Positions 1 to 64,000 of a stretch of DNA of 64,000 nucleotides are shown piece after piece. The stretch lies in the NCBI RefSeq assembly GCF_000058485.1, contig NC_008278.1:4520962-4584961 (forward strand), in the 5' to 3' direction. Origin of the DNA: Frankia alni ACN14a. GTDB taxonomy: Bacteria > Actinomycetota > Actinomycetes > Frankiales > Frankiaceae. Made by a program: the position numbers and the translations under genes. Numbering within the stretch: position 1 is the stretch's first letter; each line of letters opens with the position of its first letter. The notes under the pieces are model-generated. The model was not told the DNA's origin and ran no database searches. It was given only the letters and a program-made list of their open reading frames with translations.

Positions 1-1326
1 CGCCTCGACCTCACCCGGCTCCACCCGATAGCCACGGATCTTCACCTGCTCGTCCGCGCGGCCCAGGAACTCCAGCGTGCCGTCGGCCTGCCACCGCACG
101 AGATCCCCCGTCCGGTACAGCCGCTCCCCATCCCCGAACGGATCCGCGACGAACCGCGACGCCGTCTCCCCCGGCCGACCCGCATACCCGCGGGCCACCC
201 CGACACCGCCGACATACAGTTCCCCAGCCACACCGACCGGCACCGGCAACAACGCACCATCCAGCACAAAGGTCCGCAGCCCCGCGACCGGCCGGCCGAT
301 ATGCGGCCCCACCCCGAATTCCACCGGCGTCCAGGTGGCATCCACCGTGCATTCCGTCGGCCCGTAGAAATTCAACCCCAGCACACCCGGCGCCGAACCC
401 AGCGCATCCCACAACCGGGAACCCACCGCCTCCGCCCCCGTCGCCACCACCGACGGCACCCACCCACCGGACAGCAAACCGTCATCCACCAGCAGTTCCA
501 ACAACGACGGCGGCACGTCCACAAAATCAATCCGCTCGTCGCGGACCAACCGCACGATCCCCGCCGCATCCCCCATCAGACCATCCGGCAGAACATGCAT
601 CGCATGCCCCGCCAACATCCACACCAGCGGATCCAACGACCCGTCAAACGCGAACGACAACACGTTCAACACCCGCAACCGCCGGCCCCCCAGACCCACC
701 ACCGCCGGATCGATCACCGCCGCCCGATGCGCCAACGCCAGATTCACCAGACCACCATGCGTACCCACCACACCCTTCGGCCGCCCCGTCGACCCCGACG
801 TGAACACCACATACGCCGCCGCCCCCAACCCCACCGAACCCGACCCCGCCGTCGAAACCGAATCCGAACCCGCCTGCACATACACATCCGAGCCCGAATC
901 CGCCTCCGACCCTGCCCCCGCACTCGTCCTCGGCCAGGAATCCGGGTCATCCACCAAAATCGTCCGACCCGAGAATCCCGCCTGCGCCACCCGATCCGCC
1001 ACCACCGACGACGTCACCACCACCAACGGAGCCGCCTCCCCCACCACCACACCCACCCGCGACACCGGATGCACCGGATCCACCGGCACCACCACACCCC
1101 CCGCCTTCCACACCGCCACCATCACCACCACCACCTCCACACCCCGCGGCACCACCACCCCCACCCGCACCTCAGGCCCCACCCCCACCAACCGCAACAC
1201 CCCCGCCAACCGCGACGCAACCTGATCCACCTCACCAAACGACAACGACACACCCCCACACACCACCGCCACCTCACCACCACCAGCAGCCACCACCCCA
1301 TCCCACACACCCACCACCGACGAGAA
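1..1326 (-). repeat. Adenylation-domain direct repeat, copy 1 (A3)
   Basis: This stretch is nearly identical to 3373-4683. The match runs from the left edge to about 1326, where both copies share cgagaa and then diverge. Identity is highest at about 120-820 and 955-1326. It is broken by a hypervariable patch at about 820-950, which encodes a Gly/Ser/Ala/Asp-rich loop just before the A3-core motif. The copies differ by 15 bases in length, which keeps frame. Because the copy runs to the edge, its true left end is unknown. Confidence 0.95.
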
Positions 1327-4300
1327 CGAAACCGGATCCGCGCCGACAGCCTCGGCGGAATCGGAGCCGGCGGGCAGCGCGGCCGGATTCGGTGCCGCAA
1401 CCCCGCTCCACTCGCGCAGCAGCAGCTCGCGCTCCTCGGCGGAAAGAACACCCACTCCGGACAGGGAAAGGTCCGGGTTCCCCGCGAAGGCGGCGAGCAC
1501 GCGACCGAGACGCGCCAGAATGCGTTCGACACTCACCCGGTCGAACAGGTCGGCGTCGTACTCGACGGAGGCGAGCAGGCCACCACCGCGAGCGGCCGGG
1601 GTGAAGGTGAACCCAAGGTCGAACTTCGCGGCCGCCGGTTCGGCCGATTCCAGCGGTGCCAGGTCGAGACCGTCGAGCCCCGGGTTCCCGGTCGCCGGGT
1701 TCCAGTAGTCCACGAGGGTCTGGACGAGCGGATGGCGGCCCGCGGCGCGCTCGGGGTTGACCCGTTCCACCACGCTGTCGAACGGGACGTCGGCGTGGGC
1801 GTAGGCGTCCAGCGAACTACGCCGGACCCGGGAGAGCAGCTCGCGCAGGGTCGGGTCACCGGAGAGGTCGAGTCGGACCACCACCGTGTTCACAAAAAAG
1901 CCCACCAGGGGCTCCAGGGCGGGGTCGACGCGGCCGGCAACCAGTGCGCCCAGGGGAATGTCGGCGCCGGCGCCGAGCTTGTGCAGGGTGACCGCGACGG
2001 CCAGGTGCGCCAACGTGAGCTCGCTGGTTCCGGTCTGGGTGAGCAGCGGACGCAGCGCTGCCATGGTCGTCGCGGGGATCTCTCCCCGCACCCGCCCACC
2101 GCCCGCGACGGGGACCGCGGGCCTGGGTCGGTCGGCGGGCAGCTCCACCTGGGTGGGAAGGCCGGCCAGGATCGTCGTCCAGTAGGCGAGCTGACGCTCG
2201 GCCAGCTCCGAGGGCGCGTCCGGCGCGCCAAGCAGCTCCTGGTGCCACCGGGTGTAGTCGCCGTACTGGATCGGAAGGGGTGACCAGGCCGGGGCGCCGC
2301 CGCGCAGGCGGGCCGCGTAGGCGGTCGCCAGGTCGCGCAGGAACGGCGTGGTCGAGCCCTCGTCGCCGGCGATGTGGTGGATGACCATGGCCAGGACGTG
2401 GTCGTCGGCGGCGACCCGCAGCACCTGGACCAGGATCGGGATCTCGGTCTCCAGCCGGATCGGCGTCTCGTGCACGTCACGGATCGCGGCCGCAAGTCGA
2501 TCTTCGGTGATATCGAGGTACGAGAACGGCACGGTGACGTCGTCGAGGATGCGCTGCACCGGCGTCCCGTCGACCTCCGGGAAGACGGTGCGCAGGGTCT
2601 CGTGCCGGGCGACGACATCCTGGACGGCGGCACGCAGGGCCGGGACGTCGAGCGGACCGGTCAGCCGGGTGGCGAACGGCAGATTGTAGGTGCTCGACGG
2701 GCCTTCGAGCCGGTGGAGGAACCACAGGCGCCGCTGGGCTGCCGACAGCGGCAGGGGGTCCGGTCGGTCGGCCGCGGTGAGCGCGGGATAGCTGGGCTGC
2801 GCGTCGAGCGCGTCCAGGTGGGCGGCGAGGGTGGCTATCGTCGGGGCGTCGAACACCGAGCGGATCGAGACGGGCAGGTTCGTCGCCGCGCGGACGCGGG
2901 CGATGAGGCGGGCGGCGAGCAGGGAGTGCCCACCCAGGGCGAAGAACGCATCGTCGAGACCCACGTCGTCGACGCCGAGCAGCTCCCCGAACAGCCCCGC
3001 GAGCAGCCGCTCGGTCTGCGTCGCCGGCACCCGGCCCGTGCTCGCCCCGCCGGTGAACGTCGGCGCGGGCAACGCCCGGCGGTCCAGCTTGCCGTTCGGC
3101 GAAACCGGAAACGCCGCCAGCACGACCACGGCCGCGGGCACCAGATAGTCCGGCAACACCGCCGCCACCGCGACCCGAAGCTGATCGGGATCAAGCGATC
3201 CACCCCGATCCGCCGCGCAGGCGTCCCCGGGACCCGTTGCGGAGGCGTCCCCGCGGTCGGGGTCGAGCGGGGTGGGGCGATGTGCGGTGACGTAGCCGAC
3301 CAGGCGGGTGACGCCGTTGTCGGTGCGGGCGACCACCACCGCCTGGTTCACCCCCGGCAGGCCGGCGAGTACCGCCTCGACCTCACCGGGTTCGACCCGA
3401 TAGCCACGGATCTTCACCTGCTCGTCCGCGCGCCCCAAAAACTCCAACGTGCCCTCGGGCTGCCACCGCACCAGATCCCCCGTCCGGTACAGCCGCTCCC
3501 CATCCCCGAACGGATCCGCGACGAACCGCGACGCCGTCTCCCCCGGCCGACCCGCATACCCACGGGCCACCCCGACACCGCCGACATACAGTTCCCCAGC
3601 CACACCGACCGGCACCGGCAACAACGCACCATCCAGCACAAAGGTCCGCAGCCCCGCGACCGGCCGGCCGATATGCGGCCCCACCCCGGACTCCACCGCC
3701 GTCCACGTCGCATCCACCGTGCATTCCGTCGGCCCGTAGAAATTCAACCCCAGCACACCCGGCGCCGAACCCAGCGCATCCCACAACCGGGAACCCACCG
3801 CCTCCGCCCCCGTCGCCACCACCGACGGCACCCACCCACCGGACAGCAAACCGTCATCCACCAGCAGTTCCAACAACGACGGCGGCACATCCACAAAATC
3901 AATCCGCTCGTCGCGGACCAACCGCACGATCCCCGCCGCATCCCCCATCAGACCATCCGGCAGAACATGCATCGCATGCCCCGCCAACATCCACACCAGC
4001 GGATCCAACGACCCGTCAAACGCAAACGACAACACGTTCAACACCCGCAACCGCCGGCCCCCCAGCCGCACCACCACCGGATCAATCACCGCCGCCCGAT
4101 GCGCCAACGCCAGATTCACCAGACCACCATGCGTACCCACCACACCCTTCGGCCGCCCCGTCGACCCCGACGTGAACACCACATACGCCGCCGAACCCGC
4201 ACCCACCCCCGCACCACAACCCGAACCCCCACCCACATTCGTGTCCGCGAACGAACCCGAATCCGTATCTGTATCGGGATTCACCTCCGGCCAGGAATCC

Positions 4301-7300
4301 GGGTCGTCCACCAGAATCATCCGACCCACAAACCCCGCCTGCGCCACCCTGTCCGCCACCACCGACGACGTCACCACCACCAACGGAGCCGCCTCCCCCA
4401 CCACCACACCCACCCGCGACACCGGATGCGCCGGATCCACCGGCACCACCACACCCCCCGCCTTCCACACCGCCACCATCACCACCACCACCTCCACACC
4501 CCGCGGCACCACCACCCCCACCCGCACCTCAGGCCCCACCCCCACCAACCGCAACACCCCCGCCAACCGCGACGCAACCTGATCCACCTCACCAAACGAC
4601 AACGACACACCCCCACACACCACCGCCACCTCACCACCACCAGCAGCCACCACCCCATCCCACACACCCACCACCGACGAGAATCCGCCGGAACTCGACG
4701 GAGTGCCCGCGACGCTCACCTGCGCGCCGCTCCATTCCTCCACGAGGTCGCGGCGCTCCTCCGCCGACAGGACGTCGAGCTGGGAGAGGGAGATTTCCGG
4801 CTGGCTCGCGAGGCGGCCGAGCACGTGGAGGAAACGCCGCAGAATGGTCCGGGCGGTCTGCTCGGAGAACAGGTCCGGGCGGTATTCCAGTTTGATGCGC
4901 AGCTTGTCCTGGTCGGGCATGAGCAGCAGGGTCAGCGGGTAGTGCGTGTATCCGCGGGGCAGGCCGACTTCGGCGGTCACTCCGCCGGAACGGGCCGGGT
5001 CGAGCAGGTCGGTCGTCTCCAGCGGGAACGTCTCGAACACCATGAGCGTGTCGAAAAGCCGGCCGCCGCCGATGCCAGCGGCGCCCTGGATCTCGGTCAG
5101 GCCGAGGTACTGGTGGTCGAGTACCGCGATCTGAGCCTCGTGCAGCCGGCCCAGCAGGACCCCCGCGGTCTCCCCCGGCGACCAACGGACCCGGACGGGA
5201 ATGGTGTTGATGAACAGGCCGACCATCGACTCAACCCCGGTGATCTCCGGCGGCCGGCCGGAGACCGTCACCCCGAAGACGACGTCGTCGGAGCCGGTCA
5301 GCCGTCCGAGCACCAGGCCCCAGGCGGCGCTGAGCAGCGTGTTGACCGTGACGCCACGCCGGCGGGCGGTGCCGGTGAGCTGCGCGGTCACCGCGGCCGG
5401 CACGACGTCGAGGACGGCGTCGGGGATGACGCCGGTCTCGCGCACGTCGGGCCCGGCCAGCAGGGTGGGCTCGTCGACCCCCTGGAGGATCTCCGCCCAG
5501 GCGGCTCGGGACTCTGCGCGGTCCTGGCCGGCCAGCCAGGCGAGGAAGTCCCGGTAGGGCCGCGGCCGGGTGAGGGTGACGTCCGCCTGGCCTGACGACT
5601 GGTAGAGGGCGAGGAGGTCGCGGATGACCAGCGGGGTGGACCAGCCGTCGAGGACGAGGTGATGGGTGGTCACCACGAGCCGGTGTTCGCGGGCTCCGAG
5701 TCGGACGAGGGTGAACCGTAGCGGCGGCTGGACGTCCAGGTCGAACCGGGTGGTGCGATCGGTCGCCAGGAACTCCTCGAGCGCGGTCGCGGCTGCCGCC
5801 TCGCTCTCCGCGGTGGAGTCCTGGGTGGTGGTGGTGTCCTGGACGGTGGTGGGGTCCTGGACGGTGGTGGGGTCCTGGACGGTGGTGGGGTCCTGGACGG
5901 TGAGGTCGAGGACGCCGAACGCGGGTTCGACGTCGCCCAGCACGACCTGGACGGGTGCGGTTTCGTCGTCGACGAAGACGGTGCGCAGGGCCGGGTGCAG
6001 GTCGAGCAGTGCGCGGGCCGCCGTCCGCAGCCGGCGGACGTCCAGTGCTCCTCGCAGGTCGATGACCAGTTGGACGGCGTAGAAGTCCACGCCGTCCGCG
6101 TCGAAGCGGGCGTGGAAGAACAGCCCCTCCTGTAGCGGGGACAGCGGCAGCACGTCGACGAGCCCGGGGTGGCGGGCCTGCCAGCGTTCGATGTCCGCCG
6201 GGGTCGCGGCGACCAGGGGAAGGTCGGCGGGCGTCCACCCGCCGGCGCCCCGGCTCCGCGTCCCCGGGGCCGACGGTTCCTCTCCGGTGGCCTCGGGCAG
6301 GGCGGTGGCCGCCGCGAGCGCGGCGACGGTGCGGAGCTCGAAGACCTGACGGGGGCGCAGGGGCAGGCCGGCCGCGCGGGCCCGCGCGACGAGCTGGATG
6401 GACATGATGCTGTCGCCGCCGAGCTCGAAGAACGAGGCGTCGGCGCCGACGTTCTCCCGACCGAGGACCTGAGCGAACAGGTCGGCGAGGATTCGCTCCG
6501 CGCCGTCGGCGGGCGGTCGCCCGCCGGGCGGCGCCGCGGCGAGGTCAGGGGCGGGCAGTGCCGCGCGGTCCAGCTTGCCGTTCGCGGTGAGGGGCAGCGC
6601 GTCGAGCACCGTCAGCACCGCGGGCACCATGTGCTCGGGCAGGCGTCCGGCCAGGTACTCCCGAATCGCTGCGACGTCCGGCCGCCGATCGTCGCCCCGC
6701 CCGTCGCCCTGCCCGTCGCCCTGCCCGTCGCCCTGCCCGTCGCCGTGCCCGTCGCCGTGCCCGTCAAGGTGCCCGGGGGCGTGTCCGGCGGTGTGCCCGC
6801 CGCCGTGCCCGGCGACGTAGCCGGCGAGGTAGGCGCCGCCGGGCCGGTCGGTCCGGACGGTGACCGCGGCGGCGGCGACCGCCGGGGCGGTCGCGAGGAC
6901 GGACTCGATCTCGGCGGGCTCGATCCGGAACCCGCGGATCTTCACCTGGTCGTCGGAGCGACCCAGGTACTCCAGCTCACCGGCGGCGGTCCAGCGCGCG
7001 AGGTCACCGCTGCGGTAGAGCCGACCGCCCGGCGCGCCGAACGGGTCGGCCACGAACCGGGTCGCGGTCAGCCCGGCGCGGCCCAGGTACCCCCGGCCGA
7101 CCTGCGGACCGGACAGGTACAGCTCGCCGACGGTGCCGTCGGGCACCGGGCGCAGCCCGCCGTCCAGGACGTACACGCCGAACCCGGGCAGGCCGGCGCC
7201 GATGACACTCGACGACGAGGTGAACGCGTCCGCGGTCAGCTCGCGGTGCGTCACGTGCACCGTGGTCTCGGTGATCCCGTACATGTTGACCAGCCGCGGC

Positions 7301-9729
7301 GCGTCGGGACGGCGCGCGTGCCAGCCGGCGAGCCGGGCCGGGTCGAGGGCCTCCCCGCCGAAGATCACGGTCCGCAGCGCGAGGCGGCTGCCCGGCTGGT
7401 CGGCGTCCGCGGCGGCAATCTGGTAGAAGGCCGACGGCGTCTGGTTGAGCACGGTCACGCCGTGGCGGGCGAGCAGGTCGAGGAAGTCCGCGGGCGAGCG
7501 GGAGACGTCGTGCGGGACGACGACCAGCCGGCCGCCGTGCAGCAGCGGCCCCCAGGTCTCCCAGACCGAGAAGTCGAACGAGAAGGAGTGGAACAGCGTC
7601 CACACGTCGTCGGGGCCGAACGTGAACAGCGGCCGGGCCGCGGTGAACAGCGCGACGACGGACCGGTGGGGGACGATCACCCCCTTGGGCACGCCCGTCG
7701 ACCCCGAGGTGTAGATGACGTACGCGGCCTGCTCGGGCCGGCCGGGCAGGCCGGGCCGGGCCGTCGACGCCGCACCGTCGGGCGCGAGTCGGGGCGGGGC
7801 GGTGGCGGGCAGGTCGCGCCCGGCCTCCGTGATCACGGCGACGGGCCGTGCGTCGCGCAGGGTGAACGCGATGCGGTCGGCCGGGTAGGCGGGGTCGACC
7901 GGCAGGTAGCCCGCGCCGGCCTTGAGCGCGGCGAGCGCGGCGACGACGAGGTCCGCCCCGCGGGGCAGCAGGACGGCGACCAGCCGTTCGGGGCCCGCCC
8001 CGAGGGCGATCAGGCGGTGGGCCAGCGCGTTCGCGCGGGCGTCGAGCTCGGCGTAGGTGAGGGTGTGCGTGTCCCACTCGACGGCGACGGCGCCAGGCGT
8101 GCGGTCGACGACCGCCTCGAACAGCTCGTGCAGCGTGGCATCGGCGAGGTCGAGCGGGCCGTCGCCGAGGGCGCGGCGCAGGATCGCCGCCGACTCGTCG
8201 TCCGCCAGGACCCGCACCGACGCGACGGCGGCCCCGGGGTCCGCGACGATCGACGCGAGCACGCGGCGCAGCCGGGCGAGCAGCAGCCGGGCGCCGTCCG
8301 CGCCGACCTCGCGCGGGCGGTACTTGAGCGTGACCTCGAGGCCCCCGCCGGACGGCATCACCATGAGCGTCAGTGGGTAGTGCGTGGAGATCGGCCGGTG
8401 CACCCCGGCGGCGCGCAGGCCACCGGCGGCGAGGGCACCGTCGATCGCCGCGCCGTCGAACGGGAACGACTCGAACACCACCAGGCTGTCGAACAGCTCG
8501 CCGGTGCCGAAGCCCACGGCCTGCTGGACGTCGGCCAGCCCGCAGTGCTGGTGGTCGAGCAGGTCGACCTGCTCGCGCTGCAGGCGGACGGCGAGTTCGG
8601 CCACCGACTCGGCCGCGCGCAGCCGGACCCGCACCGGCACCGTGTTGATGAACAGGCCGACCATGGCCTCGACCCCGGGCAGGTCTGCGGGCCGGCCGGA
8701 GACCGTCGCCCCGAAGACGACGTCGTCGGTGCCGGTGAGCCGGCCGGCGAGGATCCCCCAGGCGAGCTGGACCAGCGTGTTCAGGGTGACGCCCAGGGAG
8801 CGGGCGAGCCCGGTCAGCCCCGCCACCAGCTCGGCGGGCAGCATCTCCACCAGCTCGTCGGGCAGGACCGTGGGTTCCCCCTGGGCGGCGGGCACCAGGT
8901 GCGTCGCCGCCGTGACGCCGTCCAGCGCGGCCCGCCAGGCGTCGAGGGACGCCGCCGTGTCGCGCGCGGCGAGCCAGGCGAGGTGGTCGCGGTACGGACG
9001 GACGGCGGGCAGCGCGGGCACGGCCCCGCCGCTGGCCCCGTCGGTGGCCCCGGGGGTGGCCCCGGGGGTGGCCCCGTCGTTGGCATAGAGGGCGAACAGG
9101 TCGCGCATCAGCAGCGGCGTCGACCAGCCGTCCATGATCACGTGATGGTTGGTGAGCACGAACCGGTGCCGGTCCGGGCCGAACACCAACAGCATGGCGC
9201 GCAGCAGCGGCGGCCGGCGCAGGTCGAAGCTGCGCCGGCGGTCGGCCGCGACGAGCCCGTCGGCACGGCGCTCGGCCTCCGCCAGGTCAACCCCGGCCCG
9301 GTCAGCGCCGGCCCGGTCAGCGCCGGCCCGGTCGGAACCGATCGCGTCGGAACCGGTCAGGTCGGAACCGGTCAGGTCGATCTGGGTCCAGGGAACCTCG
9401 ACCGTGCGCAGCACGATCTGGACCGGCTTGCCGACGTCCAGGACGAACCCGCTGCGCAGAGCGGAGTGCCGGGCCGCCAGCGCGTTCGCGGCGCGGCGCA
9501 GCCGGGCGGGGTCGAGGGGGCCGTCGAGGTCCACGACGAGCTGCGCCACATAGGCGTCCGTGCCGGCGCCCGCACCGGCTCCGGTGCCAGTGCCGGCGGT
9601 GGCGGTGGCGCCGATGTCGGCGGGGCCGGGGGCGGGGACGTCATCGGCCAGGGCGGCGTGGAACACCAGGCCCTTCTGCAACGGGGACAGCGGGAGAATG
9701 TCCTCGATCGCGGAACCGCCGGCGCTCAC
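1..9729 (-). CDS. Multimodular nonribosomal peptide synthetase (partial, C-terminal end outside window)
   Basis: One open frame of 3243 codons runs from a GTG at 9729 off the left edge. Visible domain order is C1-A1-T1-C2-A2-T2-C3-A3. C1 carries HHVIMDG (His195/196), C2 HHLVLDG (about 1356) and C3 HHIAGDEG (about 2451). T1 has LGGDS (Ser1107) and T2 LGGHS (Ser2269). Adenylation domains show [10 protein letters not shown] or [10 protein letters not shown] cores. Reading the A1 pocket by the GrsA/Stachelhaus scheme gives D-F-W-N-I-G-M-V-H, the classic threonine code. A2 and A3 both give D-G-D-D-V-T-F-V-D; the Asp at the 278 position suggests a basic amino acid, which is inference. The GTG overlaps the TGA of the upstream synthetase by four bases, so translation is coupled. 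C1 and C2 begin LPLSPLQ(K/E)GL, as in C domains that accept D-residues, whereas C3 is LCL-like. Termination and product release lie beyond the window. Confidence 0.95.
3373..4683 (-). repeat. Adenylation-domain direct repeat, copy 2 (A2)
   Basis: This is the second copy of the long intragenic repeat, in the same orientation as 1-1326 and about 3.37 kb away. It covers the N-terminal subdomain of A2 through its pocket motifs (FDGSLDP, NFYGPTE) to the hinge. Plus-strand sequence inside the repeat is strikingly C/A-rich and G-poor, unlike the flanking C and T domains. The skew changes abruptly at about 4683. The pattern suggests gene conversion or intragenic duplication of an adenylation domain. 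Confidence 0.95.
5836..5902 (-). repeat. 18-bp in-frame tandem repeat in C2
   Basis: About 3.7 copies of an 18-bp unit (gtcctggacggtggtggg on the plus strand) encode TVQDPT repeats inside condensation domain C2, before its HHLVLDG motif. Copy-number change would keep frame. The insertion should sit in a surface loop, since core motifs on both sides are intact. Confidence 0.9.
6691..6786 (-). repeat. 12-bp in-frame tandem repeat in A1
   Basis: About eight copies of a 12-bp unit (gtcgccctgccc on the plus strand) encode alternating GDGQ and GDGH repeats. They lie in the C-terminal subdomain of A1, between the VKIRGFRIE region and the NGKLDR region. Several copies are exact, so this is probably a length-variable locus. 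Confidence 0.9.
9286..9375 (-). repeat. 15-bp in-frame tandem repeat in C1
   Basis: Six 15-bp units encode GADRA and [10 protein letters not shown]-type pentapeptides in the N-terminal half of C1. Two are exact copies of gtcagcgccggcccg and two of gtcggaaccggtcag; the others differ slightly. The catalytic HHVIMDG lies downstream and is intact. Confidence 0.9.
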
Positions 9730-12700
9730 GTCGTCCTCCACATCGCCTCGAGGGCGTCGAGCTGGTTCTGGTCCAGCGAGACCAGGGACAGGTCCGAGGG
9801 GGTCCGCCCGCCGGCCCCCGCGCCGGCGGCATGCCGGACGAGGGCCTCCAGGGCGGCGCACCACCGGGCCGCGAGGTCGGCGACCGGCGCGGCGTCGAAG
9901 AGCCCCTCGGCGTACATCCAGTGCGCCACCAGGCGCGGACCCTCGGGGGTGTCCTCGGTGACCGCGTTCACGACCAGGCCGGCGGGCAGCGGCATGCCCG
10001 GGCCGTAGGCGGCGCCGACGCCGTCGGCGGCGACCCGCCAGCCGGCGCCGCCCGATGGCTCGAAGCGGCCCAGGTAGTTGAAGCCGATCTGCGGCACGGG
10101 CCGGGCGGCGAGCTGCGCCGCCGAATCCGGATCGAGGTGGCGCAGCATGCCGTAGCCGATCCCGTGGTCGGGCAGGGAACGCAGGTGCTCCTTGACCCGC
10201 TTGATGACCGTCCCGGCGGCGGGGCCGCCGGCGAGCGCGTCGTCGAGGTCGACACCTCGGGTGTCGAGCCGGACGGGATGCTGGCTGGTGAACCAGCCGA
10301 CGGTGCGGGCCAGGTCGCTGCCGGCGACCGCGGCCTCCTGGCGCCCGTGGCCCTCGAGTAGCACGAGCGCGCAGCGGCCCGCGTCCTCGGGGGCGGCCGG
10401 CCACGATCCGAGGGCGAGCGCGAGCCCGGCGAGCAGCACGTCGTCGACCCCGGCGAAGAACGCGGCGGGCACCGAGGTCAGCAGCGGCTCGGCGACGTCC
10501 GGGGCCAGCCGGACGGTGTGGGTCCGCACGGTCGACCAGGTGTCGCGGGCCGGATCGGCGCGGCGGCGGCCCAGCAGTCCGTCGGGACCGTCGAGCAGCT
10601 CCCGCCACCGGGCCGTCTCCGCCGAGCGCGCGGCGGCGGCGCGGGCGAGGCCGCGGGCCCACGTCCGGAAGGACGTCGGCACGGGCGCGAGGGCGGGTTC
10701 GCGGTCGGCCGCCGCGTCCTGGCAGGCCCCGGCCAGGTCCTCGACGATGATCCGCCACGACACCCCGTCGACGACGAGGTGGTGGGCGACGAGCAGCAGC
10801 CGCGCGGGCCGGGCCGGCCCGGCGTCGAGCAGCACGGCCTGCAGCACTCGGCCGTCGGCGGGCGCCAGCCGGGACGCCGCCGCGGCGAGCTCGTCCTCGA
10901 CGCGGTCCGCGGACACCGGGCCGTCGGTGGTGACCCGGCGCAGCACCGACGCCGCGGGCACCGACCCCACCGGGCCGAACGTGAGCGCGGGCGGCGCGGC
11001 GGCCCGGTCGAGCCGGGCCCGCAGCGCGTCGTGACGGTCGAGGACGGCCTGCAGGGCCCGTTCCAGCGCCGCCGCGGCGGGCGCCGCGGGGAGTTCCACG
11101 ACGACCGACATCCGGTGCTCGTCGGCGAGGGGGCCGCGCTCGGCGAACGCGCGCATGATCGGCGTCAGCTCGACCGGGCCGACGCCGTCGGCGTCCCCGG
11201 GTGCCGCGGTGGGCCCGCCGTCCGCATCGGTGACGACGGTCGTGGCGGCGGCCGCCAGCGACTCCACCGTGCGGTGCGCGAACACCTCCCGGGGGGTGAA
11301 CGGCAGGCCCTCCCGGCGGGCGCGGCTGACCAGCCGGATCGCCAGGATGCTGTCGCCGCCGAGCTCGAAGAACGACGTGTCGAGCCGCACCGACTCGACT
11401 CCGAGGATGTCGGCGAACAGGGCGGCCAGCGTCGTCTCGGCGCCGCTCGCGGGCGGTCGCGCCGGGCTGGCGGCGGCCGGGTCGGCGCCGAAGCGGGGGG
11501 CGGGCAGGGCGCGCCGGTCGACCTTGCCCGACGGCGAGAGCGGGAGCGCGGGCAGGAAGGTCAGCGTCGCGGGCACCATGTGGTCGGGAAGGGTCGCGGC
11601 GGCGTGGGCACGCAGGGCCGCGGCATCCGGTTGTGCGCCGTCGGCGAGCACCAGGTAGGCGGCCAGGTACCGGCCGCCGGGGCCGTCGGTGCGGGCGGCC
11701 ACCGTGGCCTGGGCGACGCCGGGGGCGGCGAGCAGGACGGACTCGATCTCGCCGAGCTCGACCCGGTGGCCGCGGATCTTGACCTGGTCGTCGACGCGGC
11801 CGAGGAACTGCAGCGCCCCCGACGGCAGCCGCCGCATCAGGTCGCCGGTGCGGTAGAGCCGCGCACCGGGCGGCCCGTAGGGGTCGGCGACGAACCGGGA
11901 CGCGCTCAGCCCCGGCCGGTTGAGGTAGCCGCGGGCGAGCTGCGCCCCGCCGATGTACAGCTCGCCGGGCACGCCGAGGGGGGCGAGGCGCAGGTTCTCG
12001 TCGAGGACGTGGCAGGTCGTGTTGGCCACCGGCGACCCGACGGGGACGGCGCCGACGGTTCCAGTCCCGTCGGGGGCGGCGTCCACCGGGTGCAGCAGGG
12101 CGCCGACCGTCGTCTCGGTCGGGCCGTACTCGTTGATGACGGCGAACCGGTCGTCCGCCGGCCGCCTCCACTTCCACTGGTCGAGGGCCTCGCCGCGCAG
12201 CTCCTCGCCGGCGATGACGAGGGTGCGCGGGCCGTCGTCGGCGAAGCGCACCGACGCCAGCAGCGGCAGGTGACTCGGCGTGATCTTGAGGAAGGTGGCC
12301 GCGCCGGCGGCCCGGGCGATGGCGTCCGGCGAGTCGGCGCACAGCTCGACCGCGCCGCCGCAGGTCAGGGTCGCCAGCAGCGGGGTGACCGAGAAGTCGA
12401 ACGAGATCGAGGAGTGCATGAGGGTGTGGCCGGCCAGTCCGGGGAAGCGCGCCACGGCCCAGTCCAGGTGGTTGGCGAGCGCCCGGTGGGCGACGACCAC
12501 GCCCTTGGGCACGCCGGTCGACCCGGAGGTGTAGATCACGTACGCCGGGTGCTCGGGGTGCAGGGGGGCGACCAGCTCGGCGTCGGTCAGGTCGTGGTCG
12601 GGCAGCGCGCCGAGGCGGGCGAGGGTGTCCGCGGCGTCGAGCAGCACCGCGCGCAGGCCGTCGACGGCGGGCAGCGCCCCCTGCCCGGCGGCGGTGGTGA

Positions 12701-14570
12701 GCAGCAGGACGGGCCGGGAGTCGGTCAGCATGAGCCGCACCCGGTCGGGCGGATAGTCCGGGTCGACCGGCACGTAGGACGCGCCCGCCCTGGCGACGGC
12801 GAGCACCGCCACGACCATGTCGGCCGAGCGCGGGATCCCCAGCGCCACCACCGACTCGGGGCCGGCGCCGTGCTCGACGAGCAGCCGGGCCAGCCGGTTC
12901 GCCCGGCGGTCGAGCTGCCGGTAGGTCAGCCGCTCGCCGTCGGCCAGGACGGCCGGCGCGTCGGGCGCCGCCGCCGCCTGGGCGGCGAACCGTTCGGGCA
13001 GCAGCTGCGGCGCCGGGACGGCGGCGGTGTCGTTCCACGCGACGAGGAGCTGGTCGCGCTCGGTGTCGCCGAGCAGCTCGATGTCGCGCAGCGCGACGTC
13101 GGGGCGGGCGAGCACCACGTCGAGCAGCCGGTCGAGGTGACCGAGCAGGCGGGCGACGAGGGCACGGGCCGGGCCGGTCGACGGGTGGTTGGCCTCGACG
13201 GTGACGGTGTCGCCGTCGATCTCGACGGCGAGGGTCAGGTCGAAACGGGCGTCGTCGCCGGGCACGTGCCGGCGCCGTGCGCTGATCCCGGCCGCCCGGA
13301 ACGGCTCCAGCATCGAGGCCCGCAGCGAGAGCACGACGCCGAACAGCGCGGCGTCGCCCCGCGCCCGCTCGGGGTCCGCCGCCCGGCCGATGTCGTCGAG
13401 ATCGACGTCCTGGTGGGCGTAGGCGGCGAGGCAGACCCGGCGCGCCTGGGCGACGACGGCGGCGAAGGTGTCCGCGTCGTCCAGGCGCAGCCGCAGCGGG
13501 ATCGTGTTGCCGAGGTAGCCGACGACCTCGGCGCCCCCGTCGACGTCCCGGTTGACGACCGGCACGCCGATGACCACGTCGCGCGCCCCGCCGTAGCGGC
13601 GCAGCAGCACGGCGACGGCGGCGGTGAGGATCATGAAGGTGGACGCGCGGTGCTCGCGGGCCGCCTCCCGGAACCGGGCGGCCAGCCCGGCGCCGAGCAC
13701 CCGCGTCTGGTCGACGCCGCCGGCACCCCGGTCGGCGGCGGTGAGCTCGGGCAGGACGAGCGGCTCCGGCGGCGGGTCGAGGACGCCGCGCCAGAAGGCG
13801 AGCCCGGCCGCGGGGTCCTCCGTCACCGGGCGCAGCGCCACGTCGGCGAACTGCGGCGCGGCGGGCAGGACGGCGCAGCGATCGCGCAGGAACGCGACCA
13901 GCTCGCCGAAGAAGATCGCCGTGGTGCTGTCGTCCCAGGCAATGTGATGGGCGACGACGATCAGAGTCAGTGCCTGCGGGCCCGTGGTGAACAGGCCGAG
14001 GCGCAGCGGGGAGTCGGCGGACAGGTCGAACGGGGTCGCGGCGAGCGCGGCGCACAGCTCGCCCGCGCGGGCGGACCGCTCGCCGGCGGGAAGGTCGGTG
14101 AGGTCCCGCTGGTCGACGACCGGCGCGAGCGCCGGATGGACCACCTGAACCACCTGGCCGGCGCCGTCCATCCGGTAGGTCGTCCGCAGCACGTCGTGCC
14201 GGGCGACGACCGCCTCGGCCGCGGCGCGCAGGGCGTCCGCGCGTACCGGTCCGGTCAGGTCCAGCGCGAGCCGGACGTTGTAACCGGTCGTGCACGGGTC
14301 GAGGTTCTGCAGCGACCACATCCGGCGCTGTCCGGCGGACAGCGGCCGGTCGCCCCGGGCGGACGTCCCCCCGGCACCGACCGGCGCCGAGGTCGAGCCG
14401 GGCGCCGATGCGGATGTGGCGGCGGATACAGGCGTGGGCGCGGAGGGGGGTGTGGACGCGGGGGGACCGCTCGGGCGCGGTGTGGAGGCGAGGCCCTGTT
14501 CGGCGAGTCGCCGCCGGGCCAGCTCACGGCGCAGGGACCGCGGGTCCTTCGCTCGCTCGTCGACGCTCAC
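9726..14570 (-). CDS. Nonribosomal peptide synthetase, C-A-T-E module
   Basis: A 1614-residue single-module synthetase. After a Pro/Ala/Ser-rich N-terminal linker come a condensation domain (HHIAWDD, His208), an adenylation domain ([19 protein letters not shown]), a thiolation domain (LGGDS, Ser1074) and an epimerisation domain. The E domain shows [11 protein letters not shown] (His1263), [18 protein letters not shown] and IGFNYLGR. The A pocket reads D-F-T-K-V-A-E-V-G, closest to remembered Asn-type codes (inference), so the module would deliver a D-configured residue. It begins with a C domain, so an acyl or peptidyl donor must come from elsewhere. I chose GTG 14570 over an upstream ATG (14741) because it overlaps the stop of the MbtH-like leader by GTGA. 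Its TGA overlaps the GTG of the next synthetase in the same way, so the three ORFs form one coupled operon. Confidence 0.93.
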
Positions 14571-14674
14571 GGCGCGGCCGTCCGGCCCCGGCCGTCCCGC
14601 GCCACAACCGGCCCCTCGCTGTTCGTCGGGTCGAAGAAGTGACCGCCGTCGTCGTCGAACGGGTTCACGGCCAT
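14567..14674 (-). CDS. 35-residue MbtH-like truncated leader ORF
   Basis: A small ORF starting ATG 14674 has a strong Shine-Dalgarno (ggaggt, about 8 bases upstream). It ends in a TGA that overlaps the GTG of the C-A-T-E synthetase. Its start, MAVNPFDDDGGHFF, matches the conserved N-terminus of MbtH proteins (NPFDDD.G.FxVLxNDE). The remaining 21 residues do not continue the family: the LWP and CLDYVE regions of a normal protein of about 70 residues are absent, and I found no continuation in other frames. Real MbtH proteins bind and activate adenylation domains; this one lacks the Trp-containing contact region, so that role is doubtful. It may now act mainly to couple ribosomes into the synthetase gene, which is inference. 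Confidence 0.75.
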   Translation of the reverse strand: MAVNPFDDDGGHFFDPTNSEGPVVARDGRGRTAAP

Positions 14675-14982
14675 GCGGCCAACCTCCGATTTCATCGCCT
14701 TCGGGCATGCGGAACCAAGCCGTTGGCTCTGTGCGTCGCAACGGCGAAGAGAGAACGGATCAGAGAACGAATTGGCGCAGGGGAAAGCCCAGGTTCATCT
14801 CGGTCGGGTGAACACGAGGGCGACCCTGGCGCTAAGATCGGCGTCGCCTGGGTGGCATGCCTCCGGGCTTCGCGGAGATCGGGCCCACCGAGGCGGTGAT
14901 CCGGTGGTGCGCGGAGCCGCGGGTCGGGTGTGTCCCGTGGGCGTGACACCTCCCGTCAGCGGTGGCCAGCGGCGCGCGTCGA

Positions 14983-15001
14983 TAAGGTTAGGTTTAGCTA
15001 A
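14983..15001 (-). promoter_or_regulatory. Putative IdeR/DmdR iron box upstream of the NRPS operon
   Basis: TAAGGTTAGGTTTAGCTAA matches the IdeR/DtxR-family consensus TWAGGTWAGSCTWACCTWA at 17 of 19 positions by eye. It lies about 310 bp upstream of the MbtH-like leader in an otherwise gene-free stretch. In the known family Fe(II)-loaded repressor binds here and iron limitation derepresses. The 5' leader would be long, roughly 280 bases. Confidence 0.7.
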
Positions 15002-15577
15002 GCTGGTGCCAGCTTGCAGTCGGTCATGCCTTCTGTCAAGGGAACGGCCCCTACCGACCCGGGCCGCGGGCAGCGCCAAGGACCCGGCACGGCCGGCCGA
15101 AGCCGCCGATCCGCAGGTGTTGGCTGCCAGCCTGGGTAGGCGATGACGCTCTGACGGCCTGTCCGCGCCACGCGATCCGGACCAACCAGGCGTGGACGTC
15201 GGAACACAGCGTGACCATGGAACTCGAGATCGCCATAACCCGGCGCCTCCGAGACACCGGAGTTCGCAGCCGACGGCGTGGCGGCGGAGTAAACACGACA
15301 CCAGAACCGCCGCTCGCCGAGGATCGTCCACGACGCAGAGTCGACCGGAGCGGAGAGAAACGTGCTCCACCGGGCGCGTGACGCGGTTCCGCGGAACCCC
15401 GTGATGCAACAGGGCGGGGATGGGATCAGACTGCGATCTTCCCGTACCCCACCGATCACGCGCAGATGCGGAGATCGGTCCGCGGCAGTCCCCGGCCGGC
15501 GGGTAGCAGGCCGGGGACGGCGGCGGGGCCGTCCGAGGAGGCGGCGGCACGGCGCGATGCCGGCACCGGCGCCGGCA
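15002..15577. other. Gene-free stretch between the NRPS promoter and the reductase gene
   Basis: No frame here has a recognisable domain, a good ribosome site and plausible codon use together. Several long frames exist, but they are Arg/Pro-rich GC-bias frames. The stretch probably holds upstream promoter DNA of the NRPS operon and the 3' region of the 15578-16150 gene. Confidence 0.5.
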
Positions 15578-16150
15578 TCAGTGGACGACGTCGAAGACGT
15601 TCTTCTGCAGGCCGTTGGCGTAGACGCCGTGCTCGACCAGGGTCAGCTTCTGGGTGTCCTTGTCCGTGGTGCTGAACAGGCGCTTGCCCGCGCCGAGCAG
15701 CAGCGGGAAGACGAGCAGGTGGTAGCGGTCGATCAGGCCCGCGTCGGACAGGCCGTGGTTCAGCGAGGCGCTGCCGTGGACGATGATCGGGCCGCCCTCG
15801 GTCCCCTTCAGGGCGGCGACCTCGTCGAGCGAGCGCAGAATCGTGGTGTCGCCCCAGTTCGAGACCAGGCCGTCCTCGGTGAGGGTGGTCGACACGACGT
15901 ACTTCGGCATCGTCCTGTACTCCGCGAACTCCGCCATGTCCGGCCACACCGGACTGAACGCCTCGTAGCTGACCCGCCCCAGCAGGATCGCGGTGGCCTC
16001 CTGCTGCTCCCGTCCCTTGATCTCGAAGGCCTCGGGGAGAAACTCGACGTCCTTGAAGGTCCAGCCCGCGTTCCGGTAGCCGGCTTCGCCGCCCGGGGCC
16101 TCCACGACGCCGTCGAGCGAGATGAAGGCGGTGCTGATCAGGGTACGCAT
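15578..16150 (-). CDS. Dihydrofolate reductase/RibD C-terminal-domain family protein
   Basis: A 190-residue protein of the RibD_C (YwjB/YyaP-like) fold. The N-terminus TAFISLDGVVEAP is the typical first strand and loop. ILLGRVSYEAF gives the GR(x)TYE-type NADPH loop, IIVHGSASL the GSxxL motif, and LLVFPLLLGAGKRLF the FPVxLGxGxxLF C-terminal signature. These proteins are presumed NAD(P)H-dependent reductases; substrates of most are unknown. Two ATGs are possible, 16165 and 16150. I chose 16150 because GGAG sits six bases upstream, while 16165 has no clear ribosome site. The gene stands alone between the NRPS control region and a secreted phosphodiesterase. Confidence 0.85.
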   Translation of the reverse strand: MRTLISTAFISLDGVVEAPGGEAGYRNAGWTFKDVEFLPEAFEIKGREQQEATAILLGRVSYEAFSPVWPDMAEFAEYRTMPKYVVSTTLTEDGLVSNWGDTTILRSLDEVAALKGTEGGPIIVHGSASLNHGLSDAGLIDRYHLLVFPLLLGAGKRLFSTTDKDTQKLTLVEHGVYANGLQKNVFDVVH

Positions 16151-16308
16151 CCAGGTCTCCGTCATGTCTCGTGTCCGGTGGTGGGGACATGAAAGCGTGT
16201 CCGCCGCGCACGGCCTCCGGCCGGGTTCTGGCGTCGGACGCGGACGCCGCCACCCCGTCCCCACGCGGGACGGGGTGGCCTGTCTGGTGCCTCGGTACCC
16301 GCGCGGGC

Positions 16309-17994
16309 CTAGCGGGTGATCGGCGTGACGTCCAGGGCTCGGGTGTGCTCGTTGCGGACGGCGCTCAGCTCGTTCGGGTCGAGCCCGAGCAGCGTGAGGA
16401 TGGTCGGGGCGATCGAGGTGGTCTCGACCGGAGCCCCGTCGACCCGGCCCGCGTGGGCGCCGGCGCCGGCGCCGGAGACGACGAGCGGGACGTTGCGGTC
16501 CTGCGGGTCCGCGCCACCATGCTCGGCGATCTTGCTCGTGCCGCCGGTGTAGACCACGCCGTGCGCGACGATGCCGACGACGTCGGGATGGCGGGCGTCG
16601 CTCGCCGGGACGCCGAAGAAGCGGGCGGCGCCGGCGCCGGCGTACGCCGTGGTGAGCCCGGAGGCGGGCAGCGTGCGGCTCGCGCCGCTGATCGTGTTGC
16701 CGGTGGCGTCGTGGGAGAGCACGAAGGTCCGGGCGAAGTCGGCGGCGGCCTGCGACCGGTCGCTCAGCCAGAGCTGCAGGATGTCATCGTCCGTGGAGAA
16801 GGCGACCAGGTCGGCTGCGCCGGGGTGCGCCTTCGCCCAGTCCGCGTTCAGCGCCTTGATGACGGCGCCGTCGTCGATGCGGGTCAGCGCGTTCGGGTCC
16901 GTCGGCGACTGGGCGTGCTTGGCCGACAGAATGATCACGGTGCTGTCCGCCTGCCCCGTCCGCGTCAGCTCGGCGACCAGGGCGCCGACCTGGTGGTCGA
17001 CGAAGTCGAGCGCGCCGGCCAGCAGCGGCCCCGGCTCGGTGCCGCCCGGCAGGTAACCGCCGGTCAGCCCGTCCGAGGTGGGCAGCTTCTGCGCGGTGGA
17101 GACCGACTGGAGGTTCAGCCCGAAGATCGCCGGGGTAGGGACCCGGCGGGTGCGGCCGTGATCGTACCCGTCGATCTCGTTGCGGACCGCGGTCACCTTG
17201 TACGCGTCGTACTGCCGGGTGGCCGCGTTGTCCTTCGTCCAGTCGCCGCCACCGGGGTAGCCGAGAGCGGTGCTGTTGATCTCAGGAGTGAACAGGTCCT
17301 GGACGCCGGTGCCCGACGGGCCGTTGAGGATCTCGTAGGCGGGATGTTTGTCCGACCAGGCCGTGCCCAGGCCGTGGGTGCGGGCCACCTCGAAGACGGT
17401 GTTCGCCGTGAGGTAGGAGTGCGGGTAGACCGGCGTGCAGGTCTTCGGGTCGACCGGAAGCGTCTTCGGGTCCAGCAGCGTCCGGGGCGACCCGGTCATC
17501 GACAGGATGCTGCCGGGCAGCCCGGCGAGACCCTGCCCCGCGTCCAGGGAGCTCGGGTCGCGGTCGGCGGCCTCGGTGAACGCGACCTCGGCACCCGGCT
17601 TCGCCCCGGCACAGGACGTCGTGCCGGCGGGCAGCAGGCTGTGGTTGAAGGTGTCGTCGTAGTAGATGCCCGTGGTCGCCGGATTGCCGCCCGTCACCTG
17701 AGCGATCAGCCCGGGGAACGAGTCGGACGGCACCGGGGTCGACGCGTGAGTGTACGAGACGCCGGCGCCGACCAGGCCGGCCAGCGCCGAACCCGGATGC
17801 GTCCGGACGTACGCGCTGAGATCCGCCTGGTGCAGTCCGTCCACGGACAGCAGCAGGACGTGCCGGACCGGAGACCGGGTGTGCTCGGGTGACCCGGCGA
17901 CCGCGGGCGTGGCGGCCGAGAACGCCACCAGTCCGGACAGGGCCAGCCCGGATGCCGCCATCCCGACTGCCCGTCGGGTGGGAGAGCGGAACAC
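16309..17994 (-). CDS. Secreted type I phosphodiesterase / nucleotide pyrophosphatase-like protein
   Basis: A 561-residue exported member of the alkaline-phosphatase superfamily. The signal peptide (about residues 1-33) ends near ATPAVAGS. HVLLLSVDGLHQADL contributes the first metal-binding Asp. The segment PVPSDSFPGLIAQVTGG aligns with the NPP/phosphopentomutase nucleophile loop, with a Ser/Thr nucleophile. Later ILSAKHAQSP and HGGADPQDRNVPLVVSG carry the remaining metal ligands. It probably cleaves phosphodiester or pyrophosphate bonds outside the cell; substrate unknown. The GTG start has GAGGAGG five bases upstream. Upstream (18166-18183) there are two TCACATC motifs 11 bp apart, loosely like a Pho box but oriented away from this gene. 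Confidence 0.88.
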   Translation of the reverse strand: MFRSPTRRAVGMAASGLALSGLVAFSAATPAVAGSPEHTRSPVRHVLLLSVDGLHQADLSAYVRTHPGSALAGLVGAGVSYTHASTPVPSDSFPGLIAQVTGGNPATTGIYYDDTFNHSLLPAGTTSCAGAKPGAEVAFTEAADRDPSSLDAGQGLAGLPGSILSMTGSPRTLLDPKTLPVDPKTCTPVYPHSYLTANTVFEVARTHGLGTAWSDKHPAYEILNGPSGTGVQDLFTPEINSTALGYPGGGDWTKDNAATRQYDAYKVTAVRNEIDGYDHGRTRRVPTPAIFGLNLQSVSTAQKLPTSDGLTGGYLPGGTEPGPLLAGALDFVDHQVGALVAELTRTGQADSTVIILSAKHAQSPTDPNALTRIDDGAVIKALNADWAKAHPGAADLVAFSTDDDILQLWLSDRSQAAADFARTFVLSHDATGNTISGASRTLPASGLTTAYAGAGAARFFGVPASDARHPDVVGIVAHGVVYTGGTSKIAEHGGADPQDRNVPLVVSGAGAGAHAGRVDGAPVETTSIAPTILTLLGLDPNELSAVRNEHTRALDVTPITR

Positions 17995-18243
17995 GAATTC
18001 CTCCTCGAACGCACCGGACCATACCGGCGCGCTCCGTATTGCTAGCCCGCCCGGATGGCCGATCGTCGACGCCCGAGAGAACTGAGAGGTAAGAAATCAC
18101 GCGTGCTACGCCGAATTTCTCGCCGCTTCTCATCCGTCACCCAAGAAATGACTGTCCGAGGCTTTTCACATCGTCCTCACATCAGCCATTCTGTAAAGCG
18201 GCCGAGCTCTCGCGCAAGATCGACAAGGCGCCCGGGAGACCGG

Positions 18244-19095
18244 TCAGGCGAGCAGGTCGTGGACCGCCACCGGGGTGAGGCCGGCCGCGCGGAGGTTCGC
18301 GACGATGCGGGGAAACGCCGCGACGGTGCCCGGGTAGCCGAAGTGCATGCTCACGATGGAGCCCGGTCGGGTGCCGGCCCGGACCCGCGCGACGACGGCG
18401 TCGGCTCCCGGGGAGGTGTAGTCGAGCGGGTCGACGTCGAAGTCGACGACCGTGCGGTACCCGGCGGCGCCGGCCTCGGTGAGGATCAGCGGTGTGGCGG
18501 TGCTCGTGCCGGAGGGTCGGAAGTAGCGGCCCTGGGTCGGCGCCAGGCGGGCCAGGACGTCCCGGCAGCCCGTGATCTCGGCGGCGACCTGGTCGGCCGG
18601 CAGTGCGGTCAGTGTCGGGTGGGTGTAGGTGTGGTTCGCCAGTTCGTTGCCGCCCGCGAGGATGGCCGGGACGAGATCCTGGTGGGCATCCAGCCATCGC
18701 CCGACGGCGAACACCGTGATCGGCACGGCGAGCCCGCTGGCGTCGGCGAGCAGCTGATGGGCCAGGGTCAGGTCCTGGCCGGTCTCGTGCGGGCCGAGGT
18801 GGAAGGTGAGCGCGACCCGGGGCCGATCCCGCGGACCGTTGGCCACCGCCACCGCGCTGCCCCCCGGGACCAGGCCCGGGCCGCCTGGGTCCGCAGCCGC
18901 CGCGGACGCGGCCGATGGGCCGCCGCCGGCCGCGGCGGATGCCGGCGACGGTGCCGACGGCGGCGACGAAGGCGATGGTTCGGTGCGGGTGGATCCGTCG
19001 GCGGCGCAGGCCGCCAACCCAGTGGCGGCGACCATCGCGCCGGCCCCGGCGAGGAAGCGTCGACGCGAGGAATCACGGGAGTCCGGCTCGGGCAT
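18244..19095 (-). CDS. Exported polysaccharide deacetylase-family protein with atypical TFH motif
   Basis: A 283-residue NodB-fold protein. The N-terminus has a twin-arginine segment (SRRRFL, residues 10-15), a hydrophobic stretch and a lipobox-like LAAC30, so it is probably a Tat-exported lipoprotein, followed by a Ser/Pro/Ala linker to about residue 88. NodB motif 2 is intact (HTYTH, 155-159) and an RYFRPSG-type motif 3 is present. Motif 1, normally TFDDGP, reads TFHLGP (97-102), so the catalytic-base Asp and the metal-ligand Asp are both missing. I recall an actinobacterial subgroup with TFH in this place, so this may be a divergent enzyme or a binding protein rather than damage. It is paired with another deacetylase gene just upstream. 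Confidence 0.85.
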   Translation of the reverse strand: MPEPDSRDSSRRRFLAGAGAMVAATGLAACAADGSTRTEPSPSSPPSAPSPASAAAGGGPSAASAAAADPGGPGLVPGGSAVAVANGPRDRPRVALTFHLGPHETGQDLTLAHQLLADASGLAVPITVFAVGRWLDAHQDLVPAILAGGNELANHTYTHPTLTALPADQVAAEITGCRDVLARLAPTQGRYFRPSGTSTATPLILTEAGAAGYRTVVDFDVDPLDYTSPGADAVVARVRAGTRPGSIVSMHFGYPGTVAAFPRIVANLRAAGLTPVAVHDLLA

Positions 19096-19158
19096 GGGCG
19101 CAGGCTATCCGGCACGGAGGTGCGGCCGGCCGGCCACATCCGGCGGAGCCTGAGTGAG

Positions 19159-19239
19159 CCGCCAGCCGGGGGCCGCCAGCCGTAGGCCGCCAGCCGTAGG
19201 CCGCCAGCCGTAGGCCGCCAGCCGTAGGCCGCCAGCCGG
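19159..19239. repeat. 14-bp tandem repeat between the two deacetylase genes
   Basis: About 5.8 copies of a 14-bp unit (ccgccagccgtagg). Copies 2-5 are exact; the first reads ccgccagccggggg and the last is partial. It lies in the short gap between the two minus-strand genes and has no spacers, so it is not CRISPR. Confidence 0.95.
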
Positions 19240-19266
19240 CGATCGCCGGCCGGGGGCGGTGTGCGG

Positions 19267-20136
19267 TCAGCCGACGGCCCGAGAGGTGCCGAACATGGTG
19301 TCCAGGGTGACCGGCTCCAGCTGACGCTGCTCGATCAGCTGCTCGATCTGGTCGAACAGGCCGAGGACGGTCTGGTGGTTGGCGTGGCCGAGCATGATCG
19401 TTCCCGGCTGGAGGTACTGCCGGGCGAGCCCGATGAGCTGTTCCGGGCTGAGCAGGGTCGAGTCGCCGAAACTGCCGTCCCACAGCAGGATCCGGGTGTA
19501 CCCGAGTTCGCCGGCGAGTCCGTCGACGTGATGGTTGTGGGCACCGTAGGGCGGACGGAACCAGGGTCGGCTGGTGATGCCGAAGGTCTGCTGGATCCAC
19601 TGTTCGTTCTTCTCGATGTCGGCGCGGATCGCGGCGTCCGTCTCGTGCAGCAGGTTCTTGTGGGTCCAGGTGTGGTTGCCGATCTGCAGCTGGCCGGTCT
19701 CCACCAGCGGACGCAGGACCTCGGCATGACGATCCCACACCGCCCGGTAGGCGCCGTTCGGCGAGAACGTGATGGGGATCTTCGATCGCTGGGCGAACGC
19801 CACGTAGCCGGCGACCGTCGAGGCGTCGTAGCCGTCGTCGATGGTCAGGGCGATTCTCCGGGTCCGGCCGGGCGCGTGCGAAACGACGACCGGACGGCCC
19901 GGATGCGGGGCGGGAATCGGCGCGGGCGACGGCGCGGGGCCTGCGTCGGCTCCCGGGACCGCCGCGGCGATCGGCGCCGCGGTCGGCGAAGGCGACGCGG
20001 CCGGCGAAGGCGACGCGGTCGGCGCGGTTTCGGGAACGGGGGCCGCGGAGTCCCTCGACGCGGAGCCGGTCGAGCATCCGACAAGAGCCTGCGCCGCGCC
20101 GATGCTCAGCAGCGACAGAAGCACTCTTCGGTCCAT
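19267..20136 (-). CDS. Polysaccharide deacetylase lipoprotein
   Basis: A 289-residue NodB-fold protein with a lipoprotein signal (LVGC, Cys21) and a long Ala/Pro/Ser linker to about residue 88 that should span the cell wall. Catalytic motifs look complete: TIDDG (98-102), HTWTH (155-159), RPPYG (194-198) and LLWDGSFGDS. The family removes N- or O-acetyl groups from chitin-like or peptidoglycan sugars in a metal-dependent reaction. It is encoded divergently from the YVTN protein and upstream of the TFH-type deacetylase, with the 14-bp repeat between them. ATG 20136 starts directly on a Lys/Arg-poor signal (MDRRVLLSLL). Confidence 0.9.
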   Translation of the reverse strand: MDRRVLLSLLSIGAAQALVGCSTGSASRDSAAPVPETAPTASPSPAASPSPTAAPIAAAVPGADAGPAPSPAPIPAPHPGRPVVVSHAPGRTRRIALTIDDGYDASTVAGYVAFAQRSKIPITFSPNGAYRAVWDRHAEVLRPLVETGQLQIGNHTWTHKNLLHETDAAIRADIEKNEQWIQQTFGITSRPWFRPPYGAHNHHVDGLAGELGYTRILLWDGSFGDSTLLSPEQLIGLARQYLQPGTIMLGHANHQTVLGLFDQIEQLIEQRQLEPVTLDTMFGTSRAVG

Positions 20137-20345
20137 AGTCCGACATTCTATGAAACATGATCATGGTTGGGCCCGCGGTGTACCGCACCATCGCGCGACA
20201 GCGCGGAAGGATTGACGCCAAAACGGCCATCCGCCCGGACAGTCACAGGTCAGGATTCGTTCGGACCGGGAAAGATGCGGTGGCCCGTGGGTGGCTGCAG
20301 CAGGTCGACGGGACCGGCGTCGGCTGGCATGGCTAGGCTGACCGC

Positions 20346-21662
20346 GTGGCAGCCAGGGGATCCCCGACTCGCCACCGCGACCGGCACGCGTTCCGGCAGC
20401 GGGGGCTACTGCTGGCGGCCGGGGTGGTCACAGCGATCGTCGCTGTTGTCGCAGTCGCCCTGATCGCCTCCGGCGGCGGCGGCGCGAACGCCGAGGCGTC
20501 GCACGACCACGCGACCGCCTCCTCGCCCAGGCCGCCCTCGCACCTGCCGGCGGGCCCGGCCTCCGCTCAGGGCGACGACCCGCAGCCGGCCGTGGACGTC
20601 TACGCCCACGCGCATGGCGGGATGCTGAGCCCGGTCGTGAAGGACGATCCGGCGCTCGTCTACGTGCCGAACCTCGCCGACGGCACCGTCAGCGTCATCG
20701 ACCAGCAGTCCCTGCGCGTGGTGGCCTCCTACCGCACGGGACGCGCCCCGCAGCACGTGGTCCCGTCCTGGGATCTGCGGACACTGTGGGTGAACAACAA
20801 CCTCGGAAACAGCCTGTCACCGATCGACCCGCGGACCGGGCGGCTCGCCGGCCCGGCCGTGCCGGTCGCGGACCCCTACAACCTGTACTTCACCCCCGAC
20901 GGCACGAACGCGATGGTCATCGCCGAGGCGATCCACCGCATCGACTTCCGCGACCCGCACACCTTCGCCCTGCGCCACAGCCTCGACGTGGGCAGCCTGT
21001 GCGCGGGCGTGAACCACGTCGACTTCTCCCCGGACGGCACCTACGCGATCGCCACCTGCGAGTTCGCCGGCCGGCTCGTCAAGATCGATCTCGTGCACCA
21101 GAGCGTCCTGGGTTACCTCGACCTCGGGCGCAGCGCCGCCCCCCAGGACATCAAGATCGAGCCGGCGGGCCGGATCTGGTACGTCGCCGACATGAACGCA
21201 GGCGGTGTCGACCTCATCGACGGCGACGCCTTCACCAAAATCGGCTTCGTCCCGACCGGGCCGGAGGCCCATGGGATGTACCCCAGCCGCGACGGCCGCT
21301 ACCTCTACGTCGCCAACCGGGGCGGCATGATGACCTCCGACATGGTCCCGTTCCCCCACCACGGCGACCAGGGCTCCGTGTCCGTGATCTCCTTCGCCAC
21401 CAGGAAGATCGTCGCCACCTGGCCCATCCCCGGCGGTGGCACCCCCGACATGGGCAACGTCAACGCCGACGGGACCCGGCTGTGGCTGTCCGGGCGGCGC
21501 AGCAATGTCGTGTACGTGTTCGACACCGGCGGCCAGGGCGGAGCGGACCCGACGACCGGCCGGCTGCTGACCGAGATCCCCGTCGGCCACGAGCCGCACG
21601 GGCTCGCCGTCTGGCCACAACCCGGGCGCTACTCCCTCGGCCACACCGGAATCATGCGCTGA
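20346..21662 (+). CDS. Membrane-anchored YVTN-type beta-propeller protein
   Basis: A 438-residue protein with one N-terminal transmembrane helix (about residues 20-43) and a short His/Ala/Pro-rich linker. A seven-bladed-propeller-like repeat region follows, with YVPNLADGTVSVID, VDFSPDGTYAIATCE, IWYVADMNAGGVDLID and YLYVANRGG. These match the YVTN/NHL-like lactonase-fold repeats found in bacterial surface proteins. No enzyme active site is evident; a binding or structural role outside the membrane is likely. The start is GTG 20346. It faces away from the deacetylase lipoprotein across a 210-bp control region. Confidence 0.85.
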   Translation: MAARGSPTRHRDRHAFRQRGLLLAAGVVTAIVAVVAVALIASGGGGANAEASHDHATASSPRPPSHLPAGPASAQGDDPQPAVDVYAHAHGGMLSPVVKDDPALVYVPNLADGTVSVIDQQSLRVVASYRTGRAPQHVVPSWDLRTLWVNNNLGNSLSPIDPRTGRLAGPAVPVADPYNLYFTPDGTNAMVIAEAIHRIDFRDPHTFALRHSLDVGSLCAGVNHVDFSPDGTYAIATCEFAGRLVKIDLVHQSVLGYLDLGRSAAPQDIKIEPAGRIWYVADMNAGGVDLIDGDAFTKIGFVPTGPEAHGMYPSRDGRYLYVANRGGMMTSDMVPFPHHGDQGSVSVISFATRKIVATWPIPGGGTPDMGNVNADGTRLWLSGRRSNVVYVFDTGGQGGADPTTGRLLTEIPVGHEPHGLAVWPQPGRYSLGHTGIMR

Positions 21663-21740
21663 CGTCCCCGACCCGCCGGGACGCCCGGCTGCCGGACGCG
21701 GCCCGCGACTTCGTCTCCGCCACGGCCGCCAGGGACTAGG

Positions 21741-21758
21741 TTGTTGATGTACCAACAA
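21741..21758. promoter_or_regulatory. Imperfect palindrome upstream of the VOC gene
   Basis: TTGTTGATGTACCAACAA reads as an imperfect palindrome with TTGTTG/CAACAA arms, about 80 bp before the VOC start. It has the size and symmetry of a repressor operator; the regulator is unknown. Confidence 0.4.
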
Positions 21759-21780
21759 TCGCGCGACCGGCGAACCCCCA

Positions 21781-21818
21781 CCGGTTCGGCGACATCCCGG
21801 TGCGGGTCGCCGAACCGG
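21781..21818 (+). promoter_or_regulatory. Strong hairpin in the VOC 5' leader
   Basis: CCGGTTCGGCGAC at 21781-21793 is perfectly complementary to 21806-21818, a 13-bp stem with a 12-base loop. It ends about 12 bases before the AGGAGG of the VOC gene. It could be an attenuator, an RNA-stability element or a translational control hairpin. Confidence 0.55.
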
Positions 21819-21838
21819 TCCGGCCACAGGAGGCACCC

Positions 21839-22192
21839 ATGAGCGACCAGCAGGTACGGATGATCGTCCTGTCGACGGACGATCTCGAGGAATCGATCAA
21901 GTTCTACACCGAGACCCTCGGCTTCCCGCTGAAGTTCCGCGACGGCGCCCACTACGCGGCTCTCGACGGTGGCTCGGTGACCCTCGCCCTGGCCACCGCC
22001 GTCGATCACCCCATCCACGGCCAGGTCGTCGTGGGCATCAAGACCGACGACGTCGACGGCGCGGCCAAGGCGATCGAGGACAACGGCGGCGCCATCGTGA
22101 AGGGCCCGTACGACGACGCCCACGAGCGCCGCGCCGTGGTGTACGACAACAAGGGCAACGGCCTGGTCTTCTACAAGCCGCTCCCCCGCTGA
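21839..22192 (+). CDS. VOC (glyoxalase/bleomycin-resistance fold) family protein
   Basis: A 117-residue single-domain VOC protein with two beta-alpha-beta-beta-beta halves. The first half holds LSTDDLEESIKFYTETLGFPLKF and the second VGIKTDDVDGAAKAIEDNG followed by VVYDNKGNGLVFYKP. The family includes metal-dependent isomerases, dioxygenases and drug-binding proteins; the substrate cannot be told from sequence. ATG 21839 has AGGAGG about six bases upstream, better than the in-frame ATG at 21800. It stands alone between a leader hairpin and a downstream hairpin, so it is probably monocistronic. Confidence 0.88.
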   Translation: MSDQQVRMIVLSTDDLEESIKFYTETLGFPLKFRDGAHYAALDGGSVTLALATAVDHPIHGQVVVGIKTDDVDGAAKAIEDNGGAIVKGPYDDAHERRAVVYDNKGNGLVFYKPLPR

Positions 22193-22199
22193 CGCACCC

Positions 22200-22250
22200 G
22201 TGATCCGCTCCCGCGCGGGCCAGGCATCGGCCGGCACGGGAGCGGATCAC
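22200..22250 (+). terminator. Terminator-like hairpin after the VOC gene
   Basis: GTGATCCGCTCCCG at 22200-22213 pairs perfectly with 22237-22250, a 14-bp stem with a 23-base loop, eight bases after the VOC stop. No T-tract follows, which is common for actinobacterial hairpin terminators. Confidence 0.7.
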
Positions 22251-22304
22251 ACCGACCGACGGCGGGGGCTGCGGTCGACCCCACGATGGTTCGCGTCCTC
22301 GTCG

Positions 22305-22859
22305 CTAGAGACGAGCAAGATCAATCTTGACCGGGAAAGGCGCGACGGCGTCGACGACGCCCGTGAAGACCTCACCGTCACGGTAGGCCCCGGTTGCCGG
22401 GTCGAGGACGTAGGTGTGGACGACCGGGACACCGGCGGGAGGCTGCTCGACCCTCCAGTAGTACGAGATCCCCGCCCTGGCGTACTGCTCGGCCTTGACG
22501 ATCCGGTCGGTCGTCTCCGAACCCGGCGAGATCACCTCGGCGACGAGCAGAATGTGCTCGGGACGCGCCGGCATGATGTCGATCGTGTCAGCCCGATACA
22601 GGACGACGTCCGGACGCCGATTCGTCAACGGCACGTCCTGAAGCCGAACATCGAAGTCGAAGTCCGCGTTCCAGTCCGGCCCGGCCGCGGCCTCCAGCGC
22701 CACCGCGAGAATCTTGATCAGGCGATTGTGCCGCTTGGACGCGCTGGGACTCACGACGACCATCCCGTCCACGATCTCGATGCCCGCGCGCTGCTCCTCG
22801 GACCAGGAGTCGTACTGCTCCGCCGTGACCTGCTCGTGCATCCACGCGGGAGCGATCAT
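22305..22859 (-). CDS. Uma2-family (DUF820) putative PD-(D/E)XK nuclease
   Basis: A 184-residue Uma2-type protein. The order of motifs is MVVVSPSASKRHNRLIKIL near the N-terminus, then RRPDVVLYRAD (first acidic motif), LLVAEVISPGSETTDR (the D/E-x-K-like strand) and KAEQYARAGISYYWRVE (the downstream Lys and YWxVD-like strand). These are the hallmarks of this expanded family of restriction-endonuclease-fold proteins. In actinobacteria and cyanobacteria they often occur in many copies; biological roles are mostly unknown. The ATG start lacks a well-placed ribosome site (gggaggt lies about 15 bases away). It follows the broken jetD gene by about 140 bp. Confidence 0.85.
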   Translation of the reverse strand: MIAPAWMHEQVTAEQYDSWSEEQRAGIEIVDGMVVVSPSASKRHNRLIKILAVALEAAAGPDWNADFDFDVRLQDVPLTNRRPDVVLYRADTIDIMPARPEHILLVAEVISPGSETTDRIVKAEQYARAGISYYWRVEQPPAGVPVVHTYVLDPATGAYRDGEVFTGVVDAVAPFPVKIDLARL

Positions 22860-22996
22860 CTCCGCGGTGATGACACACCTCCCTCAGAAGGCCCGACAGG
22901 CCTGATCCCTGCGAACCAGCGTAGCGCGGTCACCTGCCGGTGTCGGGCTGCAGTACGCGTCGGCGATGACGGATTCCCGGCGGGCAGGTCTCGGCG

Positions 22997-24364
22997 CTAC
23001 GCGGCGGGCGCGGGGGCGCCGAGGTCGGCGAGCAGGGTCTCGAGGACCGACTCCTCGTGGATGGCGACCCCGCAGGCGATCATGGATGCGGCGAGCTCCG
23101 GATCCCAGACCGCCTCCACCGGCTCGCCGCGCAGGGCCAGTGCCGGAGCTGCACGGCGCTGGGACTCCCCGACCGCCCGTTCGTAGTCGTCCGCGGACAT
23201 GCGCCACGGCTCGGCGCCGAACCGGGTGGCGACGCGGTTCGCGAGCGCGACCCCCGGCCAGTCGAAGTCGCCGTGGTAGCTCAGCCGCGCGCCGGTGTCC
23301 CGCAGGCGTCCGAGCAGGTCGAGCACGACCGTCGACGGGTTGCCCGCCGTGCACACCAGCGCCACGTCGGTCAGCCCGGCCGACGCGGCGGCCTCCACCA
23401 CCCGCGGGTTCTCGCAGACGCGGACAAGCGCGCCCGCCGCCCGGCTGCCCCCCGTGCCGGCGAGCGTGCCCCACTCGACGACGGCGACCTCGCGCAGCGT
23501 CAGATGGGTCTCCTGGCCGTGGTCGGCCCGCTCCACGAGGCCGCGTTCCCGCCAGCCCGTACCGGCCGGCCGCAGGCCCTAGGTGAGAACCGTGGAGGAC
23601 ACCTCGTCGACGACGACCCCTGCGGACCGCCACAGCGCGCGACGGGCGGGCGCGTCCCGGGTGGCCGACGCGGGATCCTCGCCGGCGGCCGTCGCGATCC
23701 CACGCAGGACGAGCCGGGCGAGGACGGTGCCGTCGTCGAGCCCGTGGGCGGTGCCGGTCACCTGCTGGGCGAGCTCGCCGCGACCGACGACCCGCTGCTC
23801 GGTCCCCGCGCGTCGCACGACCACGGCCAACGCCGTGACGGCCTGGGCGAGCAGGTCCGAGGCGCCCTGCGGGCCAAGGCGGGTCAGGCTTCCGGTCTGG
23901 CGGACGGCGTTGAGCCACCGGTGGGGCCACTCCTCGTCGCTGAGCGCGCCGGCGGCCTGCCCCGCGTCGACCCAGACCTCGTCCCAGGCATCGCGGCTGG
24001 CCCGCCGGGCACCGGCGCGGTCCTGCACCGGCTGACCGAGCGCGGTGAGCACGCCGACGACGCCGCGCGCCGCGGCCGAGGCACGAAGCCGGGCGTCCAG
24101 CAGGTCGAGGCGGATCGCCGCCGCACCGTCGCGCAGCGGGACGGTGCCGCCCAGCAGCTGGCCGAACGCCTCGCGTTCCTCGACGGTGACGTTGCCCAGC
24201 CGCAGGATGCCCCGGGCCTGCAGTCCGTTCGCCTCCAGCCGCCGGCGGGCGGAGTCCCACAGCCGGCTCAGCGCCGGCTGCCCGAGCCAGCCGGCGGTCG
24301 CCGCGGGCAGCGACGCAGTCAGCGCGTTTTGCGGTGCGGCCGCGACAGGTCGTGGCGCGGTCAC
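22997..24364 (-). pseudogene. jetD: Wadjet JetD-like (TIGR02679; DUF3323-DUF2399) interrupted by an in-frame TAG
   Basis: The frame from GTG 24364 to the stop at 22997 would give about 455 residues, but codon 262 (23581-23579) is TAG. The upstream part (LQARGILRLGNVTVEEREAF... to VVVDEVSSTVLT) matches the N-terminal domain of TIGR02679 proteins. The downstream part, in the same frame, holds the Toprim-like DUF2399 region with VRVCENPRVVEAA, ALVCTAGNPS and LSYHGDFDWPG. So one nonsense codon separates two well-conserved domains, with no frameshift. JetD is the nuclease subunit of Wadjet plasmid-restriction systems. The start GTG overlaps the TGA of the jetC remnant, the normal operon arrangement. 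Downstream re-initiation, for example at GTG 23536, could make the Toprim half separately. Confidence 0.8.
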
Positions 24365-25470
24365 GGCGCGACCAGGTGGATGCGGTGGCCGTTCCACTCG
24401 TAGTGGAGCGTGGCGACGCCACGGACCAGGGGATCGCGCAGGCACTCGTAGATGTGCAGGCTGGGCACTGCCGGGGCGTTACCCCACAGGCGTTCGCTGG
24501 TCAGGATGAAGTCGAGATCGAGGTCGACGAGCAGTTCGAGCAGCTTCGCGTGGGTCGGCTCGTCGACCTTCGCGAACGCGTCGTCGAGCAGGATCATGCG
24601 CGGGACCCGCGGCTCGTTCTGGGCGAGCGAGGTGAAGTGCGCGGCCGCCGCGGCGAACAGGACCAGGTAGGACACGACGCGCTGCTCGCCCTGGCTCAGG
24701 CCGGTGCGGGGGCCGAGCCGGCGTTCCCGTCCGAAGGCGTCGGTCACCCGCACGTCGAAGGCATGCCAGTCCCGGTAGTCGAGGGCCTTGCGCAGGTGCG
24801 CCGCGTAGCCCGCGGACGGGTCCGCGGCCCGTTCGGCTTCGATCAGCCGCTGGAGCGCGCCTCGAGGCCGGCCCGCTCCGCGGCGTTGACGCCGTCGGCG
24901 AAGTCGACGAGCAGGTAGAGGGGCGCACCCGTGCCCGGGGCCCGGTCGTGAGCGCAGTACCGGGAGCGGGGCGGGGCGGGGCCGGGTCGGCCTGCGCGAG
25001 CACCGCGCGCTGCCGGTCACGGGTCTCGCCGAGCTCCCGCTCCCGGTCGCGGACCGTGCTGACCGCGGCGTCGCGCGCGTTGTCGACCATGCGGACGACA
25101 TCCGCGAGGAGCTCGTCGGCGAGGCGTTCCACCTGGTTCGGAAGGTCGCGGGTGGCCTCGGCCCTCTCCGCGCGCACCTCGGCCGTGCCGACCGCCTCGT
25201 CGGCCGCGTCGGCCTTCGCCCGCGCCACCCCCACGGCCCGCAGCTCGTCACGCAGAGTCGCCGCGGCACGGAGGCGGGCCCTGACGGCGAGCCGCACGTC
25301 CCGAAGCCGGCGCTCGAGATCGTCCGCGCCCGCGCGCACGACGGCGACGTCGACCCTCGACACCTCCGGGGTCAGGCCCTCGACCGGGGACCGCGGCGCC
25401 GGTCCCAGTAGCGCCGCGTCGATGCCGGTCCTCGGGGTTCCCCAGCGTCGGACAGCGTGTGGGGTGCTGA
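24361..25470 (-). pseudogene. jetC: Remnant of Wadjet JetC-like SMC ATPase (TIGR02680)
   Basis: Only parts of a normally much longer (about 1300-residue) SMC-like ATPase remain, in three frames. Frame 1 (about 25440-25000) has a coiled-coil stretch (DELRAVGVARAKADAADEAV...). Another frame (about 24990-24845) has LYLLVDFADGVNAAERAG before a stop. A third (about 24850-24361) has the C-terminal head: LSQGEQRVVSYL (ABC signature) and MILLDDAFAKVDEPTHAKL (Walker B, D-loop), then FILTSERLWG. The N-terminal Walker A half and much of the coiled coil are gone. No DUF2397 or DUF2398 (JetA/JetB) homologue is found; recD2 starts right where the upstream genes would be. The cassette is therefore dead or relic. 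Confidence 0.8.
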
Positions 25471-25505
25471 ACTGCCGTGCAGGGGACTTCGCATAATGGC
25501 TGGCT

Positions 25506-27776
25506 GTGACCACTGCCCGTTCTTCTGCTGACGCCGCGCGTCAGGCGGTGGTGGAGGGGGTGCTGGAGCGGATCACCTTCGTCAGCGAGGAGACCGGCTA
25601 CACCATCGCCCGGCTGGCCACCGAGCGGTCCGGTCCGGACCTGCTGACGGTGGTCGGCCCACTGCTGGGTGCGCAGATCGGGGAGAGTCTGCGGCTGACC
25701 GGGCAGTGGGGTAGCCATCCCCGGTACGGCAGGCAGTTCCAGGTGCACTCGTACACCACGGTGCTGCCCGCGACGATCCAGGGCATTCGCCGCTACCTGG
25801 GCTCGGGGCTGATCAAGGGGATCGGGCCGGCGATGGCCGAGCGGATGGTCGCGCATTTCGACACCGACATCCTGCGGATCATCGAGGAGGAGCCGGCCCG
25901 GCTGATCGAGGTCCGCGGGCTGGGACCCAAACGCACCAAGAAGATCGCCGATGCCTGGGAGGAACAGAAGGCGATCAAGGAGGTGATGGTGTTCCTGCAG
26001 GGAGTGGGGGTGTCCACCTCCCTCGCGGTGAAGATCTACAAGAAGTACGGCGACCAGTCCATCGGCGTCGTGCGCACACAGCCCTACCGGCTCGCCACCG
26101 ACGTGTGGGGAATCGGGTTCCGGACCGCCGACACCATCGCCCAGGCGGTCGGTATCCCCCACGACAGCCCCGAACGGATCAAGGCCGGCCTGCAGTACAC
26201 CCTCTCGCAGGCCGCCGACGACGGGCACTGCTTCCTGCCCGCCCCGAACCTGATCACCGATGCGGCGAAGATCCTCGAGGTCGAGCGGGAACTGATCGGC
26301 CCGTGCCTGGACCAGCTCGCCGCCGACGAGGGTGTGATCCGCGAAGGCGTCCCCGCCGGGGACGCCACCGTCCCGGCGGTCTACCTGGTGCCGTTCCACC
26401 GCGCGGAGACGTCCCTCGCCGGCGGGCTGCTGACGCTGCTCACCTGCGCCGAGGAGCGGTTGGCGTCGTTCGCGGACGTGGACTGGGACAGGGCGCTGGG
26501 CTGGCTGCGGGGCCGGACCGGTCAGGACCTCGCCGACGAGCAGGCGGAGGCGGTCAGGCTCGCGCTCACCCGCAAGGTGGCGGTGCTCACCGGCGGGCCG
26601 GGCTGCGGCAAGAGCTTCACCGTCCGGTCGGTGGTGGAACTCGCCCGGGCCCGCAAGGCCCGCGTGGTGCTGGTCGCGCCGACCGGGCGGGCCGCCAAAC
26701 GGCTGGCGGAACTCACCGGCCACGAGGCCTCCACCGTCCACCGGCTGCTGGAGCTGCAACCCGGCGGCGACCCCAGATACGACCGGGACAACCCGCTCGA
26801 CGCCGATCTGGTGGTCGTCGACGAATCCTCGATGATGGACGTCATCCTGGCCAACAAGCTGGTCAAGGCGGTCCCGCCGGGGGCGCATCTGCTGCTGGTC
26901 GGTGACGTGGACCAGCTTCCCTCCGTCGGCGCCGGGGAGATCCTGCGCGATCTGCTCGCCGCCGACGCGATCCCCAGGGTCCGGCTGACCAGGATCTTCC
27001 GGCAGGCCCAGCAGTCCGGCATCGTCGTCAACGCCCACCGGATCAACGCCGGAACACCCCCGCAGCTGACCGGTTTCAGCGACTTCTTCTGGTTCACCTG
27101 CGAGCCGGCCGACGACTCCGGCCTGCATCCGGCGGAGGAGACCGCGAAGATGGTGGTGGACATCGTCGCCCGCCGGATCCCGCAACGTTTCGGGCTCGAT
27201 CCCCGCCGCGACGTGCAGGTGCTGGCGCCGATGCACCGCGGGCCCGCCGGAGCCGGAAACCTCAACCTGCTCCTGCAGGAGGCCCTCACCCCGGCCCGCG
27301 AAGGCGCACCCGAGCGCCGCTACGGCGGGCGGGTGTTCCGCGTCGGCGACAAGGTCACCCAGCTGCGCAACAACTACGACAAGGGTAAGGCCGGGGTGTT
27401 CAACGGCACCGTCGGCGTCGTCACCGCCATCAACACCGAGGACCAGACGCTGACCATGCTCTCCGACGAGGACGAGAGCCTCGTCTACGACTTCTCCGAA
27501 CTCGACGAACTCGCCCACGCCTACGCCGTCAGCATCCACCGCTCCCAGGGCAGCGAATACCCCGCCGTCGTCCTTCCCCTCACCACCTCCTCCTGGATGA
27601 TGCTGCAACGCAACCTGCTCTACACCGGCGTCACCCGCGCCAAGAAGCTCGTCGTCCTGGTGGGCTCCCGCAGGGCGCTCGCGGCCGCGGTCCGCACCCC
27701 GGGCGCCGGGCGTCGCCACACCGCCCTCACCCACCGCATCGCCCCGTCGGTCGAGCCTGCGGCGCCGCGGACCTGA
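25506..27776 (+). CDS. recD2: RecD2-type (RecD/TraA family) SF1 helicase
   Basis: A 756-residue RecD2-like helicase. The N-terminal OB-like and HhH region includes IKGIGPAMAERMV and IEVRGLGPKRTKKIADAW. The helicase core has Walker A GGPGCGKSFT (about residue 363), motif II VVVDESSMMD, motif III LLLVGDVDQLPSVGAG, motif IV RLTRIFRQAQQS, and the C-terminal UvrD-like part with AVSIHRSQGSEYPAVV and YTGVTRAKKLVVLVG. RecD2 proteins are 5'-3' DNA helicases acting outside RecBCD in recombination and repair. GTG 25506 fits the domain start. It is divergent from the jetC remnant with almost no gap, which suggests a rearrangement junction next to its promoter. Its 3' end is convergent with the acyltransferase gene, with a GGCCGG-rich spacer between. 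Confidence 0.93.
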   Translation: MTTARSSADAARQAVVEGVLERITFVSEETGYTIARLATERSGPDLLTVVGPLLGAQIGESLRLTGQWGSHPRYGRQFQVHSYTTVLPATIQGIRRYLGSGLIKGIGPAMAERMVAHFDTDILRIIEEEPARLIEVRGLGPKRTKKIADAWEEQKAIKEVMVFLQGVGVSTSLAVKIYKKYGDQSIGVVRTQPYRLATDVWGIGFRTADTIAQAVGIPHDSPERIKAGLQYTLSQAADDGHCFLPAPNLITDAAKILEVERELIGPCLDQLAADEGVIREGVPAGDATVPAVYLVPFHRAETSLAGGLLTLLTCAEERLASFADVDWDRALGWLRGRTGQDLADEQAEAVRLALTRKVAVLTGGPGCGKSFTVRSVVELARARKARVVLVAPTGRAAKRLAELTGHEASTVHRLLELQPGGDPRYDRDNPLDADLVVVDESSMMDVILANKLVKAVPPGAHLLLVGDVDQLPSVGAGEILRDLLAADAIPRVRLTRIFRQAQQSGIVVNAHRINAGTPPQLTGFSDFFWFTCEPADDSGLHPAEETAKMVVDIVARRIPQRFGLDPRRDVQVLAPMHRGPAGAGNLNLLLQEALTPAREGAPERRYGGRVFRVGDKVTQLRNNYDKGKAGVFNGTVGVVTAINTEDQTLTMLSDEDESLVYDFSELDELAHAYAVSIHRSQGSEYPAVVLPLTTSSWMMLQRNLLYTGVTRAKKLVVLVGSRRALAAAVRTPGAGRRHTALTHRIAPSVEPAAPRT

Positions 27777-27843
27777 GGTACGACGTTCGGCTGGCACCCG
27801 CCACGGCTGGGCCGGCCGATCACCGGCCGTCTGGCCGCGCCGG

Positions 27844-29232
27844 TCAGCCGGCCAGCTCCGCGCGCTCCCCCAGGTCGGCCAGTTCGGCCAGTTCGGCCAG
27901 CCACAGGTCCGGCAGTGTCTCGTGGCGGGGGACGCTCTCGCTCGCCGTGAAGGTGGCACGGGCCTGCTCGCCGTAGCCGAACAGGCCCACGGTGAGGTGC
28001 TGGCGGCCGACGAACAGCGGAGGCAGCCCGACCAGTCCGGTGACCGGCCGCCCCGCGACGGCCAGCCGGCCGCGCAGGCTCCCCGGGTTGGAGGCGACGA
28101 GGGCGACCTCGCGGGTGCGCGAGCCCGAGCTCGCGACGTGAGCGAGGAAACGCTGCGAGGCACCGGGCGACAGCTCGGCGAGGGCCAGGTGATGACGCTC
28201 GACCACCCCCAGGCCACCACCCCGCTTCAACCGGCGCGTGCGCGCGGCGACGCGGGCGAGCCGCCGGCCGGGATCCGGTTCGCCGCAGGGCAGGGGGACG
28301 CGGACCCCGGTGGTGAAGTTCGACAGCAGGTCCTGCTCGGCACTGGTCCGGATGCTGACGGGCATCAGCGCGTGGATGGGTCGACGGGTTCGGCCCCATT
28401 CCGGCAGCGACCACTGCCGCAGCGCGCCGGCGAGGGCCGCGAGAAACACGTCGTTGACCGTGACCGCCTGCCGGCGGGCGATCCGGCGCAGCGTGTCGAG
28501 TTCCGTCGTCGCCCAGGTGTGGCGGGCGGGGCCGCGCGACGGTCCACCCCAGGCCGCCAGGGCCCGGGTGGGCGCCAACCCCTGCAGGTTGCGACCGGCC
28601 AGGCGCAGGTAGTCGCCCGCCCGGGGGGCGGGAAACGCCGACGGCAGGGCCAGACCCGCCTCGTCCCCCTCGCCGAACAGCAGCTGTAACGCCCGGTAGA
28701 GGGCGCCGCCGTCCTGGTGCACGTGACTGGCCCGGTAGAGCACCAGGGTGCCGGGAAGGCAGTGCCCGCGCAGGAGGTGGAGCATCCACGGCGGTCGAGC
28801 GAGGTCGACGGGCCGGGTGGCGAGCCGGTCGATCGTGCGACGCACGCCGTCGTCGCCCGACCCCTCCGGGACGGTGGTGACGGTCACGTGGTCGTCCACG
28901 TCGACGTCGCCACGCGAGGCCCACCGGGGCAGGGTCTGCGTGGCCTGCGACCCACGACCGCGGCGGTCCCCGGCAGCCGCCGCGGCAGGCGCCGCGGCGG
29001 CATGGAGTCGTTCGGACAGCCGTGGCGCCCCGCGCAGCCGGTCGGCGACGTGCGCCCGCAGTCCGGCGAGGTCCAACGGCGGGCCGCCGACATACAACAG
29101 CGCCCCGATGTCGAGGAACTCACCGGGGAAACGGCGGGTGAAGGCCAGATAGGCGTGATCCCCCATCGTCAACGACCGATCGTGCACGGAGCCATCATCC
29201 TGCACAGCGCCATCCCCTCCGCGGTCGGGCAT
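27844..29232 (-). CDS. Wax ester synthase/diacylglycerol acyltransferase (WS/DGAT)-like protein
   Basis: A 462-residue acyltransferase of the CoA-dependent condensation-fold superfamily. DHVTVTTVPEG and DLARPPWMLHLLRG precede the active-site segment, which reads SHVHQDGGAL: the first His of the usual HHxxxDG is Ser here, while the second His position and DG remain. The C-terminal part has the N-x-x-PGS-like ALVASNPGSLRGRL and GYGEQARATFTA. Family members make wax esters or triacylglycerol; this one is divergent, so activity is uncertain. An inner ATG at 29166 (MGDHAYLAF) may be the true start, because family members begin shortly before this segment; neither start has a strong ribosome site. 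Confidence 0.8.
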   Translation of the reverse strand: MPDRGGDGAVQDDGSVHDRSLTMGDHAYLAFTRRFPGEFLDIGALLYVGGPPLDLAGLRAHVADRLRGAPRLSERLHAAAAPAAAAAGDRRGRGSQATQTLPRWASRGDVDVDDHVTVTTVPEGSGDDGVRRTIDRLATRPVDLARPPWMLHLLRGHCLPGTLVLYRASHVHQDGGALYRALQLLFGEGDEAGLALPSAFPAPRAGDYLRLAGRNLQGLAPTRALAAWGGPSRGPARHTWATTELDTLRRIARRQAVTVNDVFLAALAGALRQWSLPEWGRTRRPIHALMPVSIRTSAEQDLLSNFTTGVRVPLPCGEPDPGRRLARVAARTRRLKRGGGLGVVERHHLALAELSPGASQRFLAHVASSGSRTREVALVASNPGSLRGRLAVAGRPVTGLVGLPPLFVGRQHLTVGLFGYGEQARATFTASESVPRHETLPDLWLAELAELADLGERAELAG

Positions 29233-29274
29233 TCCCGGGGAATCATCGCAGCAGCCCGCGTTCCCGCGCTCTCC

Positions 29275-29740
29275 TCAGTCGGGGTAGGGATTCCTCAGGA
29301 CCATGGGCGTGCGGGCGATGTCCAGTGCCGGTTGGGGGAAGCGGGGGCCTGCCGTGTAGTAGCGGGCCCGGGTCCGACCGACCGGTTCCAGGACTCCGGC
29401 GGTGGTGAGGTCACGGAGATCTCGTTGCGCCTGCTGCAGGCTCAGGCCCTCGGCGTGTTCGTAGCGTGAGCGGCGGACGCGTCCGGCCATGGCCACGTCG
29501 TGCCGGGCGGTGACGACCCGCTCGTCCAGACCGGTGGTCTCCGCGAAGGCGGCGAGTGCGCCCCTACCCGTCCGGAGCGGTCGAGTCGGCCCTGGACGGT
29601 CTGCGCCTGCTGATGGTAGGCGGTCAGGTTGAAGCGGATCCAGCTGGAGACGTCCTGGTCGGGAAGGTACGTCGGGCCCCGGTCGGCGAGTTCGCGGTAG
29701 TACTCCCAGGCGGCAGCGAGGGCGGCCGCCGCCGCCGCGG
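29275..29740 (-). pseudogene. Frameshifted 3' remnant of a Fic-family gene
   Basis: Two adjacent frames together read like the C-terminal third of a Fic protein: EYYRELADRGPTYLPDQDVSSW and IRFNLTAYHQQAQTVQGRL in one frame, then LAAFAETTGLDERVVTARHD and the winged-helix-like SLQQAQRDLRDLTTAGVLEP in another, ending ARYYTAGPRF. The frame changes near 29565. The catalytic HPFxDGNGR motif of Fic AMP-transferases is absent upstream, so this is a non-functional fragment. The last 73 codons remain open from an ATG at 29496. Confidence 0.75.
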
Positions 29741-29796
29741 TGTCGTCATGAGGTCATGGCGCAGGTGGCGGCCGTGGGCCGTGGCAGAGTCCGGGC

Positions 29797-30552
29797 ATGC
29801 GCGAGCCACGCGACGTCGTCGACGACCTCGAACACCGGTCACACGTGCGGCCAGCCCGGACGAACGGGGTGGCTCAGCAGGATCGGCGGCCTCCGGCGGG
29901 CGAGGACCGGTTCGCGGGCTACGGGGTCATGGGCCTTCCGTTCCGTTCCGGGCACGTCCTGGGTCTGCGCCGGTTTCCGGCGTCCTCGCTCGGCCCCGGC
30001 TACCGGTCGGTCTGGCATCGCGACCCCGCCGGCCGCTGGACCTTCTACCAGGACCAGCCCGCCGAGCTGGCCTGCACCCGCTACTTCGGCTCGGCCGTCG
30101 ACGAGGTGCGCCAGGGCCCGATCCACCTCGACTGGACTGGTCCGCGGACATTCCGTGTCACCGCCGCCGACGGCGATCTCGACTGGACGGTGACGGTCGG
30201 GGCGACACCGGTGACCCGACTCTTCAGCACCCTGGGTTCCGCCCTGCCGGACCGCGCCTGGCGTTCCCGCCCGCTGCTCGGCGCCATGTCGCGGCTCGCC
30301 GGCGCCGCGCTCGGGGCGGGCCGGGTACGGCTGACCGGCCTCGCCCCGGACGGGCAGCAGTTCGCGGCCCATCCCCTGCGCCTGTGGGTCGTGACCGACA
30401 GCGCCGCGACGGTCCGCGGTGTACGTCTCGGCGAACCGGGGCCGATTCCCGCCCAGGCATTCCTTCGCGATTTCGCCATTCCGCAGCGCGGAGTCCTCGT
30501 CGTCGGGCGGGCGGTTTTCAGTGACCCAGGCGCTACCGTCGCGAGTCGCTGA
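29797..30552 (+). CDS. Conserved-looking protein of unknown function
   Basis: A 251-residue protein I do not recognise. From about residue 38 it looks like a real folded domain rich in Trp and aromatics: FAGYGVMGLPFRSGHVLGLRR, SVWHRDPAGRWTFYQD, IHLDWTGPRTFRVTA. The last third is LRLWVVTDSAATVRGVRLGEPGP and a short C-terminal tail. There is no signal peptide, membrane segment or catalytic motif. The first 35 residues are Arg/Pro-rich and poorly structured, so a later start is possible. It reads away from the Fic remnant and is 60 bp ahead of the CHAT operon, in the same direction; it might be its first gene, but spacing does not decide. Confidence 0.6.
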   Translation: MREPRDVVDDLEHRSHVRPARTNGVAQQDRRPPAGEDRFAGYGVMGLPFRSGHVLGLRRFPASSLGPGYRSVWHRDPAGRWTFYQDQPAELACTRYFGSAVDEVRQGPIHLDWTGPRTFRVTAADGDLDWTVTVGATPVTRLFSTLGSALPDRAWRSRPLLGAMSRLAGAALGAGRVRLTGLAPDGQQFAAHPLRLWVVTDSAATVRGVRLGEPGPIPAQAFLRDFAIPQRGVLVVGRAVFSDPGATVASR

Positions 30553-30615
30553 CTCGCTGGCTGGCAGTAGGCGGCGAGGAGAACTTGGCGGTGACGTGTG
30601 TCTGAAGGAGGAGAC

Positions 30616-31044
30616 TTGAGTACGCCACTCGACACCTTCGAGATCCTGGTCGACCACGAGGCGGCGACCGACGGCCCGACTCTGCGGCTGGCACCGAACG
30701 CGACACTCGACGACGCGCTGGCTGCCGTCGCCGGGATCTTCGCGCACGAGACCAGGTTGGAAGCGATTCGGCTGGCCGTCGGCGGGCGTTCGATCGGCAG
30801 CACCTCCCGGTCGTACCTGCGCCTGTTGTTCGGATTAGGCGCACCCGGCGCGGGCTTCACCACGACGCGCGGCATCGGGGACAGCGACGGCGCGACACTT
30901 CCCGGTTCCTCGACCCGGTTTGTCGTGCTGCGGTACCTGTGCCCCACCGATGCCGCTCACCCGGCCGAGTTTCGCGTTGTCCATGACGACGGCAGCCCGC
31001 CCCGCTGCGTGGCCTGCGACGCGGCAATGGGACTCGCGACGTGA
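30616..31044 (+). CDS. Small protein with C-terminal Cys motif, first gene of the TPR-CHAT operon
   Basis: A 142-residue protein. I place the start at TTG 30616 because AAGGAGG lies immediately upstream; GTG 30598 is an alternative in the same frame. The N-terminal half alternates strands and helices (FEILVDHEAATDGPTLRL, LEAIRLAVGGRSIG). The C-terminal part, YLCPTDAAHP followed by PPRCVACDAAMG, contains three Cys and nearby His residues, consistent with a small zinc-binding element. No known family comes to mind. It overlaps the next gene by GTGA, so it is translationally coupled to the membrane protein. By position it could be an adaptor or sensor for the downstream protease; this is inference. 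Confidence 0.75.
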   Translation: MSTPLDTFEILVDHEAATDGPTLRLAPNATLDDALAAVAGIFAHETRLEAIRLAVGGRSIGSTSRSYLRLLFGLGAPGAGFTTTRGIGDSDGATLPGSSTRFVVLRYLCPTDAAHPAEFRVVHDDGSPPRCVACDAAMGLAT

Positions 31045-31970
31045 CGCTCGGGGAAATTGCCCGGCCGGCCCAGGCACTGCTGTCGGGTCGGTTGCTGCTG
31101 GTGGGTTACGTACCCACGGCTGCCGGCGCGCTGGCCGTCCTGACGTTGGTGTGGGCAGGAGCCCCGGGCAGCCCGCCGTCGGCACACCGGGCCTGGCAGA
31201 CCGCGACCGACGCCAGCGCAGGCGAGGTCGTGGTGGTCGGCATGGCGCTGCTGGTCGTCGCGCTACTCGCAGCGCCGCTGCAGTTGTCGATGGTGCGGGT
31301 CCTCGAAGGCGGTTGGCCCCGATGGCTGGGCCTCGACCTCGCGCGGCGCCGCCAGGTGCGCCGACGCCGCCAGTTGGCGACGTTGGCGGTGCCCACCGTG
31401 TCAGGAACGGCGACCGCACCGTCCGTCGAGGAGGTCCAGCGGGCCGGGGCGGTCGCCGTGCGGCTGCGGACCCACTATCCGAGCGCGGAGTATCTGGTCC
31501 GTGCTACCGCGCTCGGCAATGTTCTGGCGTCCATGGAGGACACCGCCGGACGCGAGTATGGATGGGACGCGGTCGTGGCCTGGCCTCGGCTCTATCCTTT
31601 GCTCGGCTCGGCGAACCGAGCGATCGTTGACGACCGGCGCGACGGCTTGGACGTGGCGGCCCGGCTGACCGTCACCTTCGCCGCCGTGGCAGCCGCCGCG
31701 GTCGGGTTGCTCGCCACAACCGGGTGGTGGTTGCTGATAGCGGCGGTGCCGCTGCTCGCCTCGGCTGCGGCCTACCGAGGCGCGGTGGCGGCGGCAGTCG
31801 CTTACGCCGATGCCGTGCGAGTCTGCTTCGACCTGCACCGCTTCGATCTCATCGCGGCCGTCCATCTTCCTTTGCCGGCGAATCGAGGCGAAGAGGTTGC
31901 GGTCAGTACCGCGCTGAGCGTGCAATGGCGGCAGAACGTCACGACAGCGGTGACGTACCAACACCCCTGA
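31041..31970 (+). CDS. Four-helix membrane protein of the TPR-CHAT operon
   Basis: A 309-residue integral membrane protein of unknown family. Hydrophobic segments are at about 18-40, 65-85, 206-226 and 229-250, giving two helical hairpins. Between them lies a cytosolic-looking region of about 120 residues that starts very basic (ARRRQVRRRRQLATL) and continues with EEVQRAGAVAVRLRTHYPSA and DTAGREYGWDAVVAWPRLYPL. The C-terminal 60 residues are soluble. The GTG start overlaps the stop of the preceding gene, and the CHAT gene begins 79 bp after its end. Possible roles are membrane anchor, effector or proteolytic target of the CHAT protease; sequence alone does not decide. Confidence 0.8.
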   Translation: MTLGEIARPAQALLSGRLLLVGYVPTAAGALAVLTLVWAGAPGSPPSAHRAWQTATDASAGEVVVVGMALLVVALLAAPLQLSMVRVLEGGWPRWLGLDLARRRQVRRRRQLATLAVPTVSGTATAPSVEEVQRAGAVAVRLRTHYPSAEYLVRATALGNVLASMEDTAGREYGWDAVVAWPRLYPLLGSANRAIVDDRRDGLDVAARLTVTFAAVAAAAVGLLATTGWWLLIAAVPLLASAAAYRGAVAAAVAYADAVRVCFDLHRFDLIAAVHLPLPANRGEEVAVSTALSVQWRQNVTTAVTYQHP

Positions 31971-32049
31971 CGATTCCCACAGCGGGGGTGAACGGTACGA
32001 CCGCCCAGGACGAACGGCATGGCACGCAGGTGGACGGGGAACTACGGGG

Positions 32050-35000
32050 ATGACGACACAGCGCGCCGACCAGCTTCGCGGCCTGGGCCGGTGGGAAGAG
32101 GCGCTCACGGCCTACACCGACCATCTCGCCAGCCACCCCGACGACGTCGGGGCGCGGTTCGGTCGAGGGTTGGCGTTGCTCGCGGTGGGGCAGGTTCCAG
32201 CCGCGGTCGACGAATTGAGCTGGGTGTTGGTTCGCGCCCCTGGTAATGCCGACGCCAGGTACAACCGGGCAATCGCCTATTCGCTGGAGAACCGCGTCGC
32301 CGAGGCTTTGGCGGACCTCGACCGCCTGATCGACGACGATCCCGAAGCGTGGTACCTGTGGTCGGATCGCGGCGGGGTGCGGGCGCGCTCCGGCGACCTG
32401 CGCGAAGCGCTGGCGGACCTGCGAGAAGCTGTTCGGCTCGGCCCCGGCGAACCAGCCGCCCATCTCAACCTCGGCGTGGTCCTCCAGGCCGACCCGGAAT
32501 CGATCGACCAGCTCGCCGAGGCCCACACCCACCTGTCGATCGCCGCCCGCGCCGGACTCCCGGCCGCAGCCGCCGCCCGAGACGACGTCCGCGACCAGAT
32601 GTTTCTGCGCATCGACCCTGACCTGCGCAACGACGTCGTCGGTCACCTGCTCGACCTCGACCTCGGATCAGACGGGCAGGTGGCCGAGCTGGTCAAGGAA
32701 TGGCCCTTCCTGCTGTCCCGACGCTTCCTCAAGACCATGGAGACCCTCGCGCAGGAGCATCCTGATGTGGTCTCCCCCGTCGCGTGGCGACGAATCGCCG
32801 ACCTACGCCGGTTGGCATCAGCCGCGAGGCCGGCGGCGCCCAGTCGCGGAGCAACTGCGGCCCAGGTCGACCGCTCAGACCAGGGCGTCGCCCGCCGGCC
32901 TGCCGACGACGACGGCGGCGACGGCGGCGGCGACAGCCAGGCCGAGGTCGCTCGCTACCAACGACTGGCACGCCGACTGCTCGCTCTCGAAGCCGAGGGC
33001 GCGCTGACCGCAGCCGCCGAGCTGGCACCCGAGGTGACAGAACTCGCGCGGCGGATCTACGGCCAGGGCTCCGCCGAGCACGGCCAGCAGTTGGCCAACA
33101 CCGCCGTTCTGCTGTACCGGACCGGCTCGACGCAGGAGTCTCTCGACGCCTTCGACCGCGCGCTCAGCGTCCTGCAGCGAGGTGACAGAGCAAGGCTCCC
33201 AGGTCTGCTCGCCAGCTACGGCACCGTGCTCACCGAGCTGGGCCGGTTGGACGAGGCGACGACGGTCTACGAGCAGGCGCTCGGCATCCTGCGCGACGGC
33301 GAGGCGACGGTCGCCCCCGCCGACGCGGCCCGCGTGTTCCGCGGCCTGGCTGCAGTCCTGGTCGGCAACGGTCTGCCCGGCGAGGCCGAGTCGGTGCTGC
33401 GGGAGGCCGTCGACGACCCGCGCTTCGAGACCGCCGACGCAGTCGACGCGCTGGCGCGGCTGCTGACCAGCCTCGCAGAGGTGATCTTCGACCGGGGAGC
33501 GCCAGCCGATGCCGTCGACCTGTGCGAGCGGTCGCTGCGGCTGCTACGCGACGCGCACGGCGACGTCCACCCGCGAGTCGCGCAGTCGATGCGTGACATC
33601 GCGCGGGTGTGCGAGGCGGCCGGCCGTACCGACGACGCCCGCGCCTGGCTCACCCGTTCCCTCCACGTGTGGCGGCAGCTGGACGCAGGCGTCGCCGATC
33701 GCGCCGAGCAGGCGCTGACCGAAAGCGATCTTGCCGCGCTGAACGCCTCGGTCGGCGCCCGTGACGACGCGCTCGAGGCAGCCGCGGCGGCGCTGGCGAC
33801 CGTCGCCGCGTTGGACGACCCGCTCGACCAGCAGATACCCGAGGTGCTCGGGAGAGTCGCGGCCGCGTATTTCGGGCTCGGCGACATCGAGGCGGAGCTG
33901 CGGGTGCGCCAACAGGTCGTCGACGACGCCCGCCGTCGCCCCGGCGGGCCGCGCGGGCACCAGCTCAATGCCGTCGCGGACGTCTACTACCGGATGGAAC
34001 GGTACGACGAGGCGCGCGCGTGGTACACCGGCGCGCTCTCCTACGTCCGAACGCACACTCCCGACGACCAGACGGCGCTGTTCGCGATCAGCCACAACCT
34101 CGCCAACGTCCACTACCGCACCGGTGACTTCGCCGCGTCCGTCGAGCTGCACGAGCAGGCACTCGCGACGCTGCGGGGGCACTGCCGACCCGATGACCCC
34201 CGGCTGGTCGAGGAACTGGTCGAGCTCGCAGAGGCGTACGCGGACGACGGTCGCGGGCAGGAGGCGGCTGCTCGCCTCGCAGCGGCCGTGCCCTACCTCT
34301 CGGCGCTACCGCGTCTGGAGGCGCGCGCCGCGGTACTCGCCGAACAGCTCGCCGCCGACCGCAGCGCCACCGCCGACAGCACCAACAGCACCACCAGCAC
34401 CGACGACGCGGCCGTGGGCGCACTCACGCCCGGCTGGAAGCGCTATCGCCTACTTGCCGAACAGGCGCGCGAAGCCACCGACAGCGGCGACCTCGCCGAG
34501 GCCGAACGACTGCTCGACACCGCGCTGTCCGTCGCCAAGGATGCGGTCGGCCGGCGCGACCCGGACGTGGCGGCGTTGCAGTCCCGACTCGCCGAGACCC
34601 AGTCTGCGCGCGGCAACCTCACCGGAGTTCCAGAGCTCCTGCGCGATGCCCTCGACATCCTCACGACTGCCGACGAACGGGACGAGACCCGCATCGACAA
34701 CGTCCGCCTTCAGCTCGCGCTGGCCCTCGCCGCGACCGGCAAGGACCAGGCTGCCGCCGAGCACCTGACCGTGCTCGCCGAACGCGCATCGGCGCTGCGC
34801 GGCAGCATGCTGGGGCAGACTCACACCGCTCTCGGCGGCGTCAGGCAACGGCAGGGAGACGTCGATGGCGCTCGGCAGCATTTCGAGCAGGCCCTCCAGC
34901 TCGCCGAGCACCGCGATTCCAGCACGGACAACCGGGTCACCGCTCGCACCAACCTGGCCTCGCTGCTACTCAACAACGGGCAGTCCGCGCTGGCGCGGCC

Positions 35001-37740
35001 ACTGACCGAACAAGCTGTGGAGCTCGCGGCGAACGCCTGGGGTCCGGACGACCTCCGCACGGCGGAGGCGCTGCTGGTGTATGCCATGGCACTGCGCGCC
35101 GAGGGCAGCTTCGCGCAGGCCGAGACGTTCGTGCGGCACTGCCTGGGCCGCCTCGAGCTGGCGCACGGGCGCGGCAGCCCTCGGACCGCCAACGCGCTGA
35201 ACGAACTCGCGGTCTGCCTCACCGGTCAGGGGCACCCCGAACGCGCCAGATCCTTTATCGAACTCGCCCGCGCCGCTTTGTCCGGCTCCGGTCAGGACGA
35301 CACCGCCCTGCTGCTCAGCCAGGCACGGATCGTGGCCGAGCTCGGCGAGATCGACCAGGCGATCGAGCTCGCCACGACGGCCACCGAACGCCGCGGGCGG
35401 GAACTGGGCAGCCAGCACCCCCGCTACGGCGCGGCCCTCGGGATCCTCGGCGAGCTGGAACTTCTGAACGGAAACCGGTTCGCCGCGTCACAACATCTGA
35501 CGACCGCGATTCAGATCGTCCGCGCCGCCCTCGGCGACGACCATCCGCTCGAGCTGCAGCCCCTGGCTCCACTGGTGGCGCTCTATCTGAGTATCGGCGC
35601 GCACCGGACCGCGATGTCGTTGGCCGAATCGGCGGTGCGGATCGCGGGGGCCGTCTACGGGCCGACGCATCCCGGCTGTGCTCTGCACCTCACCCAGCTC
35701 GCCCGTTGCCAGGCGGTCACCGGCAGCCCTCGCGCCGCCCACCAGCTGCTACGTGAGGCGGTCGACATGGCGCCCACGGCGACGGGCAGCCTGCTTGCCC
35801 TCGCGCACCTGCAGGCGGCGCTCGGCGAACGAGACGCCGCCAGGCAGCTGTTGGACCGAGTCGTCACGATCGAGGACGAGCGGCTGGAAGACGTTCTGTC
35901 CAGCAACTCCGAACGAGCCAGGACCGTCTATCTCGCGCAGCGGTGGGCCACGGTCGAGGCCTACCTCACCGTGGTCTTCGCCGACCCGGACGTCGGGTCG
36001 GACGTCGGGTCGGACGTCGGGTCGGACGTCGGCGACGGTTCCGCCGCGGCCGAAGCAGGCCAGCCTGGTCCCATCGGCGCCGCGCTCGCGCGACGGCTGT
36101 GGGACCTCGTCGCCGGACGCCACGCGCTGAATGCCGCCTACCTTCGGTACGAGCGGGAGATCGGGCTGCGCGGGGACGCGCCGGAGCTAGCCGGAATCCT
36201 CCGCGAGTTGGCGCGGGTGCGGGCTCGGCTGGCGCGAACGGAACTGGATCGGCGGCCGTCCGGCGACGGGCCGGCCGAAGCGGACCGTCTTCGGCGGCGT
36301 CGGGAGGAACTCGAGCGACTGCTCGCCGGCCGCCTGCCCTTGCGGGACCGCGACACCCGGCTCGGCTCGGTCGATCTCGATCGGCTGGTCGAACGGCTTC
36401 CGGCAGACGCCACTCTGGTGCATTTCGTCCGCACTGCGGTGGTCGACTTCGCCAACGCAGCGCTCGGTCACCCGCCTCGGCACCGCGCCCCGGAGGGCGA
36501 CCTGTTCGACGTCAGCCATCCGATGCGCTATCTGGCCTTCGTCGTCGTGCCCGATCCCGAGACGCCGCTTGAGGTGGTGGACCTCGGCCCTGCCGGGCCG
36601 ATCGACGAGCACGTCGCGGGTTTGCGTAGCCTGCTCGACTCCGGCCGGCTGCCGGCCGAGGCACCCGACCAGGCCTTCCGTCGCGCCGTCGCGCGCGAGA
36701 CGCATGCCCTGGCCCTCTGCCGGGCGCTGGTCGACCCGATCCGCCTGCACCTGAACGGCGCGGGCAGCACCCTCCTGGTCGTCGCGGACGGCGACCTGAC
36801 CCAGCTACCACTACAGATACTGCCGACCGCAGGGGGACGGCGATTGATCGACGAATTCACCATCAGCTACCTGGCGTCGCCACGTGACGTCCTGACCTGG
36901 GGACCGTCGAGACCCGGGACCAGCGGACCGTCCCTCGTGCTCGCCGACCCCGACTACGACCTCGCTTCGTCCCGTCCCCGTCCAGGTTCTGCTGGCGACC
37001 AGGGCACGCCGTATTTCCCTGCACTGCCGTCGACCCGGTCGGAGGGGCAGGCGATAGCCGACCTGCTGGCCGTCGCACCGCTGCTGGGTACCGACGCGCT
37101 GAAGGGCTTCGTGGCCGACGTCCGCTCGCCCCTCGTGCTTCATCTGGCCACCCACGGTCTGTTTCTGCCGGAACCGACCAGCGCCGACACGAGCCACTAC
37201 GAGACGTTTTACGTCCTCGACGTTCCCGGCGAAGGCGTCTTTCCGCTTGCCGGGGAGTTTCCGGCCGCCGCCGAGACACCCGCCGGCCTGCCGGCAACCG
37301 GCACCGATCCGCTGCTACGCTCGGCGCTCGCGCTGGCCGGCATCAACACGTGGCTGTCCGGTGGTGCGACTCCTCCCAGCGCCATCGACGGGATGCTCAC
37401 CGCCGACGACGTCTGCGCGCTCGACCTTCGGCACACCCGACTCGTGGTCCTGTCCGCCTGCGAGACGGGCCTTGGGGCGAACCGGCGGGAAGAAGGCGTC
37501 GTGGGGCTGCGATGGGCGTTCGCCGCCGCCGGTGCCCGAGCCGTCGTGACCAGCCTGTGGCGCGTCGCGGACAGCGCGACCGCGGACCTGATGACCACCT
37601 TCTACCAGCGACTTCTTGACGGCGCCCCAGTTCCCGTCGCACTACGGGACGCCCAGACCGGGGTCCGCGACAGGTTCCCAGACCCCTACCTGTGGGGAGC
37701 CTTCGTCTGCCACGGCGACCCGGCCGCGTTGTTGCGATGA
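32050..37740 (+). CDS. TPR-CHAT protein: giant tetratricopeptide protein with caspase-like protease domain
   Basis: A 1896-residue protein. Residues 1-150 are classic TPRs (RGLGRWEEALTAYTDHLASHP). A Ser/Ala/Gly linker near 255-300 is followed by a very long array of TPR/kinesin-light-chain-like repeats to about 1330 (for example LGRLDEATTVYEQALGILR). A helical segment (1340-1480) leads to a C-terminal CHAT domain with both catalytic motifs: HLATHGLFLP (His1702) and VVLSACETGLG (Cys1804), then GVVGLRWAFAAAGARAVVTS and the usual end PYLWGAFVCHGDP. CHAT domains are clan CD proteases related to caspases and separase, usually gated by their repeat arrays sensing a ligand. It is the last gene of a three-gene same-strand unit. 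Confidence 0.92.
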   Translation: MTTQRADQLRGLGRWEEALTAYTDHLASHPDDVGARFGRGLALLAVGQVPAAVDELSWVLVRAPGNADARYNRAIAYSLENRVAEALADLDRLIDDDPEAWYLWSDRGGVRARSGDLREALADLREAVRLGPGEPAAHLNLGVVLQADPESIDQLAEAHTHLSIAARAGLPAAAAARDDVRDQMFLRIDPDLRNDVVGHLLDLDLGSDGQVAELVKEWPFLLSRRFLKTMETLAQEHPDVVSPVAWRRIADLRRLASAARPAAPSRGATAAQVDRSDQGVARRPADDDGGDGGGDSQAEVARYQRLARRLLALEAEGALTAAAELAPEVTELARRIYGQGSAEHGQQLANTAVLLYRTGSTQESLDAFDRALSVLQRGDRARLPGLLASYGTVLTELGRLDEATTVYEQALGILRDGEATVAPADAARVFRGLAAVLVGNGLPGEAESVLREAVDDPRFETADAVDALARLLTSLAEVIFDRGAPADAVDLCERSLRLLRDAHGDVHPRVAQSMRDIARVCEAAGRTDDARAWLTRSLHVWRQLDAGVADRAEQALTESDLAALNASVGARDDALEAAAAALATVAALDDPLDQQIPEVLGRVAAAYFGLGDIEAELRVRQQVVDDARRRPGGPRGHQLNAVADVYYRMERYDEARAWYTGALSYVRTHTPDDQTALFAISHNLANVHYRTGDFAASVELHEQALATLRGHCRPDDPRLVEELVELAEAYADDGRGQEAAARLAAAVPYLSALPRLEARAAVLAEQLAADRSATADSTNSTTSTDDAAVGALTPGWKRYRLLAEQAREATDSGDLAEAERLLDTALSVAKDAVGRRDPDVAALQSRLAETQSARGNLTGVPELLRDALDILTTADERDETRIDNVRLQLALALAATGKDQAAAEHLTVLAERASALRGSMLGQTHTALGGVRQRQGDVDGARQHFEQALQLAEHRDSSTDNRVTARTNLASLLLNNGQSALARPLTEQAVELAANAWGPDDLRTAEALLVYAMALRAEGSFAQAETFVRHCLGRLELAHGRGSPRTANALNELAVCLTGQGHPERARSFIELARAALSGSGQDDTALLLSQARIVAELGEIDQAIELATTATERRGRELGSQHPRYGAALGILGELELLNGNRFAASQHLTTAIQIVRAALGDDHPLELQPLAPLVALYLSIGAHRTAMSLAESAVRIAGAVYGPTHPGCALHLTQLARCQAVTGSPRAAHQLLREAVDMAPTATGSLLALAHLQAALGERDAARQLLDRVVTIEDERLEDVLSSNSERARTVYLAQRWATVEAYLTVVFADPDVGSDVGSDVGSDVGDGSAAAEAGQPGPIGAALARRLWDLVAGRHALNAAYLRYEREIGLRGDAPELAGILRELARVRARLARTELDRRPSGDGPAEADRLRRRREELERLLAGRLPLRDRDTRLGSVDLDRLVERLPADATLVHFVRTAVVDFANAALGHPPRHRAPEGDLFDVSHPMRYLAFVVVPDPETPLEVVDLGPAGPIDEHVAGLRSLLDSGRLPAEAPDQAFRRAVARETHALALCRALVDPIRLHLNGAGSTLLVVADGDLTQLPLQILPTAGGRRLIDEFTISYLASPRDVLTWGPSRPGTSGPSLVLADPDYDLASSRPRPGSAGDQGTPYFPALPSTRSEGQAIADLLAVAPLLGTDALKGFVADVRSPLVLHLATHGLFLPEPTSADTSHYETFYVLDVPGEGVFPLAGEFPAAAETPAGLPATGTDPLLRSALALAGINTWLSGGATPPSAIDGMLTADDVCALDLRHTRLVVLSACETGLGANRREEGVVGLRWAFAAAGARAVVTSLWRVADSATADLMTTFYQRLLDGAPVPVALRDAQTGVRDRFPDPYLWGAFVCHGDPAALLR
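35989..36036 (+). repeat. 12-bp in-frame tandem repeat in the TPR-CHAT gene
   Basis: Four copies of gacgtcgggtcg (the last degenerate) encode DVGS repeats in the linker between the TPR array and the helical segment before CHAT. Length change would alter linker length without shifting frame. Confidence 0.9.
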
Positions 37741-37899
37741 ACTCGATCCCGACGACAGAACCCGGCCCATCACCAACAACCACCATGTGATTACCGACAG
37801 GCTCACTCGAAAGACGCCAGCGCACGCCACGACGGGCGCGCCATGTGAACGTAATCTGTCACTTACGTGTTGTGAATACCGGTTTGTGACGATCGAGCG

Positions 37900-39266
37900 A
37901 TGGTGGGCCTCGAGTTCCGGCTGCTCGGCCGCGTCGAGGTGTACCGGGACGGTCAGCCGGTGGACCTCGGCGGGCCCAAGCATCGCGCTGTCCTGGCCTC
38001 GCTGCTGCTCCGCGTCCGCCGCGTGGTGTCGGTCGATCAGCTCATCGACGACCTGTGGCCGCAGCAGCCCCCGGCCCGGGCGGCGGCCACGGTGCAGGTC
38101 TTCGTCTCCCAGCTGCGCCGGGCACTCGAACCCGGCCGTTGCCGTGGCGAGGCGGCGACCGTCCTGGTCACGGCGTCGCCTGGCTACCTGCTCGACGTCT
38201 CCCCCGACGCCGTGGACGCGCATGCCTTCGCCGACCTGGTCGTGCGCGGCCGGGCGGCCCTCGACGCCGGGGATCCCGAGCGGGCGGCGCGGGTGCTGCT
38301 GCGCGCCGAGGGGATGCTGCGCGGGCCGGCACTGGCCGACGTCCCGGTCACCCCGTTCGTCGGGGCGGCGGCGGCCCGGCTGACCGAACTGCACCTCGGC
38401 GCGGCCGAGGACCGGATCGACGCCGAACTCGCCCTGGGCCGGCACGCCGCTCTCGTCGCCGAGCTGGAACAGCGGGTGCGCAGCCACCCGCTGCGCGAGC
38501 GGCTGCGGGCACAGCTGATGCTGGGGCTGTACCGGTGCGGGCGGCAGGTGGACGCGCTGGCCACCTATCGCGAGACCCGCCGGGTGCTGCGTGACGAGCT
38601 GGGGCTCGAGCCGGGCGTGCGGCTGCGCGAACTGGAACAGGCGGTGCTGCGGCAGGACCCCGGCCTGGCCTGGCAGCCGCTCGCGCCCGCGCCCGCACCG
38701 CCGAGCGTGCCCGCCACGGCGGCCCAGGCGGCGACGCCGGGCCGCCGGAGGACGACACCGGACCACCGGGCACCGTCCGCGGATCGGCCGGGCAGGGTGC
38801 TCGTGGTCGACGACACCGCCGTCAATCGCACGCTCCTGGCCGCCGCGGTGACCGAGCTCGGCCACGAGGTGGAGACGGCCGAGAACGGCCACCAGGCGCT
38901 CGAGGTCCTGCGGGCCGCCGATGACGGTACGCGCGGATTCGACATCGTCCTGCTGGATCTGCTCATGCCGGTGCTGGACGGCTACGCGACCCTGGCCGAG
39001 ATCAAGGCGGATCCCGCCCTGGCCGCCGTCGGTGTGATCATGGTGTCGGCGGTGCCGGAACTGGAGAGCGTGGTGCGCTGCATCGAGCTGGGCGCGATCG
39101 ACTACCTGCCGAAGCCGTACAGCTCGACGATGCTGCGGGCCCGGCTGCGCGCCTCCCTCCAGGCCAGACGCTCGACCGCCGAGCGGGAGTCCGCCCTGCG
39201 CACCGAGATCGCCACGCTGCGCGCCGAGGTCTCCCGGGCTCGGACCGGCACCGCACCCGAACACCG

Positions 39267-39270
<4 letters not shown>
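37900..39270 (+). CDS. SARP-type regulator fused to a C-terminal receiver domain
   Basis: A 456-residue protein. Residues 1-95 form an OmpR-like winged helix ([57 protein letters not shown]) and about 100-250 the bacterial transcriptional activation domain ([28 protein letters not shown]). After a Pro/Ala linker, residues 300-425 form a CheY-like receiver: [11 protein letters not shown], phospho-acceptor Asp353 in [17 protein letters not shown] and PKPYSS. SARPs normally activate antibiotic clusters and have no receiver, or have AAA and TPR extensions. Here phosphorylation by the neighbouring hybrid kinase is the obvious input. Its stop overlaps the kinase ATG (ATGA). A 159-bp gap after the CHAT gene holds its probable promoter. 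Confidence 0.92.
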
Positions 39271-41718
<2,448 letters not shown>

Positions 41719-41720
<2 letters not shown>

Positions 41721-41798
41721 GGCCGCCCGAGCCCCGCTGAGACCGCCCGAGCCCCGCCGAGGCCGCCCGAGCCCCGCCGAGACCGCCCGCGCCCGGCG
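41719..41798 (+). repeat. 20-bp tandem repeat after the hybrid kinase gene
   Basis: Four 20-bp units (gaggccgcccgagccccgcc with small changes) start at the stop codon of the kinase gene and fill the first half of the gap to the permease. It makes no clear hairpin and no spacer pattern. Confidence 0.9.
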
Positions 41799-41933
41799 GT
41801 GGCGGGGCCGCTTGGCCGTTGCTTAACACTTGCTTAGCGGCCGGATGTTGGCTGGTCGGCAGGGGTCAGCGTCGCTCCCGTCGCCCGTTCGTCCGTGTCC
41901 TCGGACCCGCGCCCGCTGAAAGGCCAGCCTGCG

Positions 41934-43607
41934 ATGAGCACCGTCAGTCCCCCGCACGAACCCGCAACCCACCACCTCGACGACACCGGGTCCGCGAAGG
42001 AGACCCTGGAGGACTACACGCTCCGGTTCGCGCCGCGCAGCTACCGGCGTTGGGGCACCGGCATGGTCGCGATCTCGGCCCTCGGCGGCATCGCCTACCT
42101 CGCGGACTTCGCCATCGGGGCCAACATCGGCATCTCCTACGGAACGACGAATGCCCTGTGGGGCATCGGCGTCTTCGCCGTCGTGATCTTCCTGACCGGT
42201 TTCCCCCTGGCCTACTACGCCGCCCGCTACAACCTGGACCTCGACCTGATCACCCGAGGCAGCGGATTCGGCTACTACGGCTCGGTCGTCTCGAACGTGA
42301 TCTTCGCATCCTTCACGTTCATCTTCTTCGCCCTCGAAGGCTCGATCATGGCCCAGGGCCTGAAACTGGGCCTGCACATCCCGCTGTGGCTTGGCTACGC
42401 GACCTCCACGATCATCATCTTCCCGCTCGTGGTCTACGGCATGAAACTGCTCTCCACGCTGCAGCTCTGGACCACACCGCTGTGGCTGGTGCTGATGGTG
42501 CTGCCGTTCGCCTACCTGTTGATCAGCCATCCCGACTCGATCAGTGGGTTCTTCGACTACGGCGGGCAGGACGGCAAGGGCGGCTTCAACCTCGGCTCGG
42601 TCTTCCTGGCCGCCGGCGTCTGCCTGTCGCTGATCGCCCAGATCGCCGAGCAGACCGACTACCTGCGCTTCATGCCGCCGCGCACACCGGAGAACTCGCG
42701 CCGCTGGTGGACCGCGATGGTGCTGGCCGGCCCGGGCTGGGTCGTCTTCGGCGCCATCAAGCAGATCATCGGCATGTTCCTCGCCGTCTACATCATCGCG
42801 AACGTCGCGGACGGCGCAGGCGTGGCCAACCAGCCGGTGCACCAGTTCCTGGAGATCTACCAGGACATCCTGCCGCACTGGGCCGCACTGGCCCTCGCCG
42901 TCGCGCTCGTCGTGATCAGCCAGGTCAAGATCAATGTCACCAACGCCTACTCCGGCTCGCTGGCCTGGACCAACTCCTTCACGCGAATCACCAAGACCTA
43001 TCCCGGTCGGCTGGTCTTCCTCGGCTTCAATCTGGCCGTGGCGCTGATCCTGATGGAGGCCGACATGTTCAGCTTCCTGAACACGATTCTCGCGTTCTAC
43101 GCCAACTGCGGCATGGCCTGGATCGTCGTCGTCGCCTCCGACATCACGTTCAACAAGTATCTGCTCAAGCTCTCTCCGCTGCAGCCCGAGTTCCGCCGCG
43201 GCATGCTCTACGCCGTCAACCCGGTCGGCTTCGGGTCGATGGTGCTGTCGGCCGGCATCTCGATCATCGACTTCTACGGGGGCCTCGGCTCCGGCCTCAA
43301 GCCCTATTCCCCGCTCGTGGCGATCGTGCTCGCGCTCGTCCTGCCGCCGATCCTGGCCGTGGCCACGAAAGGCCGGTACTACCTGCGCCGCACGGACGAC
43401 GGCATCGACCTGCCGATGTACGACGAGCACGGCAACCCCTCGGGCGAGACCCTCAGCTGCCACGTCTGCCACCAGGAGTACGAGCGACCGGACATGCTCC
43501 GGTGCCAGACGCACGATGCCTACATCTGCTCCCTCGACCTCTCGACCGACAAGGTCGGCGACCACGTGCTCCCGGCCCAGTCCTCACTCGTCCGTCCACG
43601 GAGCTGA
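41934..43607 (+). CDS. NCS1-family purine/cytosine permease-like transporter with Cys-containing tail
   Basis: A 557-residue, about 12-helix nucleobase:cation symporter-1 family protein. Typical features are RRWGTGMVAISALGGIAYLAD near helix 1, LDLDLITRGSGFGYYGSV, QIAEQTDYLRFMPP and INVTNAYSGSLAWTNSFTRI. The cytosolic tail has CHVCHQEYERPDM, RCQTHDAYIC and then SLDLSTDKVGDHVLP. I recall related actinobacterial permeases ending in a Cys-rich ICSLCC...C..CKP tail; here the later cysteines are missing. ATG 41934 is chosen because conserved sequence begins right after it; GTG 41895 is an alternative. The aldehyde dehydrogenase gene follows by 118 bp in the same direction, suggesting uptake and oxidation of one compound class. 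Confidence 0.88.
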   Translation: MSTVSPPHEPATHHLDDTGSAKETLEDYTLRFAPRSYRRWGTGMVAISALGGIAYLADFAIGANIGISYGTTNALWGIGVFAVVIFLTGFPLAYYAARYNLDLDLITRGSGFGYYGSVVSNVIFASFTFIFFALEGSIMAQGLKLGLHIPLWLGYATSTIIIFPLVVYGMKLLSTLQLWTTPLWLVLMVLPFAYLLISHPDSISGFFDYGGQDGKGGFNLGSVFLAAGVCLSLIAQIAEQTDYLRFMPPRTPENSRRWWTAMVLAGPGWVVFGAIKQIIGMFLAVYIIANVADGAGVANQPVHQFLEIYQDILPHWAALALAVALVVISQVKINVTNAYSGSLAWTNSFTRITKTYPGRLVFLGFNLAVALILMEADMFSFLNTILAFYANCGMAWIVVVASDITFNKYLLKLSPLQPEFRRGMLYAVNPVGFGSMVLSAGISIIDFYGGLGSGLKPYSPLVAIVLALVLPPILAVATKGRYYLRRTDDGIDLPMYDEHGNPSGETLSCHVCHQEYERPDMLRCQTHDAYICSLDLSTDKVGDHVLPAQSSLVRPRS

Positions 43608-43725
43608 ACGTCTGGTCAGGTTACTGAGCAGACCTTTGACTGCGGATCGGGGTGCCGTGACGATGGACACACCTCGCTGCCCCCGTTCCGAGAGCGGCGA
43701 CATCTCAGAAGGGTGCGCCGTAACC

Positions 43726-45195
43726 ATGGTCATCCGTGAGCAGTTATACGTCGGCGGCCGCTGGGTGGGCAGCGACTCCACCGAGACTCTGACCGCGATC
43801 AACCCCGCGACCGAACAACCACTGGGGGTGGTGCCACAGGCGTCCGCGGAAGACGTCACCCGGGCGATCATGGCCGCGCGCGAGGCCTTCGACGACGGCC
43901 CTTGGCCCGGAATGAAGCCGTCCGAACGGTCCCGCGTACTGATGCGGATGGCCGAGGTCATGCGGCGACGTCAGGCCGAGCTCGTCGACCTCGACGTCGC
44001 CGAGGTGGGTCGAGCTCGGATGCTGGCCGAGTCGGTCTTCGTCGACGTGCCGATCGAGCACTTCGAGGACATGGCCGAGCGGGTGCTGCTCTCGTTCGAG
44101 TTCGACGAACCCATGCTGCCCTACGAGACCCCGCTCGGCGTCGGCCAGGGCGTCGTGCGCCGCGAGCCCTACGGCGTGGCTTCGATCATCACGCCGTACA
44201 ACGCGCCGTTCTTCCTGGCCGCCTTCAAGCTCGCACCGGCGTTGGCCGCCGGGTGCACGACCGTGCTCATGCCGTCGCCCCACACTCCCCTGTCGGCGTT
44301 CCTGGTCGCGGAGATCGCCGAGGAGGCGGGCCTGCCGCCGGGAGTGTTCAACGTCGTCACCGGCACGCCGGCGGCCGGTGAACTGCTCACCTCGCACCCG
44401 GCGGTGGACATCGTCAGTTTCACCGGCTCCGACACGGTCGGTCGCAAGATCGTGAAACAGGCGGCGGACACGCTCAAGAAGGTCGTGCTCGAGCTGGGCG
44501 GCAAGTCGGCGAACATCGTCTGCGAAGACGCCGACCTGACCAAGGTGATTCCCGACGTCGTCATGAACTTCACGGTGAACTGCGGTCAGGGCTGTTCGAT
44601 GCTGACCCGGACCCTCGTGCACGAATCGATCCACGACGACCTCGTCGCGGGTCTGAAGAAGGCCATGGACCATGTCAGAATCGGCGACCCGGCCGACCCG
44701 ACGGTGACCATGGGCCCGCTCATCAGCGCCGCCCAGCGGGACAAGGTGGAGACGCTCATCCGCGCCGGCCTCGACGAAGGAGCGCAGCTCGCCTACGGCG
44801 GCGGCCGCCCGACCCACCTGCCGAAGGGCTTCTTCGTCGAACCGACCGTGTTCGTCGGGGTCGAGAACTCGATGACGATCGCGCAACGCGAGTTCTTCGG
44901 GCCGGTCACCGTCGTCATCCCGTTCCGGGACGACGACGAGGCTGTCCGGCTGGCGAACGACAGCGACTTCGGACTCGGCGGCGGAGTCTGGTCAGGTGAC
45001 CCGACGCGGGCCTACCGCATCGGGGGCCGGATCCGCGCAGGCATGGTGTCCCTCAACGGCGGCACCGGCGGACTGAGCCCGCACGGACCCTTCGGCGGCT
45101 ACAAGGCCAGCGGGATCGGCCGCGAATGGGGCAAGTGGGGGCTGTCCGAGTTCCTGCAGCACAAGTCGCTGGTGTGGCCGATGGCGTCGGGCTAG
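43726..45195 (+). CDS. NAD(P)-dependent aldehyde dehydrogenase
   Basis: A 489-residue ALDH-superfamily enzyme. INPATEQPLGVVPQAS is the typical N-terminal strand, SIITPYNAPF the substrate/cofactor entry motif, SFTGSDTVGRKI the nucleotide-binding loop, LELGGKSANIV carries the general-base Glu and NCGQGCSMLTRT the catalytic Cys. EFFGPVTVVIPF and FGGYKASGIGREWG complete the family pattern. Full length fits the family (about 480-500). ATG 43726 is preferred because conserved sequence (LYVGGRWVGSDS) begins there; GTG 43657 and ATG 43663 are in-frame alternatives. It probably forms an operon with the NCS1 permease; the aldehyde substrate is unknown. Confidence 0.92.
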   Translation: MVIREQLYVGGRWVGSDSTETLTAINPATEQPLGVVPQASAEDVTRAIMAAREAFDDGPWPGMKPSERSRVLMRMAEVMRRRQAELVDLDVAEVGRARMLAESVFVDVPIEHFEDMAERVLLSFEFDEPMLPYETPLGVGQGVVRREPYGVASIITPYNAPFFLAAFKLAPALAAGCTTVLMPSPHTPLSAFLVAEIAEEAGLPPGVFNVVTGTPAAGELLTSHPAVDIVSFTGSDTVGRKIVKQAADTLKKVVLELGGKSANIVCEDADLTKVIPDVVMNFTVNCGQGCSMLTRTLVHESIHDDLVAGLKKAMDHVRIGDPADPTVTMGPLISAAQRDKVETLIRAGLDEGAQLAYGGGRPTHLPKGFFVEPTVFVGVENSMTIAQREFFGPVTVVIPFRDDDEAVRLANDSDFGLGGGVWSGDPTRAYRIGGRIRAGMVSLNGGTGGLSPHGPFGGYKASGIGREWGKWGLSEFLQHKSLVWPMASG

Positions 45196-45257
45196 GTCGC
45201 GTATGTGGTTGTGATCAGGCGGCGTGATGGTGCCACCTGACTCCGGATCGTCGAGGC

Positions 45258-45875
45258 ATGGCCGTGGGACGGTGTGGTCGTGGGCGTCGGGGTCGCCCTG
45301 ACGTCGGGGTCGTCGGTGACGTCGGGCTGGCCGCCGGCGGCGCCGGCGCGGTTCCGCGGAACCGTCGGCCGCGGTGCCCCCACCGTGATCACCGTCCTGC
45401 GCGTGCCGACGCGCCAACGACGTCCAACCGAGATACCCAGGAGTACCCCGCGGCCCGACCGGAGGAGACAGCAAGCGAACGTGGACGCAGAGTCATCGAA
45501 ATCCTGTGCGTGCATGGCGCGCGGCTGGGTTTCGATGTGGCCCGCGAATATCCGGTTCCGGGCGGCCGGCTCGACGTCGTCTGGCTTGCAGCCCAGGGCT
45601 GCGCGATACCGAGATTCGAACGTCCGCTGCCAGTGGTCGGCTTCGAGGTGGAGTCGGGCCACCGGACGCGCAAGTACATCAAGGGCGATTACCTGAACCT
45701 CGCTGATCTTGGCGCCGGGCTCGGAGTCATCGTCCTCCTCGGAGACGGCGAGAAGGTGGCGGCAACCCGCCGATTCGCGGAGACCTTCATCGACCGGCCC
45801 GGCCCGCGGATCCTCGTCTGGTCCGAGCAGGACGTGTACCGGCTCCCGCCCACGAGCCCCAGGCACCGGTCATGA
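45258..45875 (+). CDS. Putative PD-(D/E)XK-fold protein
   Basis: The C-terminal 125 residues look like a restriction-endonuclease-type fold: RRVIEILCVHGARLGFDVAREYP, then GGRLDVVWLAAQ (acidic strand), LPVVGFEVESGHRTRKYIKGD (E-x-E with following Lys residues) and GLGVIVLLGDGEKV. The first 75 residues are Arg/Pro/Ala-rich and look untranslated or poorly conserved, so the real start may be later or the 5' end may be damaged. The function is unknown; similar domains occur in small genes near defence or mobile DNA. It lies 62 bp after the ALDH gene, and its stop overlaps an ATG. Confidence 0.55.
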   Translation: MAVGRCGRGRRGRPDVGVVGDVGLAAGGAGAVPRNRRPRCPHRDHRPARADAPTTSNRDTQEYPAARPEETASERGRRVIEILCVHGARLGFDVAREYPVPGGRLDVVWLAAQGCAIPRFERPLPVVGFEVESGHRTRKYIKGDYLNLADLGAGLGVIVLLGDGEKVAATRRFAETFIDRPGPRILVWSEQDVYRLPPTSPRHRS

Positions 45876-45954
45876 CACCGGACACTGCCGACCAGGCACC
45901 GTCTGGCGGCCGGCCACCGTCGGCGACGACGCGGGCACGTCGCAGGCGGCGACG

Positions 45955-46085
45955 AATACCCATCCCGGGAAGTACGGCGCGTTGTGGGCCTGGCTCCGTG
46001 CCCAGACCGCGGATCGTCCCCCCTGCACCTTCGCCGAGATCGAGGACATCATCGGCATGCCCTTGCCGCCGTCGTCCTGGTGCAC
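45955..46085 (+). pseudogene. Truncated DUF7662-like fragment
   Basis: The peptide KYGALWAWLRAQ, then TFAEIEDIIGMPLPPSSW, closely resembles the N-terminal half of a small DUF7662-type domain common in actinobacteria (KYxPLxxWLxxQ...TFxEIExIIGxPLPPSA). The frame has no convincing start nearby. An ATG at 45872, overlapping the previous stop, is in a different frame. The second half of the domain is missing. I read it as a frameshifted or truncated remnant. Confidence 0.5.
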
Positions 46086-46101
46086 CGGCGCGGCGGCCGC
46101 G

Positions 46102-46395
46102 CTAGGACTGCGCCGGTCCCGCGGGGCAGCGCGAGGCGGTGTGGTCGGCGAGCCGCTCGAGTTCGTGGGCGTCCCGGGGCTGCCCGCAGCTGCGGCAGAT
46201 GTCCACCCGCGCCGGCGCCGGGCGCGGCGGCGCGTCGAGCGAACCGAGCTGCGCCGGCCCCATGACGCTCAACAGGAAACGGTAGAAGCGGCTGGGCCGG
46301 TCCCCCACGCCACTCGCCGTGCCCAGCCCGCCCACCGTGCCCGTCTCGTCCGCTCCGGCTGCGCTGCCGACGGTGGTGCTCCCCTGAACCTTCAT
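46102..46395 (-). CDS. Small protein with C-terminal Cys/His zinc-ribbon-like motif
   Basis: A 97-residue protein with a Gly/Thr/Ala-rich N-terminus, a central RFYRFLLSVMGPAQLGSLDAP segment and a C-terminal ICRSCGQPRDAHELERLADH then SRCP, that is, CxxC plus His and a further Cys. This spacing suggests one zinc site. The ATG has GAGGGAGGG six bases upstream. I do not recognise a family. It is divergent from the MarR gene, with about 155 bp of shared control DNA, so it may be a target of that regulator. Confidence 0.7.
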   Translation of the reverse strand: MKVQGSTTVGSAAGADETGTVGGLGTASGVGDRPSRFYRFLLSVMGPAQLGSLDAPPRPAPARVDICRSCGQPRDAHELERLADHTASRCPAGPAQS

Positions 46396-46456
46396 CCGTC
46401 GCCCTCCCTCGTCGGCGCCGCGGGTGTCGCGTCGCGGGCCGAAGCTTGGCACCCAA

Positions 46457-46476
46457 TTAGTTCGTGCGCATAAGAA
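46457..46476. promoter_or_regulatory. Possible MarR operator in the divergent promoter region
   Basis: TTAGTTCGTGCGCATAAGAA is an imperfect palindrome reminiscent of TTAGTTGTGCACAACTAA-type MarR/OhrR boxes. It lies between the MarR gene and the divergent Cys-motif gene. Symmetry is weak. Confidence 0.35.
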
Positions 46477-46550
46477 TCGTACGCGATCGCTTCGTCGGCG
46501 TGCCAGGTATCCTGGACCATGACGCACGCCACGAAGGGAGGGACCGGCCC

Positions 46551-47033
46551 GTGATCGAGGACGACGCAAGCATCGGCGAGGACCTCGGGGAGGACCCCCT
46601 CGCGCTGGACCGGCAGGTGTGCTTCGCCCTGTCCGTCGCGTCCCGGCTGGTGATCGGGGTGTACCGGCCGCTGCTGGAGCCCCTCGGTCTCACCCATCCC
46701 CAGTACCTGGTGATGCTGGCCCTCTGGGAACGCTCACCGCGCTCGGTGAAGGACCTCGGCGCCGCCCTGCTGCTGGACTCGGCCACGCTCTCGCCGCTGC
46801 TCAAGCGGCTGGAGTCGGCGGGCTACCTGTCCCGGCGCCGGGCCGCCACCGACGAGCGCCTGCTGACGCTCGAACTCACCCCGGCCGGCAGCGCGTTGCG
46901 GCAGGAGGCCCTGAAGATCCCCCACGCCGTCGTCGATCGGCTGGGTGTCGAGGTCGCCGATCTCCAGGAGCTGCACGGCGCGCTCACCCGGATCATCGAG
47001 GCCGCCCGCCAGGTACCGGCCCGCCGACCCTAG
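46551..47033 (+). CDS. MarR-family regulator, OhrR-like
   Basis: A 160-residue winged-helix regulator. LALDRQVCFALSVASRLVIG places a Cys where OhrR proteins keep their redox-sensing Cys. It is followed by the OhrR-like YRPLLEPLGLTHPQYLVML, the recognition helix region SATLSPLLKRLESAGYL and the wing RRRAATDERLLTLELTPAG. OhrR proteins repress organic-hydroperoxide resistance genes until the Cys is oxidised. No ohr gene is adjacent, so the target may be the divergent small gene or its own promoter. GTG 46551 has GGAGGG upstream and fits the family start. Its stop overlaps the stop of the convergent ArsR gene within ctag. Confidence 0.85.
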   Translation: MIEDDASIGEDLGEDPLALDRQVCFALSVASRLVIGVYRPLLEPLGLTHPQYLVMLALWERSPRSVKDLGAALLLDSATLSPLLKRLESAGYLSRRRAATDERLLTLELTPAGSALRQEALKIPHAVVDRLGVEVADLQELHGALTRIIEAARQVPARRP

Positions 47034-47350
47034 ATCTTCGCGGCCGGGGTGAGGACGGCGGCGAGGAGGCCGGGGAAGCGTGCTTCCAGGTCCTCGTGGC
47101 GGATGGTGATGACGCGGCGGCGGCCCTCGACGGTGGTCGTGGTCAGGCCGGCATCGCGCAGCACGCGGTAGTGGTGGGAGACGGTCGGGGCGCCGACCTC
47201 GACCCCCTGGGCGATCACGGCGCAGTCGACCGGGCCGGTCCGGGAGTACATCGCCTGCATCAGCGCGAGCCGGACCGGGTCGGCCAGGGCGGCAAGGACC
47301 GTGATCAGGTTGATCGAGTCACGGCTTGGCTGAGGGAGCTGTCGAGACAC
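47030..47350 (-). CDS. ArsR/SmtB-family winged-helix regulator
   Basis: A 106-residue protein. LAALADPVRLALMQAMY is the typical ArsR helix pair, VIAQGVEVGAPTVSHHYRVL the recognition helix with the SHHLxxL-like motif, and LTTTTVEGRRRVITIRHEDL the wing. No ELCVCDL-type metal Cys box is present, so the ligand is probably not arsenite through that site. It is divergent from the MFS transporter gene across about 150 bp that contains several cggtcg repeats and ATCGAA/TTCGA motifs. It most likely controls that transporter. Confidence 0.88.
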   Translation of the reverse strand: MSRQLPQPSRDSINLITVLAALADPVRLALMQAMYSRTGPVDCAVIAQGVEVGAPTVSHHYRVLRDAGLTTTTVEGRRRVITIRHEDLEARFPGLLAAVLTPAAKI

Positions 47351-47498
47351 CGCAGGCTGCCCGCTTCAGCCTCTCGGCCGACCAGTCGGCCGGTCACCCA
47401 GCCGGTCGGTTCGCCAGCCACCTCGCCGACCGCCCGACCGGTCGCTTCGCCGATCCCGATGCTTTGACACCCATCGAACGTACCCCTAGCCTCACCTT

Positions 47499-48785
47499 GT
47501 GACGGTTCGACAAGGATCGAATAAAGAGCCCGGGAGCGACGAGCCCGGGAACGACGAACCCGAGGACGACGAGCCCCGGAGCAAGGACGGACTGCGCGGC
47601 TGGCAGCTCGGGGTGCTGGCGGCCGGCACGTTCACGCTCGGCGTCGACGGGTTCGTGCTCGCCGGCCTGCTGCCCGCCATCGCCGACGACCTGTCCGTGC
47701 GCGTGTCCACCGCCGGCCAGCTCACCACGATCTTCTCCGTCACCTACGCGGTCGGCTCGCCGGTGCTCGCGGCCCTCACCGGCCGCTGGGACCGGCGCCT
47801 GCTGCTCGGCGGCGGGCTGGCGCTGTTTCTGCTCGGGATGGCCGGCCAGGCCCTGGCCCCCTCGTACGCCGTGATGGCCGCCGGGCGGGCCGCCGCGGCC
47901 CTCGGTGCCGCCGCGTTCCAGTCCAACGCCTACGTCATGGCCGGCATGCTCGCCGGCGGCGCACGGCGCGGGCGCGCGCTGGCCGCCGTCACCGCGGGGA
48001 CCTCGCTCTCGACGGTGCTCGGGGTTCCCTTCGGCGTCCTGGCCGGGCAGTGGTTCGGCTGGCGAGCGGTGCTGTGGGTCATCACGGTGCTCGCGGCGCT
48101 CACCGCGCTCTGCGTGCCCCTGCTGCCCCGGGCCCACGTCCCGCCGACGAGCATGCGCGCCCGGCTGGGCGTGCTGACCCGGCCGCCGGTGCTCATGGTT
48201 CTGCTCGCGACGGTCGCGGTGGTCACGCCGCCGTTCCTGCTGATCTCGTACCTTCCGGTCGTCCTGGGCATGGACGGCACGGACGGCCGGCTCGTGGTGA
48301 TCCTGCTCGCGTTCGGGCTGGGCAGCCTGACCGGCAACCGGCTGGTGGGACGCCTGGTCGACGGTCGCGGCGCGCTGGGAGTGCTGCTCGTCGCCGTCGC
48401 CGGGCTCGCCGCGTCGTTCGCCGTGCTGGTGCCGGCGCGCGAGGAGTACGCAGCGGCGCTGGTCGTCCTCGTCGCCGTCGGCGCCTTCCAGGGACTGTCG
48501 ATCACACCGCAGCAGCACCGGCTCTTCGTCCTCGCCCCGGACGTCGCCACCGTCGCCCTCGGTCTCAACGGCTCGGCGATCTACCTCGGCAGCGCCCTCG
48601 GCGCCGCGCTCGGTGGCGTGACCCTCGACGCGGCCGGGGCGGCCACGATCCCGGCCACGGCCGCCGTGCTGGCCGCGGTAGCGCTCGCCCTCATCGCCAC
48701 CACCGCCCCGGAACGACGGCGTCGATCCGCCGCCCCGCCCGTGGCCACACCCGCCATCGCCACCGACTCCCACAGCCGATCATGA
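47499..48785 (+). CDS. MFS transporter (DHA1 drug/sugar efflux type)
   Basis: A 428-residue, 12-helix major facilitator. A hydrophilic N-terminus with DEPG/DEPE repeats precedes helix 1 (LAAGTFTLGVDGFVLAGLLP). Other motifs are LTGRWDRRLLLGGGL (motif A-like loop 2-3), GRAAAALGAAAFQSNAYVMA and TSLSTVLGVPFGVLAGQ (motif C-like, typical of drug:H+ antiporters such as AraJ/CmlA types). The substrate is unknown. It is divergent from the ArsR gene, which probably represses it. It converges with the lipoprotein gene, with a possible terminator in between. Confidence 0.9.
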   Translation: MTVRQGSNKEPGSDEPGNDEPEDDEPRSKDGLRGWQLGVLAAGTFTLGVDGFVLAGLLPAIADDLSVRVSTAGQLTTIFSVTYAVGSPVLAALTGRWDRRLLLGGGLALFLLGMAGQALAPSYAVMAAGRAAAALGAAAFQSNAYVMAGMLAGGARRGRALAAVTAGTSLSTVLGVPFGVLAGQWFGWRAVLWVITVLAALTALCVPLLPRAHVPPTSMRARLGVLTRPPVLMVLLATVAVVTPPFLLISYLPVVLGMDGTDGRLVVILLAFGLGSLTGNRLVGRLVDGRGALGVLLVAVAGLAASFAVLVPAREEYAAALVVLVAVGAFQGLSITPQQHRLFVLAPDVATVALGLNGSAIYLGSALGAALGGVTLDAAGAATIPATAAVLAAVALALIATTAPERRRRSAAPPVATPAIATDSHSRS

Positions 48786-48801
48786 ATTCGCATCACGACC
48801 G

Positions 48802-48846
48802 CTGAACGACGTGCCGCGGAGTGGGTCCGGCCCCGCGGTAGTTCAG
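48802..48846. terminator. Possible bidirectional terminator between convergent genes
   Basis: CTGAAC (48802) pairs with GTTCAG (48841-48846) and CCGCGG (48814) with CCGCGG (48833), forming an interrupted stem over about 45 bases between the MFS and lipoprotein stops. No T-tract is present. Confidence 0.4.
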
Positions 48847-49712
48847 GGGGCGGTGGCGACGAAGTCGGCCGTCGTGACGGGGACGGTGGCCAGGGGGCCC
48901 GTGACGTCTCCGACCAGAACGGTCCAGCGCCTGCTGGTCCTGTCGATGCCGCCGGTGGGCGAGTTCTGCGGCGCCCACACGATGTCGCGCGGGCCGCAGG
49001 AGTAGTAGCCGACATAGTCCGGATGGTTCTGCGGGGATCCCCAGGCGCCGCCGTCGCGCAGCCGGCAGCGGTCCCCGTTGGCCAGATCCAGGCCGAGCGG
49101 GACGGGGTTCCTGGGCGGGGAGACCCGGGCGACGAGCGACTGGGCCGTGAGCGCGGCGAGCGTGGCCGAGTAGGGGTCGCGCAGGCAGAGCATCCGGCGG
49201 GCCTGGGGTGTCGGCCAGCAGGCATCGGCGCCGGCGGCGCTGGGCGAACAGTAGTAGATGTCGCCGCTGACGGCGGCGGGCGACGGGTCCGCCCGACTGG
49301 TGTCGCCGCAGTCGATCGGCGCGTCCGGATCATCATCGTGCCCGTCGACGGTCCAGCCCCTCGCCGGTTGTCCGCTGCGCCCGACCGGAGCCAGGTTGAC
49401 CAGCCGCGTCACCGGGCCGCCGCGCGCGCCGGCCGCCCCCGAACTTCCCGCCCCGGCGCCTGTCCCCGCGGCCGAAGCCGTCCCCGCGGCCGGCGCCCTC
49501 GTCGCAGCCGGCACCCTCGTCGCGGCCGGGACCGTCGTCGCGGCCGGGACCGTCATGGCGGTGGAAACCATCGGCGGCGTCGTCGCAGCCGCCTGCCCGC
49601 CAGGCCGCCCCTCGCTGGCACAGCCTGCAAGCACCGTGACCGACGCTGTCACGAAGACGGCCGCCCACCGGCGCAGGCCTGTCTCTCGCCGACCCGTTCT
49701 GCCTGCCCACAC
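48843..49712 (-). CDS. Secreted lipoprotein of unknown function
   Basis: A 289-residue exported protein. GTG 49712 is chosen because GGGAGG lies five bases upstream and it is followed by Arg residues, a hydrophobic stretch and the lipobox VLAGC. A VPAAT/APAAG repeat linker of about 60 residues comes next. The mature domain has at least six Cys (DCGDT, YYCSP, ACWPTP, LCLRDP, RCRLRDGG, SCGPRD), suggesting disulphides, plus Trp/Tyr-rich strands. I do not recognise a family. It diverges from the secreted Cys-repeat protein gene. Confidence 0.75.
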   Translation of the reverse strand: MWAGRTGRRETGLRRWAAVFVTASVTVLAGCASEGRPGGQAAATTPPMVSTAMTVPAATTVPAATRVPAATRAPAAGTASAAGTGAGAGSSGAAGARGGPVTRLVNLAPVGRSGQPARGWTVDGHDDDPDAPIDCGDTSRADPSPAAVSGDIYYCSPSAAGADACWPTPQARRMLCLRDPYSATLAALTAQSLVARVSPPRNPVPLGLDLANGDRCRLRDGGAWGSPQNHPDYVGYYSCGPRDIVWAPQNSPTGGIDRTSRRWTVLVGDVTGPLATVPVTTADFVATAP

Positions 49713-50039
49713 GTCCGCCTCCCGGCCAGGTCCCGCCGAGTCGACACGTGACCCGACCCGCGGAATGTAAGCCGCCCGCGGCCCGCTACCGCGCGCCCTG
49801 TCCGACACCCGACGACCGCACGCCAGGTTCTTCTCCACGGGCTGGAGTTGCGGCGTCTCGGGCCGAGGGTCACCGTCCCCGCCTCTGGCAGCCGGCCCCC
49901 GGCTGCTCGAGATCGCGCCGACCGCACGCGCTGGTCCTGTCACAAACCCGTCAGCTTCCCGGCGGTCGAGGTCGAGCCGACGATAGTGGCCGCACTGCCA
50001 TCCACGGCGGTGCGTGCACGAGTTCGAGGGGGACGCACA

Positions 50040-50624
50040 ATGACGGTGGACGAGCCATCACCCGGCATGCCAAGGCGGACCCTTCTGGTGGCCGGACTGG
50101 GGTTGGCGGCCGTCACGGCAACGGCCGCGCTGTCCTCACCTGCCGAGGCGTCAGGGATATGGCACCCCGACTGGCGCTTCTGCAACAAGTGCTTCGGCCT
50201 GGTCCGGAACCTGCGGCAGGTCCACAACCGATGCCCCGCGGGCGGCCTTCACGTGATACAGGGCTGGACCTTCAGGATACCCTTCACCAACAGCACCGAC
50301 CACCACGCCGGCGAGACGGCGTACCAGCAGAGCGACTGGCGGCAGTGCTCGTCCTGTGGCCTTCTCTACTACCACGACTTTCCAGGTGTCTGCGCCGGGC
50401 GCGGCAGCGGGCCGCACACCGGCGTCTACCCGCAGAACCTTCTCTGGCACGACCGGAACCCAGTTCCGCGGGACTTTCAGAGCGCATGGCGCTTCTGTTT
50501 CAAATGCAGCTCGCTCTATTTCGATGGATACCAGCCGAATCGCGGCGTCTGCCCAGGGAATCCGGGATGGGGACATGCCGCCGCCGGCTACCTGTTCCAG
50601 CTGGAGGTGTACTCGTACACCTGA
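50040..50624 (+). CDS. Secreted protein with three WRxCxxCxxLxY repeats
   Basis: A 194-residue exported protein with a signal peptide (PRRTLLVAGLGLAAVTATAA, possibly Tat with a weak RR). The mature part has three repeats: DWRFCNKCFGLV with NRCPAGG, DWRQCSSCGLLYY with GVCAGRG, and AWRFCFKCSSLYF with GVCPGNPGWGH. Each gives CxxC plus a distal Cys/His, the pattern of small extracellular repeat proteins in actinobacteria and fungi (W.WC.KC..L.F....G.CP.GG.H). Each repeat could bind a metal or be disulphide-locked; the function is unknown. ATG 50040 has GAGGGGG seven bases upstream. Confidence 0.8.
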   Translation: MTVDEPSPGMPRRTLLVAGLGLAAVTATAALSSPAEASGIWHPDWRFCNKCFGLVRNLRQVHNRCPAGGLHVIQGWTFRIPFTNSTDHHAGETAYQQSDWRQCSSCGLLYYHDFPGVCAGRGSGPHTGVYPQNLLWHDRNPVPRDFQSAWRFCFKCSSLYFDGYQPNRGVCPGNPGWGHAAAGYLFQLEVYSYT

Positions 50625-50741
50625 GTACCTCTTCTTTCTGAGGTCTGCGGGCACCGGTGACGAGACGCAGGATCTCGCGGAGCGGTACCGGACCGCGATC
50701 CGGCCACTCCGGACGAGGCCCCGTCGTTCACTTCCTCGCGG

Positions 50742-51995
50742 TCAGGCGGCGAGCCGCAGGGGGAGCGTCTGCAGCCCGCGGATGATGCTCTGGTTTCGGT
50801 ATGTCGGCGTACTCCCGATCAGAGCGAGCTCGCTGGTGCGCTCGAGAAGCAGACGGAAGATGATCTCCGCCTCCATCCGGGCCAGGGGGGCGCCGAGGCA
50901 GTAGTGGACACCCGTCCCGAACGCGAAGTGGCGCGCGGCCGGAGTGGATCCCGCGTAGCGGGCGACCAGGAAACGGTCCGGCTCGTCGAAGGCGTCCGGA
51001 TCTCGGTTCGCCGAGCCGACGAGCAGCAGAGCGCCCTCACCGCGGCGGAACTGTCGTCCACCGACCTCGGTGTCGCGCAACGCCGTCCGCGGGATGAACT
51101 GCACCGGAGAGTCGTGCCGCAGCATCTCCTCGACCGCGGCGGGGATGAGGCCGGGGTCCGCGCGCAGAAGTGCCAGCTGGTCGGGGTGCTGCACGAGGGC
51201 GAGAACCCCGCCGCCGATGAGGTTGACCGTCGTCTCATGCCCGGCCACCAACAACACGGCGCAGAGCGCGAGGACCTCGCTTTCGGTCAGCGCATCCTCC
51301 CCGAGGTGGATCGCGACGAGCTGGCTGACGAGATCGGTGCCCGGCCTGACCCGGACGCGCGCGATGAGGTCCCGGAAATAGGCGTCCAGCTCCCGCGCCG
51401 CCCGGCGGCGCTCGGTGATTTCGTCGGGAGTCAGCAGAAAATCCGGGTCGATGCCGCGAATCAGCGTCTCCGACCACTCGCCGAATATTTTTTCGTCCGC
51501 GGCCGGAACGCCGAGCAGTCGGCATATCATGCGGGTCGGCACGGGCCGGGCCAGTGCCCTGATCGCGTCGATCTCACCAGCCTCCAGCGCCGCATCCAGC
51601 AGCCCGGCGACGAAGGAAGTGATGTCGGGGGCAAGCTCGACGAGAGTGCCGGGCGTGAACGTCCTGCTGACCAGTCGACGTAGCCGCGTGTGATCTGGCG
51701 GATCGGATCGCAGGAGCGACTCCAGCCCGTCGTCGGCGTCACCGTCGGGACGGAAGGGGCTGATGTTCTCCTTGTAGCCGTGCCCGAAGGCGGGGTCCTG
51801 GAGCACGGCGGCGGTGTCGCCGTGCCGGGTGACCAGGGTCACCCGGTGGCCCGCCAGGTCATGCCCGGCCAACGGGTCGGCCTCGCGGATGGCTCGGTAG
51901 GTGGAGTAGGGATCGACCTGGCGCGCGGCGTCGAAGGCCGCCAGCAGCGGCGAGCGCCGCTCGCTGGCAGAGCGTGAGGCCGGGACGGTGGCCAT
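50742..51995 (-). CDS. Cytochrome P450
   Basis: A 417-residue bacterial class I P450. LLRSDPPDHTRLRRLVSRTFTP is the B'-C region with the DPPxHTRxR motif, LLVAGHETT the I-helix oxygen-activation motif, EEMLRHDSPVQFIPRTA the K-helix ExxR region, and FGTGVHYCLGAPLAR holds the haem-ligand Cys. Ferredoxin and reductase partners are not encoded nearby. ATG 51995 has GGGAG nine bases upstream. A perfect 16-bp palindrome lies 162 bp upstream and may be its operator. The substrate is unknown; there is no adjacent pathway gene that would hint at it. Confidence 0.92.
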   Translation of the reverse strand: MATVPASRSASERRSPLLAAFDAARQVDPYSTYRAIREADPLAGHDLAGHRVTLVTRHGDTAAVLQDPAFGHGYKENISPFRPDGDADDGLESLLRSDPPDHTRLRRLVSRTFTPGTLVELAPDITSFVAGLLDAALEAGEIDAIRALARPVPTRMICRLLGVPAADEKIFGEWSETLIRGIDPDFLLTPDEITERRRAARELDAYFRDLIARVRVRPGTDLVSQLVAIHLGEDALTESEVLALCAVLLVAGHETTVNLIGGGVLALVQHPDQLALLRADPGLIPAAVEEMLRHDSPVQFIPRTALRDTEVGGRQFRRGEGALLLVGSANRDPDAFDEPDRFLVARYAGSTPAARHFAFGTGVHYCLGAPLARMEAEIIFRLLLERTSELALIGSTPTYRNQSIIRGLQTLPLRLAA

Positions 51996-52156
51996 CTCGT
52001 CAACTCCCTGTCTACGCGTGCGTGGCGTCACCGACGCAGTCCGATCCTGCGGTACGAATGGTGACGGCGGGCACCGGTGCCCTCCCCCGCCGGGTCGTTG
52101 ACACCTGCAGATCTTCAAGAGATTCCCTGCCGACAGATTTCGTCACGATTGTGGCT

Positions 52157-52172
52157 ATGACCGGCCGGTCAT
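52157..52172. promoter_or_regulatory. Perfect 16-bp palindrome upstream of the P450 gene
   Basis: ATGACCGGCCGGTCAT is perfectly symmetric and of the type bound by TetR-family dimers. A second short palindrome, ATCGGCCGAT, follows at 52191-52200. No TetR gene is present in the window. Confidence 0.5.
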
Positions 52173-52466
52173 GTCCAATAGGCACTCCGAATCGGCCGAT
52201 CGGTTTCGGCACGGGATTTTGATGGTGCGTCCTTCGTCCGCTCGCATGTTTCGCGACAGGGCCGAGCGTGATCGTGGGGATCTGCGTTGTTCGGCACCAC
52301 GAGCTGCGTGTGCAACGCTGGGCGGACCTCGTCGATCCCGGGCGGATGAGGCGTGGCCACGCGACAGGCGGTGCGGCGCCGACGTGCCAGCGATCGAGCG
52401 GCTCCCGGGAGACTACTGGCCGCGTCGGTGAATCTCGCGAAGCGGGTCGCGCCCGAGATCGCGGTG
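52173..52466. other. Stretch without a recognised gene
   Basis: Frames on both strands are open but contain no domain, membrane segment or good ribosome site. It lies between the P450 operator-like palindrome and the DUF1059-like gene. Confidence 0.4.
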
Positions 52467-52610
52467 TCAGTAGGCGAGGAAGAGGATCTCCTCTCGGCTG
52501 TATTCGTGGCTGGGATGCTGCTCGGCAAGATGTTCCTGGGTCTTGCGGACCAGGTCGTCCTCGTCGACGCCCTCGATGTGCTCACCACAGGGGCAGTTGA
52601 GCCTCTTCAC
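52467..52610 (-). CDS. DUF1059-like small protein
   Basis: A 47-residue protein from GTG 52610, with GAGGAGA about nine bases upstream. MKRLNCPCGEHIEGVDEDD, then LVRKTQEHLAEQHP and EEILFLAY match the DUF1059 family pattern (C.CG..i.g..edel......H....Hp......e.i...a). The CPCG with distal His residues could hold a metal. These tiny proteins are widespread in actinobacteria and of unknown function. It stands alone. Confidence 0.8.
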   Translation of the reverse strand: MKRLNCPCGEHIEGVDEDDLVRKTQEHLAEQHPSHEYSREEILFLAY

Positions 52611-52809
52611 CGCGACTCGTCTCCTCTCTCACCTGGCGGTCGTGCGGCCGCCCCTCCAGTATGTGCACGCCGCAGGCGCCAGCGAGACCGTCTTCCCATT
52701 CCGCCGGGCCGCGCCGGAGTGAACATGGCGTCGAACGGCGAGCGGAGCCGCCCAAGGAGCAGCGGTTCTCCTCGACGGGGGCGTGGTCCTGCCCGAGGGC
52801 ACGACCTGC

Positions 52810-53379
52810 TCACCAGTCCCGTAGGGCGAGACAGCGCTGGCCCTCGTACGTGTCCATCATCAGGGCCTGATACTCGGCGAATGGTCCAAGCCCGACGGCG
52901 GCTCGTCGTTCGTCAAGGCGGTCCAGATCAGCGATCGGTTGGGGCTGCAGCCCGCCATCACCGTCGGGTCCGTACCAGAACTGGGTGCCGTAGAGCTGGG
53001 GTTCGCCGCGGGCACGCCGGACCCGGTCGGTGAGACACCCCAGGTCGGCCGAGGACGCCTCGCCGGCGTCGACAGCCGCGACCAGCAGGGTGAGGCAGTC
53101 GGCCTGGAAAGCGTGGTCGTGATCGGCATGTTGGGCCAGCAACCAGGCGTCGTGCGCGCCTTTCTCACCGACCAGGGATCGGCCCGGCCAGCCATGCTCG
53201 GCGACAACGCGACGCAGCCACGCGGTGTTGTCCTCGTCGACCGCGCCACACTCCGCCGGTTCTTCCTCGCTGATGCGGTCGCTGCGGCGAGCCGTCCACG
53301 CCCTGCGCATCGCCTGGTCCGCGTCGACCCGCCGCGCCAACTCGGCCCGCAACCCTTCGTCCACACGGCCAGTGTGCAA
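52810..53379 (-). CDS. DUF6624-like protein of unknown function
   Basis: A 189-residue protein. Conserved-looking features are GWPGRSLVGEKGAHDAWLLAQ with HADHD, FQADCLTLL, LGCLTDRVRRARGEPQLYGT and DLDRLDERRAAVGLGPF. These fit the DUF6624 pattern I remember, in which His and Tyr-Gly-Thr-Gln positions are conserved. No enzyme activity is assigned. Starts are TTG 53379 (GGGAGG only three bases away) or GTG 53364 (same ribosome site, longer spacing). It is a single gene on the minus strand. Confidence 0.7.
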   Translation of the reverse strand: MHTGRVDEGLRAELARRVDADQAMRRAWTARRSDRISEEEPAECGAVDEDNTAWLRRVVAEHGWPGRSLVGEKGAHDAWLLAQHADHDHAFQADCLTLLVAAVDAGEASSADLGCLTDRVRRARGEPQLYGTQFWYGPDGDGGLQPQPIADLDRLDERRAAVGLGPFAEYQALMMDTYEGQRCLALRDW

Positions 53380-53496
53380 CGGCCTCCCGCGAATCGGACG
53401 CGTCTCCTCCGCTCACGCCCAACCCAGTGCGGCCGGGCATCGTCGGCAACCGCGACCACATGATCGTTATCCTGGCGGACGGACCAGCGCGCCCCG

Positions 53497-54660
53497 TCAG
53501 CGGCCCCGGCGGGTGTTGAGCCGGGCGGCCTGGCGCGTCAGGTGGTCGCGCTCCGCGATGGTGGAGGCCGCGTGGGCCGCCTCGGCGTACAGACGTGCCG
53601 CCGTCGCCAGGTCGCCGTCGCGTTCGTGGAGGTACGCCGCCACCGCGGCGTGGCGGGGCAGTGCGTCGTCCAGCGCGGCCAGCGCCGCCAGGCCGGCGCG
53701 TGGCCCGTCCGCCTCGCAGACGGCCACCGCGCGGTTGAGCCGGACGACCGGGCTGTCGGTCAGGCGGGCGAGCTCGTCGTACCACTCGACGATCTGCACC
53801 CAGTCGGTCTCCGCGGCGGTGGGCGCGTCCGCGTGCAGTGCCGCGATGGCGGCCTGAGCCTGGAACTCGCCCAGCCGGTCGCGGGCGAGGGCGGCCTGCA
53901 GGATCGCGACGCCCTCGGCGATCAACGCGGTGTCCCACCGGCCGCGATCCTGCTCGGCGAGGGGCACCAGGCTGCCGTCGGGCGCGGTCCGGACCGCGCG
54001 CCGGGCGTGGTGGAGCAGCATGAGGGCGAGCAGGCCCGCCACCTCCGGATGGTCGATCGCGGCCGCGAGCTGCCGAGTGAGCCGGACGGCCTCGACGGCG
54101 AGGTCGACGTCGCCGGAGTAGCCCTCGTTGAAGACCAGGTAGAGGACGCGCAGCACGGTGGCGACGTCGCCGGGCCGGTCGAGGCGCACACCGGACACGG
54201 TGCGCTTGGCCCGGCTGATGCGCTGCGCCATGGTCGCCTCGGGGACCAGGTAGGCCCGGGCGATCTGGCGCGTGGTCAGTCCCCCGACGGCGCGCAGCGT
54301 GAGCGCGACGGCGGACGACGGCGTCAGCGACGGATGGGCACACAGGAAGTAGAGCTGGAGCGTGTCGTCGACCGCGGACGCGGGTCCGGGCGCCGGCTCG
54401 TCGTCGACGAGGCCCTCCCGACGGCGGCGCGCGACGTCCGCGCGGGTCGCGTCGAGGAACCGGCGCCAGGCGACGGTGACCAGCCAGCCCTTCGGGTCCC
54501 GCGGCGGGTCGGCCGGCCAGACGCGGACCGCCTCGACCAGCGCGTCCTGCACGGCGTCCTCGGCCGCCGCGAAGTCCGCTCCGCGGCGGACGAGGATCCC
54601 GAGCACGCCCGGCGTGAGGCTGCGAAGCAGGACCTCGTCCACCCGCGGAGGTCCGTTCAC
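53497..54660 (-). CDS. ECF sigma factor of the DGPF-associated (ECF42-like) group
   Basis: A 387-residue sigma factor. Region 2 includes FAAAEDAVQDALVEAVRVWP and the DPKGWLVTVAWRRFLDA segment. Region 4 has VGGLTTRQIARAYLVPEATM followed by AQRISRAKRTV. After it comes a long TPR-like C-terminal extension (about 200 residues: LYLVFNEGYSGD, LLHHARRAVRTAPDGSLVPL, ALHADAPTAAETDWVQIVEW). This is the architecture of ECF42-type sigma factors, which lack an anti-sigma factor and are regulated through the extension. The GTG start overlaps the stop of a DGPF-domain gene, the typical partner of this group. The earlier in-frame ATGs up to 55509 would read through that partner gene out of frame and are not real. 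Confidence 0.9.
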   Translation of the reverse strand: MNGPPRVDEVLLRSLTPGVLGILVRRGADFAAAEDAVQDALVEAVRVWPADPPRDPKGWLVTVAWRRFLDATRADVARRRREGLVDDEPAPGPASAVDDTLQLYFLCAHPSLTPSSAVALTLRAVGGLTTRQIARAYLVPEATMAQRISRAKRTVSGVRLDRPGDVATVLRVLYLVFNEGYSGDVDLAVEAVRLTRQLAAAIDHPEVAGLLALMLLHHARRAVRTAPDGSLVPLAEQDRGRWDTALIAEGVAILQAALARDRLGEFQAQAAIAALHADAPTAAETDWVQIVEWYDELARLTDSPVVRLNRAVAVCEADGPRAGLAALAALDDALPRHAAVAAYLHERDGDLATAARLYAEAAHAASTIAERDHLTRQAARLNTRRGR

Positions 54661-55076
54661 TTGAAATGGCACTCTGTGACGGTGTGCGTCGCGGACAGGA
54701 ACGGGCGCAGCTCGAGCCACTCGTGGATCGGCCTCCCGCCCGCCCCGGGGGCGGCCGACAGCTCCCCGGCCAGCTCCACGGCGCGCTCGTAGCTGTCGAC
54801 GTCGATCACCATCCAGCCGGCGACGAGGTCCTTGGTCTCGGCGAACGGGCCGTCGGTGACCGGCGGGCGGCCCTCGCCGTCGTACCGGACGAACGTCCCC
54901 GTGGGGGCGAGCGCCAGGCTGTCGACGAACTCGCCGGTCCCCTCGAGCCGGGCCGCGAAATCGTTCATGTACTGCACGTGGGCCGAGACCTCCTCGGGCG
55001 TCCACTGCTCCATGGGCACGTCGTTGACCGCGGCCGGGGCGCCGCGGTAGTGCTTGAGCAGCAGGTACTTGGCCAT
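54657..55076 (-). CDS. DGPF-domain (YCII-related) protein
   Basis: A 139-residue YCII-fold protein with the signature DGPFAETKDLVAGWMVIDV. It starts MAKYLLLKHYRG and has the EFVDSLALAP segment. Similar proteins are encoded next to ECF42 sigma factors and are thought to be part of the same stress circuit, perhaps as targets or small enzymes. ATG 55076 has GAGGAG seven bases upstream. Its TGA overlaps the sigma factor's GTG (GTGA), so the two are made together. Confidence 0.92.
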   Translation of the reverse strand: MAKYLLLKHYRGAPAAVNDVPMEQWTPEEVSAHVQYMNDFAARLEGTGEFVDSLALAPTGTFVRYDGEGRPPVTDGPFAETKDLVAGWMVIDVDSYERAVELAGELSAAPGAGGRPIHEWLELRPFLSATHTVTECHFK

Positions 55077-55463
55077 CGTGGTTCTCCTCGGTGCTGGTGC
55101 GACCCTCTCGTCGCGTTCTCCCCCGGGACGGAGTCAACCACCGGTTCTCGACATCGCCGCCGCATCTTCTTGGCGCTCTCGGGGGCGAGTCCGGGTGAGC
55201 CGTCGCGCGGTGTCCGGATCTGCGGCGTCGGGCGGGGGGCGAGACCATCCCGCGGCGTGCGGCGTGCGGCGAGCGGCGAGCGGCGACCGGGATCGGGATC
55301 GGGATCGGCTCGGTCGCGCCGGGGACAGCCCGCCGCACGGGCAAATGCGGGGAATCTCCGCTGCACGGGACCGTCGTCGACGAGGGCCAGGGCGGCGCAC
55401 AGGTGAGCCAGGAACCGATTGTCTCAGCGGAACATCCGCGATGGCGCCGGGATTGAACGCGAC
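55077..55463. other. Divergent intergenic region with short GC repeats
   Basis: No gene recognised. It contains runs of gcggcgtgcggcg/gagcggcg and gatcggg repeats near 55250-55310 and should carry promoters for the DGPF-sigma pair (minus) and the flavin reductase (plus). Confidence 0.5.
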
Positions 55464-56693
55464 ATGACTGTGTCTTCGAGTGATACGGCGCCGCCGAATC
55501 GTGCGGCATCTTCAGGTGTTACGGCAACTTCGGGTGTTGCGGCGTCCGCGGGTGTTGCGGTGGCGCCGTCCCCGTTGAGTAGCGAGCGCCTGCTGGACGG
55601 GACGGACGCCGCGCCGCTGTTCACGCCGTTCTCCCTGGCCGGCGTCGAGCTGGCCAACCGGTTCGTGATGGCGCCGATGACCCGCAGGTTCTCCCCGGGC
55701 GGCGTGCCGGGCGAGGACGTGGCCGGCTACTACGCGCGGCGGGCCGCGCACGTGGGCCTGATCGTGACCGAGGGCACCTACGTGGATCATCCCTCCGCCG
55801 GGAGCAGCGACCGGGTGCCCCGGTTCTACGGCGACCAGGCGCTCGCCGGCTGGCGCCGGGTCGTCGACGCCGTGCACGCGGTGGGCGGGCGGATCGTCCC
55901 GCAGCTGTGGCATCTCGGCGCCGGCCGCGAGGCGGGTGCTCCGCCGCATCCGGAGGCGGCGGTGTTCTCCCCGTCGGGCCGGCGGGGCGACGGGACGGTG
56001 GTCGGCGACGAGGCCAGCACCGCGGAGATCGACGAGGTGATCGCCTCCTTCGCACGCGCCGCGGCCGACGCGCGCCGCGCCGGATTCGACGGCGTCGAGC
56101 TGCACGGGGCGCACGGCTACCTGCTGGACCAGTTCTTCTGGCTGCGGACCAACCGGCGCGCCGACGGCTACGGCGGCAGCCTGGCCAACCGGGCCCGGCT
56201 CGGGGCCGAGGTCGTCGCCGCGGTCCGTGACGAGGTGGGCCCGGACCTCCCGGTGATCTACCGGTTCTCCCAGTGGAAGGGCGGCGACTACGACGCCCGT
56301 ATCGCCGAGAACCCCGAGGAGCTCGAGACGCTGCTCACCCCGCTCGTGGACGCCGGCGTCACCGTGCTGCACGCCTCCACCCGCCGCTACTGGCAGCCGG
56401 CGTTCGACGGCTCCCCGCGGACCCTGGCCGGCTGGGCCAGGAACATCACCGGCCTGCCCACCATCGCGATCGGCTCGGTCGGCGTGCCGACGGCCTTCCG
56501 CGGCGACGACGAGAGCCCGGCGGCGACGCTGAGCCTCGCCCCGCTGCTGGAGCTGTTCGAGCGCGGCGAGTTCGACCTGGTCGGCCTCGGCCGCGCCCTG
56601 CTCTCCGAACCCGCCTGGGCCACCAAGCTGCGCGATCGCCGCCTGGCCGAGATCCGCACCTACGACAGCGCCGACGACTCCCGCCTGACCTGA
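55464..56693 (+). CDS. Old-yellow-enzyme family NADH:flavin oxidoreductase
   Basis: A 409-residue FMN-dependent TIM-barrel oxidoreductase. LFTPFSLAGVELANRFVMAP then MTRRFSPGG form the N-terminal strand and FMN loop, ELHGAHGYLLDQFF the two-His substrate-binding motif, and NRRADGYGGSLANRARL the family signature. The C-terminal GLPTIAIGSVGV and LVGLGRALLSEPAWA bind the FMN phosphate. These enzymes reduce activated C=C bonds. The first 40 residues are Ala/Ser/Val repeats (SGVTATSGVAASAGVAV) and not part of the fold. ATG 55464 is a reasonable start; an upstream GTG at 55419 is also in frame. A strong hairpin terminator lies 87 bp after the stop. Confidence 0.92.
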   Translation: MTVSSSDTAPPNRAASSGVTATSGVAASAGVAVAPSPLSSERLLDGTDAAPLFTPFSLAGVELANRFVMAPMTRRFSPGGVPGEDVAGYYARRAAHVGLIVTEGTYVDHPSAGSSDRVPRFYGDQALAGWRRVVDAVHAVGGRIVPQLWHLGAGREAGAPPHPEAAVFSPSGRRGDGTVVGDEASTAEIDEVIASFARAAADARRAGFDGVELHGAHGYLLDQFFWLRTNRRADGYGGSLANRARLGAEVVAAVRDEVGPDLPVIYRFSQWKGGDYDARIAENPEELETLLTPLVDAGVTVLHASTRRYWQPAFDGSPRTLAGWARNITGLPTIAIGSVGVPTAFRGDDESPAATLSLAPLLELFERGEFDLVGLGRALLSEPAWATKLRDRRLAEIRTYDSADDSRLT

Positions 56694-56779
56694 CCACCGG
56701 CAGCCGGGGCCGCCGGCCGCCGGCGGCGACCTGACGTCCGGCTGCCGGGACGTCCGGCCGCCGCCACCGTCGACCTCGC

Positions 56780-56813
56780 GGCCCTCGGGCGAACTCCCGA
56801 TCGCCCGAGGGCC
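56780..56813 (+). terminator. Hairpin terminator after the flavin oxidoreductase gene
   Basis: GGCCCTCGGGCGA (56780-56792) pairs perfectly with 56801-56813 across an eight-base loop, a 13-bp GC-rich stem. No T-tract follows, as is usual in high-GC actinobacteria. Confidence 0.75.
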
Positions 56814-57061
56814 GACGGGATCTGTCGTGACCCGGACCAGGAAAGTGTTGCACATTCATGGCCGAGAAATGTCCGTGGCCCCGGCGAGGATTGCGGTTTC
56901 CGGGCGCCAGAAGTAATGTTCGCATGCGCCATGACGGTTCGTACGCGGGAGGTACGCCGTACGGCATTTCCCGCCCGATCGGCGCACCGGCCCGCGCCGC
57001 GCCCCCTTCCGGATCGCGGTCCTCTTCGGCAGGAATTGCCACGCACCCCGAGGGAGTCACG

Positions 57062-57850
57062 GTGACCGCTATCCGTACCGCGCCCCACGACATCCGCCCG
57101 GCCAGCCCCGTCCTCGGCGCCGAGGTCGTCGGCGTCGATCTGGCCGGTGGCGTCGACGACGCCACCGCCGAAGCCCTGCGCGAGGCGTTCTGGCAGCACA
57201 AGGTCCTCGTCTTCCGCGACCAGCACCTCTCGCCCGACGCGCACGTGCAGGCAGTACGGATCTTCGACGAGCCCTTCGACCACCCGAAGTGGCTGTACCG
57301 CCACGAGGACAACCGGCTGGTGTACGACTTCCAGCTGGAGAAGGCCGGGGGCGCCTCGACCTGGCACGTCGGCGGCACCTGGCGGACCCCGCCGTTCCAT
57401 CTGGAGTCGCTGACCTACCAGGTGGTCCCGGACATCGGCGGGCGCACGCTGTGGGCCGATCTGCAGGCGGCCTATGACGGCCTGTCCGAGCCGTTCCAGC
57501 ACCTGCTGGAATCCGTGAGCGCCGTGTACAACGCCGATCCGGGCGACGGGACCTACAACCGGCCGCCGGTGACCGAGACCGTCGAGCACCCGGTCGTGCG
57601 CACCCACCGCCACACCGGTCGCAAGGGACTCTTCCTCAGCTCGTCGGCGCTGCGGCTGACCGGCGTCGGCCCGGCCGAGGGCGCGGCCCTGCTGCCGTTC
57701 CTGCTGGCGCACGCCTCCTCGCCCAACTACACCGTCAGCTTCGGCTGGAAGCCCGGGGACTTCGTGACCTGGGACAACCTGGCCACCTGGCACTTCGCGG
57801 TCAACGACTACGACGGCCCGCGCGTCTACCGCAAGGTCATCGGCGGCTGA
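57062..57850 (+). CDS. TauD/TfdA-like Fe(II)/2-oxoglutarate protein with HxG in place of HxD
   Basis: A 262-residue TauD-fold protein. The N-terminal strand region (ASPVLGAEVVGVDLAGGVDD) and WQHKVLVFRDQHLSPDAHV are typical. The metal motif normally reads WHxD; here it is WHVGGTWRTPP, so His102 is kept but the Asp/Glu ligand is Gly104. The distal His (TWDNLATWHFAVNDY, His244) and the 2-oxoglutarate-binding Arg region (GPRVYRKVIGG) are kept. In iron/2-oxoglutarate halogenases the carboxylate ligand is likewise Gly or Ala, leaving room for chloride; alternatively the protein has lost iron chemistry. GTG 57062 has GAGGGAG six bases upstream; a longer in-frame ATG (56858) lacks conserved sequence. 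No partner gene is adjacent. Confidence 0.88.
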   Translation: MTAIRTAPHDIRPASPVLGAEVVGVDLAGGVDDATAEALREAFWQHKVLVFRDQHLSPDAHVQAVRIFDEPFDHPKWLYRHEDNRLVYDFQLEKAGGASTWHVGGTWRTPPFHLESLTYQVVPDIGGRTLWADLQAAYDGLSEPFQHLLESVSAVYNADPGDGTYNRPPVTETVEHPVVRTHRHTGRKGLFLSSSALRLTGVGPAEGAALLPFLLAHASSPNYTVSFGWKPGDFVTWDNLATWHFAVNDYDGPRVYRKVIGG

Positions 57851-57949
57851 CCCACGGCCACGGCGGGTTCGCCCCCCCAGCTTCGATCGCCGCCCCGCCG
57901 GCTCCGACAGTCGAGGAAACCCTGCTATATGGGGCGGGACCGCGTCTCT

Positions 57950-58612
57950 ACCGTCGGTCTCCGTTTGCCCGAAGGCCGCGCCGAGCTTCTTCATCGCCGA
58001 CGGTGATCCGACGTGCGACAGCACCGACTGGGCGACGATCCGCGGAAACTGGGTGTTCGGCCTGGCCAGCGTGACCGCGAGCGTCCGGGCGTCGACCACC
58101 GAGGTCGACGCGATCCGCCGGGCGTAGCCGGCAGCGGCCGAGCCTCTGGCCGGGTCGGCGTCCACCTGCCAGTTGTACTGGACGGCCGCGGCGTCGAAGG
58201 GCGTGCCGTCCGAGAACGTCACCCCGTCGCGCAACGTCAACGTCCCGTGCACGTTGTCGTTGGTCGTCAGTGACTTCGCAATACGATTGCGCAGTCCGCC
58301 CGACGTGTCGAAGGCGATGAGCGCGTCGTCGATGGCGAACCGCTCGTCGGTGCCGCTCTGCGGGCCGGCGTCCGCGACCGTGCGGTACGGGGACAGATCC
58401 TTGATGGCGGCATCGGTGCCCGACCACACCCAGGTCAGGGTCCCGCCGTGCGTGGGCGCACCGTTGGTTCCCCCGGTGCCCGTGCCCGTGGTGGACGACG
58501 ATGCGCCGCCCGCGCCCGCCAGGAGGACGGCTGCAACACGCACAGCCGACGCCGCGGGTGTCGGCGCGTCGCTACCCCGCCTGCGACTCGAAGAGTGATT
58601 GCCTGACTTCAA
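57950..58612 (-). pseudogene. Truncated family 5 extracellular solute-binding protein
   Basis: Only the first roughly 190 residues of a peptide/nickel-type substrate-binding protein (normally about 550) are present: THGGTLTWVWSGTDAA, DERFAIDDALIAFD, LRDGVTFSDGTPFDAAAVQY then NWQ, and IVAQSVLSHVGSPSAMKKL. Homology stops near 57950, although the frame stays open into unrelated antisense sequence. The signal region reads VLLAGAGGASSST, where a lipobox Cys would be expected. A TTG at 58612 is the only plausible start. No permease or ATPase genes are nearby. I regard it as a broken relic. Confidence 0.75.
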
Positions 58613-58661
58613 TGCGTATTCGATGGCGTGGCGAGGGTCGGCCACCGTCCGGGAGGCGTCG

Positions 58662-59756
58662 ATGGGTGCGGTGCGGGCGATCAGGGTCGCGGCGGCAGCG
58701 ACGGTGATGGCGGCGGCGACAGTGACCGGCGCCGTCCTGTCGTCCGGAGTGGCGGTGGCTGCCGCACCCGCTGCCGGGCCCGTACGGCCGGTCGATCTGG
58801 GCGCCCTGCCGGGCATCACCCACAACGGCGCCACCTCGATCAACAACCGCGGTGACGTCGTCGGCTCCGGCTACAGCAGTCCGTACGACAGCCACGGATT
58901 CCGCTGGTCGCGGGGGGTCCTCACCGCCCTGCCCGACACCGCGCGAGCACCCCTCCTGATCAACGACGCCGGGCAGATCGCCGGTGTCCTGCCGGGTCGC
59001 TTCACCTCGTCCGGCTTCGTGATCCGTCCCGACGGCGCCGTGGTCGATCCCGGGTTCACCCCGGTTGACCAGAACGAGCGCGGCCAGGTGGTCGGGACGG
59101 GTCCGGCCGGCGGGGGGACGCACGCGATGAGCTGGCGCGACGGCCGGACCGTCGATCTCGGCGCGCCCGCGGGCTACACCAGCCAGGCCATCGCGGTGAG
59201 CGACAACGGGTGGATTTTGGGTGAGCTGCAGCGCAAGGACCACCCCGACGACCAGTTCGCCCGCTGGTTGCGCGGCCGCTGGGTGCCGCTGCCCGGCCCG
59301 CACGGCCGCGCCGTCGACATCAACGACCGCGGGGACGTCGTCGGCTGGGCCACGACCCCGGCGGGCATCACCCACGCCACGCTGTGGCAGCGCGACCGCG
59401 CCATCGACCTGGGCCCCGAGGACGCGGCCCTCAGCCAGGCACTGGCCGTCAACAACGGCGGCCAGATCGTCGGCTCCACGTTCGATCCGGACACCGACGC
59501 CGGGCACGTCCTGCTCTGGGACCATGGCCGCCAGAGCGACCTGGGCACGTTCGGCGGCTCCTTCGCCCGGCCGCTCGCCCTCAACGACCGGGGCGACGTC
59601 GTCGTGCAGACCAGCACCGGAGCCTTCCGCTGGCGCCACGGCCGGACCGTGCGCCTCGACGGCTCCGCCGAACCGGCGGCGATCAACAACCTCGGTCAGG
59701 TCGTGGGCTCCGTGCTCCGGCCCGACGGCACGAGCCACGCCGCCCTGTGGAACTGA
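58662..59756 (+). CDS. Secreted HAF-repeat protein
   Basis: A 364-residue exported protein. The signal peptide (VRAIRVAAAATVMAAATVTG) is followed by about seven repeats with the HAF/INNRGDVVG pattern: SINNRGDVVGSGYSSP, LINDAGQIAGVLPG, AVSDNGWILGEL, DINDRGDVVGWATTP, AVNNGGQIVGSTF, ALNDRGDVVVQTS and AINNLGQVVGSVLRPDG. Between them come AFRWRxGxxxDLG-type strands. This builds a beta-propeller-like fold seen in many secreted bacterial proteins; the ligand is unknown. ATG 58662 has GGGAGG five bases upstream. It reads away from the solute-binding relic. Confidence 0.88.
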   Translation: MGAVRAIRVAAAATVMAAATVTGAVLSSGVAVAAAPAAGPVRPVDLGALPGITHNGATSINNRGDVVGSGYSSPYDSHGFRWSRGVLTALPDTARAPLLINDAGQIAGVLPGRFTSSGFVIRPDGAVVDPGFTPVDQNERGQVVGTGPAGGGTHAMSWRDGRTVDLGAPAGYTSQAIAVSDNGWILGELQRKDHPDDQFARWLRGRWVPLPGPHGRAVDINDRGDVVGWATTPAGITHATLWQRDRAIDLGPEDAALSQALAVNNGGQIVGSTFDPDTDAGHVLLWDHGRQSDLGTFGGSFARPLALNDRGDVVVQTSTGAFRWRHGRTVRLDGSAEPAAINNLGQVVGSVLRPDGTSHAALWN

Positions 59757-60059
59757 CCGACCGGCGATCCGTAGGCAATCCGTTCGGGGAAGTACGCGTT
59801 CCGCCAGGTGGTCCGAATCAGTTGGGTTGCGTGCCGTCCGTCCAATTCTTCCAATAATCTCCAGCCATCTCCCTCGGGGTTCACCGAGAATCACGGAGAT
59901 CGCAGGGAGATCACACGCAAATCACCGTGTACTTGCCGCTCGAATTTTCCAACCATTTTTGCCGCGAACACGCCGACCACAATCCTTCCGGTCAGCACCA
60001 CGCGCCGCTAGCCTTTTCACTGCAAGGAGATGGTCAACAATCTCGATGACGGGAGAACC
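59757..60059 (+). other. AT-richer control region before the Trp/Arg-rich protein gene
   Basis: A 300-bp stretch visibly lower in GC than its neighbours, with no coding frame. It contains two ggagatc motifs (around 59897 and 59908) flanked by cacgg/ccgtg arms and an AT-rich block (aattttccaaccatttttgcc). It probably carries the promoter of the downstream gene. Confidence 0.5.
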
Positions 60060-60410
60060 ATGGGAAGACCGCTGAAGGGGAAAGCTGCCGCCGCCGGCCT
60101 GTCCGCCGTGGCGGCGGTCTGCATGACGGTGGGGCCGCTGGCTTCGGGCGCCTGGGCCGGCGGACATGTTCCGCCGCCAGCCGTCAACCAGTGGCACGGC
60201 CCGGACCGCTGGGACTGGAACAGGAACAGGCCGGTTCAGAACTGGGACCGCCAGAACTGGGACCGTCAGAACTGGAACCGCCGGAACTGGTGGCGTCAGG
60301 ACCAGAGCCGTAGGGGCGGATGGTACCCGGACAGGTGGCACCCACAGCCAGGTCCGGGTTGGTACGGCCCGCGGGACCGGGATCAACGGCCGATCGTGAT
60401 CGTCCGATAG
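60060..60410 (+). CDS. Small secreted Trp/Asn/Arg-rich repeat protein
   Basis: A 116-residue exported protein: Lys-rich start (GRPLKGKAAAAG), hydrophobic signal, cleavage near AWAGG. The mature part is dominated by NWDRQ-type repeats (VQNWDRQNWDRQNWNRRNWW) from 15-bp DNA units, then WYPDRWHPQPGPGWYGPRDRD and the tail PIVIVR. The mature protein is extremely rich in Trp, Arg, Asn and Pro, with no Cys. No family recognised; possibilities are a cell-wall or polysaccharide-binding peptide. ATG 60060 has GGAG five bases upstream, better than ATG 60030, whose AAGGAG abuts it. Confidence 0.75.
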   Translation: MGRPLKGKAAAAGLSAVAAVCMTVGPLASGAWAGGHVPPPAVNQWHGPDRWDWNRNRPVQNWDRQNWDRQNWNRRNWWRQDQSRRGGWYPDRWHPQPGPGWYGPRDRDQRPIVIVR

Positions 60411-60475
60411 CGCGATAGCACGGAACATCGCCCGGCCGGCCGGCGCCTTTGCGTCGAATCGGCCGGGCGGGTGCC

Positions 60476-60546
60476 GGCAACACGGCCGGTGAAGGCAACA
60501 CGGCCGGTGAGAGCAGCCCGTCGGTGAGGGCAACACGGCCGGTGGA
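60476..60546. repeat. 18-bp tandem repeat after the Trp-rich protein gene
   Basis: Four units of about 18 bp (ggcaacacggccggtgag), the third degenerate. It lies in the gap between the convergent Trp-rich protein and folD genes. Confidence 0.9.
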
Positions 60547-60657
60547 AGGCGACCCGCGTCCGTCGGCATGATGTCCGGCCAGCCGAGGTGTTTTCGCGTT
60601 TCTCCGCCGACCCCGGGATCGCCGCGCCCGGCTTCGGACGACGACCCCCGACCTGCG

Positions 60658-61524
60658 TCAGACGAGGCTGCCCACCTCTGCGGCGGCCCGCGCGGCGAGC
60701 AGTGTGTTGCGCAGCAGCATGGCGATGGTCATCGGCCCGACGCCGCCGGGGACCGGGGTGAGCCGGCCGGCGACCTCGCGCACGGCGTCGAAGTCGACGT
60801 CGCCGCGCAGACCCTGCTCGGTGCGGTGCATGCCGACGTCGATGACGGTCGCTCCGGGCTTCACCGCGTCCGCTCCGATGATCGCCTGCTTCCCGGCTGC
60901 GACGACCAGCACGTCCGCGCCACGGCAGACGGCGGCCAGGTCCCGGGTGCGGGAGTGGCAGATCGTGACGGTCGCGTTGCGCCCGACCAGGAGCTGGGCG
61001 ACCGGGCGGCCGACCAGCTCGGACCGGCCTACGACGACGGTGGGAGCACCGCTGAGCTCCACGTCATAGGCGTCGAGCAGCTCGATGATCCCCGACGGCG
61101 TGCAGGGCCGCAGGCCGGGCAGGCCACGGGCTAGCAGGCCGACGCTGGCCGTCGTCAGGCCGTCGACGTCCTTCTCCGGGGGAATCCGGCCGACCAGGGC
61201 CGCGCCGTCGAGCCCCTCGGGAACGGGAAGCTGCAGCAGGATCCCGGAGACGGCCGGGTCCGCGGCGAGGGAGTCCAGCAACGCGGCGATCTCGTCCTGG
61301 GGGGTGTCGGCGGGCAGGTGCTGGTGCAGGTCCGCCATGCCCGCCTCGACGCAGGACCGACGCTTGCCGCCGATGTAGACCGCGGACGCCGGGTCGTCGC
61401 CCACCAGCACCGTCGCGAGGCCCGGCTGGCGGCCCGTGGCCGCGCGGAACTCGGCGACGTCCCGGGCCACGTCCGCCCGCACCCGGGCGGCAACGGCCTT
61501 ACCATCGATGATCACAGCGCTCAT
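60658..61524 (-). CDS. folD: Bifunctional methylenetetrahydrofolate dehydrogenase/cyclohydrolase FolD
   Basis: A 288-residue FolD. Signatures are VGDDPASAVYIGGKRRSCVEAG (with the catalytic Lys in YxxxK), GILLQLPVPEGLD, PPEKDVDGLTTASVG, PCTPSGIIELL, VVVGRSELVGRPVAQLLVG and the C-terminal TPVPGGVGPMTIAMLL. It interconverts 5,10-methylene- and 10-formyl-tetrahydrofolate using NADP, supplying one-carbon units for purine and formyl-Met synthesis. Full length for the family. ATG 61524 has GAAAGG six bases upstream. It is a housekeeping gene standing alone on the minus strand. Confidence 0.97.
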   Translation of the reverse strand: MSAVIIDGKAVAARVRADVARDVAEFRAATGRQPGLATVLVGDDPASAVYIGGKRRSCVEAGMADLHQHLPADTPQDEIAALLDSLAADPAVSGILLQLPVPEGLDGAALVGRIPPEKDVDGLTTASVGLLARGLPGLRPCTPSGIIELLDAYDVELSGAPTVVVGRSELVGRPVAQLLVGRNATVTICHSRTRDLAAVCRGADVLVVAAGKQAIIGADAVKPGATVIDVGMHRTEQGLRGDVDFDAVREVAGRLTPVPGGVGPMTIAMLLRNTLLAARAAAEVGSLV

Positions 61525-61680
61525 GTCGGCCTTTCGCCCTCACGTTGTCCGGTCGGATCCGCCGTCGCGACCCGGCTCGCCGCCCCGCCGCGCGCCGCGT
61601 CACGCGGCCGGCGTCGGCGACGGCCCGACCGAGCACGCTACGCCATCGCGGCCCGGCGTGACCTGCGGGCATCGCCGGCC

Positions 61681-61709
61681 ACCCGTCGAGAGGCCTAGCC
61701 TCGACGGGT
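61681..61709. promoter_or_regulatory. Inverted repeat over the methyltransferase start
   Basis: ACCCGTCGAG (61681-61690) is complementary to CTCGACGGGT (61700-61709), whose end overlaps the GTG start. A tagcct block just before the start resembles a -10 box, so the transcript may be leaderless with an operator on the promoter. Confidence 0.45.
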
Positions 61710-62523
61710 GGCGGAATCCGTGAGCTTCGATCGCATCGCCGACCGATACGACGCCACCCGGGGCGGTGAGGAGCGGGGCCGGCTCGTTGCCGAGGCGGTC
61801 GCCGCGCACCTGCCCGGGCGGCGGTTGCTGGAGATCGGTGTGGGCACGGGACTGATCTCGCACGCCTTCGCCGCGCGGGGCCGGTCGGTGGTCGGCGTCG
61901 ACCTGTCGGCCCGCATGCTCGCGCAGGCCCGTGGGCGGCTGCCCGGGCGGATCGTCCGCGCCGACGCGGCGGCCCTGCCGTTGCGCACCGCCACCGTGGA
62001 TGCCTGCCTCGCCGTGCACGTCCTGCATCTCGTCGGGGATCCCGATCGGGTCCTCGCCGAGGTCGCCCGGGTGCTGCGGCCCGGTGGTCGGCTCGCGGTC
62101 GTCGGCGCGGGGCAGCACGAGAGGCACAGCGACGTGACCGCCGTGCTGCGAGACCTCGACGAGGCGCTGCGAGCCGAACGACCCCGCCGAGACCGGCCGG
62201 AGCTCCTGCTGCCGGCCGCGCAGCGCAGCGGGCTGCGGCTGGTCGAGGAGTTCTCCTTCGCCCGGGAGGAGCGCGAGACGCTCACCCCGGCCGAGGCCCG
62301 CGCGCAGATCGAGAGCCGGGTGTGGTCGACCCTGTGGGACCTCTCGGATCGACAGTGGGCGACGATCGTCGAGCCGGCCGTGGCCGCGCTGCGCCGGCTG
62401 CCCGACCCCGACCGGCCTCGGCCCGGCGGCCGTAGTTTCCACGCGATGATCCTGCGACTCGCGGACGGCGGCGGCCGGACGGCGGAAGGCGGATCAGGTG
62501 CCGAGCGGGCCCGCGGACAGTGA
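61708..62523 (+). CDS. Class I SAM-dependent methyltransferase (UbiE/Methyltransf_11 type)
   Basis: A 271-residue methyltransferase. RIADRYDATRGGEE is the usual N-terminal motif, LLEIGVGTGLISHAF is motif I (SAM loop), VVGVDLSARML motif II with the ribose-binding Asp, IVRADAAALPLRTATVDACL the post-II region, and VLRPGGRLAVVG motif III. The C-terminal part is EAR...SRVWSTLWDLSDRQW. The substrate is unknown. GTG 61708 starts within a 10-bp inverted repeat and has no ribosome site upstream, which fits a leaderless mRNA. Its 3' end overlaps the convergent kinase-like gene by 30 bp. Confidence 0.9.
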   Translation: MAESVSFDRIADRYDATRGGEERGRLVAEAVAAHLPGRRLLEIGVGTGLISHAFAARGRSVVGVDLSARMLAQARGRLPGRIVRADAAALPLRTATVDACLAVHVLHLVGDPDRVLAEVARVLRPGGRLAVVGAGQHERHSDVTAVLRDLDEALRAERPRRDRPELLLPAAQRSGLRLVEEFSFAREERETLTPAEARAQIESRVWSTLWDLSDRQWATIVEPAVAALRRLPDPDRPRPGGRSFHAMILRLADGGGRTAEGGSGAERARGQ

Positions 62524-63063
62524 CCGCACCATCGGCAGGCTCGGGGCGGCCACCGCCCCGAGCCACAGCCGCACCTCCCGGGCGGTGCACAACCGCACCA
62601 CCCGGGCCGCGGCACCGTGCGTGTCGAGGGCCCGCAGCAGGCGGACCCGGCTGTCGCGCGGGTAGTTCCACAGCCAGCGCAGGAACGCCAGGTCCAGCTT
62701 CTCCGGGCACCCGGGGGCGGCGTCGGGACGGTTGCGCCCACGCCACCGGGCCCACCGGCGCAGTACCCGGGTGATCGTGATTCGCCGCGGCAGGTCGAGG
62801 AAGACGATGAGCTCGGCGGCGGGGATGCGCAGGTCCAGCGTGCCGCTGTAGTTGCCGTCCATCACCCACGCGGGCTTCGCGACGAGGCTGGCGACGATCG
62901 CGCGCCACTCGTCCACCGGCGTCGCCACCCAGCCGGGCCGCCAGAAGTGCCGGTCGAGGTGCACCGCCGGCAGGCCCGCCTGGCGCGCGAGCTCGCGGGC
63001 GAGGGTGCTCTTGCCGGCGCCGCCGCTACCGACGACGAGGACCCGCTGGACGTCGGAGGTCAT
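62494..63063 (-). CDS. P-loop adenylate-kinase-like (FlaR-type) protein
   Basis: A 189-residue P-loop NTPase related to adenylate kinases and DNA topology modulation protein FlaR. Walker A is VGSGGAGKSTLARELA, then HLDRHFWRPGWVATPVDEWR (substrate region), WVMDGNYSGTLDLRIPAAEL and VFLDLPRRITITRVLRR (Walker-B-like strand). The later LWNYPRDSRVRLLRAL is also typical. The family's real substrate is not established. ATG 63063 is used because conserved sequence (VQRVLVVGSGG) begins just after it; the ribosome site is weak. Confidence 0.85.
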   Translation of the reverse strand: MTSDVQRVLVVGSGGAGKSTLARELARQAGLPAVHLDRHFWRPGWVATPVDEWRAIVASLVAKPAWVMDGNYSGTLDLRIPAAELIVFLDLPRRITITRVLRRWARWRGRNRPDAAPGCPEKLDLAFLRWLWNYPRDSRVRLLRALDTHGAAARVVRLCTAREVRLWLGAVAAPSLPMVRSLSAGPLGT

Positions 63064-63243
63064 CGACGGCGGGCCCTGCCTGCCCGTCCCGAGCGCATTC
63101 ACGACGCCATTGTCCCACCGAGGCGATCGTTCCGCGTGCGGAACGTGCCGCTTCGACCCACCCGTGCCCACCCGGACGGCAGGGCCGCCGACGGTGCAGG
63201 AGAGGGAACCGGAGGTGGTCACGGTGAGTGCCGCCCGGACGGT

Positions 63244-64000
63244 TCAGCCGAGGCCGCGGGAATCCTGCTTGAGCGCCGTGTCGATGGTGAGGGCGGCGGC
63301 GACGACCATGCTGTGCAGCGGCTGCGGCAGCGGCCGGTGAAGCTGGACGACGTAGTTGTCGGCCGTGGTGAACATCGCCCGCGCGAGGCCCTCCCAGGTC
63401 TTGGTGACCCGGGCGACCTCGACGTCGTTCTGGTCGACGATCGAGAAGTTCCACGCCCGCCAGTTCTCGGCCTTGATCGCGCCGATCGTCGTGCCGCCCG
63501 CCTGCAGGTCGAACCGGATCTTGCCGAAGACGTTCTGCTGCGCGATGACGCCGAGCTCGGACCCGTCCGGCAACGAGACGATCACCTTGGACTTGAACAC
63601 CTTCGCCGGGCGGTGCAGGAGCAGCTGGACGGTACCGGCGGCGTCGCGGACCTCCAGGCGGTGGGAGAAGAACTGGTCCCACGAGGTGAGCACCCGGGCA
63701 GCCTTCTTCAGCGCGCTCTGGCCGACCTCGACGACCGAGCCGATCTGTTTGCCGCCCTGGTCGAAGACGGCGTACTCGTTGGTCACTTCAATGATCTTGG
63801 ACTTCTGGTTGACCACGAGCACGGGCTCGCTGAACAGCGTCCCCCCACCCGGGCCCGCCGGTTGCACCCCGGCCTGCTCCTGGACCTGCCGCTGCACCTG
63901 CTCGGCGCTGTGCTTCGTGTACACCGCGCCCGGCTGCACTCCCAGTGGCGCGCCCCACGCCTGCCCCGGAACGGCCGCGGCCTGGTCCTGCCCGTACTGG
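63244..64000 (-). CDS. LURP-one-related/scramblase-like protein (5' end outside window)
   Basis: About 252 residues are visible. A GTG at 63939 could start it, but the frame stays open to the right edge with Gln/Ala-rich sequence (QYGQDQAAAVPGQAWGAPLG) typical of the N-terminus of these proteins, so the true start is probably beyond 64000. The folded part is a tubby/LURP-one-like beta barrel: LFSEPVLVVNQKSKIIEV, YAVFDQGGKQIGSVVEVGQ, RLEVRDAAGTVQLLLHRPA, LPDGSELGVIAQQNVFGKIR, IGAIKAENWRAWNFSI. The C-terminus has LHSMVVAAALTIDTAL, a short hydrophobic helix that may contact membrane. Role unknown; similar proteins bind phosphoinositides or lipids. Confidence 0.8.
   Translation of the reverse strand, partial: QYGQDQAAAVPGQAWGAPLGVQPGAVYTKHSAEQVQRQVQEQAGVQPAGPGGGTLFSEPVLVVNQKSKIIEVTNEYAVFDQGGKQIGSVVEVGQSALKKAARVLTSWDQFFSHRLEVRDAAGTVQLLLHRPAKVFKSKVIVSLPDGSELGVIAQQNVFGKIRFDLQAGGTTIGAIKAENWRAWNFSIVDQNDVEVARVTKTWEGLARAMFTTADNYVVQLHRPLPQPLHSMVVAAALTIDTALKQDSRGLG

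Follow-up and report, generated by a model that had tools for sequence, protein, structure and literature searches.

In the window, by which we mean the whole stretch of 64,000 nucleotides of Frankia alni ACN14a DNA that was analysed (contig NC_008278.1), an unbroken reading frame runs from a GTG at position 57062 to a stop codon at 57850. It encodes a protein of the TauD/TfdA fold in which the HxD motif of the iron site is replaced by HxG (hereafter, the HxG protein). The features of the gene, of its product and of its immediate surroundings are as follows.

57062 to 57850, + strand: gene of the HxG protein, TauD/TfdA fold, 262 amino acids, GTG start (translation, Pfam PF02668, AlphaFold2)
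57050 to 57056, + strand: probable ribosome-binding site GAGGGAG, 5 nt 5' of the GTG (sequence; orthologues share the start residue)
57365 to 57373, + strand: His102-Val103-Gly104, HxG replacing HxD (alignment to TauD and AtsK; invariant in 33 orthologues)
57404 to 57406, + strand: Glu115, clade-specific, candidate relocated metal ligand or substrate-binding residue (Glu in 13 of 13 HxG rows of the alignment; Ser, Ala or Thr in 37 of 37 HxD rows)
57446 to 57448, + strand: Thr129, corresponding to the 2-oxoglutarate (2OG)-binding Thr126 of TauD (invariant in the alignment)
57791 to 57793, + strand: His244, distal iron ligand, corresponding to His255 of TauD (invariant in the alignment)
57821 to 57823, + strand: Arg254, 2OG-binding arginine, corresponding to Arg266 of TauD (invariant in the alignment)
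57833 to 57835, + strand: Lys258, aligned with Arg270 of TauD, which binds the sulfonate of taurine (Lys in 12 of 12 HxG rows that are not gapped at this column; Arg in every ungapped HxD row)
55467 to 56693, + strand: old-yellow-enzyme-type flavin oxidoreductase, upstream neighbour (Pfam PF00724, 204 bits; same position in four Frankia genomes)
57911 to 58435, - strand: remnant of an Opp/Dpp-type solute-binding protein, directly downstream (Pfam PF00496, 62 bits, profile positions 4-100 of 368 only)

By profile, the HxG protein is a member of the TauD/TfdA superfamily. Its score against Pfam PF02668 (TauD) was 162.1 bits (cut-off 27), and the match spanned the whole domain (residues 11-254). 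Against the TauD equivalog NF007104 it scored 157.9 bits, below the cut-off of 313. The AlphaFold2 model, for which the family alignment was the input, had a pLDDT of 93.1 and a pTM of 0.90, and the solved structures closest to this model were TauD proteins (3pvj: VIA Z 33.6, rmsd 1.6 Å, 249 residues). Three further TauD proteins are encoded in the same genome (7,497,934 bases, single contig); they are distant from the HxG protein (31-36% identity), and all have Asp in the alignment.

The original prediction had placed an HxG ligand pattern, H102-V-G104, within positions 57359-57382 and had described His244 and the 2OG-binding Arg as intact. Both statements were confirmed, the first by the codons at 57365-57373 together with the alignment to the solved TauD and AtsK sequences, and the second by the invariance of the two residues in the alignments. 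His102 corresponded to His99 and Gly104 to Asp101 of TauD. Further, the WHTD of TauD and AtsK aligned with Trp101-His102-Val103-Gly104, with no gap from the motif to the GGxTLW block. The HxD...H triad (2-His-1-carboxylate) was therefore absent from the HxG protein, and its Asp was present in 37 of 37 HxD comparators. All orthologues had the halogenase-type pattern, namely HxG/A with both His and the 2OG Arg (His102-x-Gly104, His244 and Arg254).

We also considered whether the motif had been misaligned and the real HxD lay six residues later, as tblastn had paired the FGGxWHxD of some relatives with VGGxWRxP. This idea was rejected because the spacing from the motif to GGxTLW was identical in TauD and the query and because MAFFT aligned Asp with Gly104 in all 37 comparators.

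The homologues carried the same glycine: W-H-[V/I]-G-G was found in 33 of 33 distinct orthologues, which were 40-95% identical and came from Frankiaceae, Mycobacterium, Streptomyces, Pseudonocardia and Actinomadura, and also from Pseudofrankia and Protofrankia. The member of lowest identity (40%) was that of Streptomyces abikoensis. Within the genus Frankia, the gene was present in 9 of 13 genomes (81-100% identity), with H[VI]GG in all nine. A close relative was found in 19 of the 393 genomes sampled from the class. Streptomyces (393 genomes) and the genus with Mycobacterium gordonae-like members (198 genomes) contributed additional members from 10 and 2 genomes, respectively. When 396 actinobacterial genomes were scanned with a DNA pattern, no HxG TauD beyond the clade members was detected, the rest being chance matches, and plasmids contained no relative of more than 60% identity.

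In a maximum-likelihood tree, the 33 HxG and 37 HxD rows were split on one branch (support 100/99, 100% of bootstrap trees). The branch of S. abikoensis was long, and its exact placement is therefore less sure. The pairwise dN/dS between orthologues (NG86) was 0.07-0.24, and the HxG clade is thus under strong purifying selection. Judged from these sequences, the clade has a single origin within Actinomycetia and combines the TauD/TfdA fold with an iron site that lacks the Asp ligand.

The alignment columns that separated HxG from HxD proteins included Gly104, Gly105, Phe112, Glu115, Ser193, Trp243, Asp251 and Lys258. In the AlphaFold2 model, the strand that follows the motif (residues 114-121) has Glu115 at its beginning. 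Position 115 appears to point into the barrel interior at its metal end, because HxD relatives have small or hydrophobic residues at positions 115, 117 and 119, while positions 118 and 120 vary. In the 3-His-1-Glu cupins, such as the quercetin and acireductone dioxygenases, which share the barrel fold, the Glu of the cupin motif lies in the segment past the first metal motif and binds the metal, and TauD and SyrB2 have been aligned to the cupin motif (PMC4019311). Since position 115 topologically matches this Glu, it is plausible that Glu115 is a carboxylate relocated to the iron; we infer its role from this likeness. The cupins differ in that they do not use 2OG and in that the spacing from motif to Glu is much shorter than the roughly 10 residues of the HxG protein. 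More specifically, the facial triad of organosulfur-scavenging enzymes might have been rewired in a cupin-like manner, the HxD Asp being lost and the Glu of the next strand now binding the iron, a proposal that we regard as doubtful. We know of no 2OG oxygenase with a cupin-like Glu ligand arrangement. The open-access literature consulted contained no description of TauD-fold proteins in which a natural HxG is linked to Glu115, and this group is apparently undescribed.

Arg270 of TauD binds the sulfonate of the substrate (PMC9304159, PMC7949033). This residue is replaced with Lys258 in the HxG protein, and Asp94 and Asn95 of the TauD amine site are replaced with Gly97 and Ala98 in the gapless alignment from the motif, so that the taurine pocket (Arg270, Asp94/Asn95) was not found. 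With the amine-binding residues lost and Arg270 changed to Lys, taurine is probably not the substrate, and the protein is unlikely to be a taurine dioxygenase.

We compared the gene neighbourhoods of the HxG clade. At the ACN14a locus itself, the only sulfur-related content was the transporter remnant at 57911-58435 (- strand), which is probably a decayed transporter gene; binding proteins related to it were found at six other HxG loci. The neighbours at HxG loci included importers of the Opp/Dpp or polar-amino-acid type. The stretches read at 28 HxG loci contained 35 luciferase-like flavin monooxygenases, compared with an expectation of about 5.6 based on the highest density estimated for these genes in the genomes. 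The Poisson value overstates the significance of this excess, because the counting relied on family models derived from the same HxG loci, because genes of this type tend to cluster and because the lineages are related. Among HxD control loci, 1 of 17 had such a monooxygenase. Further, the excess was visible separately in Frankiaceae, Mycobacteriaceae and Streptomyces.

In two Streptomyces loci (L132 and L135), the genes encoded, in this order, an SsuA-like binding protein, an SsuC-like permease, an SsuB-like ATPase (read in L132), the HxG TauD and an SsuD-like monooxygenase, where the ssu-like names are the best NCBIfam matches, all below equivalog cut-offs. A canonical HxD TauD was encoded 7-10 kb from this ssu-like operon, which also had genes for an XRE-type regulator and an apparent class V aminotransferase. 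The Pseudonocardia loci and some Streptomyces loci encoded a family-3 binding protein, a polar-amino-acid permease, a GNAT protein and NtaA/SnaA-like monooxygenases, a set that we take to resemble S-alkylcysteine salvage operons. At twelve loci (Frankia-type, Streptomyces and others), the stretch that was read lacked sulfur-related genes. Overall, the HxG neighbourhoods suggest organosulfur scavenging rather than the production of halogenated natural products.

AtsK and Rv3406 are sulfate-ester dioxygenases. With these two enzymes and TauD (all PF02668), the HxG protein shares the fold, the His, His, Arg and Thr of the iron and 2OG site and, at the level of the clade, the organosulfur gene context. 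His74 of the HxG protein corresponds to His70 of TauD. In contrast to the three enzymes, the HxG protein has Gly for the Asp ligand, Glu115, Lys for Arg270 and a shorter lid region, and the amine-binding residues are lost. The HxG enzymes are an uncharacterised variant of the known TauD family and not a new kind of enzyme.

Our best guess ranks an organosulfur oxygenase first, a halogenase second and a non-catalytic protein third, with part of the probability left unassigned. In the first reading, to which we assign a probability of about 45%, the protein is catalytically active as an Fe(II)/2OG oxygenase and contributes to the release of sulfur from a small organosulfur compound that the cell imports, as its neighbours suggest. 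Fe(II) would be held by His102 and His244, and 2OG by Arg254 and Thr129. The third iron ligand would be either Glu115 of the next strand, as in cupins, or water, as in human AspH. O2 and 2OG would give a ferryl species that attacks a C-H bond near the sulfur, and the nearby-encoded flavin monooxygenases would complete C-S cleavage. The fixation of HxG in one selected clade, the retention of the Fe/2OG residues, the TauD fold, the link of Glu115 to HxG, the excess of monooxygenases and the ssu-like operon in two Streptomyces support this reading.

Human AspH offers an analogy in the same direction. It is a 2OG enzyme that, like the HxG protein, has a two-His iron site without a protein carboxylate, although it differs in family and substrate; its iron is bound by the two His and water, and it hydroxylates but does not halogenate its substrates (PMC13168262). 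By this analogy, a two-His iron site with water may suffice for hydroxylation in the HxG protein. Other analogies count against the oxygenase: loss of the Asp usually abolishes hydroxylation, and in TauD D101A and P4H D414G hydroxylation was lost and halogenation was not gained (PMC2767507). The loci without sulfur genes, the presence of only a transporter remnant at the Frankia locus and the different genes adjoining the S. abikoensis member also count against it.

The second reading, which we consider unlikely, is that the protein is an Fe/2OG halogenase, in which Gly104 frees the site for chloride or bromide and a haloferryl species transfers chlorine to an aliphatic carbon in a small substrate; this chlorination might be a cryptic step preceding elimination. 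HxG/A is a widely used signature in mining for radical halogenases. SyrB2, WelO5, BesD, AdaV/AdeV and plant DAH, like the HxG clade, have HxG/A for HxD and retain both His and the 2OG Arg, and the fixation of this combination across the clade favours a halogenase. We know of no counterpart of Glu115 in the Fe/2OG aliphatic halogenases; if near the iron, this clade-wide Glu in the barrel would disfavour an anion. Plant DAH became a halogenase through a natural D-to-G change, and the D219G variant of AtF3H gave a chlorinated product (PMC12346261). BesD may have arisen via loss of the carboxylate, followed by the linkage of substrate and chloride binding (PMC10187165). However, TauD D101A did not gain halogenase activity, and the neighbours of the HxG loci were of the sulfur-scavenging type, with no large PKS/NRPS-like synthase noticed nearby, in contrast to the natural-product context of the Fe/2OG aliphatic halogenases.

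Further, the HxG protein had no detectable sequence match to the solved halogenases. No halogenase was matched in a family profile search of the PDB (up to E 10) and NCBIfam, but this is weak evidence, because several unrelated 2OG families have given rise to halogenases and the known ones lie outside this family. None was among the matches listed by Foldseek and VIA either, which does not indicate absence. Open-access literature on Frankia and Fe/2OG halogenases yielded nothing relevant.

The step from HxG to halogenation in the original prediction was therefore only partly upheld. The pattern, its conservation and the 2OG residues stood. The inference of halogenation was not established, since HxG alone is not diagnostic: AspH hydroxylates naturally, and TauD D101A and P4H D414G gained no halogenation; the clade-wide Glu115, which may provide a substitute carboxylate, and the sulfur-type neighbourhoods also weigh against it. 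A selected HxG clade of the TauD fold with a linked Ser-to-Glu change and sulfur neighbours is a direct test of the HxG/A mining rule. If its members halogenate, they would be, as far as we know, the first halogenases of the TauD family, in which the engineered D101A failed. If they hydroxylate, they would show how natural oxygenases can do without the Asp ligand, and they would represent a type of false positive that mining for halogenases returns.

The third reading, a non-catalytic, non-redox protein that no longer binds iron productively and acts as a binding or regulatory subunit, is improbable. Removal of the carboxylate abolishes the activity of TauD and P4H, which is consistent with it. 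However, the clade is old and has members in several families, and inactivity, which had also been proposed, appears unlikely because purifying selection is strong (dN/dS as given above) and His102, His244, Arg254 and Thr129 are invariant. Finally, a strain-specific point mutation (with Asp in the homologues) or a sequencing error in a single Frankia genome has a negligible probability and was rejected, as HxG was present in all 9 orthologues of the genus and in all 33 overall, which belong to several actinobacterial families.

The surroundings of the HxG gene varied between genomes. In five Frankiaceae (L106, L109, L110, L111 and L115), a relative of glutathionyl-hydroquinone reductase (Xi-class GST) was encoded directly downstream; its ACN14a orthologue lies 115 kb from the HxG gene. 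Actinobacteria use mycothiol rather than glutathione. In S. abikoensis (L024 and L120), the HxG gene adjoins genes that, by eye, encode an apparent leucyl-tRNA synthetase-HAD fusion, a glycosyltransferase, an amino-acid permease and a DegT-type aminotransferase; together these may form a natural-product cluster. In the ACN14a window, a YCII-domain protein (54657-55076, - strand) is encoded beside an apparent ECF sigma factor (53497-54600, - strand), a common actinobacterial pair. A repetitive protein (58599-59756, + strand), with repeats like LGxxxG...INxxGQVVG and a weak DUF3466 match, adjoins the HxG gene in ACN14a and two close Frankia genomes only.
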